From the NCBI GenBank assembly GCA_902614655.1, contig CACMLX010000007.1:1-57829 (forward strand): DNA of 57,829 bases, read 5' to 3'. The notes under the pieces were generated by a model. The model was not told the DNA's origin and did no database searches. It was given only the letters and a program-made list of their open reading frames with translations. Both the position numbers and the translations under genes were made by a program. Source of the stretch: an uncultured Pelagibacteraceae bacterium. GTDB lineage: Bacteria; Pseudomonadota; Alphaproteobacteria; Pelagibacterales; AG-422-B15. Positions 1 through 57,829 of this stretch are shown here, piece after piece (the first letter of the stretch is position 1; each line of letters starts with the position of its first letter).

Positions 1-843
1 GTATTACCTAATAGAGATGATTTTGATTACACTATCAGATTGGTATCTGATATAACAGAGTCAAACGGTTCTTCATCTATGGCAACCGTTTGTGGGTCTT
101 CTCTAGCATTAATGGACGCAGGTGTCCCAATTAAAAATTCTGTCTCAGGTATTGCAATGGGACTTATAAAAGAAGGAGATGACTTTGCTGTTTTATCAGA
201 CATTTTAGGTGATGAAGATCATTTAGGCGATATGGACTTTAAAGTAGCAGGTACAAAAGATGGTGTAACATCACTGCAAATGGACATTAAAATTACAGGC
301 ATAACATATGAGATTATGGAGAAAGCTCTTAATCAAGCAAAAGGTGGAAGAGATTACATCTTAAATGAAATGAATAAAGTAATAGACTCGCCAAGAACTG
401 AGCTTGGACCTTACACACCAAGAATTGAAATGATGAAAGTTAAAAGAGATAATATTGGAGAGATCATTGGAAAAGGCGGTGCAACTATAAAAGACATAAT
501 TGAAAAATCAGGAGCAAAAATTGATATTAGCGATAGTGGTAATGTGAAGATAGCTGGAACTAACAATGAGTCAATTCAGGCCGCGATTGATTTAATAAAC
601 TCGATAATTGAAGAACCTGAAGTTGGTCAGGTATATGAGGGAAAGGTTGTTAAAATTATGGAATTTGGTGCATTTGTTAATTTCTTTGGAAAAAGAGATG
701 GGTTGGTACATATTTCACAATTATCTGAAGAGAGAGTTGAGAAAGTTACTGACGTTGTAAGTGAAGGTGATATAGTGAAAGTCAAAGTAATCGGATTTGA
801 TAAAGGCAAGGTTAAATTATCAATAAAGGATGCTGAAATCTAA
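1..843 (+). CDS. pnp: Polyribonucleotide nucleotidyltransferase, 3' part only
   Basis: The reading frame is open from base 1, so this is the C-terminal 280 residues of PNPase, the 3'-5' phosphorolytic exoribonuclease of the RNA degradosome; the N-terminal RNase PH-like domain lies outside the window. Visible parts are the end of the second RNase PH-like core ([21 protein letters not shown]), a KH domain with its GxxG loop ([13 protein letters not shown]), and a C-terminal S1 RNA-binding domain starting near [19 protein letters not shown] and ending in LSIKDAEI. The protein ends directly after S1 without the longer tail seen in many proteobacteria. purF starts 15 bases downstream, so the two may be cotranscribed. 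The identification is secure; the first in-frame ATG (base 40) is internal and not a start. Confidence 0.97.
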
Positions 844-858
844 ACAAAGGTTTCATTA

Positions 859-2310
859 ATGGAATACATTAATACTTCAGAAGATAAACTTCATGAAGAA
901 TGTGGTGTATTTGGTATATTTGGAAGCCCAGACGCTTCCACACTTACTGCATTAGGATTACATGCTCTACAACATCGTGGTCAAGAAGGCGCAGGAATTG
1001 TTTCATTTGATGGAGAAAAGTTTCACGGCGTTAGAAGGCCAGGACTCGTTGGGGATCACTTTAATAAACAAGAGGTAATTGATAGGCTAAAGGGCAGCAA
1101 TGCTATTGGTCATGTAAGATATTCAACTACTGGAGACTCAATTTTAAAAAATATCCAGCCATTGTATGCAGATTTAATGTCGGGCGGCTTTGCATGTGCG
1201 CATAATGGAAACCTCACAAATGCTTCAGCTTTAAGAGAAAAACTTGTAAGTCGTGGATCAATTTTTCAATCTACATCTGATACTGAAACAATTTTGCAAT
1301 TAGTTGCACAGTCTGAGAGAAAGCAAATAGTTGATAAACTTATAGATGCTTTATTTCAAATCCATGGAGCCTATTCACTTGTTATTCTTACAAACAAGAA
1401 ACTTATTGGTGTAAGAGATCCTTATGGAATAAGACCTTTAGTTCTTGGTGACCTTAATGGGGCCCCAGTTCTAGCTTCAGAAACATGTGCTCTTGATATT
1501 ATTGGTGCAAAATTTGTCAGAGAAATTGAAAATGGAGAAATAATAATAATTTCAGAAAAAGGGATGGAAAGCATTAAACCTTTCCCAAAAGTTGCAGAAA
1601 GACCATGTATTTTTGAGAGAATTTATTTTTCTCGACCTGACAGTATGTTAGGTGGTAACACAGTTTATTCTTATAGAAAAAATCTTGGAATAGAATTAGC
1701 AAAAGAACATCAAGTTGATGCAGATATAGTTGTACCTGTTCCTGACTCGGGGGTTCCAGCCGCTCTTGGCTATGCTCAGCGGTCAAGCATGCCATTTGAA
1801 CTTGGTATAATTAGAAACCACTATGTTGGAAGAACATTTATTGAGCCATCCCAAAGTATAAGACAATTTGGCGTAAAACTAAAACATAATGCTAATGTTT
1901 CGTATATTAAAAATAAAAAAGTTATTTTAATTGATGACTCAATTGTTAGAGGAACTACAGCTAAAAAAATTATTAAAATGATTTATGATGCAGGTGCAAA
2001 AGAAGTACATTTGGGTATAGCATGTCCTCCGATAAAACATCCTGATTTCTATGGTATAGATACACCTGACTATAATGAACTTATTGCGTCAAAAAATAGT
2101 ATTGAAGAGATTAATAAATCTATTGGATCTAAATCTTTATTTTTCTTATCATTAGAAGGCACTTATCAAGCTATGGGTTATGACTCTAGAAATCCCGATC
2201 AACCTCAATTTACTGATCATTGTTTTACAGGCGAGTACCCTACAAGTTTGATTGATCGTGAAAAAGGCAATATATCAAAACAGTTCTCTCTTTTAACAGA
2301 AAAAAACTAA
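859..2310 (+). CDS. purF: Amidophosphoribosyltransferase (glutamine PRPP amidotransferase)
   Basis: First committed step of purine synthesis: PRPP plus glutamine gives phosphoribosylamine. The N-terminal Ntn-hydrolase (glutaminase) domain follows a 14-residue propeptide, with the nucleophile expected to be Cys15 (HEECGVFGI) after self-cleavage; AHNGNLTN lies in the same domain. The C-terminal phosphoribosyltransferase domain carries the PRPP loop VILIDDSIVRGTT. At 483 residues it has the length of the propeptide-bearing Bacillus-type enzyme. The cysteine ligands that hold a 4Fe-4S cluster in B. subtilis PurF are mostly replaced: HPDFYGID instead of HPCFYGID and a C-terminal NPDQPQFTDHCFTG segment without the paired cysteines, so I infer no cluster. 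The stop interlocks with that of the convergent fabI (4-base overlap). Confidence 0.97.
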   Translation: MEYINTSEDKLHEECGVFGIFGSPDASTLTALGLHALQHRGQEGAGIVSFDGEKFHGVRRPGLVGDHFNKQEVIDRLKGSNAIGHVRYSTTGDSILKNIQPLYADLMSGGFACAHNGNLTNASALREKLVSRGSIFQSTSDTETILQLVAQSERKQIVDKLIDALFQIHGAYSLVILTNKKLIGVRDPYGIRPLVLGDLNGAPVLASETCALDIIGAKFVREIENGEIIIISEKGMESIKPFPKVAERPCIFERIYFSRPDSMLGGNTVYSYRKNLGIELAKEHQVDADIVVPVPDSGVPAALGYAQRSSMPFELGIIRNHYVGRTFIEPSQSIRQFGVKLKHNANVSYIKNKKVILIDDSIVRGTTAKKIIKMIYDAGAKEVHLGIACPPIKHPDFYGIDTPDYNELIASKNSIEEINKSIGSKSLFFLSLEGTYQAMGYDSRNPDQPQFTDHCFTGEYPTSLIDREKGNISKQFSLLTEKN

Positions 2311-3086
2311 ATTTCTTTAGGAACACCTACAATATTATAGCCGCAGTCAACGTAATGTGTTTCACCTGTTACGCCGGAAGACAAATCACTAAGTAAGTAC
2401 AGGCCTGATTTTCCAACATCCTCTAGATCAATGTTTCTATTCATTAAAGAATTTTTCTCAGACCACTTCATCATGTCTTTGCCACCAGAAATACCAGCCA
2501 TAGCAAGTGTTTTCATCGGTCCTGCTGATAATGCATTGACCCTAATGTTTGAAGGGCCGAGATCAGCAGCTAAATATCTTACACTGGACTCAAGAGCAGC
2601 TTTTGCAACACCCATTACGTTGTAGTTCCGAATATATTTTTGAGATCCATCATAAGTAAGTGTTAGAAGTGAACCGCCATTTTTCATTAGTTTTTCAGCT
2701 TCGTGAGCTACCTCTGTAAAAGAAAAACATGAAATAAGCATAGTATTTGAAAAATTATTGCGTGATGTATTCAAATATTTTCCTTTTAATTCTTCTTTTT
2801 CAGAAAATGCTATTGAATGTAATACAAAGTCAATTTCGCCCCAATGATTTCCAATTTCATCAAATGATTTTTTTACTGATCCTTCTTTTAATACGTCACA
2901 TTCAATCAAAAAGTTACTTTTAATTGAATTTGCCAAAGGTTTCACTCTTCGATGCAAGGACTCTCCTTGATAAGTAAAACAAAGCTCAGCGCCTTCATCA
3001 GATAGTTTTTTTGAAATTCCCCAAGCAATAGAATGGTCATTAGCAACACCCATAACCACCCCTTTTTTTCCATGCAGTAAACTCAT
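2307..3086 (-). CDS. fabI: Enoyl-[acyl-carrier-protein] reductase (NADH)
   Basis: Last reductive step of each fatty acid elongation round, reducing trans-2-enoyl-ACP. It is an SDR-fold protein of 259 residues with the FabI-type dinucleotide motif [12 protein letters not shown] near the N-terminus and the catalytic Tyr-x6-Lys pair at Tyr155 and Lys162 in [13 protein letters not shown], plus Tyr145 in LTYDG. It is the last gene of fabA-fabB-fabI and its ATG overlaps the fabB stop in an ATGA junction, suggesting translational coupling. No other enoyl reductase is seen in the window. The residues match the classical triclosan-sensitive type, but sensitivity is not deduced here. Confidence 0.96.
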
Positions 3087-4294
3087 CCTTCAAACCTCTT
3101 AAACACTAATGATGCATTTGTACCGCCAAATCCAAAGCTATTACTCATTGCGGTATCAATTTTTTCATCATGACGTGAAGTTAGAATATTCATTCCAACT
3201 GCTTCATCATCCAACTCATCAATATTAGCAGACTCTGAAACAAAATTATTATTCATCATTAATAAAGTGTAAATTGACTCATGAACACCAGCAGCGCCTA
3301 AAGAATGCCCACTTAAAGATTTTGTAGAACTGATAAGGGGTAAATCATCTTTAAAGACTTTTTTTATTGCTTTTAATTCAGCAATATCACCTACAGGCGT
3401 TGATGTTCCGTGAGCATTAATGTAATCAATTTTTTCAATATCTTTTTTTGCCATCATCATGCATCTTTCAGCACCTTCTCCTGATGGCTGAACCATGTCA
3501 TGACCATCCGATGTAGCTCCATAACCAACTATCTCCGCATATATCTTGGCATTTCTTTTTACCGCTGTTTCTAAATCTTCCAAAACAACTACCCCACCTC
3601 CGCCAGCAATTACAAAACCATCACGATGTTTATCAAAAGCCCTGGAAGATTTTGAAGGTTGATCATTATATTTTGAAGATAAAGCGGGCATTGCATCAAA
3701 GAGTGCTGACAAAGTCCAATCTAATTCCTCACCTCCTCCAGCAAATATACGATCTTGTTTTCCCATTTGTATAATTTCATAAGCATTACCTATACAATGA
3801 GCACTTGTAGAGCATGCTGAACTTATTGAATAATTTATACCTTTAATTTTAAAATACGTTGATAAAGTTGCAGAGTTGGTGCTGCACATGACTTTTGGAA
3901 CACTTGTAGGACCAATTTTTTTCGGACCTTTTTCTCGAGTGATGTCAAACGCTCTCAGTAAGCTTTTGGTAGATGGTCCACCCGATCCCATAATTAAACC
4001 TGTCATATTATTCGATATTTCATCTTTATTAAGTCCGGAGTCCTCAATGGCCTCATTCATAGCAATATAATTATAGCTCGCTCCATCTCCCATAAATCTA
4101 AGAAACTTTCTTTCTATATTTTCTTCTAAATTGAGATCTATTTGGCCACTTACCTGGCTTCTAAAACCCATTTCTTTTTGTGATTGGTCAAAAGAAATAC
4201 CAGACGAAGCATTGTATAATGATGATTTTACTTCATCCTTATTATTTCCAAGCGATGATACGATTCCAAGGCCTGTAATTACAACTCTTCTCAT
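3083..4294 (-). CDS. fabB: 3-oxoacyl-ACP synthase I
   Basis: Condensing enzyme that elongates unsaturated acyl chains made by FabA. The thiolase-fold protein of 403 residues has the full Cys-His-His triad: Cys161 (SSACSTSAH), His295 ([11 protein letters not shown]) and His330 ([11 protein letters not shown]). Coupling to FabA and the length favour FabB over FabF. The start ATG shares one base with the fabA stop (TAATG) and the end overlaps fabI by four bases, so the three genes form a tightly coupled operon read toward purF. Confidence 0.95.
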
Positions 4295-4794
4295 TATTTA
4301 ATCAGTCCTACTTTTAATCCTTCGGCAGAATATATTTGCTTACCATCTACTTCTACCACTCCATCACCTACTCCTACAATAACACCTCTTTTTATTATTT
4401 TTTTCATTTCAATTTTATATTCAACCAATTTTGAGTCCTTTAAAATTTCACCACCAAACTTTACGTTTCCTGAACCTAGCGCCCTACCGCGTCCAGGTTC
4501 ACCAATCCATCCCAAATAGAACCCAACTAATTGCCACATTGCATCCAAACCTAGACATCCTGGCATCACAGGATCCATTTCAAAATGACAATCAAAAAAC
4601 CATAAGTCTGGTGTTACGTCCAATTGAGCAACAATTTCACCTTTACCGAATTTACCACCACTATCAGTAATTTTTGTTATTCTATCAAACATTAACATTG
4701 GCGGAAGTGGAAGCCGTGCATTTCCAATACCAAACATTGTGCCGTGAGCGCAATCTAAAAGATCTTCTTTTGTAAAGCTTGATTTTTTTTCCAC
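4294..4794 (-). CDS. fabA: 3-hydroxydecanoyl-ACP dehydratase/isomerase
   Basis: Introduces the double bond in unsaturated fatty acid synthesis by dehydrating 3-hydroxydecanoyl-ACP and isomerising trans-2- to cis-3-decenoyl-ACP. Single hot-dog fold of 166 residues; the catalytic His70 ([16 protein letters not shown]) and Asp84 (LGLDAMWQL) fall at the same positions as in E. coli FabA. The start is GTG at 4794; no in-frame ATG precedes it, and the N-terminus ([12 protein letters not shown]) aligns with the family. It is the promoter-proximal gene of fabABI, divergent from irr across a 91-base gap that contains a perfect inverted repeat. Confidence 0.96.
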
Positions 4795-4835
4795 AAGGTT
4801 TATCTATCTTATTGTTTTATATGAAGTTTATAAGA

Positions 4836-4865
4836 TTAATGTATTATTATTGTAAAATACATTAA
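4836..4865. promoter_or_regulatory. Perfect 10-bp inverted repeat between fabA and irr
   Basis: Arms TTAATGTATT (4836-4845) and AATACATTAA (4856-4865) are exact reverse complements separated by ten bases (ATTATTGTAA). The repeat sits in the divergent promoter region of fabA and irr, starting 42 bases from the fabA start codon and ending 20 bases before the irr ATG. It may be a protein-binding operator for one or both genes, or a hairpin in the irr leader. It does not match the ICE or the Fur 7-1-7 motif; the regulator is unknown. Confidence 0.5.
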
Positions 4866-4885
4866 ATTTTAATAAAAATAAATTT

Positions 4886-5278
4886 ATGAAAGATATCAAG
4901 CATTTTTTGAGACAAAATTCGCTAAGACCAACTAAGCAAAGAGTGATTATAGCAAATTACTTATTTGACGGTGTAAACAAGCATGTAACAGCTGAAACTC
5001 TATCAAATAAACTTTTGAAGATGAAAGCAGGGATATCTCTTGCAACAATTTATAATACCCTTCACGACTTTTACGAAAAAGGTCTTTTAAAAAAATTAAT
5101 GATTAATTCTGAACGTATTTATTTTGATACTAACACCGAGCATCATCACCACTTTTATTCTAAAAAGGATCAAAAATTGATTGATATAAATGTAGACATG
5201 AAAGTAAGTGGCCTCCCAAAGCCTCCAAAAAATAAAAAAATTAATAAGATAGAAGTTCTAGTTCACTTAGATAATTAA
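4886..5278 (+). CDS. irr: Fur-family regulator, Irr type
   Basis: Transcription factor of the Fur superfamily, 130 residues: winged-helix domain first (LRPTKQRVIIANYLF, then the recognition segment SLATIYNTLHDF), then a short dimerisation domain. The His run at 86-89 (TEHHHHFY) matches the haem/metal-binding histidine cluster characteristic of Irr. The protein contains no cysteine, so it lacks both the N-terminal haem regulatory motif of Bradyrhizobium Irr and the CxxC zinc sites of classical Fur. Irr is known to control haem and iron genes in alphaproteobacteria according to haem status. The neighbourhood (fabA-fabB-fabI on one side, rubrerythrin on the other) is a familiar setting for irr in this class. 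Starts at ATG 4886 without a clear Shine-Dalgarno. Confidence 0.85.
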   Translation: MKDIKHFLRQNSLRPTKQRVIIANYLFDGVNKHVTAETLSNKLLKMKAGISLATIYNTLHDFYEKGLLKKLMINSERIYFDTNTEHHHHFYSKKDQKLIDINVDMKVSGLPKPPKNKKINKIEVLVHLDN

Positions 5279-5279
5279 T

Positions 5280-5294
5280 TGATAATAATTCTCA
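5280..5294. promoter_or_regulatory. Fur-like 7-1-7 box / RirA-type TGA-N9-TCA box
   Basis: The sequence TGATAATAATTCTCA begins two bases after the irr stop. It matches the Fur 7-1-7 consensus TGATAATNATTATCA at all but one defined position and also fits the RirA iron-responsive operator form TGA-N9-TCA. It lies upstream of the rubrerythrin promoter and immediately before an ICE-like palindrome. Which factor binds (Fur/Mur, RirA or an IscR relative) cannot be told from the window. Confidence 0.55.
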
Positions 5295-5301
5295 ATATCA
5301 G

Positions 5302-5318
5302 TTTAGAACGATTCTAAT
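5302..5318. promoter_or_regulatory. ICE-like palindrome (probable Irr operator)
   Basis: TTTAGAA-CGA-TTCTAAT: a TTAGAA/TTCTAA inverted repeat with a 3-base spacer, differing in one outer base from the iron control element form TTTAGAA-N3-TTCTAAA reported for Irr in alphaproteobacteria. It ends four bases before the -35 hexamer of rubrerythrin and sits just downstream of irr. A position upstream of -35 would fit activation, though occlusion of polymerase is also possible. Confidence 0.6.
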
Positions 5319-5321
5319 GTA

Positions 5322-5349
5322 TTGACTTTTTTTAAATCAATTATATCTT
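5322..5349 (+). promoter_or_regulatory. Predicted sigma-70 type promoter of rubrerythrin
   Basis: A -35 element TTGACT (5322-5327) is followed after 15-16 bases by TATATC/TATCTT (5343-5349) as -10 candidates. Downstream there is a strong Shine-Dalgarno AAGGAGAG (5364-5371) five bases from the rubrerythrin ATG, stronger than for most genes in the window. The -10 assignment is approximate. Confidence 0.5.
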
Positions 5350-5375
5350 TGTATTAATTTATTAAGGAGAGACAA

Positions 5376-5795
5376 ATGACTGAATTAAAAGATAGTAAAA
5401 CTTTGGATAACCTAAAAGCAGCATTTGCAGGTGAGAGCCAAGCAAATAGAAGATATTTATACTTTGCACAAAAAGCAGATGTTGAAGGCCACAATGATGT
5501 AGCTGCTGTATTTAGATCAACTGCAGAAGGTGAAACAGGACACGCTCATGGACATTTAGAGTTTATGGAAGAAGTAGGTGATCCTGCAACAGGAGAACCA
5601 ATTGGTTCAACAGAGGATAATCTAAAAGCTGCTATAGCTGGAGAAACTCATGAGTATACAGATATGTATCCAGGCATGGCAAAGACTGCAAGAGAAGAGG
5701 GTTTTGACGAAATAGCTGATTGGTTCGAAACATTGGCTAAAGCTGAAAAGTCTCACGCAGGTAAATTCCAAAAAACATTAGACTCAATTGATTAA
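5376..5795 (+). CDS. Rubrerythrin-like diiron protein without rubredoxin domain
   Basis: Ferritin-like four-helix diiron protein of 139 residues, expected to reduce peroxide or handle iron in the cytoplasm. Two internally similar halves begin [10 protein letters not shown] and [10 protein letters not shown]. Likely diiron ligands are Glu20, Glu53 and His56 (EGETGH), Glu90/Glu93 (GETHEY), Glu124 and His127 (AEKSH). There is no C-terminal CxxC rubredoxin domain, so it resembles sulerythrin-type single-domain rubrerythrins and needs a separate electron donor. It has a strong RBS, two iron-box-like sequences and its own promoter upstream, and a good terminator right after its stop, implying high and regulated expression. 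The next two genes (Fe-S protein, DUF3501) look functionally linked. Confidence 0.9.
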
Positions 5796-5800
5796 TTAAA

Positions 5801-5825
5801 AAGGGGCTAAAATAGCCCCTTTTTT
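5801..5825 (+). terminator. Rho-independent terminator after rubrerythrin
   Basis: Stem AAGGGGCTA (5801-5809) pairs with TAGCCCCTT (5813-5821) around a 3-base AAA loop and runs into T residues to 5825. It begins six bases after the rubrerythrin stop, and the next gene starts at 5831. Because that gene follows at once, partial read-through may set a rubrerythrin-high, downstream-low expression ratio. Confidence 0.85.
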
Positions 5826-5830
5826 CTATC

Positions 5831-7171
5831 ATGGATATAAAAAAAGAAGGCAGTTTAGCTGCACCTACACGTGATATTGTAGATTGGAACTCAGATGAAT
5901 ATCTGAACGAAAAAGCTTTAGATGCTGAGATGCGTCGACAGTTTGAAGTTTGTCATAGTTGCCGACGGTGCTTTAATCTCTGCGATAGTTTTCCAACATT
6001 ATTTGATTTTATTGACGACTCGCCAAATGAGTCAGTTGATGATTTAACAAAAAAACATTTCGAGGATGTTACAGATAAATGCACATTATGTGATATGTGT
6101 TTTATGACTAAATGTCCTTACGTACCACCCCATGAATTTAATATCGATTTTCCTCATCTGATGCTCAGATATAGAACTTATCAAGAAAATCAAAAAAAAT
6201 TATCTAAAATTCCAAAAGAACTTGCAAAGGTAGATCGAAATGCGAGTCTCGCAAGACTGTCGCCCAGTATAGCTAATTGGTCATCTGATAAAAAAAATAA
6301 ATTAACAAGAAGTCCGTTGGAATTTATGACAGGCATAGATAAAGATGCTGAATTACCTAAGTTCGAAAAAAAGTCATTTCATGATAACTTCAAAAATATT
6401 TCTAATAAGCTAAATAAAAATGCTCCAGCTTATGGAAGAAAGGTTGCAATTTATTCAACATGTTATGTTAACCATAATAATTCAAAAGTTGGAGTCGCAG
6501 CTAATAATGTTTTAAATTTTAATGGTGTGGACACAATATCAACGTACCCAGGTTGTTGCGGAATGCCGCATCTAGAGCAAGCACAGCATGAAAAAGTAAA
6601 AATTCAATCAGAAAACATCTCAGAAGAATTATGTAAACTTATCAATCAAGGTTATGACATAGTAACTCTCACAGCCAGTTGTGGTTTAATGTTAAAATTT
6701 GAATGGCCATTAATTAACCCAGAAAATAAAAATGTTAAAAGGCTATCAAAGCATGTTTTTGACATTGATGAATATATTGTTGATATAGCTAAAAAAGAAG
6801 GACTTGCTGATGGTTTACAATCTTTTGATGATGGCATTACTGTTCACAACGCATGCCATGCTCGGGCACAAAATATGGGCAATAAAGCATTAGAAATGTT
6901 GAAAAAAATTCCCGAAACCAAAGTGGATGTTGTTGAAAAGTGCGCTGGGCACGGAGGAACTTTTGGGGTTATGAAAAAAACTAGAAAGTCGGCAATTAAA
7001 TACGGCAGGGCAACTGCTCGTCAAATTCGAAACAAAAAAAACAAGTATATGGTCTCGGACTGCCCTCTTGCTTGTAAGCATTTAAATGAATTTTTAAATG
7101 AAGATAAAGATACAAAATATATTTCAATGCACCCAATAGAAGTGATAGCAAAATCCTATAATTTAACTTGA
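5831..7171 (+). CDS. HdrD/GlpC-like iron-sulfur oxidoreductase subunit
   Basis: Protein of 446 residues in the heterodisulfide reductase D / GlpC family. The N-terminal half has two 4Fe-4S motifs: C41-x2-C44-x2-C47-x3-C51 (CHSCRRCFNLC) and C84-x2-C87-x2-C90-x4-C95 (CTLCDMCFMTKCP), the second with one extra residue. The C-terminal half has CCG-type cysteine-rich segments (TYPGCCGMPHLE, and KCAGHGG followed by SDCPLACKHL). Such proteins pass electrons, often between a membrane quinone or flavoprotein and a soluble acceptor. There is no signal peptide or membrane helix. Placement between a rubredoxin-less rubrerythrin and a DUF3501 gene suggests it supplies electrons to rubrerythrin; that is inference. 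It is not GlpC proper, as no glpA/glpB is present. Confidence 0.8.
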   Translation: MDIKKEGSLAAPTRDIVDWNSDEYLNEKALDAEMRRQFEVCHSCRRCFNLCDSFPTLFDFIDDSPNESVDDLTKKHFEDVTDKCTLCDMCFMTKCPYVPPHEFNIDFPHLMLRYRTYQENQKKLSKIPKELAKVDRNASLARLSPSIANWSSDKKNKLTRSPLEFMTGIDKDAELPKFEKKSFHDNFKNISNKLNKNAPAYGRKVAIYSTCYVNHNNSKVGVAANNVLNFNGVDTISTYPGCCGMPHLEQAQHEKVKIQSENISEELCKLINQGYDIVTLTASCGLMLKFEWPLINPENKNVKRLSKHVFDIDEYIVDIAKKEGLADGLQSFDDGITVHNACHARAQNMGNKALEMLKKIPETKVDVVEKCAGHGGTFGVMKKTRKSAIKYGRATARQIRNKKNKYMVSDCPLACKHLNEFLNEDKDTKYISMHPIEVIAKSYNLT

Positions 7172-7201
7172 TATTTAATGATTAATTATTAGGTAAGTGA
7201 T

Positions 7202-7795
7202 ATGCCAATCGAACAAAAAAAAATCGACTCATCAGATTTACTAGACTTAAATACTTATTCAAAAGAGCGTAAGGCAATTCGAAAAGAAGTTGTTGCAATG
7301 AAAAAAAATAGACGAGTAGAGTTAGGACCACATTCTACTTTCTACTTTGAAAATTTTTTTACAATGAAGGCTCAAATACAGGAAATGCTTTATATTGAAA
7401 AAGGTGGCGATGAGCAATTAAGAGATGAGTTAGAGGCATATAATCCCCTAATACCAAATGGTTCAGAATTAGTTGCAACATTCATGTTTGAAATAGATAA
7501 TCCAATAACTAGAAAAAAAGTTTTGTCATCTTTAGGTAATGTAGAAAATAAAACATATATAAAGGTAAATGGAAATAAAATTTTTGCTGTGCCTGAAAAT
7601 GACGTAGATCGTACAGACAATTCAGGAAAAACATCATCAGTTCATTTTCTGCACTTTAAGTTTGAAGATCATCATATCAGAGATTTTAAAGATATGGATT
7701 GCACTGTAGAGATTGGAACCGACCACGAACACTATCCACATATTTCTGTACTTACTAATGAGGTAAAGACTGCACTAATAAAAGATTTTGATTAA
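7202..7795 (+). CDS. DUF3501 family protein
   Basis: A 197-residue soluble protein that I recognise as DUF3501; no biochemical function is established. It is charged, has no signal peptide or transmembrane segment and no cysteine. The N-terminal ELGPHSTFYFENFFTMKAQIQEML segment is helical in character; histidine clusters occur near the C-terminus (VHFLHFKFEDHHIRDF and GTDHEHYPHIS) and could bind metal. It follows the HdrD/GlpC-like gene by 30 bases with no terminator between them, and I recall DUF3501 genes beside rubrerythrin and such Fe-S proteins in other genomes, so it probably belongs to the same oxidant or iron response. Its stop interlocks with that of dut. Confidence 0.75.
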   Translation: MPIEQKKIDSSDLLDLNTYSKERKAIRKEVVAMKKNRRVELGPHSTFYFENFFTMKAQIQEMLYIEKGGDEQLRDELEAYNPLIPNGSELVATFMFEIDNPITRKKVLSSLGNVENKTYIKVNGNKIFAVPENDVDRTDNSGKTSSVHFLHFKFEDHHIRDFKDMDCTVEIGTDHEHYPHISVLTNEVKTALIKDFD

Positions 7796-8253
7796 TCTTT
7801 TCCAGTAGATCCAAATCCTCCATCTCCTCTTTTTGTTTGATCAAGATCTTGAACTTCTTTAAACGTTACTTGTATAGCATTTGTGAAGACCATTTGAGCA
7901 ATTCTATCTTTTGGATGAACGGTAAATTCATCTTTGCTTAAATTTATTAATACAACTTTAATTTCACCTCTATAATCACTGTCTATTGTTCCAGGAGTGT
8001 TTAATATTGTTATACCATGTTTAAATGCTAAACCAGATCTTGGCCGAATCTGAGCCTCCAAACCTTTTGGCATTGCAATCGAAATTCCACATGGAATAAT
8101 TTCTCTTTCCCATGGACCAATTTTAATTAAATTTTCAATGGATGCACTTAAGTCAACTCCAGCAGCCTCATCAGTCTGATAAGAAGGAACATCAAAATCC
8201 TTAAGCTTTGAAATTTTTTTTATATGTACTTCTGAAATAGGTAGATTAGCCAA
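7792..8253 (-). CDS. dut: dUTP diphosphatase
   Basis: Trimeric dUTPase that hydrolyses dUTP to dUMP, keeping uracil out of DNA and feeding dTMP synthesis. All five family motifs are visible in 153 residues: AGVDLSA, RPRSGLAFKHG, GTIDSDYRGEI, KDRIAQMVF and the glycine-rich C-terminal arm RGDGGFGSTGKD. The start appears to be TTG at 8253: no ATG or GTG precedes the conserved N-terminus before an upstream stop. coaBC ends 10 bases upstream, a pairing common in proteobacteria. Confidence 0.95.
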   Translation of the reverse strand: MANLPISEVHIKKISKLKDFDVPSYQTDEAAGVDLSASIENLIKIGPWEREIIPCGISIAMPKGLEAQIRPRSGLAFKHGITILNTPGTIDSDYRGEIKVVLINLSKDEFTVHPKDRIAQMVFTNAIQVTFKEVQDLDQTKRGDGGFGSTGKD

Positions 8254-8263
8254 ATCAATAATA

Positions 8264-9460
8264 TCAATTATTTAAGTGAAGAGCAATTTTTTGACACAGT
8301 TTCTTTGCTACTTCTTTTTTTGTCATCAATTCCCAGTTTTCAGAATATAGTTTTGATGTAAAGTATATTTTATTTGTATCCTGATTAAATATACTATTTT
8401 CTGAAACATTGTTGCCTAGAACCCAATCACAGCCTTTTTTATTTAGTTTTTCATGAGAGTTTCTTTCAAGATTACTAGTCTCAGCTGCGAAACCTACTAT
8501 CAGTTTTGGCCTTAAATGGTTTCTTTTACTAAGTCTTTCCAAAATATCTGGGTTTTCTTCTAAAATAATATTTTGACGTGATCCATCTTTCTTTATCTTT
8601 GCAATCTCTCTATTAGCAATCTTATAATCTGCTACAGCAGCGGCACATACTGCTATATCTGCTGGCAGTGAACTTTCGCATGCTTCTAACATTTGATCAG
8701 CTGAGTCCACTTTTATGACCTGTTCTACATTAGGCTCGACTAAGCTTGTTGGGCCAGAAACTAAAGTTGTTTTTGCACCTAAGCTTTGTAATGTTTCTGC
8801 TATTGCATAGCCCTGTTTTCCAGAGGACTCATTAGAGATAAATCTTACAGGGTCTATCATTTCTTTAGTTGGACCAGCAGTTACTAAAGCAGTTCGATTC
8901 ACAAGAGGTTTATAATCAAGCGCATCAAAATATTTTTTAATAAATTTTACGACTTCATTCGGTTCAGCCATGCGGCCTTCGCCGTATTCACCGCAAGCCA
9001 TTTCACCGTTATCCGGACCGATAAATTCGATCCCATCGTTTTTCAATGTCTCAACATTTCTTTGTGTAGAATTATTCAACCACATTCTCACATTCATTGC
9101 CGGTGCAATCAGTATTGGCTTGTTTGTAGCCATGAGAACAGTAGATGCAAGGTCATCAGCTACCCCGTAAGCCATTTTTGAAATCATATTTGCAGTCGCT
9201 GGAGCAACTAAAATAATATCTGACAATCTAGAAAGTTGAATGTGACCCATTTCATGCTCATCTGTTAAATTAAACAAATCAGTATAAACTTTGTTTCCTG
9301 AGAGACTCTCAATAGATAAAGGTGTTACAAATTCAGATCCAGATTTTGTTAAAATACATGTTACGTCTACGTTATTTTTCTTTAATTCACGTATTGTTTC
9401 TAGAGACTTATATGCAGCAATACCTCCAGTAATAATCAATAGAACTTTTTTATTTTGCAT
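8264..9460 (-). CDS. coaBC: Bifunctional phosphopantothenoylcysteine decarboxylase / phosphopantothenate-cysteine ligase
   Basis: Catalyses two coenzyme A steps: CTP-dependent coupling of cysteine to 4'-phosphopantothenate (CoaB, C-terminal half) and FMN-dependent decarboxylation (CoaC, N-terminal half). The CoaC part shows ITGGIAAYKSLE, the catalytic-His region HIQLSR, APATANMISKMAYG and the PAMNVRMW substrate clamp; the CoaB part begins near ALVTAGPTKEMIDPVRFISN with SSGKQGYAIAE. The start is either ATG 9460 (chosen, 398 residues) or GTG 9469, three codons upstream; neither has a Shine-Dalgarno. It lies upstream of dut and downstream of ubiB. Confidence 0.95.
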   Translation of the reverse strand: MQNKKVLLIITGGIAAYKSLETIRELKKNNVDVTCILTKSGSEFVTPLSIESLSGNKVYTDLFNLTDEHEMGHIQLSRLSDIILVAPATANMISKMAYGVADDLASTVLMATNKPILIAPAMNVRMWLNNSTQRNVETLKNDGIEFIGPDNGEMACGEYGEGRMAEPNEVVKFIKKYFDALDYKPLVNRTALVTAGPTKEMIDPVRFISNESSGKQGYAIAETLQSLGAKTTLVSGPTSLVEPNVEQVIKVDSADQMLEACESSLPADIAVCAAAVADYKIANREIAKIKKDGSRQNIILEENPDILERLSKRNHLRPKLIVGFAAETSNLERNSHEKLNKKGCDWVLGNNVSENSIFNQDTNKIYFTSKLYSENWELMTKKEVAKKLCQKIALHLNN

Positions 9461-9515
9461 TTTGTACACGTATACTTTTTTGTTCTAAATGACTAGTAAT
9501 AAACGAAAAATTTTT

Positions 9516-11051
9516 CTAAATGAATACAAAAGCAAGCATTATTCCAACTATAAGGGCTACACCGCCTATTACATATGAATTGCTAGCACTATTTTTTGGA
9601 GTTTTATCCTCTTCATTCTTTACAATCAAATCAAAGGCTTGATCAGCTCTTGAGATAAAGTCGGGAATGTCAGGAACTTTTCTTGCTATACTTTGTAATG
9701 CTTGTTGCGTTTGTTGAAGTCTATTTTTTATTCCTAACTCATCTTTTAGCCATGTTTCAATTTCAGGTTTCGATATTTCCCAAAAATTAATATCTGGATC
9801 CAACTTTCTGGCAACGCCCTCAACCGTTATCATTGTTTTCTGTAAAAGCAAAAGCTGTGGTTGTAAAAACATATTAAATTGCTTTGTTATATCAAATAAC
9901 TGGAGAAGCACATTTCCCATTGAAATATTTTTAGCTTTTTGATTTATGATTGGCTCCCCGATCGATCTCAAAGCTTGTGAAAAATCCTCTATAGACTGAT
10001 TTTTGTCAATCAAGCCTGCTTCTTGATGAATTTTTGCAATATGTAAATAATCTTGTTTTATAAATCCATAAATAATTTCTGCTAAATAAGATCTATTTTT
10101 TTTATCCAATCTACCCATAATACCGAAATCAACTGCTAAAAGTTTACCTTTTGAATTAAGGAATAAATTACCTTGATGAAGGTCGGCATGAAAATACCCA
10201 TCTCTTATTGACTGCCTTAAAAAGTTTATAATCAGATTTTCGGCTGCCTGTTTTTTATTTACTTTTTTTTCGTTCAACTCATCAATTTTATCTGCAGGAA
10301 CACCAATAATTTTTTCCATCGTGAGTATTTTTTGAGTAACTTTATCCCAATAAACCTTTGGTACATAAAAACTCTCATCCATATTCGTATTCTCAGATAA
10401 CTCTGAAGCAGCCGCAGCCTCATATCTTAAATCCAGCTCAAACTTTATGACTTCCTTTGCTTTTTTTATTATAGAATTAGGCCTTAACCTTTGAAATTCA
10501 GTGAAATTTTCCATGAAAGTGGTAAGCCACTCAAGCCTTTCCATTTCCTGATTGATTATTTTTTCTATTTCTGGCCTTAGAACTTTCACCGCCACATCAA
10601 TTTCTGTATTAGATGATTTTATTTTAGCAAAATGCACTTGAGCAATTGAAGCTGCGGCAATTGGTTCGCTAAATTGTGAAAAAATACTATCAATACTTGT
10701 TCCAAACTCATCTTCAATTATTTCAATAGCTGTTTTTCTTGAGAAGGGTGGCAAATTATCTCTTAATAATGAGAGATCCTCTGCAATTGTATTGCCTACG
10801 ATATCAGGCCTTGTAGATATTAACTGTCCTAGTTTAACAAATGAAGGACCAAGTTCGTTCAATGCTTGCGCAATTCTTAACCCGTCAGATTTATTCTTAT
10901 GGTTTCTATCATAAGACACGCCTATAGAAATAAAATTTGTAAAAAAAATAAATAAAAATTTAAATCGTATATTTTTATTAATTAAGATTAATACATTGTA
11001 CTTTTTTAGTACTCTAATCAGTTTGATCAAAAAAAGTAAATTACTGAGCAT
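9516..11051 (-). CDS. ubiB: Ubiquinone biosynthesis ATPase/kinase-like protein UbiB
   Basis: ABC1/ADCK-family atypical kinase fold needed for ubiquinone synthesis, thought to use ATPase activity to extract lipid intermediates for the Ubi complex. Motifs: KxGQ (SFVKLGQLISTRPD), Ala-rich loop AAASIAQVHFA, invariant Lys in VAVKVLRP, catalytic HADLHQGNLF and metal-binding AVDFGIMGRLD. The C-terminus has one transmembrane anchor (SYVIGGVALIVGIMLAFVFI), and the first ~40 residues are also hydrophobic, somewhat longer than usual. The gene overlaps ubiE by 11 bases, consistent with joint expression in one pathway. Confidence 0.94.
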   Translation of the reverse strand: MLSNLLFLIKLIRVLKKYNVLILINKNIRFKFLFIFFTNFISIGVSYDRNHKNKSDGLRIAQALNELGPSFVKLGQLISTRPDIVGNTIAEDLSLLRDNLPPFSRKTAIEIIEDEFGTSIDSIFSQFSEPIAAASIAQVHFAKIKSSNTEIDVAVKVLRPEIEKIINQEMERLEWLTTFMENFTEFQRLRPNSIIKKAKEVIKFELDLRYEAAAASELSENTNMDESFYVPKVYWDKVTQKILTMEKIIGVPADKIDELNEKKVNKKQAAENLIINFLRQSIRDGYFHADLHQGNLFLNSKGKLLAVDFGIMGRLDKKNRSYLAEIIYGFIKQDYLHIAKIHQEAGLIDKNQSIEDFSQALRSIGEPIINQKAKNISMGNVLLQLFDITKQFNMFLQPQLLLLQKTMITVEGVARKLDPDINFWEISKPEIETWLKDELGIKNRLQQTQQALQSIARKVPDIPDFISRADQAFDLIVKNEEDKTPKNSASNSYVIGGVALIVGIMLAFVFI

Positions 11052-11730
11052 TTATAATTTTTGTGGCATTGTGTATGGCTACTATTCCATTAAAAATATT
11101 ACGATAGTTTACATCTTTAAATTTTGTACCCTCAATTATTTTTTTAAAATTTTCTTGTGATGGGAAATTACTAATTGTTTTTGTTAAGTACTCATAAGGC
11201 TTTTCATCTCCAACAATAATTTTACCCATTACCGGTATAATTGAAGAATAAAAATTATACACACTTGAAATTGTTTCATTCTCAGCTTTGGAAAATTCTA
11301 AGCAATAAAATTTTCCCCCAGGTTTTAACACTCTATATGCTTCACCCAATGATTTTTCAATATTAGAAAAATTCCTAACACCAAAGGATACGAGGTATGC
11401 ATCAAATGTATTTTCTTTAAAAGGGAGATCTTCTGCAGGTGCAACAATCCATTCAATTTTATCTTTAAAGGTGTGATTTTTTTTTCCTTCTTCAACCATA
11501 AATTCATTAGGATCACACACAGTAGCCTTTCCTTTGCCTTTAACTCTTTTTAAAAATCGTCTTGCAACATCACCAGTTCCTCCGGCTACATCTATTATAT
11601 GCATCTCCTTTTCCGGTGAAAGCCAATCGATTAGTAATTCTTTCCAATACCTATGTGCACCAAGTGACATAATATCATTCATGATATCGTATTTGCTCGC
11701 AACTTTATCAAAAACTTCTTTTGTTTCCAT
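11041..11730 (-). CDS. ubiE: Ubiquinone/menaquinone C-methyltransferase UbiE
   Basis: Class I SAM-dependent methyltransferase acting on the benzoquinol ring of ubiquinone. The 229-residue protein shows the UbiE N-terminal signature FDKVASKYDIMNDIMSLGAHRYWK, SAM-binding motif I DVAGGTGDVARRF, and the second family signature VLKPGGKFYCLEFSKAE. It is the first gene of the minus-strand ubiE-ubiB-coaBC-dut block, a recognised alphaproteobacterial order, and is divergent from mutM across 53 bases. Confidence 0.95.
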   Translation of the reverse strand: METKEVFDKVASKYDIMNDIMSLGAHRYWKELLIDWLSPEKEMHIIDVAGGTGDVARRFLKRVKGKGKATVCDPNEFMVEEGKKNHTFKDKIEWIVAPAEDLPFKENTFDAYLVSFGVRNFSNIEKSLGEAYRVLKPGGKFYCLEFSKAENETISSVYNFYSSIIPVMGKIIVGDEKPYEYLTKTISNFPSQENFKKIIEGTKFKDVNYRNIFNGIVAIHNATKIINAQ

Positions 11731-11783
11731 AATACGCTTATTTATTTAATATCTTATAAACTAAAAAAGTATAAATGTAATAT

Positions 11784-12611
11784 ATGCCAGAGCTACCAGA
11801 AGTCCAAACAGTTGTAAATGGCATAAAAAGCAAAATTAATAAGCATAAAATTTTACGATTCAAGAAATATATAAGTAAATTAAGATATCCTATCCAAAAA
11901 AATTTATCTTCAGAAGTAGAGAGCTCTACAGTTACAACTGTCTATCGAAGAGCAAAATATATAATTATAAATTTATCAAATAACAGATCCTTAGTAATAC
12001 ACTTAGGCATGTCAGGAAGGATTATTATTGTAAAAAATAATAAAAAAAAATTTAAACATACACATTTCTCTATCTTCTTTGACAAGAACTTAGTTTTTCA
12101 ATTTATTGACCCAAGAAGATTTGGATATATTTTCGTTACGGAAACGGCTTCATTAGAAAGACATAGGTTCTTTGTGAACCTTGGAGTTGAGCCCCTTATT
12201 AGACAATTTAATGATCGGTATCTTTTGAACATAACAAAAAATAAAAAATCACCGATTAAAAATATAATTATGAATCAAAAATATATTGTTGGTGTTGGAA
12301 ATATTTACGCTTCTGAAGCATTATTTATGTCAGGTATTCATCCATCCAGGTTAGGTAAAGATATAACAAAACGGGATTGTGTAAAATTGGTACGCGCTAT
12401 TAAAAGTGTACTAAAAAAATCTATACAATTAGGTGGCTCAAGCATAAACGACCATACTATGGTTTCTGGAAAGATGGGGTATTTTCAAAATAAATTGCAT
12501 GTTTATGGAAGAGAAGGATCAAAATGTGTAAAAAGATCTTGTCAGTCGATCATATTACGAATAGTAATAACGCAACGTTCATCATTTTATTGCTCTGAAT
12601 GTCAAAAATAA
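11784..12611 (+). CDS. mutM: Formamidopyrimidine-DNA glycosylase
   Basis: Base-excision repair enzyme removing 8-oxoguanine and FapyG with AP lyase activity. Translation begins MPELPEVQTVV; after Met removal Pro2 is the Schiff-base nucleophile and Glu3 the acid. The Lys of RRAKYIIINL, the helix-two-turn-helix region (QKYIVGVGNIYASEALF) and the C-terminal zinc finger are present. The zinc finger has spacing Cys248-x4-Cys253-x16-Cys270-x2-Cys273, two residues longer between the first two cysteines than the usual C-x2-C; still likely to bind zinc. Length 275 is typical. rpsT follows after 16 bases. Confidence 0.94.
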   Translation: MPELPEVQTVVNGIKSKINKHKILRFKKYISKLRYPIQKNLSSEVESSTVTTVYRRAKYIIINLSNNRSLVIHLGMSGRIIIVKNNKKKFKHTHFSIFFDKNLVFQFIDPRRFGYIFVTETASLERHRFFVNLGVEPLIRQFNDRYLLNITKNKKSPIKNIIMNQKYIVGVGNIYASEALFMSGIHPSRLGKDITKRDCVKLVRAIKSVLKKSIQLGGSSINDHTMVSGKMGYFQNKLHVYGREGSKCVKRSCQSIILRIVITQRSSFYCSECQK

Positions 12612-12627
12612 AAAACCAAAGTTAATT

Positions 12628-12891
12628 ATGGCAAATACAAGATCTGCAAAGGGTAAAGTTAGAGAAATATCTAAAAAAACAGATATTAATAAATCTGTAA
12701 GGAACAGATATCGTACCTATATCAAAAAAGTAGAACTAAATATTGTTAAAGGCGATAAAGCTAAGGCGAGAGAGGCTTTAAAGCAAGCAGAGTCTGAGAT
12801 GATGTCAGCTGTTTCAAAAAAAATCGTTCATAAGAACACTGCCTCAAGAAAAATCTCACGTCTATCAAGTCAAATTAAGTCTCTTAAATAG
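12628..12891 (+). CDS. rpsT: 30S ribosomal protein S20
   Basis: Small basic primary 16S rRNA-binding protein, 87 residues, rich in Lys/Arg with the S20 pattern: MANTRSAKGKVREISKKT at the start, AKAREALKQAESEM in the middle and VHKNTASRKISRLSSQIKSL at the end. The position between mutM and dnaA is a conserved alphaproteobacterial arrangement. A 13-base inverted repeat lies 20 bases after the stop without a T-run, so no standard terminator is evident. Confidence 0.96.
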   Translation: MANTRSAKGKVREISKKTDINKSVRNRYRTYIKKVELNIVKGDKAKAREALKQAESEMMSAVSKKIVHKNTASRKISRLSSQIKSLK

Positions 12892-13218
12892 ATTCATTAA
12901 ACTTTTCCGTAGCTTATGATAAGCAGTGAAAGTTAAATGCAAACATAACTCATTAATTTAATTCTAAATTTTATAAGTATCTTAATTCTTTTTCCTATTG
13001 CGATTCATTTTTAGAGAAGCTAATTTATTTCAAATTTAAAAATATCTATTTTTAATTACTCAAAAAAAATAATTTTTTAAGACTAAAATTATTACAAATT
13101 TAGTCAGGACTCTTTTGATCAAATTTTGATTTCATCAAAAAAAAGTTTAAAAAAGACATATGTTTTTTTTGTAAATTATATAAGATTTTATTAAGGCTAT
13201 TGGAGGGGCTTGCAAAAA
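12892..13218. other. AT-rich intergenic region upstream of dnaA
   Basis: The only gene-free stretch over 300 bases in the window. It is strongly A+T rich and contains a GCTTAT-G-ATAAGC inverted repeat (12912-12924), a GACTAAA-N11-TTTAGTC inverted repeat (13081-13105), and two direct copies of TTTTGAT (13113-13119, 13124-13130) followed by ATCAAAA (13134-13140). I found no match to the DnaA box TTATNCACA on either strand and no CtrA-type TTAA-N7-TTAA site. It probably holds the dnaA promoter and leader; an origin is possible but unsupported. No open reading frame of note. Confidence 0.6.
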
Positions 13219-14628
13219 ATGTATCAAGATCTTAATCAGAATCAAGCTTCATCAGTTAATTTAAAAGATCAATGGAATTCAGTCTTAAAAAAGCTCAATA
13301 CAGAGTATGGAAATGAAATTTTCAATAGTTGGATTAAAAATATTACTATTAAGAATCTTGATGATGACATTTTATATTTCACTGTTCCTACTCGATTCAT
13401 TAGAGACTGGATAACATCTCATTATTTAGATAAGATCATTTTCTTTTTAAATCAAGAAAACCAGCAGATTAAAAGGGTCAAAATAAATATTGATAACTCA
13501 CTTTCTGCAAATATGTTAAACCTAGATAAATCTGGCGCATCTAGTGATCATGTGAATGTATTTACCAACAAAAAAAATTTTGTTGATGATTGGCCCTTGG
13601 ATGAAAGATTTAAGTTCGAAAAATTCATAGTTGGTTCTTCTAATGAGTTAGCTTTTGCATCTGCCAAAAGGTTTTCTGATCAAAATTTAAGCGAGTTTAA
13701 TCCACTTTATCTTTATGGCGGTGTAGGATTAGGTAAAACACATTTGCTACATGCTATTGGTTGGAAATTTCAAGAGGAAAATCCAAACAGTAAAATTTTA
13801 TATCTATCAGCTGAAAGATTTATGTTTCAATTCATAAAATCTTTAAGACAAAAAGATACGATGTCATTCAAACAAAAATTTAGATCAGTAGACGTTCTTA
13901 TTCTAGATGATATTCAATTTATGATTGGAAAAGCATCAACTCAAGAAGAGTTTTTTCATACTTTTAATTCTCTTTTAGATATGAATAAGAAGGTTATTAT
14001 TTCTGCGGATAGATCTCCAAGTGACTTAGGAAGTTTTACTGAACGTATGAAATCAAGACTATCCGGAGGGCTAGTTGTAGATATTCTTCCAGCTGAATTC
14101 GAATTAAGACTATCTATTTTGAAAAGTAAATATAGAGAATTAATAGATAAAAATAATATCACGTTTGAGCTATGTGATGATGTTCTTATTTTTCTGGCAA
14201 AAACTGTAACAACAAATGTTAGAGAATTAGAGGGCGCGCTTAACAAGGTTTATACTTTTTCAAATATATTAGGAAAAAAAATTGATGTTGAGCTTACAAA
14301 GTCAGTACTTAAAGATTTACTTAAGTCAAATAATAGAAGAATAACTATTGATGAAATTCAAAATAAAGTATCGAATTACTATAATATAAAAATTGACGAC
14401 CTAATCTCTAGTAGACGAATAAGAACTTTCGCGAGACCAAGACAGGTTGCTATGTACTTATCAAAGAAATTGACTACCAGATCACTACCTGAAATAGGTC
14501 GAAAATTTGGTGGAAGAGATCACACAACAGTGATTCACGCAGTAAAAAAAATTGATGAACTAAAAGAGAGTAACTCCAAGTTTGATGAAGATATCAATTT
14601 AATAACGCAGATGATTACTTCAGTCTAA
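13219..14628 (+). CDS. dnaA: Chromosomal replication initiator protein DnaA
   Basis: AAA+ initiator that binds and unwinds the origin. N-terminal interaction domain I (about 15-90), short linker, AAA+ domain with Walker A GGVGLGKT (about 167-174), Walker B VLILDDIQF, and C-terminal domain IV with the DnaA-box-binding signature GRDHTTVIHAVKKI. An upstream in-frame TTG at 13210 would add three residues, but the strong Shine-Dalgarno GGAGGGG (13202-13208) sits ten bases before ATG 13219 and one base before the TTG, so ATG is chosen (469 residues). First gene of dnaA-dnaN-recF-gyrB. Confidence 0.97.
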   Translation: MYQDLNQNQASSVNLKDQWNSVLKKLNTEYGNEIFNSWIKNITIKNLDDDILYFTVPTRFIRDWITSHYLDKIIFFLNQENQQIKRVKINIDNSLSANMLNLDKSGASSDHVNVFTNKKNFVDDWPLDERFKFEKFIVGSSNELAFASAKRFSDQNLSEFNPLYLYGGVGLGKTHLLHAIGWKFQEENPNSKILYLSAERFMFQFIKSLRQKDTMSFKQKFRSVDVLILDDIQFMIGKASTQEEFFHTFNSLLDMNKKVIISADRSPSDLGSFTERMKSRLSGGLVVDILPAEFELRLSILKSKYRELIDKNNITFELCDDVLIFLAKTVTTNVRELEGALNKVYTFSNILGKKIDVELTKSVLKDLLKSNNRRITIDEIQNKVSNYYNIKIDDLISSRRIRTFARPRQVAMYLSKKLTTRSLPEIGRKFGGRDHTTVIHAVKKIDELKESNSKFDEDINLITQMITSV

Positions 14629-14646
14629 TTTTGCTAAAATTATTTA

Positions 14647-15774
14647 ATGGAATTTAAAATAAATAGTTCAGATTTATTAAAAGCTCTTTCTCATATTCAA
14701 GGAATAGTTGAAGTCAGGCATACACTACCGATACTTTCAAATATAATAATTAATGCAAATGAAAACCTATTAACACTTTCATCTACAAATTTAGATATAT
14801 ATTGCTCTGATCAGATAAGCGCTGACACTGCAGTGCCTGGAGAAATCTCTGTTCCTGCAATAACTTTTTTTGAAATAATAAAAAGATTGCCTTCAGGTTC
14901 AGATGTTTTAATGAAAATGGACAACAACGATAATGAAATCACTCTAAAATGTGGTAGATCAAAATTCAAGTTATCTACTTTAAAAACAGAGGATTTTCCA
15001 GTCATTTCAGATAGTGATTTATCTGTAAACTTTGTTCTTAGTGCCGAAGAGTTAATAAGAATTATAGATAAAACTAAATTTGCCGTCTCAAATGAAGAGA
15101 CAAGATATTATTTAAACGGTATTTTTTTACATAAAGCGAGTAGAAATTCCATACATTTCTTAAGAGCTGTTGCGACTGACGGGCACCGACTAGCTCAGTA
15201 TGATATACCTCTTCCACAGGGAGCTGAAGAAATGACAGGTATAATTATACCAAAAAAGACCATTTTTGAATTAAGAAAAGTTTTAGATGATGCTGATGGA
15301 GATGTAAGTATATCACTAAACGAGAATAAAATAAAATTTTCTTTCAGCAATCTCAAAATTATTTCTAAAGTTATAGACGGTACATTCCCAGACTATACAA
15401 AAGTTATACCAAAGAATAATAACAAAAATTTTAAGACAAATAATAGTGATTTAAAAAATGCCATTGATCGTGTTTCTGCTGTCGCAGCAAATGAAGAAAC
15501 CAAATCAAAAGCAATTAAGTTATCTCTAGAGAATAATAAGCTTAATTTAAGTGTTGAAAGTCAATCAAAAGGGTCAGCAAATGAAGTAATAGATATTAGT
15601 TATGTTGGTGACAATGTTGATATTGGTTTTAATTCTAAATACATTATAGATATCTGCAATGAAGTAGATGGTGAGGAAGTTGATGTAAGTTTATTAGACT
15701 CGGTCTCACCAGCAATAATTCTTGATAAGACAGACGAAAATTTATTTTTTGTTCTAATGCCTATGCGAATTTAA
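14647..15774 (+). CDS. dnaN: DNA polymerase III beta sliding clamp
   Basis: Ring-shaped processivity clamp for DNA polymerase III. The 375-residue protein has three similar clamp domains and ends in VLMPMRI, matching the conserved C-terminus (VLMPMR) that forms part of the hydrophobic partner-binding pocket. RYYLNGIFLH and the ATDGHRLA motif lie in the middle domain. It follows dnaA after 18 bases and precedes recF by two bases. Confidence 0.97.
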   Translation: MEFKINSSDLLKALSHIQGIVEVRHTLPILSNIIINANENLLTLSSTNLDIYCSDQISADTAVPGEISVPAITFFEIIKRLPSGSDVLMKMDNNDNEITLKCGRSKFKLSTLKTEDFPVISDSDLSVNFVLSAEELIRIIDKTKFAVSNEETRYYLNGIFLHKASRNSIHFLRAVATDGHRLAQYDIPLPQGAEEMTGIIIPKKTIFELRKVLDDADGDVSISLNENKIKFSFSNLKIISKVIDGTFPDYTKVIPKNNNKNFKTNNSDLKNAIDRVSAVAANEETKSKAIKLSLENNKLNLSVESQSKGSANEVIDISYVGDNVDIGFNSKYIIDICNEVDGEEVDVSLLDSVSPAIILDKTDENLFFVLMPMRI

Positions 15775-15776
15775 TT

Positions 15777-16892
15777 ATGTATCCTAATACTAGGATCGAC
15801 AAGATTTCACTAATAAATTTTAAAAATCATTTAAATACAAATTTGAAAGATCTTAGTTCATTTGTCGTGCTGAATGGTAATAATGGATCAGGAAAAACAA
15901 ATATATTAGAAGCAATATCCCTTTTTTCACCAGGGCGTGGAATTAAAAATTCACGCTTTACAGAAATACCAAACAAAAATAAGAGACAGACGAGTTTTGA
16001 AATTAAAATAAATATAAAATATGAATCTGGCGAAATTGAACTTTTTAGAAGTTTTTCATCTGAGGAAAAAAATAAAAACTATATTTCAGCAGATAACGAA
16101 AAAATAAATACTTTTCAATTATTGGAATTTATAAACATATTATGGATTACACCAATTATGGAAAAGGTATTAATTCAAAGTAATTCAGAGAAAAGAAATT
16201 TTTTTGATCGACTTATTTTTAATATAAATAAAAGTCATTTAAAGAATTATGCGAAATTGCAAAAGTTGTTGAGTGAAAGATTAGCTTTATTAAAAGAAAA
16301 AAACTATGATACAGGGTGGCTTACTATTATTGAAAAAAACATTGCAAATTTGTCAGTTAGATTACTAACTGATAGGACAAACTTTATCGACCAGCTTAAT
16401 AATAACCTGAGATCGGTTAAAGCTCCTTTCAATTCATGCCAAATAGAATTTTCCCATGAATTATCCAAACTGGGTGATATTATCAAATCTGAGGATTTTA
16501 TTGAAAAATACTCAATAGCATTAAATAAAAATAGAGAAATAGATAATGCATTAAATAAAACCACCCTAACAGTCAATAAAGTAGAAATTAAAATGTTTAA
16601 TAATATTGAGAAAATTATTGAAGCTAGAAATTGCTCAACTGGAGAGCAAAAATCTATATTACTTTCAGTTTTTTTATCAGTAGCTAATATGGTAAAAAAT
16701 CAAAACAATCGACGTTCGCCCATTATTTTAATTGATGAGGCAATGGCACACCTTGATACTAAACATAAAGAATTCCTATTTAGCGAACTATCGGATTTAA
16801 AATCACAAGTATGGTTTTCTGGTGTATCTAAAGATTTATTTGAGAATATTAATAACCAAACTGTTTTCTTTGATATGAAAAATATTATATAA
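15777..16892 (+). CDS. recF: DNA replication and repair protein RecF
   Basis: SMC-like ABC ATPase of the RecFOR gap-repair pathway, loading RecA at single-strand gaps. The 371-residue protein has Walker A GNNGSGKT (34-41), the ABC signature within CSTGEQKSILLSV and Walker B PIILIDEAMAHLD, with a lysine-rich helical insertion between them. It starts two bases after dnaN and precedes gyrB by 22 bases, the classical order. The sequence is more diverged and AT-rich than its neighbours, usual for RecF. Confidence 0.95.
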   Translation: MYPNTRIDKISLINFKNHLNTNLKDLSSFVVLNGNNGSGKTNILEAISLFSPGRGIKNSRFTEIPNKNKRQTSFEIKINIKYESGEIELFRSFSSEEKNKNYISADNEKINTFQLLEFINILWITPIMEKVLIQSNSEKRNFFDRLIFNINKSHLKNYAKLQKLLSERLALLKEKNYDTGWLTIIEKNIANLSVRLLTDRTNFIDQLNNNLRSVKAPFNSCQIEFSHELSKLGDIIKSEDFIEKYSIALNKNREIDNALNKTTLTVNKVEIKMFNNIEKIIEARNCSTGEQKSILLSVFLSVANMVKNQNNRRSPIILIDEAMAHLDTKHKEFLFSELSDLKSQVWFSGVSKDLFENINNQTVFFDMKNII

Positions 16893-16905
16893 TCTGTGAA
16901 AATAA

Positions 16906-20030
<3,125 letters not shown>

Positions 20031-20096
20031 GCTTTTTGTGATTGAAAGAATATAGAATATTATTAGATTAATAAACTTAATGATAGGAAATAAATT

Positions 20097-21392
20097 TTGA
20101 CCAACTTACTTAAACAATCTTTTGATGAAGAAATTAATTTAAAATTAAGAACTTTAAATCTTATACATTGGACAGCAATATTTGGTCAGTTTTTTGCTGT
20201 TATAATTGCGTATTTTTATTTTGAAATTAGTTTTAGTATATATTTCTGTATATTATTAATCTTACTTAGTGTTGTATTAAATATTCTTGTTAGTATTTTT
20301 TACCCTTTAACAAAAATACTTAATTACAATGAAACTTTTTTTATTCTTGTTTTTGACTTACTTCAATTAGTGGGTCTTCTATTTTTAACTGGTGGTTTAA
20401 CCAACCCATTTTCTGTATTAATACTCGCACCACTTGTTATAGCGGCAACTTATCTTGATTTAAAAAGAATAATTATCATTACTATGATAGCAATTATTTC
20501 ACTCAATTTTCTTGCTTTTTTTTATTATCCATTAGAAAGTGCTGTACTAGGCATTAGTCAAAATGAATTTTCTAGATTCGAGATATTTTTAATATGGTCA
20601 GCATTAATAATTGCTGCAATATTTCTCACATTTTATTGTTTTCGTGTTGCGGATGACTCAAGAAAAACTCGTGAAGCGCTTAAAGAAACGCAGCTTTCTC
20701 TATCTAATCAGGAAAAAGTTTCAGCACTAATGGGATTAACTGCGGCAGCAGTTCATGAACTAGGCACTCCGTTATCAACTATCTCAGTGATTACAAAAGA
20801 GCTCGTCAATAATAATAATGATAAGCAAGTAGAAGAAGATTTAAATGTGATACAGTCTCAGCTTAAAAGATGCAGTGATATACTGGAAAGATTAAGATCA
20901 AATAGCTTAGATGATAAAGATAATGAATTTATAAACCAACTAGACTTTATTCGTTTAATTAATGAAATAACATCTTCTTATAATAATAATAACATACACG
21001 TTATAATTACTAATGATCCTTATTTTGAAAATACTAATGTTACTATTCCAAGATCAGCAGAAATGGTTCATTCGATAACTAATGTTGTTGATAATGCCTT
21101 TAAATTTGCAAAATCACAAATAGACATTAATTTAATCAATGAAAAAGAATATATCATAATTGAAGTTGCAGATGATGGTCCTGGTTTTGCGTCAGAAATC
21201 TTCCCTTTTCTTGGGGAACCATATATAAAAAATAATAATGCTAAAAAACAAGGTCTTGGTTTAGGTCTGTTTATTTCAAAAAACCTACTTGCAAAGTCCC
21301 AAGGCGAGATTAAATTTTTACATAGGAAAGGTGGTGGGGGAATGGTGAAAATAATTTTATCAAAAAACCACCTCAATTTATCTAATGAGTAA
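20097..21392 (+). CDS. regB: Redox sensor histidine kinase RegB/PrrB/ActS type
   Basis: Membrane kinase that senses aerobic respiration via the quinone pool. The N-terminal half has about six transmembrane segments and the exact quinone-binding heptapeptide GGLTNPF (99-105). The H-box is AAAVHELGTPLSTIS with phospho-acceptor His220; Cys259 (LKRCSDIL) corresponds to the redox-active cysteine of Rhodobacter RegB. The HATPase domain shows VDNAFKFA, DDGPGF and GLGLGLFISKN. The start is TTG at 20097, preceded by AGGA; no in-frame ATG fits. It overlaps regA by eight bases. The senC/prrC gene often next to regA is absent. Confidence 0.92.
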   Translation: MTNLLKQSFDEEINLKLRTLNLIHWTAIFGQFFAVIIAYFYFEISFSIYFCILLILLSVVLNILVSIFYPLTKILNYNETFFILVFDLLQLVGLLFLTGGLTNPFSVLILAPLVIAATYLDLKRIIIITMIAIISLNFLAFFYYPLESAVLGISQNEFSRFEIFLIWSALIIAAIFLTFYCFRVADDSRKTREALKETQLSLSNQEKVSALMGLTAAAVHELGTPLSTISVITKELVNNNNDKQVEEDLNVIQSQLKRCSDILERLRSNSLDDKDNEFINQLDFIRLINEITSSYNNNNIHVIITNDPYFENTNVTIPRSAEMVHSITNVVDNAFKFAKSQIDINLINEKEYIIIEVADDGPGFASEIFPFLGEPYIKNNNAKKQGLGLGLFISKNLLAKSQGEIKFLHRKGGGGMVKIILSKNHLNLSNE

Positions 21393-21939
21393 TGTAAACG
21401 AATTATATATAAATAATGATAAGTCATTAATGATCATTGACGATGACGACGTGTTTCGTAATAGATTAATTACAGCCATGAAACGTAAAGGTTACGAAGC
21501 ATTTGGAGCCTCATCAGTATCTGAAGCAATAACTTTGGTTAATACAAATGCCCCTAAGTACGCTGTGATTGATTTGCGTTTAAACGATGGTAACGGTTTG
21601 GAGGTTGTTTCAATTTTATCCAATAAAAGACCAGACAGTAAAATAGTAATGCTCACAGGCTATGGCAATATACCTACAGCAGTTGCGGCCGTGAAAGAAG
21701 GCGCGTGTGATTATCTCGCTAAACCGGCGGACGCTGATGATATTGAGGCTGCGCTAAAGGCTCCTTATTCTTCTACGCCTGAACCTCCACAAAATCCCAT
21801 GTCTGCTGATAGGGTAAAGTGGGAGCATATACTTAGAGTGTATGAGCTGTGTAACCGAAATGTTTCTGAGACCGCGAGAAGATTAAAGATGCACAGGCGA
21901 ACTTTACAGAGAATACTTCAGAAAAAGTCCCCAAAATAA
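21385..21939 (+). CDS. regA: Redox response regulator RegA/PrrA/ActR
   Basis: Cognate regulator of RegB, 184 residues. The receiver domain has the acidic pocket IIDDDD, phospho-acceptor Asp63 (AVIDLRLNDGNG) and the conserved Lys in DYLAKPAD; a proline-rich linker leads to a Fis-type helix-turn-helix (NVSETARRLKMHRRTLQRIL), nearly identical to the invariant RegA DNA-binding domain of alphaproteobacteria. RegA controls respiratory oxidases, carbon and nitrogen metabolism in relatives; targets here are unknown. Locally more G+C-rich than its surroundings, as expected for so conserved a domain. Confidence 0.94.
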   Translation: MSNVNELYINNDKSLMIIDDDDVFRNRLITAMKRKGYEAFGASSVSEAITLVNTNAPKYAVIDLRLNDGNGLEVVSILSNKRPDSKIVMLTGYGNIPTAVAAVKEGACDYLAKPADADDIEAALKAPYSSTPEPPQNPMSADRVKWEHILRVYELCNRNVSETARRLKMHRRTLQRILQKKSPK

Positions 21940-21943
21940 TTTA

Positions 21944-23152
21944 TTAAGCAGTTTTTTTTAGTTGATTGATTTCGCTTAAGGCGCTTACACCTTGATCAGC
22001 AATTTCCTGGCCAGCAACAGTATCGCTTTCATTATTTAATTCATCCATGTTAACGAATTCTGCATAAGTTGCTCTAGTTCTATCAGTAATAATGTGGGCC
22101 TTCAAAAGTGTTTTGACAAGAACTCTAAAGATATTATTTTGATTTTTCATTTCATCCTTAATTACTTCACCTTGATCTATGTATTTATGGAATTCTCTAT
22201 CAACCCACTTATGATCTAAACCAACGCAGGAGTATACATGTTTTTTCTCAAATGGATTTACTAGGTTAAACAGTAGTTCAACAAATATTTTCTCAGCCCA
22301 ATCTTCAACCTTGATGTGCTCTTTCTTAGTTAATTTTGGAACTGTTCTATCTGCCCAAATTTTACCAAATTTATGATGGAATGCTTCATCACTCATCGTA
22401 TATTTTAATAAAGTTTTCAATACTGGGTCATTTGTATTTTCATATGCCATAGCAAATGCTCCCATAGCCAACCCTTCGATCATCATTTGCATTCCAATAA
22501 TTTTTTTATAAACTAAATCCGAAGAAACAATCTCGTTAGCTACCCTTCCTAAGGTTGGCCCAACCTTATACGGGGACCCCCATCTAGCTTGTATATACTT
22601 AGTAAAACCAGCTACATGCCTAGCTTCTTCTCTCGTTTGATTAGCCGCATATTCTTGAGCACCCGGATCTCTCAACACATGGCATAAACTTGCACTTAAT
22701 GAAAGAGCAGCCTGCTCACCGTGTAAAATTTGGGATAATACAAATCTAAAACTCTCATTATTTAACTTAATTAATTGATCCTTTGACAACTTCTCTCTAA
22801 TACTTGGAACTTGAAGTTCTATTCCAAAAGGTCCATCAGGATCTACGATGTTTTCATTTTCTATGTCAAATGGAATATCAAAATCAATGTATTTTTTATC
22901 ATTGGGATCCCAGAAATGTTTGTGTGTTGCGCTAATTATTTTATCAAAAGCATCTGATCGATCACTGTAACGATCCTCATCCATCATCGGAATAAAATGT
23001 TTAGGATTTGCTGCGTTATATGCAGGGTCTTTTGTAAGAGAGTTTTTACCTGATTTGGAAGTTTGCCATTTTTCTTGAACTTTATATACCTGGTCTTTTG
23101 CTACAATTTTTGCAATTTGTAATTTTTGTGAGAATTCTACCATTAAAATCAT
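21944..23152 (-). CDS. Ferritin-like diiron protein, function unknown
   Basis: A 402-residue soluble protein with a complete set of diiron carboxylate ligands in a ferritin-like fold: Glu146 (LHGEQAA), Glu176-x2-His179 (EEARHVAG), Glu226 (MIEGLAMG) and Glu256-x2-His259 (SDEAFHHKFG). The pattern resembles AurF-type N-oxygenases and other diiron monooxygenases or desaturases more than ribonucleotide reductase. No signal peptide; the C-terminus is acidic and polar. It is divergently placed to a large RND exporter across 224 bases that hold a clear palindrome, suggesting co-regulation. A second in-frame ATG lies three codons downstream. The substrate is unknown; lipid or hydrophobic-compound oxidation is only a guess from the partner. 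Confidence 0.75.
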   Translation of the reverse strand: MILMVEFSQKLQIAKIVAKDQVYKVQEKWQTSKSGKNSLTKDPAYNAANPKHFIPMMDEDRYSDRSDAFDKIISATHKHFWDPNDKKYIDFDIPFDIENENIVDPDGPFGIELQVPSIREKLSKDQLIKLNNESFRFVLSQILHGEQAALSLSASLCHVLRDPGAQEYAANQTREEARHVAGFTKYIQARWGSPYKVGPTLGRVANEIVSSDLVYKKIIGMQMMIEGLAMGAFAMAYENTNDPVLKTLLKYTMSDEAFHHKFGKIWADRTVPKLTKKEHIKVEDWAEKIFVELLFNLVNPFEKKHVYSCVGLDHKWVDREFHKYIDQGEVIKDEMKNQNNIFRVLVKTLLKAHIITDRTRATYAEFVNMDELNNESDTVAGQEIADQGVSALSEINQLKKTA

Positions 23153-23185
23153 TATAATGAATTCTACTAATTATAAAATACATTT

Positions 23186-23201
23186 ATGAACATTTGTTCA
23201 T
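23186..23201. promoter_or_regulatory. TetR-like palindromic operator candidate
   Basis: ATGAACA-TT-TGTTCAT: perfect 7-base arms with a 2-base centre, in the 224-base divergent region between the diiron protein and the RND exporter, 33 bases from the former's start codon. The size and form fit TetR-family operators. No regulator gene is adjacent, so any repressor would be encoded elsewhere. Confidence 0.55.
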
Positions 23202-23376
23202 TTTTAACTATTAAATATCTATTAATTTCAATATCTTAAAGATTAAATAAGTTTTTGTCATTATTATCTCACGTCTCATCATCTTGAAATAAATTTTATT
23301 CATTATAATTTAACCGTATACAAAGTCATGATTTTCTCATATTTTTTCCCCTATCACGTATTAACTCTATAGAAAA

Positions 23377-26058
23377 ATGCTGCAAAAAATTGAAAATTGG
23401 TTTTTTAAATTCCGTTTTTGGGTACTTGCAAGTTTTGTATTGTTAACAATTATAATGGGTTACTTTGCAGTTCAAATCCGAATGGACGCGGGTTTCTACA
23501 AGCAATTACCAAGCAGTCATTCATTTGTAAAAACTTACTATGAGTATCAAGATGATTTAAGTGGAACTAATAGTATTACTGTTGCTTTGAGGACTACAGA
23601 AGGAGATATTTTTAATAAAGAGTATTTCAGTAAACTTTTTGAGTTGAATCAATCTATTAGATATTTACCAGGAGTTAACCAAGGCTCAATGCAATCACTT
23701 TGGACACCTAATGTGAAAGTAATGCGTGTTACAGAGGAAGGCTTTGAAAGTACAGAAGTCATCCCAGGTAACTTAACTCCAGAAAAATTGTCAGTAGAAG
23801 AAATCAATAAGATTAAGGAAAGAATATTAACGGGCGGGCATGTAGGTAGCATCGTTTCAAACGACTTTACTTCATCGCTAATTAAAGTTGAATTAACGGA
23901 GTTTAACAGAAAAACAGGAGAAAAATTAGATTACTTGCAACTAGGCAAAGATATTGAAAAGATTAGATATCAATTTGAGCAAGGAATATACAGAGTTGAG
24001 ATAACTGGCTTCGCAAAAATGATATCTGACATTGCTAGTGAAGCGTACAATGTTGTAATATTTTTTGCTCTAGCTTTCTTACTTACTGTTTTAGCAGTTT
24101 ATTGGTACTCACGCTCTTGGACTCTTACCTTTCTTCCCCTCGTTTGCTCATTAACATCATTAGTATGGCAATTTGGAATGTTAAAAATTTTAGGTTTTGG
24201 ACTAGATCCTCTGGCGATTCTAGTACCTTTCTTAGTATTTGCCATTGGTGTTTCACATGGAATTCAACAAGTTAATCAGATTACAAAAGAAGTTATAGAA
24301 GGGCAATCATCTGAGTATGCTGCAAGGGCTTCGTTCTCAAGACTATTAGTGCCTGGTACAATGGCGTTAATTACTGATTTAGTTGGATTTGGAACACTTA
24401 TTTTACTTCCAATTGGGATGATTCAAGAACTTGCAATCACTGCGTCAATTGGAGTCGCATTTAAAATAATCACAAACCTCGTTATGCTCCCACTTGCCGC
24501 CTCATATGCGAGATATAATGAAAGTTTTGCAACTAGAGCACAATCTGCCATTACGTATCGACAGAATTTGATGGGATTTTTTGGCAAATTAGCTAAACCT
24601 CGACCAGCTGTGATAACATTATCATTCAGTGCATTATTATTCGCTGGAGCAACTTACTTAGCAAGTGAAAGACATGTCGGGGATCTTCATGCGGGAGCTC
24701 CAGAGCTTCGAGCAGAAGCAAGGTACAATCAAGATATTACAGAGTTAACAAAAAGATATAATGTTACAACAGATGTATTAGTTGTTATAGCAGAAGTTGG
24801 AGCCGCAGTTGGAATCAATCCTTGTCGATCTGACGATGTAATGGCGGCACAGGATAATCTTCATTGGTATCTAGAAAATATTGAGGGAGTTACAAAAGTA
24901 ATTTCCTTATCAAGTGTTGCAAAAAGAGCTTTAAGTGGTTACGCAGAGGGTAACCTTAAATGGACATATCTTCCAAGAAATGAAAGAGCACTAGCTTTTG
25001 CAACAAGTGTCGTTGACCCTTCAACAGGGCTAATTAATGAGGCATGTTCAATAATGCCTATTTACGTTTTTACAGAAGATCACAAGGCAACTACAATAAG
25101 TCATATTATTAAAACAGTAGAGTTATATAATGAGCGATATCGTAATTTAGAAGATTCAATAACTTACAGAGTACAGATACAAAAACCAACGGAAGGTACT
25201 GATATAATTCCTTTTGCAGCCTTTTCGGGCACAACATTGCGACCATTAGAGGTTCTAGGTTTGAAAAATCCAGCTGTCTTTACTGATGATGAATTCACTG
25301 ACTTTGCTTATGAAAATGGATTTAACAGCCGAAACTTGTGGGTCGGCAGTCTTGGAAATTATTATAGAGACATAGATTCATTTGATGAAAATGTAAATTT
25401 TAGAGTTAAAGATATCAAGCAGTCAGAAAAAGTATTTAAAAAATTTTTTGAGGATAATCCAGAGTATTCAGATATCGTATTCGAATCAGATGAAATTAAA
25501 TATAGGCTTGCTAGTGGTACAGTTGGTATTCAACACGCAACCAATGAAGTTATTGAAAAAGGTGAATTGCCAATGATGGTTGCAGTTTATATTGTTATTG
25601 TCATCTTAGTATTTACTACTTATTTAGATTGGAGAGCTACAGTTTGTTGCACAGTCCCTCTAACTTTTGCAACAATGCTGGGTTATGCTTTCATGGAATT
25701 AGCTCAAATTGGACTAAAGGTTTCTACTTTGCCAGTGATGGTCCTTGCAGTAGGAGTAGGAGTTGATTATGCATTTTATATTTACAACAGACTTAATATG
25801 AGAATGAAAGAGGGGTTAGATATCACAGAAGCATTTGAGCATACTTTTGCCAATACAGGTGCTGCAGTAGTCTTTACTGCCATTACTTTAGCAATCGGTG
25901 TTTCTACATGGTCATTCTCTGCGCTGAAATTTCAGGCAGATATGGGATCGTTACTTACATTTATGTTTATAATAAATATGGTTTGTGCGATGACTACACT
26001 ACCTGCTCTTGCCGTTGTACTTGATAGATTATTTCCAAGAAAAAAAATTAATTCTTAG
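23377..26058 (+). CDS. RND superfamily exporter (MMPL type)
   Basis: An 893-residue inner-membrane protein with the RND two-fold layout: one N-terminal transmembrane helix (residues ~13-32), a large periplasmic loop, five or six helices (~220-400), a second periplasmic loop, and a last helical block (~735-885). The matching intramembrane motifs FAIGVSHGIQQVNQI and VGVGVDYAFYIYNRL mark the two halves. The size and absence of an adjacent membrane-fusion or outer-membrane gene place it with MMPL/hopanoid-exporter-like RND proteins moving lipids or other hydrophobic compounds, rather than AcrB. It is divergent from a diiron oxygenase-like gene and may export or import its product. The 3' end overlaps the convergent ABC ATPase gene by 11 bases. 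Confidence 0.85.
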   Translation: MLQKIENWFFKFRFWVLASFVLLTIIMGYFAVQIRMDAGFYKQLPSSHSFVKTYYEYQDDLSGTNSITVALRTTEGDIFNKEYFSKLFELNQSIRYLPGVNQGSMQSLWTPNVKVMRVTEEGFESTEVIPGNLTPEKLSVEEINKIKERILTGGHVGSIVSNDFTSSLIKVELTEFNRKTGEKLDYLQLGKDIEKIRYQFEQGIYRVEITGFAKMISDIASEAYNVVIFFALAFLLTVLAVYWYSRSWTLTFLPLVCSLTSLVWQFGMLKILGFGLDPLAILVPFLVFAIGVSHGIQQVNQITKEVIEGQSSEYAARASFSRLLVPGTMALITDLVGFGTLILLPIGMIQELAITASIGVAFKIITNLVMLPLAASYARYNESFATRAQSAITYRQNLMGFFGKLAKPRPAVITLSFSALLFAGATYLASERHVGDLHAGAPELRAEARYNQDITELTKRYNVTTDVLVVIAEVGAAVGINPCRSDDVMAAQDNLHWYLENIEGVTKVISLSSVAKRALSGYAEGNLKWTYLPRNERALAFATSVVDPSTGLINEACSIMPIYVFTEDHKATTISHIIKTVELYNERYRNLEDSITYRVQIQKPTEGTDIIPFAAFSGTTLRPLEVLGLKNPAVFTDDEFTDFAYENGFNSRNLWVGSLGNYYRDIDSFDENVNFRVKDIKQSEKVFKKFFEDNPEYSDIVFESDEIKYRLASGTVGIQHATNEVIEKGELPMMVAVYIVIVILVFTTYLDWRATVCCTVPLTFATMLGYAFMELAQIGLKVSTLPVMVLAVGVGVDYAFYIYNRLNMRMKEGLDITEAFEHTFANTGAAVVFTAITLAIGVSTWSFSALKFQADMGSLLTFMFIINMVCAMTTLPALAVVLDRLFPRKKINS

Positions 26059-26977
26059 TTAATTTAAGAAATACATCTTCAAGTTTAGTCTCATTTATTG
26101 TTAAATCTTTAACCTGAATATTAGATAATTGTAGTGCATCTAAAATTTTATTAAAACTTATCTCGCTAGGTTTGTAATTAATTATTAGATTATCACTATT
26201 TATTTCACATTCTACATCTAGTCCCATTATTGGATCTAGATCAAAATTTTTACTTTCTAACGAAATAATTATTTGCTTTCTGTCAATTAATGATTTGATG
26301 TTTGATGTTGTATCCTTTGTTATTAAATTACCATTATCAATTATTGCAATTTCATCACACAACTCTTCTGCTTCATGTAAATAATGAGTTGTAATAATAA
26401 TTGTTTTACCTTCATTGTTTAATTTATTTATGTTGGTCCATAAATTTGCTCTAAGCTCAACATCCACTCCTGCAGTTGGTTCATCAAGAATCAGTATTTC
26501 AGGATCATGAACCATCGCTTTAGCTATAAGTAACCTTCTTCTCATACCTCCTGATAATGTTCTAGCGTATGCGTGAGATTTATCTTCTAGCGCAAGAAGA
26601 TTTAGGATCTCATCCGTCCTTCTATTTTTTTTTGGAACACCAAATAAACCAGCCTGAATTTCTAGTAATTCATATGGAGTAAAAAAAGGATCGATATTTA
26701 ACTCTTGAGGAACGATACCCATTAATTTTTTCACATCTTTCAAATTTTCATGATGGCTCATGCCAAATATGTCTATGTGCCCGGATGTTTTTCTTACCAG
26801 ATCAGCTAAAATATTAATAAAAGTTGATTTACCCGCACCATTAGGTCCTAGCAATCCAAATATCGAGCCTTTCTTTACTTGAAGTGAGATACTATTTAGA
26901 GCTACTTTTTCATTCTTAGATCCTACGCCGTAAATTTTATTTAGATCTCTCACTGATATTGCAACGTCGCTTGACAT
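26048..26977 (-). CDS. ABC transporter ATP-binding protein, ABC-2 type
   Basis: A 309-residue ATPase with Walker A GPNGAGKST, Q-loop VPQELNIDPF, signature LSGGMRRR, Walker B ILILDEPTAGVD and H-loop TTHYLHEA. The GMRRRL signature, the C-terminal regulatory extension (~225-309) and sequence style resemble YadG/NatA/CcmA-type drug or polysaccharide exporters. The partner ABC-2 permease, usually the next gene, is not here: the gene is flanked by a convergent exporter gene and a divergent zinc-finger gene. The permease must be elsewhere, so the substrate cannot be guessed. Confidence 0.88.
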   Translation of the reverse strand: MSSDVAISVRDLNKIYGVGSKNEKVALNSISLQVKKGSIFGLLGPNGAGKSTFINILADLVRKTSGHIDIFGMSHHENLKDVKKLMGIVPQELNIDPFFTPYELLEIQAGLFGVPKKNRRTDEILNLLALEDKSHAYARTLSGGMRRRLLIAKAMVHDPEILILDEPTAGVDVELRANLWTNINKLNNEGKTIIITTHYLHEAEELCDEIAIIDNGNLITKDTTSNIKSLIDRKQIIISLESKNFDLDPIMGLDVECEINSDNLIINYKPSEISFNKILDALQLSNIQVKDLTINETKLEDVFLKLTKN

Positions 26978-27039
26978 AAAAAAATAATAAATATTAGAAT
27001 TAATAGTTTTTCAAAGTAATTTCTTGTATCATTCTGATT

Positions 27040-27216
27040 ATGAATTCTCCAGAAATAAAAAGTGCACAAAATAAAGATGTTGAATATGTAAATTCAAAAA
27101 AATTAAGCTGCGCTGGAGTTGAAGGTCCATTAGGTCACCCAAAAGTATACCTTGATATGGGAGATGATAACCAGATCGTTTGTCCGTATTGCAGTAAACT
27201 ATTTATACTTAAATAA
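27040..27216 (+). CDS. Small zinc-finger protein (zf-CHCC, NDUFS6-like)
   Basis: A 58-residue protein with the CHCC zinc pattern Cys24, His33, Cys48, Cys51 in the family context SCAG...LGHPKVYLDM...IVCPYCSKLF. This fold is shared with the C-terminal part of the mitochondrial complex I accessory subunit NDUFS6, and free-standing copies are typical of alphaproteobacteria; a role with respiratory complex I is plausible but not shown. Start ATG 27040; the stop TAA abuts the polA ATG with no gap, so the two are probably translated from one message. It is divergent from the ABC ATPase across 62 bases. Confidence 0.85.
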   Translation: MNSPEIKSAQNKDVEYVNSKKLSCAGVEGPLGHPKVYLDMGDDNQIVCPYCSKLFILK

Positions 27217-30033
27217 ATGGCTGATAAAAATCACCTATTTTTGGTTGATGGATCAGGATATATTTTTAGAGCATATTATGCATTGCCACCACTATATCGA
27301 AAAAGTGATGGGCTGCCAACCGGAGCAGTGAATGGTTTTTGTAATATGCTTTATAAATTAATTGAAGATACTGACAAAAAAATTAGCCCGACACATCTAG
27401 CAGTAATTTTTGACAGTGCCAGAAAAACTTTTAGAAATGATATTTACAAAGAATATAAAGCTAATAGAGGTGATCCACCAGAGGACTTAATACCACAATT
27501 TAAAATAATCAAGGATGCTGTGAAAGCTTTTGGCATACCATCTATTGAACTAGGTGGTTATGAAGCAGATGATATTATTGCAACATATGCATCACTCGCA
27601 GAAAATAAAAAATGGAATGTATCTATAGTTTCTTCCGATAAAGATCTTATGCAAATTGTTTCAAATCAGGTGAAATTAATTGATACAATGAAAAATAAAA
27701 CAATTGGCCCGAATGAAGTCTTAGAAAAGTTTGGTGTTGGTCCAAAAAATGTTATTGATGTTCAAGCGCTGGCTGGTGATAGTTCTGACAACGTACCAGG
27801 TGCACCAGGTATTGGAATTAAAACGGCAGCGCAGCTTATTAATGAATTTCAGAGTATAGAGAATCTTTTGGAAAACTATGAGGAAATCAAACAGCAAAAG
27901 CGCAGAGAAACAATCAGGGATAGTAGGAAAAATATCCTTATAAGTAAAGAATTAGTTACGTTGAAAAGGGATGTAAACAATATTCCAGCTCTCGATGATT
28001 TAGTTAAAAAAGAAATTTCTGTTGAAACTTTAGTTCCTTTTTTAGATGAGCTGGAGTTAAAAAAGTTATCTGAAAGGATAAGAAAAAAAAATCCAAATAT
28101 AAAAATTACATCCAAAAAGCTAACAAGCACCAAAAAACTAAAAAATTTAAATAAGCAAATTGAAAAACCAGATGATAATTTCACAAAACCGGTCAAAATC
28201 TCTAATTCTAAATCTTCTTACAATTTAATAAATGATGAAAAAAAACTTAAAAAGCTGGTTAGCGAAATCTATGATGCGGGTGAATTTGTATATGATGTTG
28301 AAACAGACTCGCTCAATATAATCGAGGCTAATCTAGTTGGCGTTTCCTTTTGTTTTAACCAGAAAATTGCCTACTATATTCCAGTGCAACATGTTGGCCA
28401 TGATGAAAAGAAAATTCAAAGCCAAATATCTCTCAAAAGTTTTCTATCAATAATTGCCCCTTTAATGAAAGATGAGTCCATAATTAAAATAGGCCACAAT
28501 ATTAAATATGATAATTCAATTTTAAATAAATATGGAGTTGAAGTAAGGGGTTTTCACGACACCATGTTAATGTCCTATGTTCTCGATGCAGGCGTCAATC
28601 GGCATAATATGGATGAATTAGCCAATATTCATTTAAACAGAGAAACAATTAAATTTAAAGATATAGTTGGCAGTGGTAAATCACAGATTACTTTTGACAA
28701 AGTAAAAATTGATGACGCACTAAATTATGCAGCTGAAGATGCAGAAATAACTTATAAATTATATTTGTTTTTAAAAAAAAGAGTTCAACAAGAGAAAGGC
28801 AATTATATTTATACCAACATTGAAAGAGAACTAATTAATCCGATCCAATCAATGGAAACCAATGGAATTAAAGTTGATAAGAAATATCTAAATGATTTAT
28901 CATTTCAATTTTCACAAAGAATAGAGAAACTTGAAAAAAAAATATACAAGGAAACAGGTTCAAAATTTAATATTGGCTCTCCAAAACAATTATCTCAAAT
29001 CTTATTCGATAAATTAAAACTTAAACCACCTAAAAAAACCAAAACTGGTGAAAAATCGACAGGTATTGAAGTTTTAGAAGATCTTGCATATGAAGGAAAT
29101 AAAGTTGCTGATACAATTATTCAGTGGCGACAAATCTCTAAATTAAAGAATACATACACAGATGCACTTCAAAGCCATATTGTAGAAAAAACAGGCAGAA
29201 TACACACATCATTTGCTATGGCTTCAACTAATACAGGAAGACTGACATCATCAGATCCAAACCTACAAAATATTCCGATAAGAACAGAGGAAGGGAAATC
29301 AATTAGAAAGGCCTTTATACCCGATCAAGGTTATGTGATGTTTGCTGCCGATTATAGTCAAATTGAACTAAGAGTTCTCGCACATATGGCTGACGTGGCA
29401 CAACTAAAGGAAGCGTTTATAAATAATGAAGATATTCATCAAATTACCGCCTCAGAAATTTTCAATGTAAAACTAAAAGAAGTAGATAACGAATTAAGAA
29501 GAAAAGCCAAAGCAGTTAACTTTGGAATCATATATGGGATCTCAGCCTATGGACTTGCAAAACAGCTTTCAATATCAAATTATGAAGCGGGGGATTTTAT
29601 AAAAAAATATTTTCAGAAATTTTCAGGAATCAAGGAATTTATGGATCATACAAAGGAGTTTTGTAGAAATAATGGTTATGTTGAGACGATTTGTGGAAGA
29701 AAATGCTTTTTTCCAAGAATCAAGGACAAAAATTTTGCTCTTAGATCTTTTCAAGAAAGAGCAGCAATAAATGCACCAATTCAGGGTACTGCAGCTGATA
29801 TTATTAAATTAGCCATGATTAAAATAAATGGTAAAATTAAAAATTCAAATGATTGTAAAATGCTTTTACAGGTTCATGATGAATTAATTTTTGAAATAAA
29901 AAAAAGTAAATTAGACAACTTTAAAAAAATTATTATAGAAGAAATGGAAAATGCATTAATGCCCAAATTTGATTTTTCTGTACCTTTAGTAGTTGACCAT
30001 AACCATGCTCTAAATTGGAGTGATGCTCATTAA
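27217..30033 (+). CDS. polA: DNA polymerase I
   Basis: Full-length 938-residue repair and Okazaki-fragment polymerase. N-terminal 5'-3' exonuclease domain (FLVDGSGYIFRAYYALPP, EADDIIATYA, SSDKDLMQIV); a central 3'-5' exonuclease domain with its acidic residues apparently intact (DVETDSL, HNIKYDNSIL, AAEDAEITYKL), so proofreading is likely retained; C-terminal polymerase with motif A DYSQIELRVLAH, O-helix KAVNFGIIYG and motif C VHDELIFE. Lysine-rich linker near residues 285-330. Its stop shares a base with the start of the next gene (TAATG). Confidence 0.97.
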   Translation: MADKNHLFLVDGSGYIFRAYYALPPLYRKSDGLPTGAVNGFCNMLYKLIEDTDKKISPTHLAVIFDSARKTFRNDIYKEYKANRGDPPEDLIPQFKIIKDAVKAFGIPSIELGGYEADDIIATYASLAENKKWNVSIVSSDKDLMQIVSNQVKLIDTMKNKTIGPNEVLEKFGVGPKNVIDVQALAGDSSDNVPGAPGIGIKTAAQLINEFQSIENLLENYEEIKQQKRRETIRDSRKNILISKELVTLKRDVNNIPALDDLVKKEISVETLVPFLDELELKKLSERIRKKNPNIKITSKKLTSTKKLKNLNKQIEKPDDNFTKPVKISNSKSSYNLINDEKKLKKLVSEIYDAGEFVYDVETDSLNIIEANLVGVSFCFNQKIAYYIPVQHVGHDEKKIQSQISLKSFLSIIAPLMKDESIIKIGHNIKYDNSILNKYGVEVRGFHDTMLMSYVLDAGVNRHNMDELANIHLNRETIKFKDIVGSGKSQITFDKVKIDDALNYAAEDAEITYKLYLFLKKRVQQEKGNYIYTNIERELINPIQSMETNGIKVDKKYLNDLSFQFSQRIEKLEKKIYKETGSKFNIGSPKQLSQILFDKLKLKPPKKTKTGEKSTGIEVLEDLAYEGNKVADTIIQWRQISKLKNTYTDALQSHIVEKTGRIHTSFAMASTNTGRLTSSDPNLQNIPIRTEEGKSIRKAFIPDQGYVMFAADYSQIELRVLAHMADVAQLKEAFINNEDIHQITASEIFNVKLKEVDNELRRKAKAVNFGIIYGISAYGLAKQLSISNYEAGDFIKKYFQKFSGIKEFMDHTKEFCRNNGYVETICGRKCFFPRIKDKNFALRSFQERAAINAPIQGTAADIIKLAMIKINGKIKNSNDCKMLLQVHDELIFEIKKSKLDNFKKIIIEEMENALMPKFDFSVPLVVDHNHALNWSDAH

Positions 30034-30818
30034 TGTCAGAGGTAATTGTTCTTGTTACTGGAGGCTTTGATCCAATTCACAGTGGGCACATCGCATATCT
30101 AAAGGATGCAAAAAAATTAGGAGATAAACTTATTGTGGGAGTCAATTCTGATCAATGGTTGGTACAAAAAAAAGGAAGTCCTTTTCTTCCAATCGAGGAA
30201 AGAATTGAAATAGTATCAAATTTATCTGTAGTGGATAAAGCGATTGAATTTACTGATGATGAATTAAATTCAGCTTCAGGCGCAATTCAAAAAGTAATAG
30301 ATCAATATCCAGATAATAAAATAATTTTTGCAAATGGAGGGGATAGAACCTCAGATAATATTCCTGAGATGGAAAAATTTAAAAATAATAAAAATGTAGA
30401 ATTTGAATTTGGTGTTGGTGGAGATTTTAAAAAGAATTCATCTAGTTGGATATTAAAAAATTGGCAAGGACCACTTGAATACAGACCATGGGGCTGGTTT
30501 AGAGTAATTGATGATAGTGATGATCATAAAATAAAGGAAATACAGGTAAATCCAAATTCAAGACTTAGTTATCAGTCACATGCTAAAAGATCTGAAGTAT
30601 GGACAGTAATTAAGGGTGATGCAACTGTATTAATTGATGACAGTGAGCATCATTTAAAAGTAAATAATTCAATTTTTATTCCGGTAGGTAGTAAACATCG
30701 CTTAGAAAATAATACTGACTCACCACTAAATATAATTGAAGTTCAGACAGGCACATATTTTGGTGAGGACGATATTGTCAGATATGAAGACGATTATGAT
30801 AGAAAATTAAACAAATGA
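30033..30818 (+). CDS. Cytidylyltransferase-like / mannose-6-phosphate isomerase-type cupin fusion
   Basis: A 261-residue two-domain protein. Residues 1-~135 form a nucleotidyltransferase of the TagD/RfaE2 class (TGGFDPIHSGHIAYLKDAK with the HxGH motif, then GVNSDQWLVQKKG and KNSSSWILKNW near the end). Residues ~150-250 form a cupin like the type II phosphomannose isomerase domain (RPWGWFRVI, LSYQSHAKRSEVWTVIKG, IFIPVGSKHRLEN) with metal-binding histidines. In ManC-type proteins this cupin follows a GDP-mannose pyrophosphorylase; here it follows a different nucleotidyltransferase. An activated-sugar or polyol nucleotide role for envelope glycans is inferred. Coupled by 1- and 4-base overlaps to polA and the MFS gene. 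Confidence 0.8.
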   Translation: MSEVIVLVTGGFDPIHSGHIAYLKDAKKLGDKLIVGVNSDQWLVQKKGSPFLPIEERIEIVSNLSVVDKAIEFTDDELNSASGAIQKVIDQYPDNKIIFANGGDRTSDNIPEMEKFKNNKNVEFEFGVGGDFKKNSSSWILKNWQGPLEYRPWGWFRVIDDSDDHKIKEIQVNPNSRLSYQSHAKRSEVWTVIKGDATVLIDDSEHHLKVNNSIFIPVGSKHRLENNTDSPLNIIEVQTGTYFGEDDIVRYEDDYDRKLNK

Positions 30819-32083
30819 GCAAGCTTCCTGCAAATAAGTATTTAGCTTTCTTTCTACTTCTTAATATCTTTAATTTTGTAGATAGAAATTTATTAATGGC
30901 TTTTGCAAATGAAATAAAAAGTGATTTTAACCTTTCAAATGTTGAATGGGGTCTTTTAACAGGTGTTTATTTTCTTTTTTTCTACTCGATATTTGGAATT
31001 TTTATGGGAGTTCTTGGGGACAAATTTAATAGAATGAAAATTATTGCAATAGGTGTCTTTTTGTGGAGTTTAATGACTGCATTCACGGGTATTGCAAAAA
31101 GCTTTGTTCATTTGATAATTGCAAGGGCCCTAATTGGCATTGGTGAGTCAGCACTAACTCCAAATGCAGTCTCAATGCTTTCTGATTTATTTCCACAAAA
31201 TAAAAGAGCGACAGCATCAGCTATTTATTACCTAGGTATTCCACTTGGTGTTGGAGTTGGTTTAATTATAGCTTCGGTCTTTGGACCTATATTTGGATGG
31301 AGAACAGTTTTCATAACATTAGGTTTAATAGGTATAGTTCTGGCAATCATAACCTATTTTCTTGCTGTGCCTAAAAGAGGAGAACAAGAAATCATACACA
31401 ATGAAAATGAAAAAAGTTTATCCACTAAAGAAATAATCTCAAAAACTCTTGAGACATTTTCAAATTCAAAATCAATCATATTTCTAATAATTGGTGGTAT
31501 TTTTATGCATATACCACTTGGTACTGGCAATTTTGAACTTCTTTGGGCAGTCAATGAGAGAGGTTTTACAAGTTCATCTTATAACCTACTATTTGGAACC
31601 TTTTTTATTATAGGTGGAACGTTTGGTGCTGTAGTAGGTGGTGTTATAACAGATAAGTTTGGCTCCAAATTTGAGGGCGGTGCAATGACTGTTCTTACGA
31701 TTTCATATTTAATATTAACTCCGCTAACTATAAGTTACAGATTTATTGAGCCAAGTGGTTTATTTTTTTATTTTACGTTATTTTTTATATCTGTGAATGT
31801 TACATTTTGGGTAGGGCCAATATTTGCAGCTATGCAAACACTTACTCCATACAAAGTAAGATCCACCATGTTGGCAGTATTTATCTTAGGTGTAAATATA
31901 ATTGGTATGGGATTGGGAAGCTTCGTCACAGGGTATCTTGCTGATTATGTGTTTAATAATACAGCCTCACCATATACTTGGTCTTTAGTTGCTGTAGGAG
32001 CAACAGGGACTGTATCAATACTTTGTTTTTATATTGCTAGTTTTAATTATAAAAAAGACGCAGAATTTGCTACACAGTCTTAA
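30815..32083 (+). CDS. MFS transporter, Spinster-like
   Basis: A 422-residue major facilitator with about 12 transmembrane helices. The N-terminal [23 protein letters not shown] and the loop 2-3 motif [13 protein letters not shown], plus [20 protein letters not shown], are typical of the Spinster-type MFS group often annotated as sugar-, carboxylate- or lipid-related carriers. The substrate is not determinable. It overlaps the nucleotidyltransferase-cupin gene by ATGA, so a shared operon with polA is likely. The stop interlocks with that of convergent pckA. Confidence 0.85.
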
Positions 32084-33684
32084 ATTTGAGAAGGTCCTGA
32101 ATTTATTATTTTCTCTTCAACATCAGACTCAAACTTTACAAAATTGTCTATGAACATGTTTACTAATTTTTTTGCTTGTAAATCATATTCAGATGAATCA
32201 GCCCATGTGCTTCTTGGGTCTAAGACGTTTCCATCAATTCCATTAACTTCTAATGGCACGAAAAACCCGAAATTGTCATCCTTTCTCATTTTTACGTTAG
32301 AAAGCTCACCAGATAATGCAGCATCTAATAACCTTCGAGTATTTTTTATAGATATTCTTTTTCCCACACCGTAAACACCACCAGACCAACCTGTATTTAC
32401 TAGCCAACAGTCTACATTATGTTTAGAAATCTTCTCTTTGAGCAAGTTGCCATATTCTATTGGATTTCTCGGCATAAAGGGAGCCCCAAAACACGTAGAA
32501 AATGTTGCTTGTGGTTCATTTGATAGTCCAATTTCTGTTCCAGCAACCTTAGCTGTATAACCTGATAGAAAATGATACATAGCTTGATCAGGTGACAGTT
32601 TTGCAATTGGAGGCAATACACCAAAAGCATCAGCAGTTAACATTATTATATTTTTTGGATGATTTGCTTTACCTGATTTTATTACACCAGGAATATAATC
32701 TAACGGATATGCACCTCTTGTATTTTCTGTAAGAGAATTATCGTCAAGATCTAAAAGGCCATTTTCTTTCATTATCACATTTTCTATGACTGTTCCCTTC
32801 ATTTGAGTAGTTTGATATATTTCAGGTTCAGCTTCTTCTGATAAACGAATAAGTTTTGCATAGCATCCTCCCTCAAAATTAAAAAGACCATCGTCAGACC
32901 AGCCGTGCTCATCATCACCTAATAGAGATCTCTTTGGATCAGCACTTAATGTTGTTTTACCAGTTCCAGATAGACCAAAAAAGATTGCTGAGTCACCATC
33001 ATTCCCAGAATTAACCGAACAATGCATTGGCATAACTTTTTTTTCTGGCAATAAAAAGTTAAGAAGAGTGAAAACTGATTTTTTTGTCTCTCCAGCATAC
33101 TCAGTTCCTGAAATTAGAATTACCTTCTCTTTTAAATTTACGATAATTGCTGTTTCACTATTAGTTCCATGAATTTTAGGATCCATTCTTAAATTTGGAA
33201 AATTTATTATTGTAAAGTCAGCAATGAAACTATCAACTTCCTCTGATGTCGGCCTGACTAAAAGGTGCCTTGCAAACAGACCATGCCATGCATATTCAGT
33301 AATTATTGTAACTTTTAATGAATGATTTCTATCTGCTCCACCCATTAAATCATGAGAGTATATCGATTTACCTTTAGCAAATTCTATAAATGAACTAGCT
33401 ATTTTTTGATAATTTTCCTCAGAGATGGGCACGTTGGTATCACCCCAGTGGATTTTATCTTTGTTATCATCTTCCTTTACAAAAAACTTGTCATTCGCCG
33501 AACGTCCTGTGTGTTTTCCTGTTTCGACAACTAACGCGCCGTGTTTAGACAACTGCCCTTCTCCATTCTTATGAGATATTTCATATAGTTCCTCAGAACT
33601 TAAGTTACGGCTTACTTTAGAAGCATTTTCTATAATTTGATTATTAAGATGATTATTCATGATATGAGTGTGTGATAAAAACAT
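32080..33684 (-). CDS. pckA: Phosphoenolpyruvate carboxykinase (ATP)
   Basis: Gluconeogenic conversion of oxaloacetate to PEP with ATP. The 534-residue protein has the kinase P-loop [16 protein letters not shown], the preceding metal/substrate segment [34 protein letters not shown] and the PEPCK-specific region around [11 protein letters not shown]. It is the ATP-dependent type. Start ATG 33684 is taken; an in-frame ATG at 33660 (eight codons in) is equally plausible as neither has an RBS. It is divergent from chvI, an arrangement conserved in Rhizobiales and other alphaproteobacteria. Confidence 0.95.
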
Positions 33685-33796
33685 ATAATTACATTTATGT
33701 TAAGGGCAAATATTTACAAAGTTAATATACCTGTTAGTTATATTTTATGATTTTCTGCCATTTTAATGCCATAACTCATTATTAATAAATAGAAGT

Positions 33797-34495
33797 ATGA
33801 AGACTTTAATTGCACTCGTAGATGATGACCGAAATATTTTGATTTCCTTGGAAGAGCTACTGAAAAAAGAAGAATTTGAAATTCATACTTATGGTGATGG
33901 TCAATCCGCTTTAAATGGGATGTTTAGATATCCCCCGGCCTTAGCTGTAATTGACATAAAGATGCCTCGTATGGATGGTTACGAGCTTTTTAGAAAGATA
34001 AGAGAAAAACTTAAAATACCAGTAATATTTCTTACATCAAAAGATCAAGAAGCAGATAAGTTGAAAGGTTTAATGCAGGGTGTTGATGGCTATGTTACAA
34101 AAGGAGGTAATTTTTCCAAAGAAATTTTAATTGAAACAATTAAAAATACGCTAAATAGAGTTAAAATTGACTCTGATAGTAAGAATGTAAATGAAATAAT
34201 TCTACACGGTGATTTAAGACTTGACTGCTTAAGACATTCTTGTGAATGGAAAGAAGTTCAACTTGATGAAGATTTAACTACAACAGAATTCAAAATAATT
34301 AAGGAGTTAGTTGAGAGACCAGGAATTGTAAAATCAAGAGATCGTCTAATGGAGATAGCATATAATGATGAGCTTGATGTAGACGATAGGACGATCGATA
34401 GTCATATAAAAAGGATTAGAAAAAAATTTCGTAAAATAGATCCTAAGTTCAATGCTATTCACACATTGTATGGTTCAGGATATCAATGGAAATAA
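33797..34495 (+). CDS. chvI: Two-component response regulator ChvI
   Basis: OmpR-family regulator of 232 residues: receiver domain with DDDR acidic pocket, phospho-acceptor Asp53 (AVIDIKMPRMDGYELF), a conserved Lys near 107 (GYVTKGG), then a winged-helix DNA-binding domain (FKIIKELVERPGIVKSRDRLME, VDDRTIDSHIKRIRKKF, TLYGSGYQW). Identity as ChvI rests on the sequence style together with the divergent pckA and following chvG. In relatives ChvG/ChvI respond to envelope stress and acid. Confidence 0.88.
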   Translation: MKTLIALVDDDRNILISLEELLKKEEFEIHTYGDGQSALNGMFRYPPALAVIDIKMPRMDGYELFRKIREKLKIPVIFLTSKDQEADKLKGLMQGVDGYVTKGGNFSKEILIETIKNTLNRVKIDSDSKNVNEIILHGDLRLDCLRHSCEWKEVQLDEDLTTTEFKIIKELVERPGIVKSRDRLMEIAYNDELDVDDRTIDSHIKRIRKKFRKIDPKFNAIHTLYGSGYQWK

Positions 34496-34522
34496 AAGAT
34501 ATTTCTGTTTAAAATAAAAGAG

Positions 34523-36043
34523 TTGAACAGCTTATTAAAAAAATATTTATCTTACAATTTGCTAGGACTAGTTCTGCTAGCTATAGCAACTACAGTATTA
34601 ATAGTTGTTTTAAATAACTATCAATTGAATAAAAGACTCAAGGAGATCGATAATCAAAATTTAATAATCTATAATTTTTTAAATTCATCAAATTTTTTTA
34701 GAAATAATGAGTCTGAAAGTATATACGAAGCTATTTTATCTAAGCTAGAGATTAAAAATTTATCTATATTAATTTTAGATAATGAAGGAAATATAGTGAT
34801 TGATACAAAAGGGTATGATGTTCCTTCAGGCGGCATTACTCCAAGCCCGCTTATTGAGATTGAGGAGCTTGGTAAAAATTCTAATGATAATGAAATTTTG
34901 AATTTGGACAAAAAAAGCCCTAGCTCTAGGGATTTTCTTAATAACGAAATCTTTATTGAAAAATATAATAATTCAAAAAAAGGAATAAAAAGTAGTTTTT
35001 CCGTTCAACAAGAAAATAAAAAGTTAGAACTATTTTCAATTTTACCTGTGAGTCTAAATGACGATGTCTTTCATATAGTTGCTTACGAAGATAATACTGA
35101 AATTCAAAGAATTAATAATCAAATAAGGTTTTATGTACTTTTGGCTGGTCTAGCTATTGCATTTAGTCTCATTCTTTTTTCTTTTTTCTTAAATTTCATA
35201 ATTCTTAAGCCAATAAAAAAATTAGCAAAAGCTGCTGAAAATGTAGATGCAGATGTTAAATCGAAACCATTAATTACTGTTCTTGATAGGAGAGAAGATG
35301 AAATTGGTCAGCTTTCAAAAATTATTAATACCGTGCTTAAAAACCTATATCAAAAAATAGATAATGCTGAAAATAATTCAGCTGATCTAATGCATGAGAT
35401 AAGAAATCCACTTGCATCCATAAGAATGGCCACTGATGTAATCAATGATAAATTAGATGATGAGCAGAAAAAATTTCTAGATTTAATCTTAAATGATATT
35501 TCAAGAATTGAGAATATTATCACTGATTATTCATCAATGATTAAAGATGAAGTTAATTTATACAAAAGCCAGTCTAATGTTTTTAATATCAGGGAACTTT
35601 TAGATGAGTTAATTCATAATTATAAAGAGAATGTTTCCAATAAATTAAATATAAAATTTTTTGCCAATGAAAATCAAAATCTTCTGGTCAATGGCCAAAA
35701 ATCTTTTCTTTATCAAGCCTTTGATAATATCATAATGAATGCCGCCTCATTCTCCTCATCAGGCGGTATTATAGAGATTGTATTATCGTCAACGGAAAAT
35801 TATCTAAGTGTTTCTATTTCTGACGAAGGCCCAGGAATTAAGGATCCAAACATAAAAAGAATTTTTGATAGATTTTATTCTTTTAGAGACAATAAAAGCG
35901 ATCAAGGTCATTCAGGTTTAGGTCTGAGTATTGCTAAGCAAATTATAGATGCTCATGATGGCTATATATCTGCGGACAACGTCATAGAAGGTGGAAATAT
36001 AATGGGTGCTAAGTTCATTGTTAATTTACCATTGGCAGACTAG
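34523..36043 (+). CDS. chvG: Sensor histidine kinase ChvG
   Basis: A 506-residue membrane kinase: TM1 about residues 12-32, periplasmic sensor 33-200, TM2 about 203-228, HAMP, dimerisation domain with His291 (DLMHEIRNPLASIRM), and HATPase motifs NIIMNAASF, DEGPGI, FDRFYSFR and HSGLGLSIAKQI. The start is TTG at 34523, 27 bases after chvI; no earlier ATG fits. In relatives a periplasmic protein, ExoR, represses ChvG; none is seen here. The usual downstream genes hprK, a PTS EIIA-Man and ptsH are missing: ahcY follows after 51 bases. Confidence 0.87.
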   Translation: MNSLLKKYLSYNLLGLVLLAIATTVLIVVLNNYQLNKRLKEIDNQNLIIYNFLNSSNFFRNNESESIYEAILSKLEIKNLSILILDNEGNIVIDTKGYDVPSGGITPSPLIEIEELGKNSNDNEILNLDKKSPSSRDFLNNEIFIEKYNNSKKGIKSSFSVQQENKKLELFSILPVSLNDDVFHIVAYEDNTEIQRINNQIRFYVLLAGLAIAFSLILFSFFLNFIILKPIKKLAKAAENVDADVKSKPLITVLDRREDEIGQLSKIINTVLKNLYQKIDNAENNSADLMHEIRNPLASIRMATDVINDKLDDEQKKFLDLILNDISRIENIITDYSSMIKDEVNLYKSQSNVFNIRELLDELIHNYKENVSNKLNIKFFANENQNLLVNGQKSFLYQAFDNIIMNAASFSSSGGIIEIVLSSTENYLSVSISDEGPGIKDPNIKRIFDRFYSFRDNKSDQGHSGLGLSIAKQIIDAHDGYISADNVIEGGNIMGAKFIVNLPLAD

Positions 36044-36094
36044 ATGAAATATTAAGATTGATTAATGTTGTATATAACCTATATTTTATAATCT

Positions 36095-37387
36095 ATGGCA
36101 AATGAGGATTACAAAGTAGCAGATATAAGTCTTGCAGATTTCGGTAGAAAAGAGATTTCACTTGCTGAAACTGAAATGCCTGGATTAATGGCATTAAGAA
36201 GTGAATATAAAGGAAAAAAACCACTTGATGGGGCAAGAATTCTCGGCTGTCTTCATATGACCATACAAACTGCTGTGCTAATTGAAACATTAGTAGAATT
36301 AGGTGCTGATGTTAGATGGTCATCTTGTAATATATTTTCAACACAAGATCATGCTGCAGCCGCAATAGCAAAGGCAGGTATACCAGTTTATGCATGGAAA
36401 GGCGAAACAGAAGAAGAATATTGGTGGTGTGTAAGGCAAACGATTGAAGGTAAAGAGGGTTGGAAACCAAATATGATTCTCGACGATGGTGGCGACCTTA
36501 CAAGTTTAATGCATAAAGAATATAATGACCTATTAAAAGAAGTAAAAGGGCTCTCAGAGGAAACAACTACAGGTGTACTCGCATTAAAAAAAATGGAAAG
36601 CGAAGGTACATTAATGGTGCCAGCGATTAATGTAAATGACTCAGTCACCAAATCTAAATTCGATAATCTTTATGGCTGTAGAGAAAGTTTAGTTGATGGA
36701 ATTAAAAGAGCAACTGATGTCATGATGTCAGGTAAAGTTGCTATAGTTGCTGGCTTTGGTGATGTTGGCAAAGGCAGTGCTGCTTCATTACGTCAAAGTG
36801 GTGCAAGAGTAATGGTTACTGAAACGGATCCAATTTGTGCATTACAAGCGGCAATGGAAGGCTATGAAGTTGTATTGATGGATGAAATGATTAAGGAAGC
36901 AGATATAGTTGTTACTGCTACTGGGAATAAAGATATTGTTACCGCAGACCACATGAGAGATATGAAAGATAGAGCAATTTTATGCAACATTGGTCACTTC
37001 GATAACGAAATTCAAGTTGATGCACTTAGAAATTATAAATGGGATGAGATCAAGCCACAAGTACATGAAATTACTTTTCCAGATGAAAAAAGAATCATTC
37101 TATTAGCTGAAGGAAGGCTTGTAAACTTAGGCTGTGCAACTGGGCACCCAAGCTTTGTAATGAGTGCTTCTTTTACAAACCAGGTAACAGCACAAATTGA
37201 ATTGTGGAATAATTCGGAAAATTATGAAAAAAAAGTCTATGTACTTCCAAAGCATTTGGATGAAAAAGTTGCACGTCTCCATTTAGAAAAGGTAGGAGCT
37301 AAACTTACACAATTATCCAAAGATCAAGCTGACTATATTAGTGTAACTCCAGAGGGTCCTTATAAACCTGAAGCTTATCGATACTAA
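36095..37387 (+). CDS. ahcY: Adenosylhomocysteinase
   Basis: NAD-dependent hydrolase splitting S-adenosylhomocysteine into adenosine and homocysteine, relieving inhibition of methyltransferases such as UbiE. The 430-residue protein shows [31 protein letters not shown], the NAD-binding [30 protein letters not shown] and the C-terminal [10 protein letters not shown]. The N-terminal substrate domain and the central Rossmann domain are complete. No SAH riboswitch fold is apparent upstream. tsaE follows after 27 bases. Confidence 0.97.
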
Positions 37388-37414
37388 ATTTTATTTTAGT
37401 GTTAGAGTTTATTT

Positions 37415-37864
37415 ATGCTTCTGAAAAATGAGAAGGATACTCAACTGTTTGCTAGAGAATTAGTCAAGTTTTCTAAAGGTAGCAATATAGTAATTTGTCT
37501 TAATGGTAATTTAGGATCTGGAAAAACCACATTCAGTAGGTATTTTATTCAAGAGTATTTAAAAGATGCAAAAATAAAAGAAATACCAAGTCCAACCTTC
37601 ACCTTATTGCAGGTGTATGAACATAGAAATATTAAAATTAATCATTTTGATTTTTATAGACTTAATTCAGCTGCAGAGTTAGTTGAGTTAAATTTTATGG
37701 AGTCTACATTTGACGATGCATGTTTAATAGAATGGTCTGATAAATTTAAAGAAATTCTCCCATCAGATCGAATAGAAATTATATTTAAAATTTTAAAAAA
37801 TAATAATCGTAAGGTTGACATAAAAAAATTTGGTAGGTTTAAAAATTTAAAAATCGATGGATAA
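37415..37864 (+). CDS. tsaE: tRNA threonylcarbamoyladenosine biosynthesis ATPase TsaE
   Basis: P-loop ATPase assisting TsaB-TsaD in N6-threonylcarbamoyl modification of A37 in ANN-decoding tRNAs. The 149-residue protein has Walker A GNLGSGKTT (31-39), the family segment SPTFTLLQVYE and HFDFYRL, and a Walker-B-like CLIEWSDKF. It overlaps amgK by eight bases, matching the conserved alphaproteobacterial tsaE-amgK-murU order. The PAS-domain kinase often found between ahcY and tsaE in larger relatives is absent. Confidence 0.93.
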   Translation: MLLKNEKDTQLFARELVKFSKGSNIVICLNGNLGSGKTTFSRYFIQEYLKDAKIKEIPSPTFTLLQVYEHRNIKINHFDFYRLNSAAELVELNFMESTFDDACLIEWSDKFKEILPSDRIEIIFKILKNNNRKVDIKKFGRFKNLKIDG

Positions 37865-38837
37865 TCGTTTCAATAAGCTATTACTATATTTAGAGAAACA
37901 GAAAATCTCTACTAAAAATTTATTTGCAATTAAAAGTGATGCATCTTTCAGAAAATATTATAGATTAGAAAATAATATCCTAGCCATGGATGCAGCACCT
38001 GAAAAAGGTGAGTCAGTTTCAAAATTTTTAGAAATTGCAAGGATACTTCATTCATTTAATTTAAGTGCTCCTAAGATAATAGATGTAAATAACAAAGAAG
38101 GTTTCATTCTTCTAGAGGATTTTGGAGATAGAGTTTTTTCTAAACATATGAATAAAGAAAATAAAAAAAATTTATACAAGAAAGCAATTGATGTTTTAAT
38201 TGATATAAAAATTAAATCTCACCAAAATAAATCTTATTTAAGTAAATTAAAAACTTATAATTTTGAGGAGCTACATGAAGAGTCAATTTTATTTATTGAA
38301 TGGTTCATTGAGAAAAAACTTGAAATGCAAATAAGTAATAAAAAAAGAGATGAATTTTACCAAATTTTACAACAAGCTTTCTTAAATATAAAATCTCAAA
38401 ACGATACTCTTGTTCTTAGAGATTACCACGTTGATAATTTAATTCTAAAGGATCATAAGGAGCCTCTAAAACAAGTTGGTTTGATAGATTTTCAAGATGC
38501 ATTATTAGGTTCATCATTTTATGACCTTGCTTCGCTATTGGAGGACGTACGCATGCCCTTAAATGAAAATGAAAAAGAAGAATTAATTAAATACTATATT
38601 AAAATGACGAATGAAAATTATGATATGGTTCTAAGAGAAATCAACTTTTTTTCTCTCCAGAGAAACCTAAAAATTCTTGGGATATTTAGTAGACTTTCGA
38701 TTAGAGATGGAAAAGAAAGATATTTAGAGTATTTTCCTGCAACTTTTAATTTTATTAAATCAAATTTAAAATCATCATTGTTTTTTGATATGATGAAATG
38801 GATTGAAGAGTTGCAGATAAAAGAGCTTCAATTATGA
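37857..38837 (+). CDS. amgK: N-acetylmuramate/N-acetylglucosamine kinase AmgK
   Basis: Aminoglycoside-phosphotransferase fold kinase that phosphorylates the anomeric position of MurNAc in the cell-wall recycling pathway that bypasses de novo UDP-MurNAc synthesis. In 326 residues the catalytic loop VLRDYHVDNLIL (HxDN with catalytic Asp) and metal-binding LIDFQDALLGSSFYDLASLL are clear, as is the N-terminal KSDASFRKYYRLE glycine-poor loop. Assignment as AmgK rests on its pairing with murU (4-base overlap) and tsaE. Confidence 0.88.
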   Translation: MDNRFNKLLLYLEKQKISTKNLFAIKSDASFRKYYRLENNILAMDAAPEKGESVSKFLEIARILHSFNLSAPKIIDVNNKEGFILLEDFGDRVFSKHMNKENKKNLYKKAIDVLIDIKIKSHQNKSYLSKLKTYNFEELHEESILFIEWFIEKKLEMQISNKKRDEFYQILQQAFLNIKSQNDTLVLRDYHVDNLILKDHKEPLKQVGLIDFQDALLGSSFYDLASLLEDVRMPLNENEKEELIKYYIKMTNENYDMVLREINFFSLQRNLKILGIFSRLSIRDGKERYLEYFPATFNFIKSNLKSSLFFDMMKWIEELQIKELQL

Positions 38838-39526
38838 AGTCTTCAATTATTCTTGCTGCAGGGTTAGGCAAAAGGGTAAGAGAATATTCTTTAGATTTAC
38901 CGAAGCCATTGATTGAAGTAAACGGAAAACCCTTTATAGAACATTCAATAAATATTATGGAGGAGTTAGGCTTTGAGGAAATTTTCATAAATGTTCATTA
39001 CAAATCTGATCAAATTATCTCGTATTTAAAAAATCTAAATAATCCAAAAATCAAAATTTCTGATGAGACAGATTGCCTATTAGATACTGGTGGTGGAATA
39101 AAAAAAATTATGGATGAAAATAAAATAGAACATGTATTTATTTTAAATTGTGACAATTTATGGGAAGATGAACACACTGTCTTCTTTAAAGAAATGATAG
39201 AGAATTTTCCAAAAGATACAATGTCGTTACTTGCTCTGACGCCGATAGATCTTATAAGTGGCTATGATGGTAAAGGTGATTTTTCATTTACGAAAGATGA
39301 CTATATACAAAGATATAATGATACAACTAGTAAAGGCTACGTATTTAATGGTGCTCAGATTATTAGAAAAGAAGCATTCAAAGACTTAAAAAGTAGTGTT
39401 TTTTCAATTAATCAAGTATGGGATGATTTAATTTCAAAAAATTTGATCAAAGGCTACAAATTTAATAAAAATGTTTTACATCTTGGTACTACAGCAGCTT
39501 TAAAAAAATACGACGAGAAATTATGA
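38834..39526 (+). CDS. murU: N-acetylmuramate-1-phosphate uridylyltransferase MurU
   Basis: Sugar-1-phosphate nucleotidyltransferase that converts MurNAc-1-phosphate to UDP-MurNAc. The 230-residue GT-A-like fold begins with the nucleotide-binding loop LAAGLGKRVREYSLDLPKPLIEV and has LDTGGGIKKI and NCDNLWED. The gene directly follows amgK (ATGA overlap) and is followed with another four-base overlap by the DsbA-like gene. The addAB genes often next in related genomes are not here. Confidence 0.9.
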   Translation: MKSSIILAAGLGKRVREYSLDLPKPLIEVNGKPFIEHSINIMEELGFEEIFINVHYKSDQIISYLKNLNNPKIKISDETDCLLDTGGGIKKIMDENKIEHVFILNCDNLWEDEHTVFFKEMIENFPKDTMSLLALTPIDLISGYDGKGDFSFTKDDYIQRYNDTTSKGYVFNGAQIIRKEAFKDLKSSVFSINQVWDDLISKNLIKGYKFNKNVLHLGTTAALKKYDEKL

Positions 39527-40122
39527 TGAAAAGAATAAATATATTTATAATCACCACACTTCTAATGACTATCTCAACTTTAGCATCTGCACAAGATGAC
39601 CAGAATCTTGCAAGTTTCATCCTTCGAAATCACGAAGCGAGCGCTCTCCCAACAGTTGGAAACAGTGATGCAGAAATTACAGTTGTAGAATTTTTCGATT
39701 ATAGATGTGGCTATTGTGCAAAACAGGCAAAAGATTTTGAAAAAATATTAAATGAGTCAGAAAATGTTAAAATTGTTTATCTTGAATGGCCAATTTTTGG
39801 CGACATATCAGATACAGCGGCAAAAATCGCACTAATTATTTGGGATAATTATCCTGATATGTATTTTGACATTCATAATGGACTAATGAAACTTGGACCA
39901 AGAATGAAAAAAGACTCAATAATTACTCTATTAAATGAAAACAATTTTGATGGTGAGAAAATTTTTAATCAGGCTTTGGATCAAACTGAAAATGCAGTGA
40001 TTAATGAAAATTTTAAATTAGCACAAAGTTTAGGATTAAGAGGAACCCCAGCATCTGTAATTAATGATTCGATTTATCCCGGGTATATCAAATACGAAGT
40101 GTTAAGTAATTTAGTTAAATAG
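39523..40122 (+). CDS. Periplasmic DsbA-like thiol:disulfide oxidoreductase
   Basis: A 199-residue secreted protein: signal peptide about residues 1-23 (hydrophobic core IFIITTLLMTISTL, cleavage near ASA-QDD), then a thioredoxin-fold DsbA domain with the active site Cys62-Gly-Tyr-Cys65 (FFDYRCGYCAKQ) and cis-proline motif GTPA. CGYC and the EFFDYRCGYC context match the alphaproteobacterial DsbA / Com1-like group. It likely oxidises cysteines in exported proteins. Two adjacent ATG codons (39523, 39526) are possible starts. Confidence 0.88.
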   Translation: MMKRINIFIITTLLMTISTLASAQDDQNLASFILRNHEASALPTVGNSDAEITVVEFFDYRCGYCAKQAKDFEKILNESENVKIVYLEWPIFGDISDTAAKIALIIWDNYPDMYFDIHNGLMKLGPRMKKDSIITLLNENNFDGEKIFNQALDQTENAVINENFKLAQSLGLRGTPASVINDSIYPGYIKYEVLSNLVK

Positions 40123-40184
40123 TTATTTAATAAATAAAATTTCGATGCTTGAATTTCATCACGAATACAGTAACCTCTTTATTA

Positions 40185-40511
40185 ATGATTAATAAAGCAA
40201 AATTTCAAATAGGTTCTATTGTAAAGCACAAGTACTTTGACTTTAGAGGAGTAATTTTTGATGTTGATCCAGAATTTAATAATACTGAAGAATGGTATCA
40301 ATCTATTCCGTTACAAGTAAGACCTAGAAAGGATCAACCGTTTTATCATTTGTTAGCCGAAGCGCCCAGCCAACCTTCTTATGTTGCTTATGTCTCTCAA
40401 CAAAATTTATTACCAGATGAAACAGATGATCCTGTTTCACATCCCCTTGTTGAAGAGATGTTTAATGGAATAAAAAACGGAAAATATATTTCTAAGACAA
40501 AACATAACTAA
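40185..40511 (+). CDS. hspQ: Heat shock protein HspQ
   Basis: A 108-residue HspQ, a hemimethylated-DNA-binding/heat-shock protein that acts as a Lon protease specificity factor in enterobacteria. The conserved block FRGVIFDVDPEFNNTEEWYQ, VRPRKDQPFYHLL and YVAYVSQQNLLPD is present. An upstream in-frame TTG at 40149 would add 12 residues (NFITNTVTSLL) absent from the family; ATG 40185 gives the normal N-terminus INKAKFQIGSIVKH, so that start is chosen. yciB/ispZ follows after 10 bases. Confidence 0.92.
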   Translation: MINKAKFQIGSIVKHKYFDFRGVIFDVDPEFNNTEEWYQSIPLQVRPRKDQPFYHLLAEAPSQPSYVAYVSQQNLLPDETDDPVSHPLVEEMFNGIKNGKYISKTKHN

Positions 40512-40521
40512 ATTTAATTGA

Positions 40522-41064
40522 ATGAGAAGTTCACTAAAACAATTATTTGAGCTCGGCCCTCTTATAGTATTTTTTTATTTTTTTATCAAAACTGGTAAAA
40601 TTGAAGAAGCAATTCTGCCACTTATGATTGCTGCAGGAGTTGCAATTGTTGGATCATACATTATAGACCGCAAAGTTTCTCCAATGCTGTTGTTCAGTAC
40701 TATTTTAATATTTATATTTGGAGCTTTAACAATTTATTTCAATGATCCCTTTTTTATTAAGTTTAAGGTTACCTTGGTTAATCTTATTTTTTCTTTTGTA
40801 CTATTTGGAGGCTTATATTTTGATAGGCCACTATTAAAGTCTTTAATGGGTACTGCAATAAAACTCACTGACTATGGCTGGATACAACTAAGTAAAAGAT
40901 GGGCTTATTTTTTCTTATTTTTGGCAGCTACAAATGAAATAGTTTATCGAAATTTCTCTGATGCAGTTTGGGTAAACTTCAAATTATTTGGAATTATGGG
41001 TCTAACTTTTATATTTATTTTCTCACAAGCATTTTTTATTCAAAAAAACTTGGCAGATAATTAA
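40522..41064 (+). CDS. yciB: Inner membrane protein YciB / septation protein IspZ
   Basis: A 180-residue integral membrane protein with five or six helices. Family landmarks are the N-terminal LFELGPLIVFFYFF, the central NLIFSFVLFGG and FGRPL-like YFDRPLLKSLMG, and WIQLSKRWAYFFLFLAATNEIVYRNFSDAVWVNFKLFG. Known members (YciB/IspA/IspZ) affect envelope synthesis and cell division. The stop interlocks with the convergent EamA gene. Confidence 0.92.
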   Translation: MRSSLKQLFELGPLIVFFYFFIKTGKIEEAILPLMIAAGVAIVGSYIIDRKVSPMLLFSTILIFIFGALTIYFNDPFFIKFKVTLVNLIFSFVLFGGLYFDRPLLKSLMGTAIKLTDYGWIQLSKRWAYFFLFLAATNEIVYRNFSDAVWVNFKLFGIMGLTFIFIFSQAFFIQKNLADN

Positions 41065-41936
41065 ATATTTTTTTCTTTCTCAATAAACTGATCCACAAGT
41101 CTCCATGTTACAAATGTAAAAACTATAAGGCCACCAAGTAATTCTATCATCGGAGGTTTTTCACCAACACCAGCCCATGCCCAAATTGGAGCTAAGACAG
41201 GTTCTAATAAAACGTATAAAGCTGCTCGATGGGGAGGAATATAGCGTGATCCAATTGTAATAAACATAAAACCAAGACCTACTTGAAATGCACCCATGAA
41301 TAAAACAAGCAATAGGTCTCTTGTACTTATTGAATGGTCTTGAATAATTAATAAGCCAATAATGATAACCAATATACCTGAAAGAAAAGTTGATGGCATA
41401 AAGTCAACATGTGACCGTCTATTAATTAATGTGAGTTGTAATGCAAAACAAATTGGAACACCAAGTATGATTAAATTACCAAGACTGTTAGCCGTTTCTA
41501 ATCCCTGGGAAAACATAATTGCGACTCCAATCATTGATCCTGCTATCGCAACAATAGTTTTAGTGCCAACGATTTTTTTTAGAAAAAAATAACTAGCTAA
41601 GGCAGCCCATAATGGCCCAGTGCTCATTAAAAAAACAGCATTTGCAACAGAGGTGTTGCTCATCCCAAAAACGAAAAAAATATTACTGAGCGCTAAAATA
41701 ACAGCAAGCAATAACCCATCCTTACCAATTTTATGGAAAGCTTTCGGTGTTTCAGATTTAAATTTTATTAATATGTAAATTAAAGCTACTAAGCAAAATG
41801 TAATAGATCTATAGGAAGTTACTTGCATTGTAGTTGCATCATCCACAAGTCTAATAAGCAACCCTCCAAAACTTAAAAAAAATCCAGCTGCAAGAAGACA
41901 AATTGCACCAATAATTTCATTGTTGTATTTTTTCAT
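41061..41936 (-). CDS. EamA family (drug/metabolite transporter) permease
   Basis: Ten-helix DMT transporter with two EamA repeats (first from about residue 8, second after LGNLIILGVPICFALQLTL). TSVANAVFLMSTGPLWAAL and PPHRAALYVLLEPVLAPIWAW are the characteristic end-of-repeat motifs. The substrate is unknown. The open frame extends to a TTG at 41972, only three bases from the divergent gene's ATG; the ATG at 41936 (291 residues) begins just before helix 1 (KKYNNEIIGAICLLAAG) and is preferred. Confidence 0.85.
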   Translation of the reverse strand: MKKYNNEIIGAICLLAAGFFLSFGGLLIRLVDDATTMQVTSYRSITFCLVALIYILIKFKSETPKAFHKIGKDGLLLAVILALSNIFFVFGMSNTSVANAVFLMSTGPLWAALASYFFLKKIVGTKTIVAIAGSMIGVAIMFSQGLETANSLGNLIILGVPICFALQLTLINRRSHVDFMPSTFLSGILVIIIGLLIIQDHSISTRDLLLVLFMGAFQVGLGFMFITIGSRYIPPHRAALYVLLEPVLAPIWAWAGVGEKPPMIELLGGLIVFTFVTWRLVDQFIEKEKNI

Positions 41937-41975
41937 TTTTTCGTAGAAGATATTTTTATACTTAATAATCAATTC

Positions 41976-43694
41976 ATGAAAATATTAACAAGCTTTCTAT
42001 TTATAATCACTTTTCTTGTCTCATGTGGTGATCAAAATCAGTCTAATGAGACATTTAGCTCAGATCAAGGATTGTCTCAGGAGCATGCAAAAGAATTTAA
42101 AAAGGATTTAATTGAAGTAACCGAGGACATTTATGTTGGTGTAGGATATGGCCTTGCGAACTCAATTATGGTTGAAACGGAAAACAGTTTAGTAATTGTT
42201 GATACATTGGGTTCTGTTGAAAGAGCGCTAGAATTATATCAAGATTTTAGAGAAATTTCAGAAAAACCAATTGTAGCTATCGTTTACACTCATAATCATT
42301 TAGATCATCTTGGTGGTGCAACTGTTTTCTATAACGAAAATGAAACAGAAATATATGCGCAAGAAAATATAATTTATAATTTAGATAATATAGCAACAAC
42401 TATAAGACCAATAATCTTTCAAAGATCGGCAAGGCAGTTTGGAATACCTCTACCCGAGGAAGAAATAGTTCATCAAGGCATTGGAGGGTTTCTAGAAATT
42501 AATGATCAAGAAACACTTGGCCTTGTCAGACCAACTATACTTTTTGATGATGAGTTAACTATTGAAATTGATAATCTTACATTTGTCTTAGCGCATGTGC
42601 CTGGTGAGACAGATGATCATCTATATGTGTGGATACCTAAGAAAAAAGCTGTGATGGTTGGTGATAATTTTTATAGATCATTTGCAAATTTATACGCAAT
42701 AAGAGGAACAAAATTTAGAAATCCTATGGAATGGGTCGATAGTCTCGATAAAATCAGATTACTTAATGCAGAGCATCTGGTTCCAAGTCACTCGCGTCCT
42801 ATAAGTGGAAAAGAAAATGTAGAAAAAGCTCTCACTGATTATAGAGATGGCATTCAGTTTGTTCATGACCAAACTATAAGGTATGCAAATAAAGGATTAA
42901 CGCCTGATGAGATTGTGCAAAAAGTAAAATTACCAAAGCACCTAGCTGAGTCTCCGTACTTACAACCTTTTTATGGCTCTATATCGTCTTATATTAGATC
43001 AACATTTAGTGGGTATATTGGCTGGTTTAGTGGAAACATATCTGACCTTCATCCTCTGACTGTTGAAGAGAGAGCTAAAAAACTTGAGGTCATGGCTCAA
43101 AGGCAAACTAAAATATCTGATGAGGCACAAAATGCTCTCGATAATGGAGAATATCAGTGGGCCTTGGAACTAGCAGATATGTTAATCGCACTTGATGCAA
43201 AAAATACACAAGCCAAAAATATAAAAGCTACTGCAGCTGATCAATTAGCCAAGTTTCAACTTGCATCTAACGATTACTATTTTTATAAAACAGTTGCAGG
43301 TGAATTAAGGAATGAAATTGATGTAAATCCATCAACTCCGAATAGTGTTACGTCTGAACAATTACAAGCAACACCAATGAAAGCAATAATGAAGTCGCTA
43401 CCCGTAAATCTTAACGCGGAAAAATCTGTTGAAATAACAAAAAAATATGAATTTAGATTTATCGATAGCGAAGAAGTATACACTATACATATAAGAAAAG
43501 GAGTAGCCCAGTTAAGTAAAATACCAGATTCTAGTGCTGAAGTTAAAGTCATCACTGATCAACAAACTCTTAAGGAAGTATTTGCCGGTCTAAAAAATGT
43601 AGCTGCTATCTCTCTTCTCCTAGCAAATAACACGATCGAAGTAGAAGGTGGAAAACTTGAATTTCTAAAATTCTTGGGATTATTTACCGACTAG
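41976..43694 (+). CDS. Alkylsulfatase-like metallo-beta-lactamase-fold lipoprotein
   Basis: A 572-residue protein related to type III linear alkylsulfatases (SdsA1/BDS1). Signal peptide with lipobox LVSC (Cys17), so probably a lipoprotein. The MBL domain has the zinc motif THNHLDHLGG, further ligands in HVPGETDDH and the later PSHSRPISG; a middle dimerisation domain (~290-400) with the GYIGWFSGN segment; and a C-terminal SCP2-like domain (~440-572). Such enzymes cleave alkyl sulfate esters; the membrane anchor and shorter length set it apart from SdsA1, so the true substrate could be another sulfate ester. DUF3429 follows after two bases. Confidence 0.82.
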   Translation: MKILTSFLFIITFLVSCGDQNQSNETFSSDQGLSQEHAKEFKKDLIEVTEDIYVGVGYGLANSIMVETENSLVIVDTLGSVERALELYQDFREISEKPIVAIVYTHNHLDHLGGATVFYNENETEIYAQENIIYNLDNIATTIRPIIFQRSARQFGIPLPEEEIVHQGIGGFLEINDQETLGLVRPTILFDDELTIEIDNLTFVLAHVPGETDDHLYVWIPKKKAVMVGDNFYRSFANLYAIRGTKFRNPMEWVDSLDKIRLLNAEHLVPSHSRPISGKENVEKALTDYRDGIQFVHDQTIRYANKGLTPDEIVQKVKLPKHLAESPYLQPFYGSISSYIRSTFSGYIGWFSGNISDLHPLTVEERAKKLEVMAQRQTKISDEAQNALDNGEYQWALELADMLIALDAKNTQAKNIKATAADQLAKFQLASNDYYFYKTVAGELRNEIDVNPSTPNSVTSEQLQATPMKAIMKSLPVNLNAEKSVEITKKYEFRFIDSEEVYTIHIRKGVAQLSKIPDSSAEVKVITDQQTLKEVFAGLKNVAAISLLLANNTIEVEGGKLEFLKFLGLFTD

Positions 43695-43696
43695 TT

Positions 43697-44146
43697 ATGG
43701 GCCAAAAACAATCATTTATTTTAGGTGGACTCGGATTAATTCCATTTATCTTAATTTTAATTGCATGCGCAATATCACCTCCAATTGAAGAATTGTATGG
43801 ATTACTTTTATTTATATATGTTGCATATGCAGCAATCATCTCATCATTTCTGGGTGGTATTCAGTGGGGCCTAATCACAGCTTTTGCTGACAAAATTTAC
43901 TACGTCTTTATTCCACTTATCATTTCTGTTATGCCCCCATTGATTGCTTGGTCTGCACTTTTGAGTATTGAGAATTTAAGTCTCTCATTAGGTTTAATTC
44001 TTGTAAGCTTTCTAATATCTGCCGTTCATGATTATTACTTGTATCAACAGCAAAAAATCTCACAATTATGGTTTATAACAATGAGAATATCTCTTTCATC
44101 AATAGTGATAGTTATTACGAGCCTGATGTTTTTATTTGTTTTTTAA
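43697..44146 (+). CDS. DUF3429 membrane protein
   Basis: A 149-residue protein with about five transmembrane helices, matching DUF3429 (LGGLGLIPFILILIA, YAAIISSFLGGIQWGL, LHDYY-like SAVHDYYLYQ). No function is established. It is located two bases after the alkylsulfatase-like gene, suggesting joint transcription. The stop interlocks (TTAA) with that of the convergent HupE gene. Confidence 0.8.
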   Translation: MGQKQSFILGGLGLIPFILILIACAISPPIEELYGLLLFIYVAYAAIISSFLGGIQWGLITAFADKIYYVFIPLIISVMPPLIAWSALLSIENLSLSLGLILVSFLISAVHDYYLYQQQKISQLWFITMRISLSSIVIVITSLMFLFVF

Positions 44147-45366
44147 GCTATGAGTCTTTGAATAAAAAAGAAGAAACCAAAGAAAACAACTGCAAAGAAT
44201 GAAAGATTTTTCATGACTTCTATTATTTTTGTAATTTTTAATGTCATTAATAATTTGTATATTAATAAAATTAATAAGACAAAAATTATCTGACCTACTT
44301 CTACCCCTAAATTGAAACCTAATAATCCAGAGAAAATATTTTCACTACTTATTTTTGAGCCAAGTAAAAATCCTCCAAAACCAAATCCATGAATAAGTCC
44401 AAAAATAATTGTTATAATAGATAGCAAATTATTTTCTGAATTTAAATTTTTAAGTAAGTAAAAATAACCTAGAGAAAATAGAAGTATTCCTAATATTAAG
44501 AAATATGGGAAATTTGGATTGATTAAATTGCCAAATATTAAAAGTAATAAACTTAGTGTTGTTATAAAGATCATACTTACTCTATGATCTTTGTTTTCTT
44601 TATACAAATATTCCAAGCCTACGAACATTATTGTATAACCAATTAATGCTTCAACTAAAGAGGATTTTACTTGGATAATGTTTATTACTGAAAGTGATAA
44701 AGTTAAACTGTGTCCAATAGTGAATCCAGTGATTACCAGAAGCAATCGTTTTAAATTTGTTACTAAAAGCAATAGTCCAAGAATAAATAGCAAGTGATCA
44801 TAGCCACTTAGAATATGATCAAGACCCAATGAGAAAAATTTATAAAAACTATTCGAGAAGCTATTATTTTCCTTTTCTTCATTTAAATCAATTGACTGAT
44901 CATTAAAAAATAAGGCTTTTTCAGTATATAAATTATTGTCAATGTAGATACGTGCTATATGAATATGGCTTTGAACAAGATTAAACAGTGCATTATTAAT
45001 AATTTTTATTTCTTTGTTTGATGGACATTCAAAATTTAGTGAGAGATTTAAACTTCCTTCTTGAGAATTTAATTCTTTAATTTCATCAACAAGAGAACAA
45101 TTTTTGCCTTCTGAGGTGACTTTGAGATGCTGGCTGAGGTAGATTTTGAATACATCGGTCTCACTCAAATTCTCTTCAAACATAATCCTCTGATAGTTTT
45201 CAACTTGAAAAATACGAGTGGATTCAAGTGTTAAAAGAGAAAAATTTGCCTCAACTTTGTTATCTACAACGTTCCATTTAGAGAATGACTCACTAAAGTA
45301 GTGGGCATTCAATGGTGTTAAAAGAAAAAAGAGGATTATGACTGTGTTTGCAATGATGTAATTCAT
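44143..45366 (-). CDS. HupE/UreJ-like membrane protein with N-terminal extracytoplasmic domain
   Basis: A 407-residue protein: signal peptide (TVIILFFLLTPLNA), an extracytoplasmic domain of about 160 residues with two cysteines that could pair (GKNCSLV and FECPSN), then a HupE_UreJ_2-type block of about seven transmembrane helices. Key motifs in the membrane part are LGLDHILSGYDHLLFILG and FTIGHSLTLSLSV, followed by IHGFGFG and NLGVEVGQ; the histidines and acids look metal-binding. HupE proteins are nickel/cobalt permeases, but this long type is uncharacterised. It lies four bases after a PpiC-like gene and near a DUF3604 gene; I infer a functional group. Confidence 0.8.
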   Translation of the reverse strand: MNYIIANTVIILFFLLTPLNAHYFSESFSKWNVVDNKVEANFSLLTLESTRIFQVENYQRIMFEENLSETDVFKIYLSQHLKVTSEGKNCSLVDEIKELNSQEGSLNLSLNFECPSNKEIKIINNALFNLVQSHIHIARIYIDNNLYTEKALFFNDQSIDLNEEKENNSFSNSFYKFFSLGLDHILSGYDHLLFILGLLLLVTNLKRLLLVITGFTIGHSLTLSLSVINIIQVKSSLVEALIGYTIMFVGLEYLYKENKDHRVSMIFITTLSLLLLIFGNLINPNFPYFLILGILLFSLGYFYLLKNLNSENNLLSIITIIFGLIHGFGFGGFLLGSKISSENIFSGLLGFNLGVEVGQIIFVLLILLIYKLLMTLKITKIIEVMKNLSFFAVVFFGFFFFIQRLIA

Positions 45367-45369
45367 TAT

Positions 45370-46272
45370 TTATTGAAAATCATACCTAGTGATGGATGAA
45401 TTTTCTTTTAAATATATAAGGTAGTCTTTTAATTTTTGATCATCTAGCTGATTGTTATAATCAAATATAATTTTCTCTCTTATTTCCTCGAAGTAATCTT
45501 CATTCACGTCTAATTTTTGTATATCGTATAATTTAAAAATATAATATCCATTTGTTCCAAAAATTGGTTCAGAAATAGAATTTGTCTCCATCATGGTTAT
45601 CTGATTACAAATGCCTTTGCCTAATAATTGTTCACAATCTTTGATATTGATTAACTTTTGAGGTATATTAAATAAGTTATTTTCGTTATACTTCTCCTTT
45701 ACCTCGGAAAAGGTTTTAGTAACTAACTCAAGATTAATGTTACTTATTTTTGTATCAAGCGTTTTAAGATCAGACTCAGTTCCTAGCAAAACAGAATTTG
45801 GATTGTTTGATTTTAAAAAAATAAAATCAAATTTAATTTTCTCTGTTGGTGCATACTTATTTATATTTTTTTGAAAATAGTCTCTCACATTAGCTTCGGT
45901 TATTTGATTATCTTCAACTTGAATAATAAAATCGATGACCTGAGTAATCATTTCCTTTCTTACTCCAATATCTTTTTTATGCAAATTAAGTTCTATGCCT
46001 CTTTGCACCAAAAGTTCCTCCTCAATCATACGTTCAAGAAGAAGATCAAGTATTTCAAAATCGTTGCTAAGGTCTAAATCAGCTCCAAGATTTGTTGCAT
46101 ATCTGAGGAACTGGTCTTCTGTGATGACTGTCTCATTCACTAAAGCAACAGCTTTTTTATTACTGAGAGATAAGTTGTCATTAAAACTAATTGTATCGTA
46201 AAAAATCAAAAAAAGTCCTGCTAAGATTGCAGTAAAAAATAATACATTTAATTTATTAAAAAATTTCATCAT
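45370..46272 (-). CDS. PpiC/SurA-like peptidyl-prolyl isomerase, membrane-anchored
   Basis: A 300-residue protein with an N-terminal transmembrane helix (VLFFTAILAGLFLIFYDTI), a SurA-like N-terminal helical segment (VALVNETVITEDQFLRYA, then LLLERMIEEELLVQRGIEL), a parvulin-like region (~150-270) and a short tail. The parvulin domain is degenerate: typical active-site residues are not obvious, so it may be a chaperone more than an isomerase. It is upstream of HupE by three bases on the same strand and divergent from DUF3604. Probably acts in the periplasm on a partner of this locus. Confidence 0.72.
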   Translation of the reverse strand: MMKFFNKLNVLFFTAILAGLFLIFYDTISFNDNLSLSNKKAVALVNETVITEDQFLRYATNLGADLDLSNDFEILDLLLERMIEEELLVQRGIELNLHKKDIGVRKEMITQVIDFIIQVEDNQITEANVRDYFQKNINKYAPTEKIKFDFIFLKSNNPNSVLLGTESDLKTLDTKISNINLELVTKTFSEVKEKYNENNLFNIPQKLINIKDCEQLLGKGICNQITMMETNSISEPIFGTNGYYIFKLYDIQKLDVNEDYFEEIREKIIFDYNNQLDDQKLKDYLIYLKENSSITRYDFQ

Positions 46273-46320
46273 TTTAGAGAGATTACCATAGGTTTTTTTA
46301 TCATTGTAACGAAAATACTT

Positions 46321-46348
46321 TTGACATAAGCAGTGCCAGAACTATACT
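46321..46348 (+). promoter_or_regulatory. Strong sigma-70 promoter of the DUF3604 gene
   Basis: TTGACA (46321-46326) and TATACT (46343-46348) are separated by 16 bases. The expected transcript start, about seven bases after the -10, falls at or next to ATG 46357, so the mRNA would have little or no leader. The promoter overlaps an in-frame GTG at 46333, which argues against that codon as start. Confidence 0.65.
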
Positions 46349-46356
46349 TTTTTTAT

Positions 46357-48762
46357 ATGAATATTTTAAAAGTTATAAGATATTTTTTTATTCTATCTAT
46401 TCTCTTTATCATTAGTTGTCTTGTTGTTTTACAATTTGGTTTATTCAGTGAAGATCTTGGACCCGGTGAAATCACTGGAAAAATAAATACAGTTGAATTT
46501 GTTGAAGATAAGAAAAAACGACAACTTCAGGCCATGGAGTCATTAAATGAAATACCGACAAAGCAAATCCTATTTGGTGATTTGCATGTTCACTCAACTT
46601 TTTCTGCAGACGCGCATGCAATGAGCTTACCTATTACTGGAGGGAATGGCGTACATCCTGTTGCAGATGCCTGTGATTTTGCAAGACACTGTTCAGCATT
46701 AGATTTTTGGTCAATTAATGATCATGCAGAAGCAACAACTCCAAAGAGATGGATGGAAACAAAAGAAACTATTCGAAAATGTAATGCCTTGAATGTTGAC
46801 CCAGTAAATCCTGACTGTGTGGCATTCTTAGGTTGGGAGTGGACACAAGTTGGTGTTGTCAGAGGCAATCATTGGGGACATCACAATGTAATTTTAAAGG
46901 AAGAAGATGATCAATTGGTGCCACCTCGAGCGATCGCATCATTATCTGTAGCACGACAAGCAATGACTGCAAGACCATTGCTGCCAGGGACACTGTACCC
47001 TTTTGTCGATCTTGAAAATTTCAAACGTTATAATGACTTTCAACGTTATCAGGTGGAAACAGTTAAAGTACCTGATTGTAATTTAAGAACACCGTCAAAA
47101 GATTTGCCGCTTGATTGTTACGAACAAGCGGTCACGCCACTTGATTTAGTTACAAGATTAGAGATGTACGATAGTGACTATATGGTTATACCTCATGGCC
47201 AATCATGGGGACTTTATACACCCGCTGGCTATACTCTTGATAAAAGTTTAGAGCACTCAAAAAAATTTCCAAAAATGTTTGAGCTTCTCGAAACTTATTC
47301 TGGGCACGGTAACGCTGAAGAGTATCGTTCTTGGCGTGGTGTCGATGTTGTCAGAAATGGCCAACAAGAGTCAAGGCCTTTTACTTTTACAATGGGTGAT
47401 ATTGATTTAAATCAAGGAACTTTTACCATTGAAAACCCTGATGGTTCGGAAGAAGTAATCGATATTGGAACCCAAACATGTCCTGATCCATCTGACAATT
47501 ACATTCCTCAATGTTGGCAGGCCGGCAAGATAATATATGAGAGATGCATCGATGAAGGCACAGATGAGCCTGAGTGCGCATCAAGAAGAGAAGAAACAAA
47601 ACAGTCAGTGGTAGATAGGGGTCGAGCTGGTTATCAAGTTGTCCCAAAAAATACTTTCTTAGATCGTAATATTTCTGGCCAATGTACTGATTGTTACAGC
47701 CCCCCAATGAATCACGTACCTGGAGCAAGTGCTCAATACGGTTTGGCTCTCACTAAATTCAAAGATGATGGCACAAAACATAGGTTTCGATACGGCTTTA
47801 TAGGCTCAAGCGACAATCACTCTTCTGCGCCGGGAAGTGGATATAAAGAATTATTTGGAAATAACATTGATGGAAGCGGTCCACCTACTAAATTTTTTGA
47901 TAGACTACTTCACATGGATCCTTGGTATTTTCCAAAAAGTCTAAGCCCCACCGGCAAGAATTCAAACCCAGTTAAAGACTCATACATATCTGACTCTCAA
48001 CCTCAACAATATGAAATCCCAGAGTTGATTGTTGGATTTAATACAATCGAATGGGAAAAACAAAGAGGCTTCTTCACTACAGGTGGATTAGCTGCTGTAC
48101 ATTCAGATGGACGTTCAAAAGAAGAAATATGGGATGCTCTTAAAAGAAAAGAAACCTATGCAACAAGTGGAACTAGAATTCTTCTATGGTTCAATATGAT
48201 TAGTGGTGATAAAAAAATTCCTATGGGCTCATCTGTTGAAATGTATGCTGTACCAGAATTTGAAGTCAAGGCTATGGGATCATTTGAACAAAAGCCAGGA
48301 TGTCCAGAAGATGCGTATAATGCTCTTGGAGAAGACAGAGTAGATGAATTGTGTTACAACGAATGTTATAATCCAAGTGATAAAAGAAATTTTATACAAC
48401 GCATTGAAGTCATAAAAGTTTTACCTCAAGAATATTCTGATCAACCTATAGATGACCGTATAATTGATACGTGGAAAGTACATTATTGTAATCCAGATGA
48501 TGTTGGGTGTACGTTTAGATTTAAGGATGAGGATTTCCTTAAAGATCAAAAAGACGCAAGTTATTATGTCCGCGCTATTGAATTGCCATCACCTCAGATA
48601 AATGTGAAGGGTGGTGTATGCACGTTTGACGATGAAGGTAATTGTGTAGAATTTAAATTGTGTACGCAAGACTGGAGACATCCGAGAAATATTGAAACTT
48701 GTTCTGAAATTGATGAACATCGCGCATGGTCGTCACCAATTTATGTAGATTTTCTTTCTTAA
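46357..48762 (+). CDS. DUF3604 family protein (PHP-like metal hydrolase)
   Basis: A protein of 801 residues from ATG 46357. An N-terminal membrane anchor or signal (LKVIRYFFILSILFIISCLVVLQF) is followed by a long exported domain. Its motifs resemble PHP phosphoesterases: LFGDLHVHSTFSADA, DFWSINDHAEAT, and near the end GFIGSSDNHSSAPG, all candidate metal ligands; WGHHNVIL is also conserved. Many cysteines sit in the later half. The function of DUF3604 is unestablished; a metal-dependent hydrolase in the periplasm is inferred. GTG at 46333 would add eight residues but overlaps the promoter. It is divergent from the PpiC-HupE pair. Confidence 0.85.
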   Translation: MNILKVIRYFFILSILFIISCLVVLQFGLFSEDLGPGEITGKINTVEFVEDKKKRQLQAMESLNEIPTKQILFGDLHVHSTFSADAHAMSLPITGGNGVHPVADACDFARHCSALDFWSINDHAEATTPKRWMETKETIRKCNALNVDPVNPDCVAFLGWEWTQVGVVRGNHWGHHNVILKEEDDQLVPPRAIASLSVARQAMTARPLLPGTLYPFVDLENFKRYNDFQRYQVETVKVPDCNLRTPSKDLPLDCYEQAVTPLDLVTRLEMYDSDYMVIPHGQSWGLYTPAGYTLDKSLEHSKKFPKMFELLETYSGHGNAEEYRSWRGVDVVRNGQQESRPFTFTMGDIDLNQGTFTIENPDGSEEVIDIGTQTCPDPSDNYIPQCWQAGKIIYERCIDEGTDEPECASRREETKQSVVDRGRAGYQVVPKNTFLDRNISGQCTDCYSPPMNHVPGASAQYGLALTKFKDDGTKHRFRYGFIGSSDNHSSAPGSGYKELFGNNIDGSGPPTKFFDRLLHMDPWYFPKSLSPTGKNSNPVKDSYISDSQPQQYEIPELIVGFNTIEWEKQRGFFTTGGLAAVHSDGRSKEEIWDALKRKETYATSGTRILLWFNMISGDKKIPMGSSVEMYAVPEFEVKAMGSFEQKPGCPEDAYNALGEDRVDELCYNECYNPSDKRNFIQRIEVIKVLPQEYSDQPIDDRIIDTWKVHYCNPDDVGCTFRFKDEDFLKDQKDASYYVRAIELPSPQINVKGGVCTFDDEGNCVEFKLCTQDWRHPRNIETCSEIDEHRAWSSPIYVDFLS

Positions 48763-48778
48763 CCTTTTTTCTTAATTC

Positions 48779-48943
48779 ATGAAATTTTTAATACCAAGCA
48801 TTATATCTGTTATCGTAGGTTCATTGTTTAGCTGGGCATATTTGACCGCATATGGACTCACTATTTTATACTTTGTCTACTTATCGATGATGATTGGTGT
48901 AGTTTTTCTAGCTGCCGATGCCTGGAGGAATCGAGATAAGTGA
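48779..48943 (+). CDS. Small membrane protein, 54 residues
   Basis: Starts 16 bases after the DUF3604 stop. The translation has two hydrophobic segments (FLIPSIISVIVGSLFSWAYL and ILYFVYLSMMIGVVFLAA) separated by TAYGLT, ending with the charged tail DAWRNRDK, as expected of a two-helix hairpin membrane protein. No cysteine or known domain. No Shine-Dalgarno. I do not recognise a family; conservation next to DUF3604 in other genomes would decide whether it is real. Confidence 0.55.
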   Translation: MKFLIPSIISVIVGSLFSWAYLTAYGLTILYFVYLSMMIGVVFLAADAWRNRDK

Positions 48944-48946
48944 ATA

Positions 48947-48972
48947 TTTAGCATTAGAAATATAATGCTAAA
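48947..48972. repeat. Inverted repeat with 10-base arms upstream of amt
   Basis: TTTAGCATTA (48947-48956) and TAATGCTAAA (48963-48972) are perfect complements around GAAATA. It starts four bases after the small ORF and is not followed by a clean T-run, so it may be a weak terminator of the DUF3604 unit, an RNA-stabilising hairpin or an operator for amt. Confidence 0.45.
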
Positions 48973-49097
48973 CAATTGATTTTATTCAATATTAATTTTT
49001 TTCCACACCTTGTCATATTGGCATTTAACCACAATTGTGAATCCATTTATTTAATAAATGATGCACTCATAAATTTAATTATAGGGAGAAAAAATAC

Positions 49098-50366
49098 ATG
49101 TTAAAAAAAGTTCTACTTTATACAGTATTATTTTCATCACTATTATCTGCTAATGCTTTTGCTGGTGTCGATGACGAAACTGCTTATGCATTAAATACAC
49201 TTTTGTTTTTGATTAGTGGGTTCTTAGTGATGTGGATGGCTGCAGGCTTTTGTATGTTGGAGTCGGGTCTAGTTACATCGAAAAGTGTTTCTACGATTGC
49301 AGCAAAAAACATAGGTCTTTATTCAATTGCCGGAATTATGTTCTGGTTAGTTGGTTATAACTTAGCTTACGGGATACCAGAAGGTGGTTATATAGGATCA
49401 TTTACTTCATGGAGTGATGGTTCTGCAATTGCCACTGGTTACTCTGATGGATCAGACTGGTTCTTCCAGATGGTTTTCTGCGCAACAACAGCATCAATTG
49501 TTTCAGGTACATTAGCTGAAAGAATAAAAATTTGGCCATTCTTTTTGTTCGTAGCAATTTTAACTGGAGTAATTTATCCAATCGAAATGGGTTGGCAATG
49601 GGGTGGCGGATGGTTATCTGCTGCTGGCTTCTCAGACTTTGCTGGTTCAACTCTTGTGCACGCAGCAGGTGGTGCAGCGGCATTAGCTGGTGCAATTGTT
49701 CTTGGTCCAAGACTTGGAAGATTTGATAATGGTAAATTAGTGCCGTTTGCTAACTCATCTATACCTCTTGCAACTCTAGGTGTATTTATTCTATGGCTAG
49801 GTTGGTTTGGATTTAATGGTGGTTCACAGTTAGCTTTAGGTTCATTTGATGATGCAACAGCTGTTGCTACAATTTACATTAATACAAACCTTGCCGCTTG
49901 TGCTGGTGTACTAGTATGTGCGACCATTACAAGATTAGTCAGAGGTAAAACTGATGTAGTGATGATGTTAAACGGTGCGCTTGGTGGTTTGGTTGCAATT
50001 ACAGCAGAACCATTAATGCCAACACCTTTAATGGCAATCATTATCGGCGGTATTGGTGGTGCACTAGTATTTGCTGGTACTGAACTACTCACAGCCTTGA
50101 AAATTGACGACGTTGTAGGAGCGATTCCTGTTCACCTTATCGCAGGTGTGTGGGGTACTCTTGCTGTACCAATTACTAATCCGGATACTAGCTTTGGAAC
50201 CCAATTCCTTGGCACAGCATCAATTTGTGTGTTCGTATTCGTAGTGTCCATAATTATTTGGGGCATTATGAAAGCCACAATCGGCATAAGGATTAGCGAA
50301 GAAGCTGAAAAAGAAGGAACTGACGTAGCTGAGACAGGTGTTATTGCCTACTCAATAAGAGACTAA
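49098..50366 (+). CDS. amtB: Ammonium transporter
   Basis: Amt/Mep/Rh channel for ammonium uptake, 422 residues. A signal peptide (LLYTVLFSSLLSANAFA) precedes 11 helices, as in E. coli AmtB. Visible key residues: FCMLESGLV near the pore entry, the Asp-containing SDFAGSTLVHAAGG with the first pore histidine, and IPVHLIAGVWGT with the second. Good Shine-Dalgarno AGGGAG (49083-49088). No glnK (PII) gene is adjacent, unlike the usual glnK-amtB pair. Strong bidirectional terminator downstream. Probably highly expressed. Confidence 0.95.
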   Translation: MLKKVLLYTVLFSSLLSANAFAGVDDETAYALNTLLFLISGFLVMWMAAGFCMLESGLVTSKSVSTIAAKNIGLYSIAGIMFWLVGYNLAYGIPEGGYIGSFTSWSDGSAIATGYSDGSDWFFQMVFCATTASIVSGTLAERIKIWPFFLFVAILTGVIYPIEMGWQWGGGWLSAAGFSDFAGSTLVHAAGGAAALAGAIVLGPRLGRFDNGKLVPFANSSIPLATLGVFILWLGWFGFNGGSQLALGSFDDATAVATIYINTNLAACAGVLVCATITRLVRGKTDVVMMLNGALGGLVAITAEPLMPTPLMAIIIGGIGGALVFAGTELLTALKIDDVVGAIPVHLIAGVWGTLAVPITNPDTSFGTQFLGTASICVFVFVVSIIIWGIMKATIGIRISEEAEKEGTDVAETGVIAYSIRD

Positions 50367-50386
50367 GTCCATTCTTTTAAACTAAT

Positions 50387-50436
50387 AAAAAGGGTCCACT
50401 TTTTTCCCCAATGATTTTTCAAGTGGACCCTTTTTT
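50387..50436. terminator. Strong bidirectional terminator after amtB
   Basis: Fifteen-base perfect stem: AAAAAGGGTCCACTT (50387-50401) with AAGTGGACCCTTTTT (50421-50435), loop of 19 bases, and six T residues (50431-50436) at its 3' side. The A-run on the other side gives T residues on the opposite strand too. It isolates amtB from the next gene. Confidence 0.9.
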
Positions 50437-50478
50437 ACGTTTGTATTAGTATTTTATTTCCTTTAATCTCTCCTCGTC

Positions 50479-51423
50479 ATGTCAAATGAAATAAATCCAT
50501 TTGAAAAGAAAAAAAAAGGTGTCTTCTTTTTTAAGTCATCTAATCCATATGAGTTTTATGATCTTTTAAATGGCAAAAACATGGATGATAAACAAGATGT
50601 TTGGGGTACACTTATTTTTCCTGAAAATATGAAGAAGCCATGCCCTCTGATCATTCCTATTCATGGTAGCGCAGGGTTGAGAGAAGGTCATCACACTCAC
50701 ATGGTTAATTTATTAGATGCTGGATTTGCTATTTTTAGAATTCATCACTTCGAATCTAGAGGAGTTATTTCGATTGTTGAAAATCAAACAGAGGTTACCC
50801 TTGCCTCGATGATTACTGATGCATTTCGTGCATTAACATTAATTTCGAAACATCCAGATGTTGATAGTGATAAAATAGGTATCATGGGGTGGAGTCTTGG
50901 TGGCAGTACAGCTTTCTATGCAGCCTGGCAACCTATTATCGATGTGCTTACACAGAATGGTGAAAAGTTTGCTGCGCATTTACCTATTTATCCAGGAACA
51001 TTACTTAAGCCTGAGGATAATCGTTGGTCAGATGCTCCAATGCATGTTCTATTTGGAGAAGACGACGACTATACTCCTCTAAGCCTTTGTAAGAAAATGA
51101 TTGAGTACATGAAGCCAGTTCGTAGTGTAGATCTTACAACTTATCCAAACGCTCATCATTCGTTTGACTCTATTGACCCTGTTGAATTTATTCCTTATGC
51201 CATTAGGCTGAAAGATATGTTCATTGATTTAAAGATGGATGGACGACAAATTTTTACCGATGAAAACAATAATACTTTTCATTTAGACTCACTTGAAGAA
51301 AGAATGCGCCTCTTAAAAGAAACGCCTGATATCCTTGGAGCTCACGCAGGAGGTAATTGGGCAGCTCGTAAGCAATGTCACAAAGACGCTGTTTCATTCT
51401 TTCAAAAACAATTTTTTTCATAA
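50479..51423 (+). CDS. Dienelactone hydrolase-family alpha/beta hydrolase
   Basis: A 314-residue cytoplasmic serine hydrolase: nucleophile elbow GWSLGG (IGIMGWSLGGSTAFYAAW), acid in HVLFGEDDDYTP and catalytic His in YPNAHHSFDS; the oxyanion region is PLIIPIHGSAGLREGHH. Resembles dienelactone hydrolase family proteins but substrate unknown. The C-terminal ~60 residues (from FTDENNNTFHLDSLEERMR) are an extension outside the hydrolase core. The gene ends 17 bases before the umuD promoter. Confidence 0.82.
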   Translation: MSNEINPFEKKKKGVFFFKSSNPYEFYDLLNGKNMDDKQDVWGTLIFPENMKKPCPLIIPIHGSAGLREGHHTHMVNLLDAGFAIFRIHHFESRGVISIVENQTEVTLASMITDAFRALTLISKHPDVDSDKIGIMGWSLGGSTAFYAAWQPIIDVLTQNGEKFAAHLPIYPGTLLKPEDNRWSDAPMHVLFGEDDDYTPLSLCKKMIEYMKPVRSVDLTTYPNAHHSFDSIDPVEFIPYAIRLKDMFIDLKMDGRQIFTDENNNTFHLDSLEERMRLLKETPDILGAHAGGNWAARKQCHKDAVSFFQKQFFS

Positions 51424-51440
51424 AAATTTATTGAGCAGTA

Positions 51441-51469
51441 TTGACTCTTAACTCCACTAGTGCAATAAT
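51441..51469 (+). promoter_or_regulatory. umuDC promoter
   Basis: TTGACT (51441-51446) and extended -10 TGCAATAAT (hexamer 51464-51469) with a 17-base spacer. The -35 hexamer coincides with an in-frame TTG that could be read as a distant umuD start. A LexA box lies directly downstream of the -10. Confidence 0.65.
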
Positions 51470-51471
51470 TA

Positions 51472-51486
51472 GAACAAAACAAGAAC
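51472..51486 (+). promoter_or_regulatory. LexA (SOS) box, alphaproteobacterial type
   Basis: GAAC (51472-51475), seven bases, GAAC (51483-51486): an exact match to the direct-repeat operator GAAC-N7-GAAC (GTTC-N7-GTTC on the other strand) bound by LexA in alphaproteobacteria. It covers the predicted transcript start of umuDC, an ideal position for repression. Confidence 0.8.
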
Positions 51487-51503
51487 AAAATAGAATTTAT
51501 CCA

Positions 51504-51902
51504 ATGTTTTTAACATTTTATAAAGAAGCAGTAGAATGCGGTTTTCCCTCTCCAGCAAGAGATTTTACAGAGGGGACAATTGACCTAAATGAGGAACTTA
51601 TTCCGCACCCAAATGCAACTTTCATAGTCCGAGCACGCGGTGACTCTATGATTGGTTCAGGTATTTATCCAGGAGACCTTCTCATTGTTGATCGGAGTAT
51701 TAAGCCTAGAAATAATTCTATAATCATAGCAGTTTTAGATGGCGAGCTGAGTGTTAAAATTTTAAAAATAGAAAATAAACAAGTTTGCTTGTCATCATCT
51801 AACAAGAACTATATTGATGTTTTAGTCTCTGAAGAAATGGATTTTACCATATGGGGAGTATGCACAAACGTTGTTCATAGTTTAAGTCCAAATAATAGAT
51901 AA
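51504..51902 (+). CDS. umuD: SOS mutagenesis protein UmuD
   Basis: LexA-like S24 protease that self-cleaves with RecA help to UmuD', the accessory subunit of polymerase V. From ATG 51504 it has 132 residues: cleavage bond Cys12-Gly13 (ECGFPSPARDF), catalytic Ser48 (RGDSMIGSGI) and Lys85 (LDGELSVKIL), the same 37-residue spacing as E. coli Ser60-Lys97. An in-frame TTG at 51441 would add 21 residues but coincides with the -35 box and the added stretch contains the LexA box; ATG 51504 is preferred although its N-terminal arm is shorter than in E. coli. umuC follows after three bases. Confidence 0.9.
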   Translation: MFLTFYKEAVECGFPSPARDFTEGTIDLNEELIPHPNATFIVRARGDSMIGSGIYPGDLLIVDRSIKPRNNSIIIAVLDGELSVKILKIENKQVCLSSSNKNYIDVLVSEEMDFTIWGVCTNVVHSLSPNNR

Positions 51903-51905
51903 TTA

Positions 51906-53168
51906 ATGAGAGAGAAAGTTTTTGCACTAATCGATTGCAATGCGTTTTATGTTTCATGTGAACGCGTTTTTAATCCAAAACTTAACAACAGACCAGTTGT
52001 AGCTTTATCAAATAATGATGGTTGTATAATATCACGTTCCAAAGAAGCAAAGGCTCTTGGAATAAAAATGGGTGTTCCACTTTTTAAGGTGAAAGATATT
52101 GTAGAAAAAGAAAAGGTGGTTGTATTTTCTTCAAACTATACATTGTATGCAGATATGTCACGTCGGGTAATGAATATTATTTCCAGTTCTTCACCTTATA
52201 CAGAAATATATTCGATTGATGAAGCATTCGTAGAGTTGAGCAGTTTACCAATTAACTATGAGTCTTATGCCCATCAACTAAGACAAACTATTTTACAGCA
52301 TACAGGAATTCCAGTCAGTATAGGTATTGCCTCAACAAAAACCCTTGCAAAGGTCGCAAACCACAAGGCTAAAAAAGATGACTCTTTGAACGGTGTATGT
52401 TCACTTGTGAATTATAATAATATTGACCGAATACTTGAACTAACTGAAGTGGGTGATGTGTGGGGAGTAGGAAGACGTTTATCAAAAAAATTAATTAACC
52501 ATGGCATACATAATGCAAAACTACTAAAGAATTGCAGTGACTCATGGATAAGAAAAATGATGAGCGTTAATGGCTTGAAAACAATTACAGAGTTAAGAGG
52601 GATTTCTTGTATTCCCCTTGAAGAATACTCAATGACAAGAAAAAGCTGCTGTACCACGAGATCATTTGGAAAACTTCTTACAAATTTAGAAGACATAGAG
52701 CAAGCTGTCACAACTTTTGCGCGAAGAGCTGCTGAGCGTATACGCTCTGAAAGCCTTGCAGCGTCTTGTGTTTCAGTCTTTGTAAGAACTAATCCTTTTG
52801 ACAAGAAGAGTGCTTATTACTCAAACGGGGCATCAAGAACGCTTTCTCATCCAACACACGATAGTATAACAATTATTGAAACAGCTTTATTACTTACAAA
52901 GAGAATTTTTAAAAATAACTATCAGTATAAAAAAGCAGGTGTGCTTCTTAGTGGTTTATGTGATGACTCAGAAATTCAGGAGACGCTATTTGAAAAAAAT
53001 TATAATCAAAATTCTGATCTTATGTCAGCAATCGATGCAATTAACTATCGTTACGGCCGGGACACACTTCAGATGGCATCAGAATGTAAAGTTGGCAATT
53101 GGAAACAAAAAAGAGAAAACTGCACAAGAAACTATACAACACAGATTGATAGATTGCTCTTAGTTTAA
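51906..53168 (+). CDS. umuC: DNA polymerase V catalytic subunit UmuC
   Basis: Y-family translesion polymerase, 420 residues. The N-terminal FALIDCNAFYVSCERVFNP carries the first metal-binding Asp and YSIDEAFVEL the second acidic pair; SIGIASTKTLAKVAN is the thumb/fingers motif. A little-finger domain and a C-terminal DUF4113-like segment (AIDAINYRYGRDTLQMAS) follow, diagnostic of UmuC over DinB. Cotranscribed with umuD under LexA control. The 3' end overlaps the convergent hydrolase gene by nine bases. Confidence 0.95.
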   Translation: MREKVFALIDCNAFYVSCERVFNPKLNNRPVVALSNNDGCIISRSKEAKALGIKMGVPLFKVKDIVEKEKVVVFSSNYTLYADMSRRVMNIISSSSPYTEIYSIDEAFVELSSLPINYESYAHQLRQTILQHTGIPVSIGIASTKTLAKVANHKAKKDDSLNGVCSLVNYNNIDRILELTEVGDVWGVGRRLSKKLINHGIHNAKLLKNCSDSWIRKMMSVNGLKTITELRGISCIPLEEYSMTRKSCCTTRSFGKLLTNLEDIEQAVTTFARRAAERIRSESLAASCVSVFVRTNPFDKKSAYYSNGASRTLSHPTHDSITIIETALLLTKRIFKNNYQYKKAGVLLSGLCDDSEIQETLFEKNYNQNSDLMSAIDAINYRYGRDTLQMASECKVGNWKQKRENCTRNYTTQIDRLLLV

Positions 53169-54101
53169 ATTTTTATTAAGGAAGCTAGTAAATATATTAT
53201 TAAGTTCATCAACAATAAATCCGCCACCACCGTGACCACCGGTAAAAACAAAACTTTCAGCTCTTGGAATTAAGCTTAAAACCTGTTGAACAGTTTTTGG
53301 ATCAATTTCATCGTCATCACTTGCATAGGCTATATGAATAGGAATATCGGATTGTGAGAATTTTTTATAATCAGGAATAAAGTTTGTATTTGCAATATTA
53401 CGTATTGAAGAAAGTAATGATTGTTCTGTTCCAGGTAGTGTAAGTTGTGCAATGTACCTGTCAATTAAATCTCTCTGTTCAGGATTATTGGTTACCCATT
53501 GATCAGCTCTATTTTTTGAAAAAGGAATTCCAAAAACTCTTAAAATAAAATTTCCTAAGACTGGTGTTTTTAACGCACTAAGTATTTTGCTGTTACTGTT
53601 TACTAAAGGAACTTGTAAACCAATAGCAGATACTTGATTTGGATATTTGTTAGCGTAACTAATTGCAATTGGGGCTCCCATGGATGAACCATATAAAATA
53701 GATTTCTTTATTTCTAAATAACCTAACAATTCATTAAGTTGATCTAGATAAAATTCCATGTTGTAATCTGACACAGGTCTATCAGAGTAACCTCTTCCGT
53801 ATTGATCATAACAGATTACTCTATAGCCTTTTAGACTTAATCCCTCACAGAAACCAACATATCCTTCTGAAGGCAAAGTTGCGCCATGAATAATAATTAT
53901 TGCAGGATCATTTTTATTTCCATAATCCTTATAGGCTGTTTGACCTCTAGAAAGATTGGCAAAATTATAATCAGATTTTTCCTGATAGGATTTTAAGTCT
54001 CCTTTTTCAAAGCTGCTAAATGTATAAATAACTGTGAGAACAACTATAATAAGTAGAAGTATAAAAAATGTGCTTGTAAATATACTTTGGAAAATGGTCA
54101 T
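53160..54101 (-). CDS. Membrane-anchored alpha/beta hydrolase
   Basis: A serine hydrolase of 313 residues from ATG 54101 (a TTG at 54110 would add three). N-terminal transmembrane helix (STFFILLLIIVVLTVIYTF), then an alpha/beta fold: oxyanion region IIIHGATLPSEGY, QYGRGYSDRP, nucleophile elbow YGSSMGAP, acid in YASDDDEIDP and His in FTGGHGGGG. Reminiscent of haloalkane dehalogenase / epoxide hydrolase relatives, but with a Ser nucleophile it is more likely an esterase or lipase. The active domain probably faces the periplasm. Substrate unknown. Confidence 0.8.
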   Translation of the reverse strand: MTIFQSIFTSTFFILLLIIVVLTVIYTFSSFEKGDLKSYQEKSDYNFANLSRGQTAYKDYGNKNDPAIIIIHGATLPSEGYVGFCEGLSLKGYRVICYDQYGRGYSDRPVSDYNMEFYLDQLNELLGYLEIKKSILYGSSMGAPIAISYANKYPNQVSAIGLQVPLVNSNSKILSALKTPVLGNFILRVFGIPFSKNRADQWVTNNPEQRDLIDRYIAQLTLPGTEQSLLSSIRNIANTNFIPDYKKFSQSDIPIHIAYASDDDEIDPKTVQQVLSLIPRAESFVFTGGHGGGGFIVDELNNIFTSFLNKNLN

Positions 54102-54196
54102 TTTTATCAACTATAATAACTTAATTAATAAAATCAAAGTTGATCCGTATTGGCTGATTTGCTAGCATATAGGCCAATTAAAATGGGAGATTATTA

Positions 54197-55411
54197 ATGA
54201 AAAAAACGATATTCAGTTTAATCGCAGGGGTGTTGGTCTTAGGACTGTTCTATGGTTGTGATAGACAGTCAGATCAAGCATCTACTGACGAAATAAAAAT
54301 CGGAGTAATTCTTGGATTTACAGGTCCAATTGAATCACTCACGCCAACAATGGCCAGTTCAGCTGAACTTGCGATGAAAGAGGCAAGTGACTCTGGATTG
54401 CTTTTAGGCGGAGCAACAGTAAGTTCTGTTCGTGCTGATTCAACATGTGTTGATGCTGGCGCGGCAACTTCAGCGGCTGAAAGACTAGTAACATCAGATA
54501 ATGTTGCAGCAATAATGGGAGCGGATTGCTCAGGAGTTACAACTGCAATTGCAAATAATGTAGCAGTGCCTAATGGGGTAACAATAATTTCTCCATCAGC
54601 TACTTCACCGGCATTAACGGACATTGATGATAAAGGTTACTTCTTTAGAACTGCACCATCAGATGCAAGACAAGGGCAAGTATTAGCTCAAGTAGTTATG
54701 GATAGAGGTATCAACGAAGTTGCTGTTACTTATACTAATAATGACTACGGTAAAGGACTGTCCGATAGTTTTGTAAATGCATTTAAAGCGATGGGTGGAT
54801 CTGTTACGACTGAAGTACCTCATGAGGATGGCAAAGGTGATTACTCAGCAGAAGTATCAACACTATCAGCTTCAGGTGCCTCAGAAGTTGCTGTTCTTGG
54901 TTACGTAGACCAAGGTGGTCGAGGAATCATTCAGAACTCAATGGAGACTGGAGCATTTTCAAGATTTATTCTTGCCGATGGAATGATTGGTGACAGTCTT
55001 ATTGAAAATGTAGATGGTGATTTGACAGGAACTTTTGGAACTTTACCTGGATCTGAATCAGAAGGAGCAAACATGTTTAAATCAATTGCATCTTCAAACG
55101 GCATCCCAGGTGATGGACCATTCGAACCAGAGTCCTACGATGCAGCTGCTTTAATATTGCTTGCAATACAAGCAGGTAATTCTGCGGACAGATCTTCAAT
55201 TGCTCAAAATGTAATGGGAGTTGCAAACGCTCCTGGAACAGAAATTTTTCCAGGTGAATTAGGCAAAGCATTACAAATTTTAAATGATGGAGGCCAAGTT
55301 AACTATCAAGGCGCAACAAATGTTGAGTTCTCTGATGTTGGTGAAGCTTCTGGTTCTTATAAAGAGCTTGAAATAGGTAACGGTAAATTTAATACAGTTA
55401 CAGTTCGTTAA
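54197..55411 (+). CDS. Branched-chain amino acid-type ABC substrate-binding lipoprotein
   Basis: A 404-residue periplasmic binding protein of the LivJ/LivK family. Signal peptide with lipobox LFYGC (Cys21), so lipid-anchored or near-anchored. The body shows IKIGVILGFTGPIE, AAIMGADCSGVTTAIANNV, IISPSATSPALTD, TYTNNDYGKGLSDSF and PESYDAAALILLA. The ligand could be leucine-like amino acids, amides or urea. Good Shine-Dalgarno GGGAGA (54185-54190). Transcribed toward livM-livH, which lie on the other strand, so expressed separately. Terminator immediately downstream. Confidence 0.9.
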   Translation: MKKTIFSLIAGVLVLGLFYGCDRQSDQASTDEIKIGVILGFTGPIESLTPTMASSAELAMKEASDSGLLLGGATVSSVRADSTCVDAGAATSAAERLVTSDNVAAIMGADCSGVTTAIANNVAVPNGVTIISPSATSPALTDIDDKGYFFRTAPSDARQGQVLAQVVMDRGINEVAVTYTNNDYGKGLSDSFVNAFKAMGGSVTTEVPHEDGKGDYSAEVSTLSASGASEVAVLGYVDQGGRGIIQNSMETGAFSRFILADGMIGDSLIENVDGDLTGTFGTLPGSESEGANMFKSIASSNGIPGDGPFEPESYDAAALILLAIQAGNSADRSSIAQNVMGVANAPGTEIFPGELGKALQILNDGGQVNYQGATNVEFSDVGEASGSYKELEIGNGKFNTVTVR

Positions 55412-55430
55412 GATCTTAACATTTTAGTTA

Positions 55431-55461
55431 ATAGGGGCCGATTTTGGCCCCTATTTTTTTT
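55431..55461 (+). terminator. Terminator after the Liv binding protein, overlapping the livM 3' end
   Basis: ATAGGGGCC (55431-55439) pairs with GGCCCCTAT (55446-55454) around a 6-base loop, followed by T residues to 55461. Its 3' arm contains the stop codon of the convergent livM gene, so it ends the plus-strand transcript over the last codons of livM. Confidence 0.85.
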
Positions 55462-56821
55462 GGATTTTCTCAGGTATTACCCCTCTTGGCATAAACCTCA
55501 GCGCCAATAAAAGTAATAACCCCATTATAAATAATCTAAGATGTGCCGCGCTTCCCAGCAGATGCATTCTAAGAGGATTGTCGTATTCGAGTCCACCAGC
55601 CAACATGTTCATAAAACCAATGGACAATGGTTCCGCTTCAATCCATATGAACCAAATAAAGAATCCGCCAAAAATTGATCCTAAGTTATTACCCGATCCA
55701 CCAATGATAACCATTAACCAGATAATAAATGTAAATCTTAATGGACGATAAGACCCAGGTGTAAATTGACCATCTAATGTAGTGAGCATTGCTCCTGCTA
55801 TACCAATTATTGCTGAACCAATTATAAAAATTTGTAAATGTTGAGCAAAGATATTTTTACCCATTGCGCTAGCCGCTTCTTCGTTATCTCTTATAGCTCT
55901 TAACATTCTTCCCCAAGGTGAGTTTAAAGCAAGTTGACTTAGATAGAAGATTAACAAAAGAACTGAAAAAAATAATCCTACATAACAGAGTTTTACAAAT
56001 ATTCCTGAATTATTAATAACAAGATCATTCAGCAAATCTTGTCTTGATGAAAGAGATTGCATAGCTTCTAGTTTTGAAAAGTTTATTCTCTCAACTAAAT
56101 TAAGGAACCATTCAGATTGCTGAAGTTCAATTTCATATGGAACAGGTCTATCTAAACCTGAAACATTTTTTACTCCTCGAGATAACCAATCTTCATGTTT
56201 AACTACTGCTATTACAATTTCTGAAATACCAAGAGTTGCAATAGCTAAATAGTCTGACCGTAATCGGAGAGTAATTTTTCCTATTACCCATGCCACAAGT
56301 CCGGCGACTACCGCAGCAATGAGCCAAGAAAAAATAATTGGTAAACCCAAACCTCCGAGAAAACCTGTTTTAGCAGGATTAATCGATTCGATTATATCTA
56401 TTGAAGGTCCATAAAAATTATTAATACCAATTAAACCAAAAACAATTATTAAGATTATAAGGGTGTTTCTTATTTGTTTGTTTTCAATATTTCTGAATAC
56501 AAACAAGAGTGCAGTGATTGATAAAACAAAAATTATTGCACTAATCACAATTCCGATGCCCGCTTTATCCCATGCTTCGTAAATTGGATCGTGTGAAACC
56601 AATACCGCTGTCAAACCTCCAAGCGCAGTAAAACCCATCACTCCTGCATTAAACAAACCTCCATATCCCCACTGCAAATTGACACCAATCGCCATTATTG
56701 ATGAAATAATACAGAGATTAATAACACTGAGAGACACAGACCAGGACTGAGTAAAGCCTACAATTGCAAGCAAAATCGCCATTACAGTGAATGCAACTGG
56801 TGCTCTTAATTCGTCGCTCAT
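55451..56821 (-). CDS. livM: Branched-chain amino acid ABC permease LivM
   Basis: Inner-membrane permease of 456 residues with about 10-11 helices. FLGGLGLPIIFSWLIAAVVAGLVAW and SDYLAIATLGISEIVIAVVKHEDWLSRG are typical, and NSPWGRMLRAIRDNEEAASAMG is the EAA-like loop contacting the ATPase. It is longer than many LivM because of extra loops: one around residues 100-160 and one with VERINFSKLEAMQSLSSRQ. It overlaps livH by four bases. The ATPases livG and livF are not in the window and may lie beyond its right edge or elsewhere. Confidence 0.9.
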   Translation of the reverse strand: MSDELRAPVAFTVMAILLAIVGFTQSWSVSLSVINLCIISSIMAIGVNLQWGYGGLFNAGVMGFTALGGLTAVLVSHDPIYEAWDKAGIGIVISAIIFVLSITALLFVFRNIENKQIRNTLIILIIVFGLIGINNFYGPSIDIIESINPAKTGFLGGLGLPIIFSWLIAAVVAGLVAWVIGKITLRLRSDYLAIATLGISEIVIAVVKHEDWLSRGVKNVSGLDRPVPYEIELQQSEWFLNLVERINFSKLEAMQSLSSRQDLLNDLVINNSGIFVKLCYVGLFFSVLLLIFYLSQLALNSPWGRMLRAIRDNEEAASAMGKNIFAQHLQIFIIGSAIIGIAGAMLTTLDGQFTPGSYRPLRFTFIIWLMVIIGGSGNNLGSIFGGFFIWFIWIEAEPLSIGFMNMLAGGLEYDNPLRMHLLGSAAHLRLFIMGLLLLLALRFMPRGVIPEKIQKK

Positions 56822-57829
56822 ATTATTTTACCCCTCACAATTCCTGTTGGTCTGACAATCAGTACAATCACTAAAATAATGAAAGAAATAGCAAACTTAT
56901 AATCTGTTGAGAGAACTTGCATTAATCCTGAAGGCTCTAAATTTTCTGGAAGAAGATACACAAAGAATTTCTTGTAAGCATAGGTTAATGTAATTTCAGA
57001 GAATGCAATGACATAGCCTCCAATTACTGCACCAATTGGTGACCCTATACCACCTACAATTGCAGCCGCAAACATTGGTAAAAGCAAATTAAAATATGTA
57101 AATGGTTTAAAACTCTTATCTAGCCCATAGAGAACCCCAGCAGTAGTAATCAAGACCGAAGATATGATCCAAGTAACAATCACTATCTTTTCAGGATTAA
57201 TTCCTGATAATAGTGCCAGGTCTTCATTATTTGAGTACGCTCTCATTGATTTGCCCAATTTAGTTTTCTGTAAGAAATAAAATAAGCTTATCATTGCAAC
57301 TAGAGCTACAATGACTGTGATTAATTGAGTTGATTTAATTGTTAATCCTTCTTCTAATCCAAAGTAATTTTTAAAATCCAATGCATGTACTATATATTTT
57401 TCGCCATCAAAAAACTTTCTATCATTTGGTCCTATAATAAATCTGACTACTGCTTGTAGAATAAACATAACTCCCACGGAAACGATCATGAGTACTATAG
57501 GTTGGCTTTTTTGTTTACGATAAAAACTGTAAACAGATCGGTCAATTAAAAGACAAAACATTGCCGTTACTAAAATAGCAAAAGGTAAAGCAAGTAATGC
57601 GGTAGGAAGAATTCCAGCACTTATTCCTGCGCTCTGAAATAGCCATGTAAATAAAATTGTTGCCATCGTTCCAAATGACATCCAATCTGCTTGAGCAAAG
57701 TTTGAAAATCTTAATACGCCATAAATAATTGTTAAACTTAATGTAGCTAACGCAAGTTGACTTCCATATGACAAAGCTGGAACAATTACAAAATTTGACA
57801 ACAGGACTATCGCATTAATGAATTCAAAA
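56818..57829 (-). CDS. livH: Branched-chain amino acid ABC permease LivH, 5' end cut by window
   Basis: LivH-type permease; 337 residues are visible. The first possible start inside is TTG at 57801, but the frame stays open to the window edge and reads FEFINAIVLLSNFVIVPALSY, which resembles the first helix of LivH, so the true start lies just beyond 57829. Further motifs: IYGVLRFSNFAQADWMSFG, GKSMRAYSNNEDLALLSGINPEK (ATPase-contact loop) and AAAIVGGIGSPIGAVIGGY. It is coupled to livM by an ATGA overlap. Confidence 0.9.
   Translation of the reverse strand, partial: FEFINAIVLLSNFVIVPALSYGSQLALATLSLTIIYGVLRFSNFAQADWMSFGTMATILFTWLFQSAGISAGILPTALLALPFAILVTAMFCLLIDRSVYSFYRKQKSQPIVLMIVSVGVMFILQAVVRFIIGPNDRKFFDGEKYIVHALDFKNYFGLEEGLTIKSTQLITVIVALVAMISLFYFLQKTKLGKSMRAYSNNEDLALLSGINPEKIVIVTWIISSVLITTAGVLYGLDKSFKPFTYFNLLLPMFAAAIVGGIGSPIGAVIGGYVIAFSEITLTYAYKKFFVYLLPENLEPSGLMQVLSTDYKFAISFIILVIVLIVRPTGIVRGKII

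Follow-up and report, generated by a model that had tools for sequence, protein, structure and literature searches.

A ferritin-like diiron protein paired with an MMPL transporter in SAR11 and its putative place in a hydrocarbon- or lipid-responsive regulon

In a genome of the SAR11 lineage (Pelagibacterales), the gene for a ferritin-like diiron protein (DI) lies back to back with the gene for an MMPL/RND transporter, and an inverted repeat of fixed position stands before the DI start. The pair was analysed within a stretch of 57,829 nucleotides, which we call the window (Table 1). With moderate confidence, we read DI as a ferredoxin-fed soluble oxygenase that acts with the MMPL transporter and belongs to a hydrocarbon- or lipid-responsive regulon. 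In the mechanism that we propose, DI, as a soluble oxygenase with a carboxylate-bridged diiron site, would activate O2 and oxidize a hydrophobic substrate with a long chain (alkyl or acyl). Its electrons would come from a [2Fe-2S] ferredoxin/ferredoxin reductase pair, and the divergently encoded, proton-driven RND transporter would carry the lipid-like substrate or product through the inner membrane or out of it. A dedicated palindromic operator would lie just upstream of the DI promoter, with none dedicated to MMPL; the equivalent operator in other Alphaproteobacteria would also control genes for CYP153 alkane hydroxylases, alcohol dehydrogenases and ferredoxins, and SAR11 would retain a reduced regulon of DI, MMPL and an altered operator. 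That the two genes stand back to back, and that relatives of DI in other bacteria share a control site with known alkane-oxidizing enzymes, suggests that SAR11 cells carry a small module for oxidizing hydrocarbons or lipids.

Few cells on Earth are as abundant as those of SAR11, which are regarded as users of small dissolved molecules. If the proposed reading is true, the consumers of biogenic ocean hydrocarbons become a directly testable question, and the operator and its regulon would offer a way into an unnamed diiron enzyme family, of which genera such as Parvibaculum carry multiple copies. A search of the open-licence literature at the level of titles and abstracts found no paper describing the DI family, its operator or the pair.

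Table 1. Features of the DI-MMPL locus in window coordinates
Feature	Position	Strand	Basis or remark
RegB/ActS/PrrB redox sensor kinase	20097..21392	+	NF033792, 393.4 bits (cut-off 350)
RegA/ActR/PrrA redox response regulator, convergent with DI	21385..21939	+	NF033791, 285.8 bits (cut-off 250)
DI, ferritin-like diiron protein, 399 aa from MVEF	21944..23143	-	Start at base 23143; ORF extendable to 23152
TATAAT box directly 5' of the conserved DI start	23151..23156	-	Sequence; also conserved across 24 aligned gaps
16-bp dyad ATGAACA-TT-TGTTCAT, operator-like footprint of DI	23186..23201		Position fixed in 33/33 distinct loci
Conserved block before MMPL, possible promoter element	23332..23347	+	Coordinates read by eye
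MMPL/RND (HAE3-like) transporter, 893 aa	23377..26058	+	Pfam MMPL, structural matches

The diiron protein and the transporter

Both open reading frames lie where the preliminary description had placed them, that of DI as 402 amino acids at 21944-23152, and are separated by a 224-base gap. DI is probably 399 rather than 402 amino acids long, because the start that is conserved among its relatives is MVEF and the upstream ATG overlaps a conserved TATAAT box. The position of this box, which was absent from the hits of a promoter consensus scan, hints at a nearly leaderless DI transcript. The block before MMPL reaches an identity of 0.88, the highest 16-nt value in the gap apart from the dyad.

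The complete ferritin-like diiron ligand set that had been proposed for DI was found as four glutamates and two histidines (E143, E173, H176, E223, E253 and H256), which are invariant in all 44 family members. In the AlphaFold2 model of DI (pLDDT 82), every ligand set lies in its own long helix, and the top structural matches of the model are AurF, CmlI, R2lox and R2, with VIA Z scores of 18.7 to AurF (2jcd, 272 residues aligned) and up to 17.9 to R2lox; the predicted fold of DI is thus that of the AurF/R2lox-like diiron proteins. The earlier remark that DI fits no nameable enzyme also stood, since DI fell below every curated family cut-off in the profile search. A single-protein sequence search of the PDB gave a response regulator as the best hit (E 0.45), the DI profile gave only marginal PDB matches, to aldehyde decarbonylase (E 0.021), and a Foldseek search of the PDB with the DI model returned nothing at E <= 0.001, the best match being a class Ie R2 (0.0097).

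Three families come closest to DI. The AurF/CmlI N-oxygenases (PF11583) share its four-helix diiron fold, with VIA Z scores of 18.1-18.7 over 254-272 residues, whereas their identity to DI is 8-11%. AurF has a seventh ligand, a histidine four residues before the last ExxH glutamate, and this ligand is missing from all 44 DI proteins, where the position holds V (28), T (15) or A (1). These observations bear on the hypothesis that DI is an AurF/CmlI-type arylamine N-oxygenase whose secondary metabolite is exported by MMPL. AurF is the best structural match, and the Pfam AurF profile weakly matches all 44 members (best E 1.1e-12); however, the window DI scores 15.2 bits against a gathering cut-off of 29.6, the extra histidine is replaced throughout and the window holds no biosynthetic cluster nearby, and we therefore regard this hypothesis as very improbable. 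The R2lox proteins, Mn/Fe or Fe/Fe ligand-binding oxidases, share the E / ExxH / E / ExxH ligand pattern at 15-17% identity to DI. The NCBIfam R2lox profile (NF006200) did not match the window DI at E <= 1, and it touched 24 of the 44 family members (best E 2.4e-5). One R2lox protein, GkR2loxI, is described as an alkane monooxygenase, with alkane degradation reported in E. coli lysate (PMC10867098).

The third family is that of the cyanobacterial aldehyde-deformylating oxygenases (PF11266, TIGR04059), which have a six-ligand pattern like that of DI. TIGR04059 was the best NCBIfam profile match of DI (E 0.0026), at 17.7 bits against an equivalog cut-off of 222.65; unlike DI, which is longer by well over 150 residues, this family has a profile of only 220 positions.

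The transporter scored 80.3 bits with the Pfam MMPL profile (PF03176), above the gathering cut-off of 20.5. It shares the RND architecture and the two transmembrane repeats of the HAE3/MMPL transporters (HpnN, MmpL3, NCR1/NPC1), and its model gave VIA Z scores of 43 to AdeB/AcrD, 41.9 to NCR1 and 41.4 to MmpL3. Unlike the HAE3, HpnN and BstA families, it did not reach the curated scores, with 190 bits against 351.9 for HAE3 (TIGR00921) and values beneath the cut-offs for HpnN and BstA. We treat it as a putative lipid-type RND transporter, and the export named in the preliminary description is one possible direction of its transport.

The dyad and the wider operator

The palindrome described between the two genes is present as a perfect 7+2+7 dyad. 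In 2000 simulations, any perfect 7-bp dyad with a spacer of 0-8 arose in such a gap with a probability of 0.425, which fell to 0.077 at spacer 2 and to 0.035 with at least two G/C per arm. A dyad in one sequence alone is not beyond chance, and its weight comes from conservation across loci. Across all 33 distinct genus-level loci, its distance from the DI start stays within 38-43 nt (about 41), and it was the best paired among 2124 scored dyads. Its arm columns are 92% identical, compared with 64% over all columns, and pairing is 7/7 in 10 loci and 6/7 in 17, the other 6 loci having 4-5 pairs. Whether the palindrome would be absent from relatives thus has a divided answer, as it is kept throughout the genus-level set and missing from all seven SAR11 loci outside that set (L089-L095). 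Four of these loci (L092-L095) bear another dyad, TATATCA..TGATATA.

The proposal that one operator serves both genes was not sustained. The dyad lies at the DI promoter, some 175 nt away from where MMPL starts. The MMPL-only copies have no site, the wider operator described below being found before none of 18 MMPL copies without DI. The dyad therefore belongs to DI and not to both genes.

Outside SAR11, DI genes bear the sequence TGACGC-NN-GCGTCA (64 of 94 copies). When exact TGAC-N6-GTCA sites were counted within 300 nt upstream of these 94 copies, among which a few loci are present twice, 77 sites were found in 28,200 nt, compared with one in the DI bodies (101,781 nt). Neighbouring sites were exactly 23 bp apart in 8 of 13 pairs. 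Twenty-four of the 94 copies had no site even at one mismatch, and some of these are second genes of tandems. In a scan of 28 genomes, the operator was matched 105 times and the reversed pattern 11 times, with 0-11 exact matches per genome.

The genes at 40 site-bearing loci included CYP153 (9), GMC alcohol dehydrogenase (6), ferredoxin or its reductase (4) and DI2 (2), the CYP153 identity being given by PDB 3rwl (E 4e-163). A gene of any tested kind was present at 19 loci, some with two kinds, and none was present at 20; at the one further locus (L268), the match came from its own protein alone. Two labels were assigned by eye, "fatty-acid desaturase-like" to L260 and L262 and "flavin monooxygenase" to L268. 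In the reverse test, just 9 of 30 CYP153 loci had an operator site within 400 nt. The CYP153 alkane-hydroxylase gene sets thus resemble DI in the upstream TGAC-N6-GTCA and in the co-occurrence of ferredoxin and ferredoxin reductase, whereas CYP153 is a P450 enzyme and DI a soluble diiron protein. MMPL-DI-CYP153-DI arrays occur at two loci (L136, L217), and Parvibaculum has such arrays; in three genomes (G178, G281, G366), an MMPL paralogue lies downstream of CYP153 arrays on the same strand, as judged from coordinates. Because the operator is common to DI and to CYP153, alcohol dehydrogenase and ferredoxin genes, DI would belong to a hydrocarbon- or lipid-responsive regulon. The preliminary description had proposed hydrophobic-compound oxidation under a single shared repressor; the shared operator and the arrays lend support to the oxidation link, and the single shared repressor was not supported.

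The SAR11 form, TGAACA-NN-TGTTCA, has the same frame and spacer as TGACGC-NN-GCGTCA and differs in three of six half-site bases. It is not an exact TGAC-N6-GTCA site, and it lacks the A-rich flank of the wider operator; the SAR11 dyad may nevertheless descend from the wider operator. CYP153 was not found at E <= 1e-90 in two SAR11 genomes, G000 and G019 (the latter 99% complete), so there the SAR11 pair is without the partner by which the regulon is defined in other bacteria.

Distribution and history of the pair

In the test that could have refuted the pairing, DI and MMPL were divergent in all 27 genus genomes in which both are unbroken on one contig. The pairing also occurs in 14 of 38 non-SAR11 loci, including distant Alphaproteobacteria. 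Among 385 genomes of the class, 48 have full-length DI, 39 have MMPL and 20 have both, against 4.9 expected (P 2e-10, uncorrected for kinship), and the two genes are adjacent and divergent in 10 of these 20. Many DI copies lie far from MMPL, DI is missing from 19 of the 39 MMPL genomes, and none of 23 genomes from other families of the same order has full-length DI. On a DI tree built with a quick method only, the nearest non-SAR11 DI (L115) is not MMPL-linked, the SAR11 DI is not placed inside the MMPL-linked group, and the linkage label needs seven changes (L146 and L147 being counted as linked). DI has been exchanged between SAR11 lineages and was replaced without MMPL in the clade of the window, and the histories of the two genes are discordant.

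Such discordance, together with an operator that is DI's alone, would be expected if DI and MMPL were neighbours through ancestry only, with unrelated roles and held together by synteny. We consider this scenario unlikely, because the divergent pairing recurs across wide distances and the MMPL paralogue downstream of CYP153 arrays forms a second link to the same chemistry.

Another scenario is that DI is a housekeeping enzyme that modifies lipids (a soluble acyl desaturase or hydroxylase), that MMPL delivers the modified lipid to the outer envelope, and that acyl-CoA or free fatty acid, not hydrocarbons, is the signal read at the operator, with the CYP153 genes merely sharing this sensor. In some Alphaproteobacteria, the MMPL-DI pair is part of a conserved block close to gyrB/recF and RegBA; some DI copies adjoin AMP-binding acyl-CoA ligases and acyl-CoA dehydrogenases; the pair persists in a streamlined SAR11 genome that lacks CYP153; and the modelled structure of MMPL is similar to MmpL3 and NPC-like lipid transporters. 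Against these points, DI is patchy in the class and in the order and multicopy in many genomes, and sites also stand before CYP153, GMC and ferredoxin genes. In addition, the exchange of DI between SAR11 lineages fits an accessory trait better than a housekeeping one. No housekeeping role was assigned to DI in our analysis, and we hold this scenario to be rather unlikely. A more specific form of the oxygenase reading, which we put forward only tentatively and at less than even confidence, is that DI and its diverged sister DI2 form an undescribed family of soluble ferredoxin-fed diiron alkane/alkyl oxygenases, with their own operator across Alphaproteobacteria and a place in the CYP153 regulon. 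One SAR11 lineage would then have retained the enzyme, an MMPL transporter and a diverged operator as a self-contained module acting on biogenic hydrocarbons or lipids, with the enzyme gene swapped between lineages.

Candidate regulators

The RegA gene is a member of the conserved neighbourhood and clusters with DI and MMPL in other Alphaproteobacteria. The dyad might be a site of RegA, encoded next door, which would place an O2-using enzyme under redox/O2 control. RegBA is convergent with DI here and lies nearby in several other loci, and the GACGC half-sites of the wider operator presumably resemble RegA sites; we take them, however, to be oriented opposite to the RegA consensus. Many site-bearing DI copies also lie in loci without RegBA, and RegA is a global regulator, yet only 0-11 exact matches occur per genome. 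Control by RegA thus appears improbable.

The inverted repeat conserved at the DI promoter would suit TetR-type regulation. No tetR gene lies between or beside the pair within the window, and the genome of the window has two clear TetR_N genes and a weak one, all elsewhere, none of which was tied to the dyad. The genome contains two exact matches to TGARCANNTGYTCA, of which one is the DI dyad and the other lies upstream of an aminotransferase gene, a place that it keeps in 10 of 11 loci (its own included; in L208 it is elsewhere). The aminotransferase operon, of glycine-betaine type, includes a GbcA-like oxygenase and a BetI-like tetR. The outer base pair of this second match differs from that of the DI dyad (T..A versus A..T), and a single TetR for DI and this operon is at most a possibility.

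TetR genes near some DI copies (L118 type) are a further regulator candidate, and the TetR label of L260 and L284 is given by BLAST similarity to this group. Counting its own genome, the TetR-like gene beside a ferredoxin-like gene in L260 has relatives of at least 46% identity in six genomes, and a search of G000 and G019 gave none at E <= 1e-8. A SAR11 FasR/FadR-like TetR (L071) matches the L118-type TetR weakly, with 31% identity over 61 residues.

The DI protein and its transporter neighbour

The preliminary description of this locus reported a diiron-like ORF back to back with an MMPL/RND exporter and a palindrome between them, and the ORF positions and the location of the dyad confirmed this observation. 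The genome concerned, whose matching named records are single-cell SAR11 genomes (Pelagibacteraceae/Pelagibacterales), comprises 1.08 Mb in 26 contigs and is 83% complete.

Features of the DI-MMPL locus in the window
Feature	Position	Strand	Description
DI ORF	21944-23143	minus	399 aa from the conserved start MVEF; 402 aa when extended to 23152
TATAAT promoter-like box of DI	23151-23156	minus
Dyad ATGAACA-TT-TGTTCAT	23186-23201		inside the DI/MMPL gap
MMPL ORF	23377-26058	plus	893 aa; divergent from DI across a 224-base gap

The diiron protein (DI) fell below the Pfam cut-offs for Ald_deCOase (16 vs. 28 bits) and AurF (15.2 vs. 29.6 bits) and the NCBIfam cut-off for aldehyde-deformylating oxygenase (17.7 vs. 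222.65 bits). The ligands E143, E173, H176, E223, E253 and H256 were invariant in all 44 rows of a family alignment (54-99% identity); with every curated cut-off missed, the earlier view of a complete ligand set in no nameable enzyme was upheld. The site corresponding to the extra His of AurF is occupied by V, T or A in the same alignment. In an AlphaFold2 model of DI (pLDDT 82.2, pTM 0.84), the six ligand residues fell in four long helices, and the best structural alignments were to AurF and CmlI (Z 18.1-18.7), R2lox (to 17.9) and R2 (to 17.8), at 8-17% identity. Because helical bundles generally give high structural-similarity scores, these matches indicate a diiron four-helix fold only and no function. 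Therefore, the sub-cut-off scores, invariant ligands and fold matches place DI close to the AurF/R2lox/ADO group, while by the tests made it belongs to none of these families.

DI was present in 29 of 36 genus genomes (window's genome counted), and full-length MMPL orthologues (at least 81% identity) likewise in 29 of the 36, with an MMPL fragment in one more; DI was found in none of 23 genomes of the order's other family. Read from coordinates, MMPL adjoined DI divergently in 27 of 27 genus genomes carrying DI, from which G027 and G035 are excluded because DI lies there at a contig end. Outside SAR11, MMPL (43-54% identity) was divergent from DI (54-61%) in 14 of 38 retrieved loci, and the pair is thus conserved. 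Because several of these distant loci have RegA/RegB, gyrB, recF or mmcB-like neighbours in common, with SAR11 or mutually, the arrangement is an old one. Among 385 genomes sampled from the class (MMPL at E <= 1e-60; DI counted only at full length), DI occurred in 48, MMPL in 39 and both in 20, vs. 4.9 expected (hypergeometric P 2e-10, kinship ignored), and the two were adjacent and divergent in 10 of the 20. On a tree of 99 DI copies, MMPL linkage was clustered, though not exclusive, requiring 6 changes (7 with two labels corrected) vs. 28.4 in shuffles. The SAR11 DI grouped with L115, a copy without MMPL linkage, and this tree fixes no position for it relative to the MMPL-linked group. Next to the closest DI copy from outside SAR11 (L218:9001-11215) is a gene product that by eye resembles a second ferritin-like protein (DUF455), without an NCBIfam match.

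Putative operators upstream of DI

In one sequence alone the dyad is unremarkable, because a gap of this kind would contain some 7-bp dyad by chance with P 0.43. Across 33 distinct genus loci, however, it lay 38-43 nt from the DI start and was the best paired among 2124 dyads tested; its arm columns were 92% identical vs. 64% overall, with G-C for A-T replacements in both arms (e.g., ATGAGCATATGCTCAT). The expectation that the palindrome is kept in relatives held in all 33 genus loci, 6 of them with pairing down to 4 or 5 pairs, but not in the SAR11 loci outside the genus set, where it was missing from 7 of 7. A different dyad, TATATCA..TGATATA, occurs in the DI/MMPL gap of four such loci (L092-L095), at a distance of roughly 53-73 nt from DI. 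The genus dyad is next to the promoter-like box of DI, with the MMPL start about 175 nt away, and so reads as a putative DI operator.

In other Alphaproteobacteria, TGAC-N6-GTCA occupies the equivalent place, within the consensus AARNTGACGC-NN-GCGTCANYTT (70 distinct sites). An exact copy lay within 300 nt upstream in 64 of 94 non-SAR11 DI copies and one with a single mismatch in 6; none was found upstream of the other 24, some of which are second genes of tandem pairs (a few of the 94 loci were counted twice, under two names). There were 77 sites in 28,200 nt upstream, whereas the DI gene bodies, totalling 101,781 nt, contained 1. Because 8 of 13 neighbouring pairs in the gaps upstream of DI (L121-L150) were spaced exactly 23 bp apart, or two helical turns, cooperative binding of two dimers is suggested. 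The SAR11 dyad and this operator are similarly placed and have one 14-bp frame, TGA...TCA with a spacer of 2 nt, but differ at three half-site bases; descent of the dyad from the operator is plausible. The wider operator was found within 700 nt of none of 18 MMPL copies without DI, and the dyad is placed at the DI promoter; an operator common to both genes, as first proposed, was thus not borne out. The sole other exact match to TGARCANNTGYTCA in the window's genome (L070:8257-8270; G000:C6:54256-54269) precedes an operon with aminotransferase, GbcA-like and BetI-like tetR genes, and its position is kept in 10 of the 11 loci read, its own included.

A proposed wider regulon and role

A scan of 28 genomes with TGACRCNNGYGTCA gave 105 matches vs. 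11 for the reversed pattern. Forty stretches around scan sites, mostly away from known DI sites, were sampled and searched by tblastn with nine queries. Genes of the tested kinds occurred in 19: CYP153 alkane hydroxylase in 9, GMC alcohol dehydrogenase in 6, ferredoxin/reductase in 4 and DI2, a diverged sister of DI, in 2, some stretches holding two kinds. Another 20 had no match to the nine queries, and L268 matched its own protein only; sites outside the tested kinds include glutamate-cysteine ligase, polysaccharide and TonB-receptor neighbourhoods. The P450 was identified as CYP153 via PDB 3rwl (E 4e-163), and the GMC protein scored above the NCBIfam PRK02106 cut-off. The reverse test was weaker, with an operator site within 400 nt in 9 of 30 CYP153 loci; 3 sites occurred in 37.5 kb of CYP153 bodies. 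MMPL-DI-CYP153-DI arrays were present at two loci, L136 (Parvibaculum sedimenti) and L217, and by coordinates an MMPL paralogue follows CYP153 arrays on the same strand in three genomes (G178, G281 and G366). CYP153 was not found in the window's genome or in the SAR11 genome G019. At L260:1348-3748, a compact candidate system, DI2 comes immediately after a [2Fe-2S] ferredoxin-like gene; each of these two genes has an operator site in front, a TetR-like gene lies before them and a desaturase-like gene beyond DI2. The proposed oxidation and export pair under one repressor is partly supported: the site is common to CYP153, GMC and ferredoxin genes, but the dyad belongs to DI and not to both genes. 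The interpretation is placed in a regulon wider than the preliminary description envisaged.

The best-supported reading is a module for long-chain alkyl or acyl compounds, in which DI would act on these as a soluble diiron oxygenase, receive electrons from a ferredoxin system and be partnered by MMPL as a lipid-type RND transporter; a dimeric repressor or activator at DI's own dyad would switch it. What DI does and on which substrate, its electron donor, the direction of transport and the regulator are all matters of inference. A precedent is the R2lox protein GkR2loxI, described in one report as an alkane monooxygenase, with a ligand mutant assayed in E. coli lysate (PMC10867098).

Probable exchange of the DI gene

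Compared with L089-L091, which are SAR11 loci beyond the genus set, the window's DI reaches 92-93% identity and its neighbouring genes 44-77% (81% for one short polA fragment), while against L096-L097 of the window's own genus group DI reaches 71-72% and MMPL 82%. These differences look like DI-only replacement: the window's clade probably carries a DI gene exchanged between SAR11 lineages, which fits selection on enzyme properties, short of proof. The window's dyad is common to the genus group and not to L089-L091. Separately, one DI orthologue (L016; G025:C3:48179-49381) contains an in-frame TGA stop.
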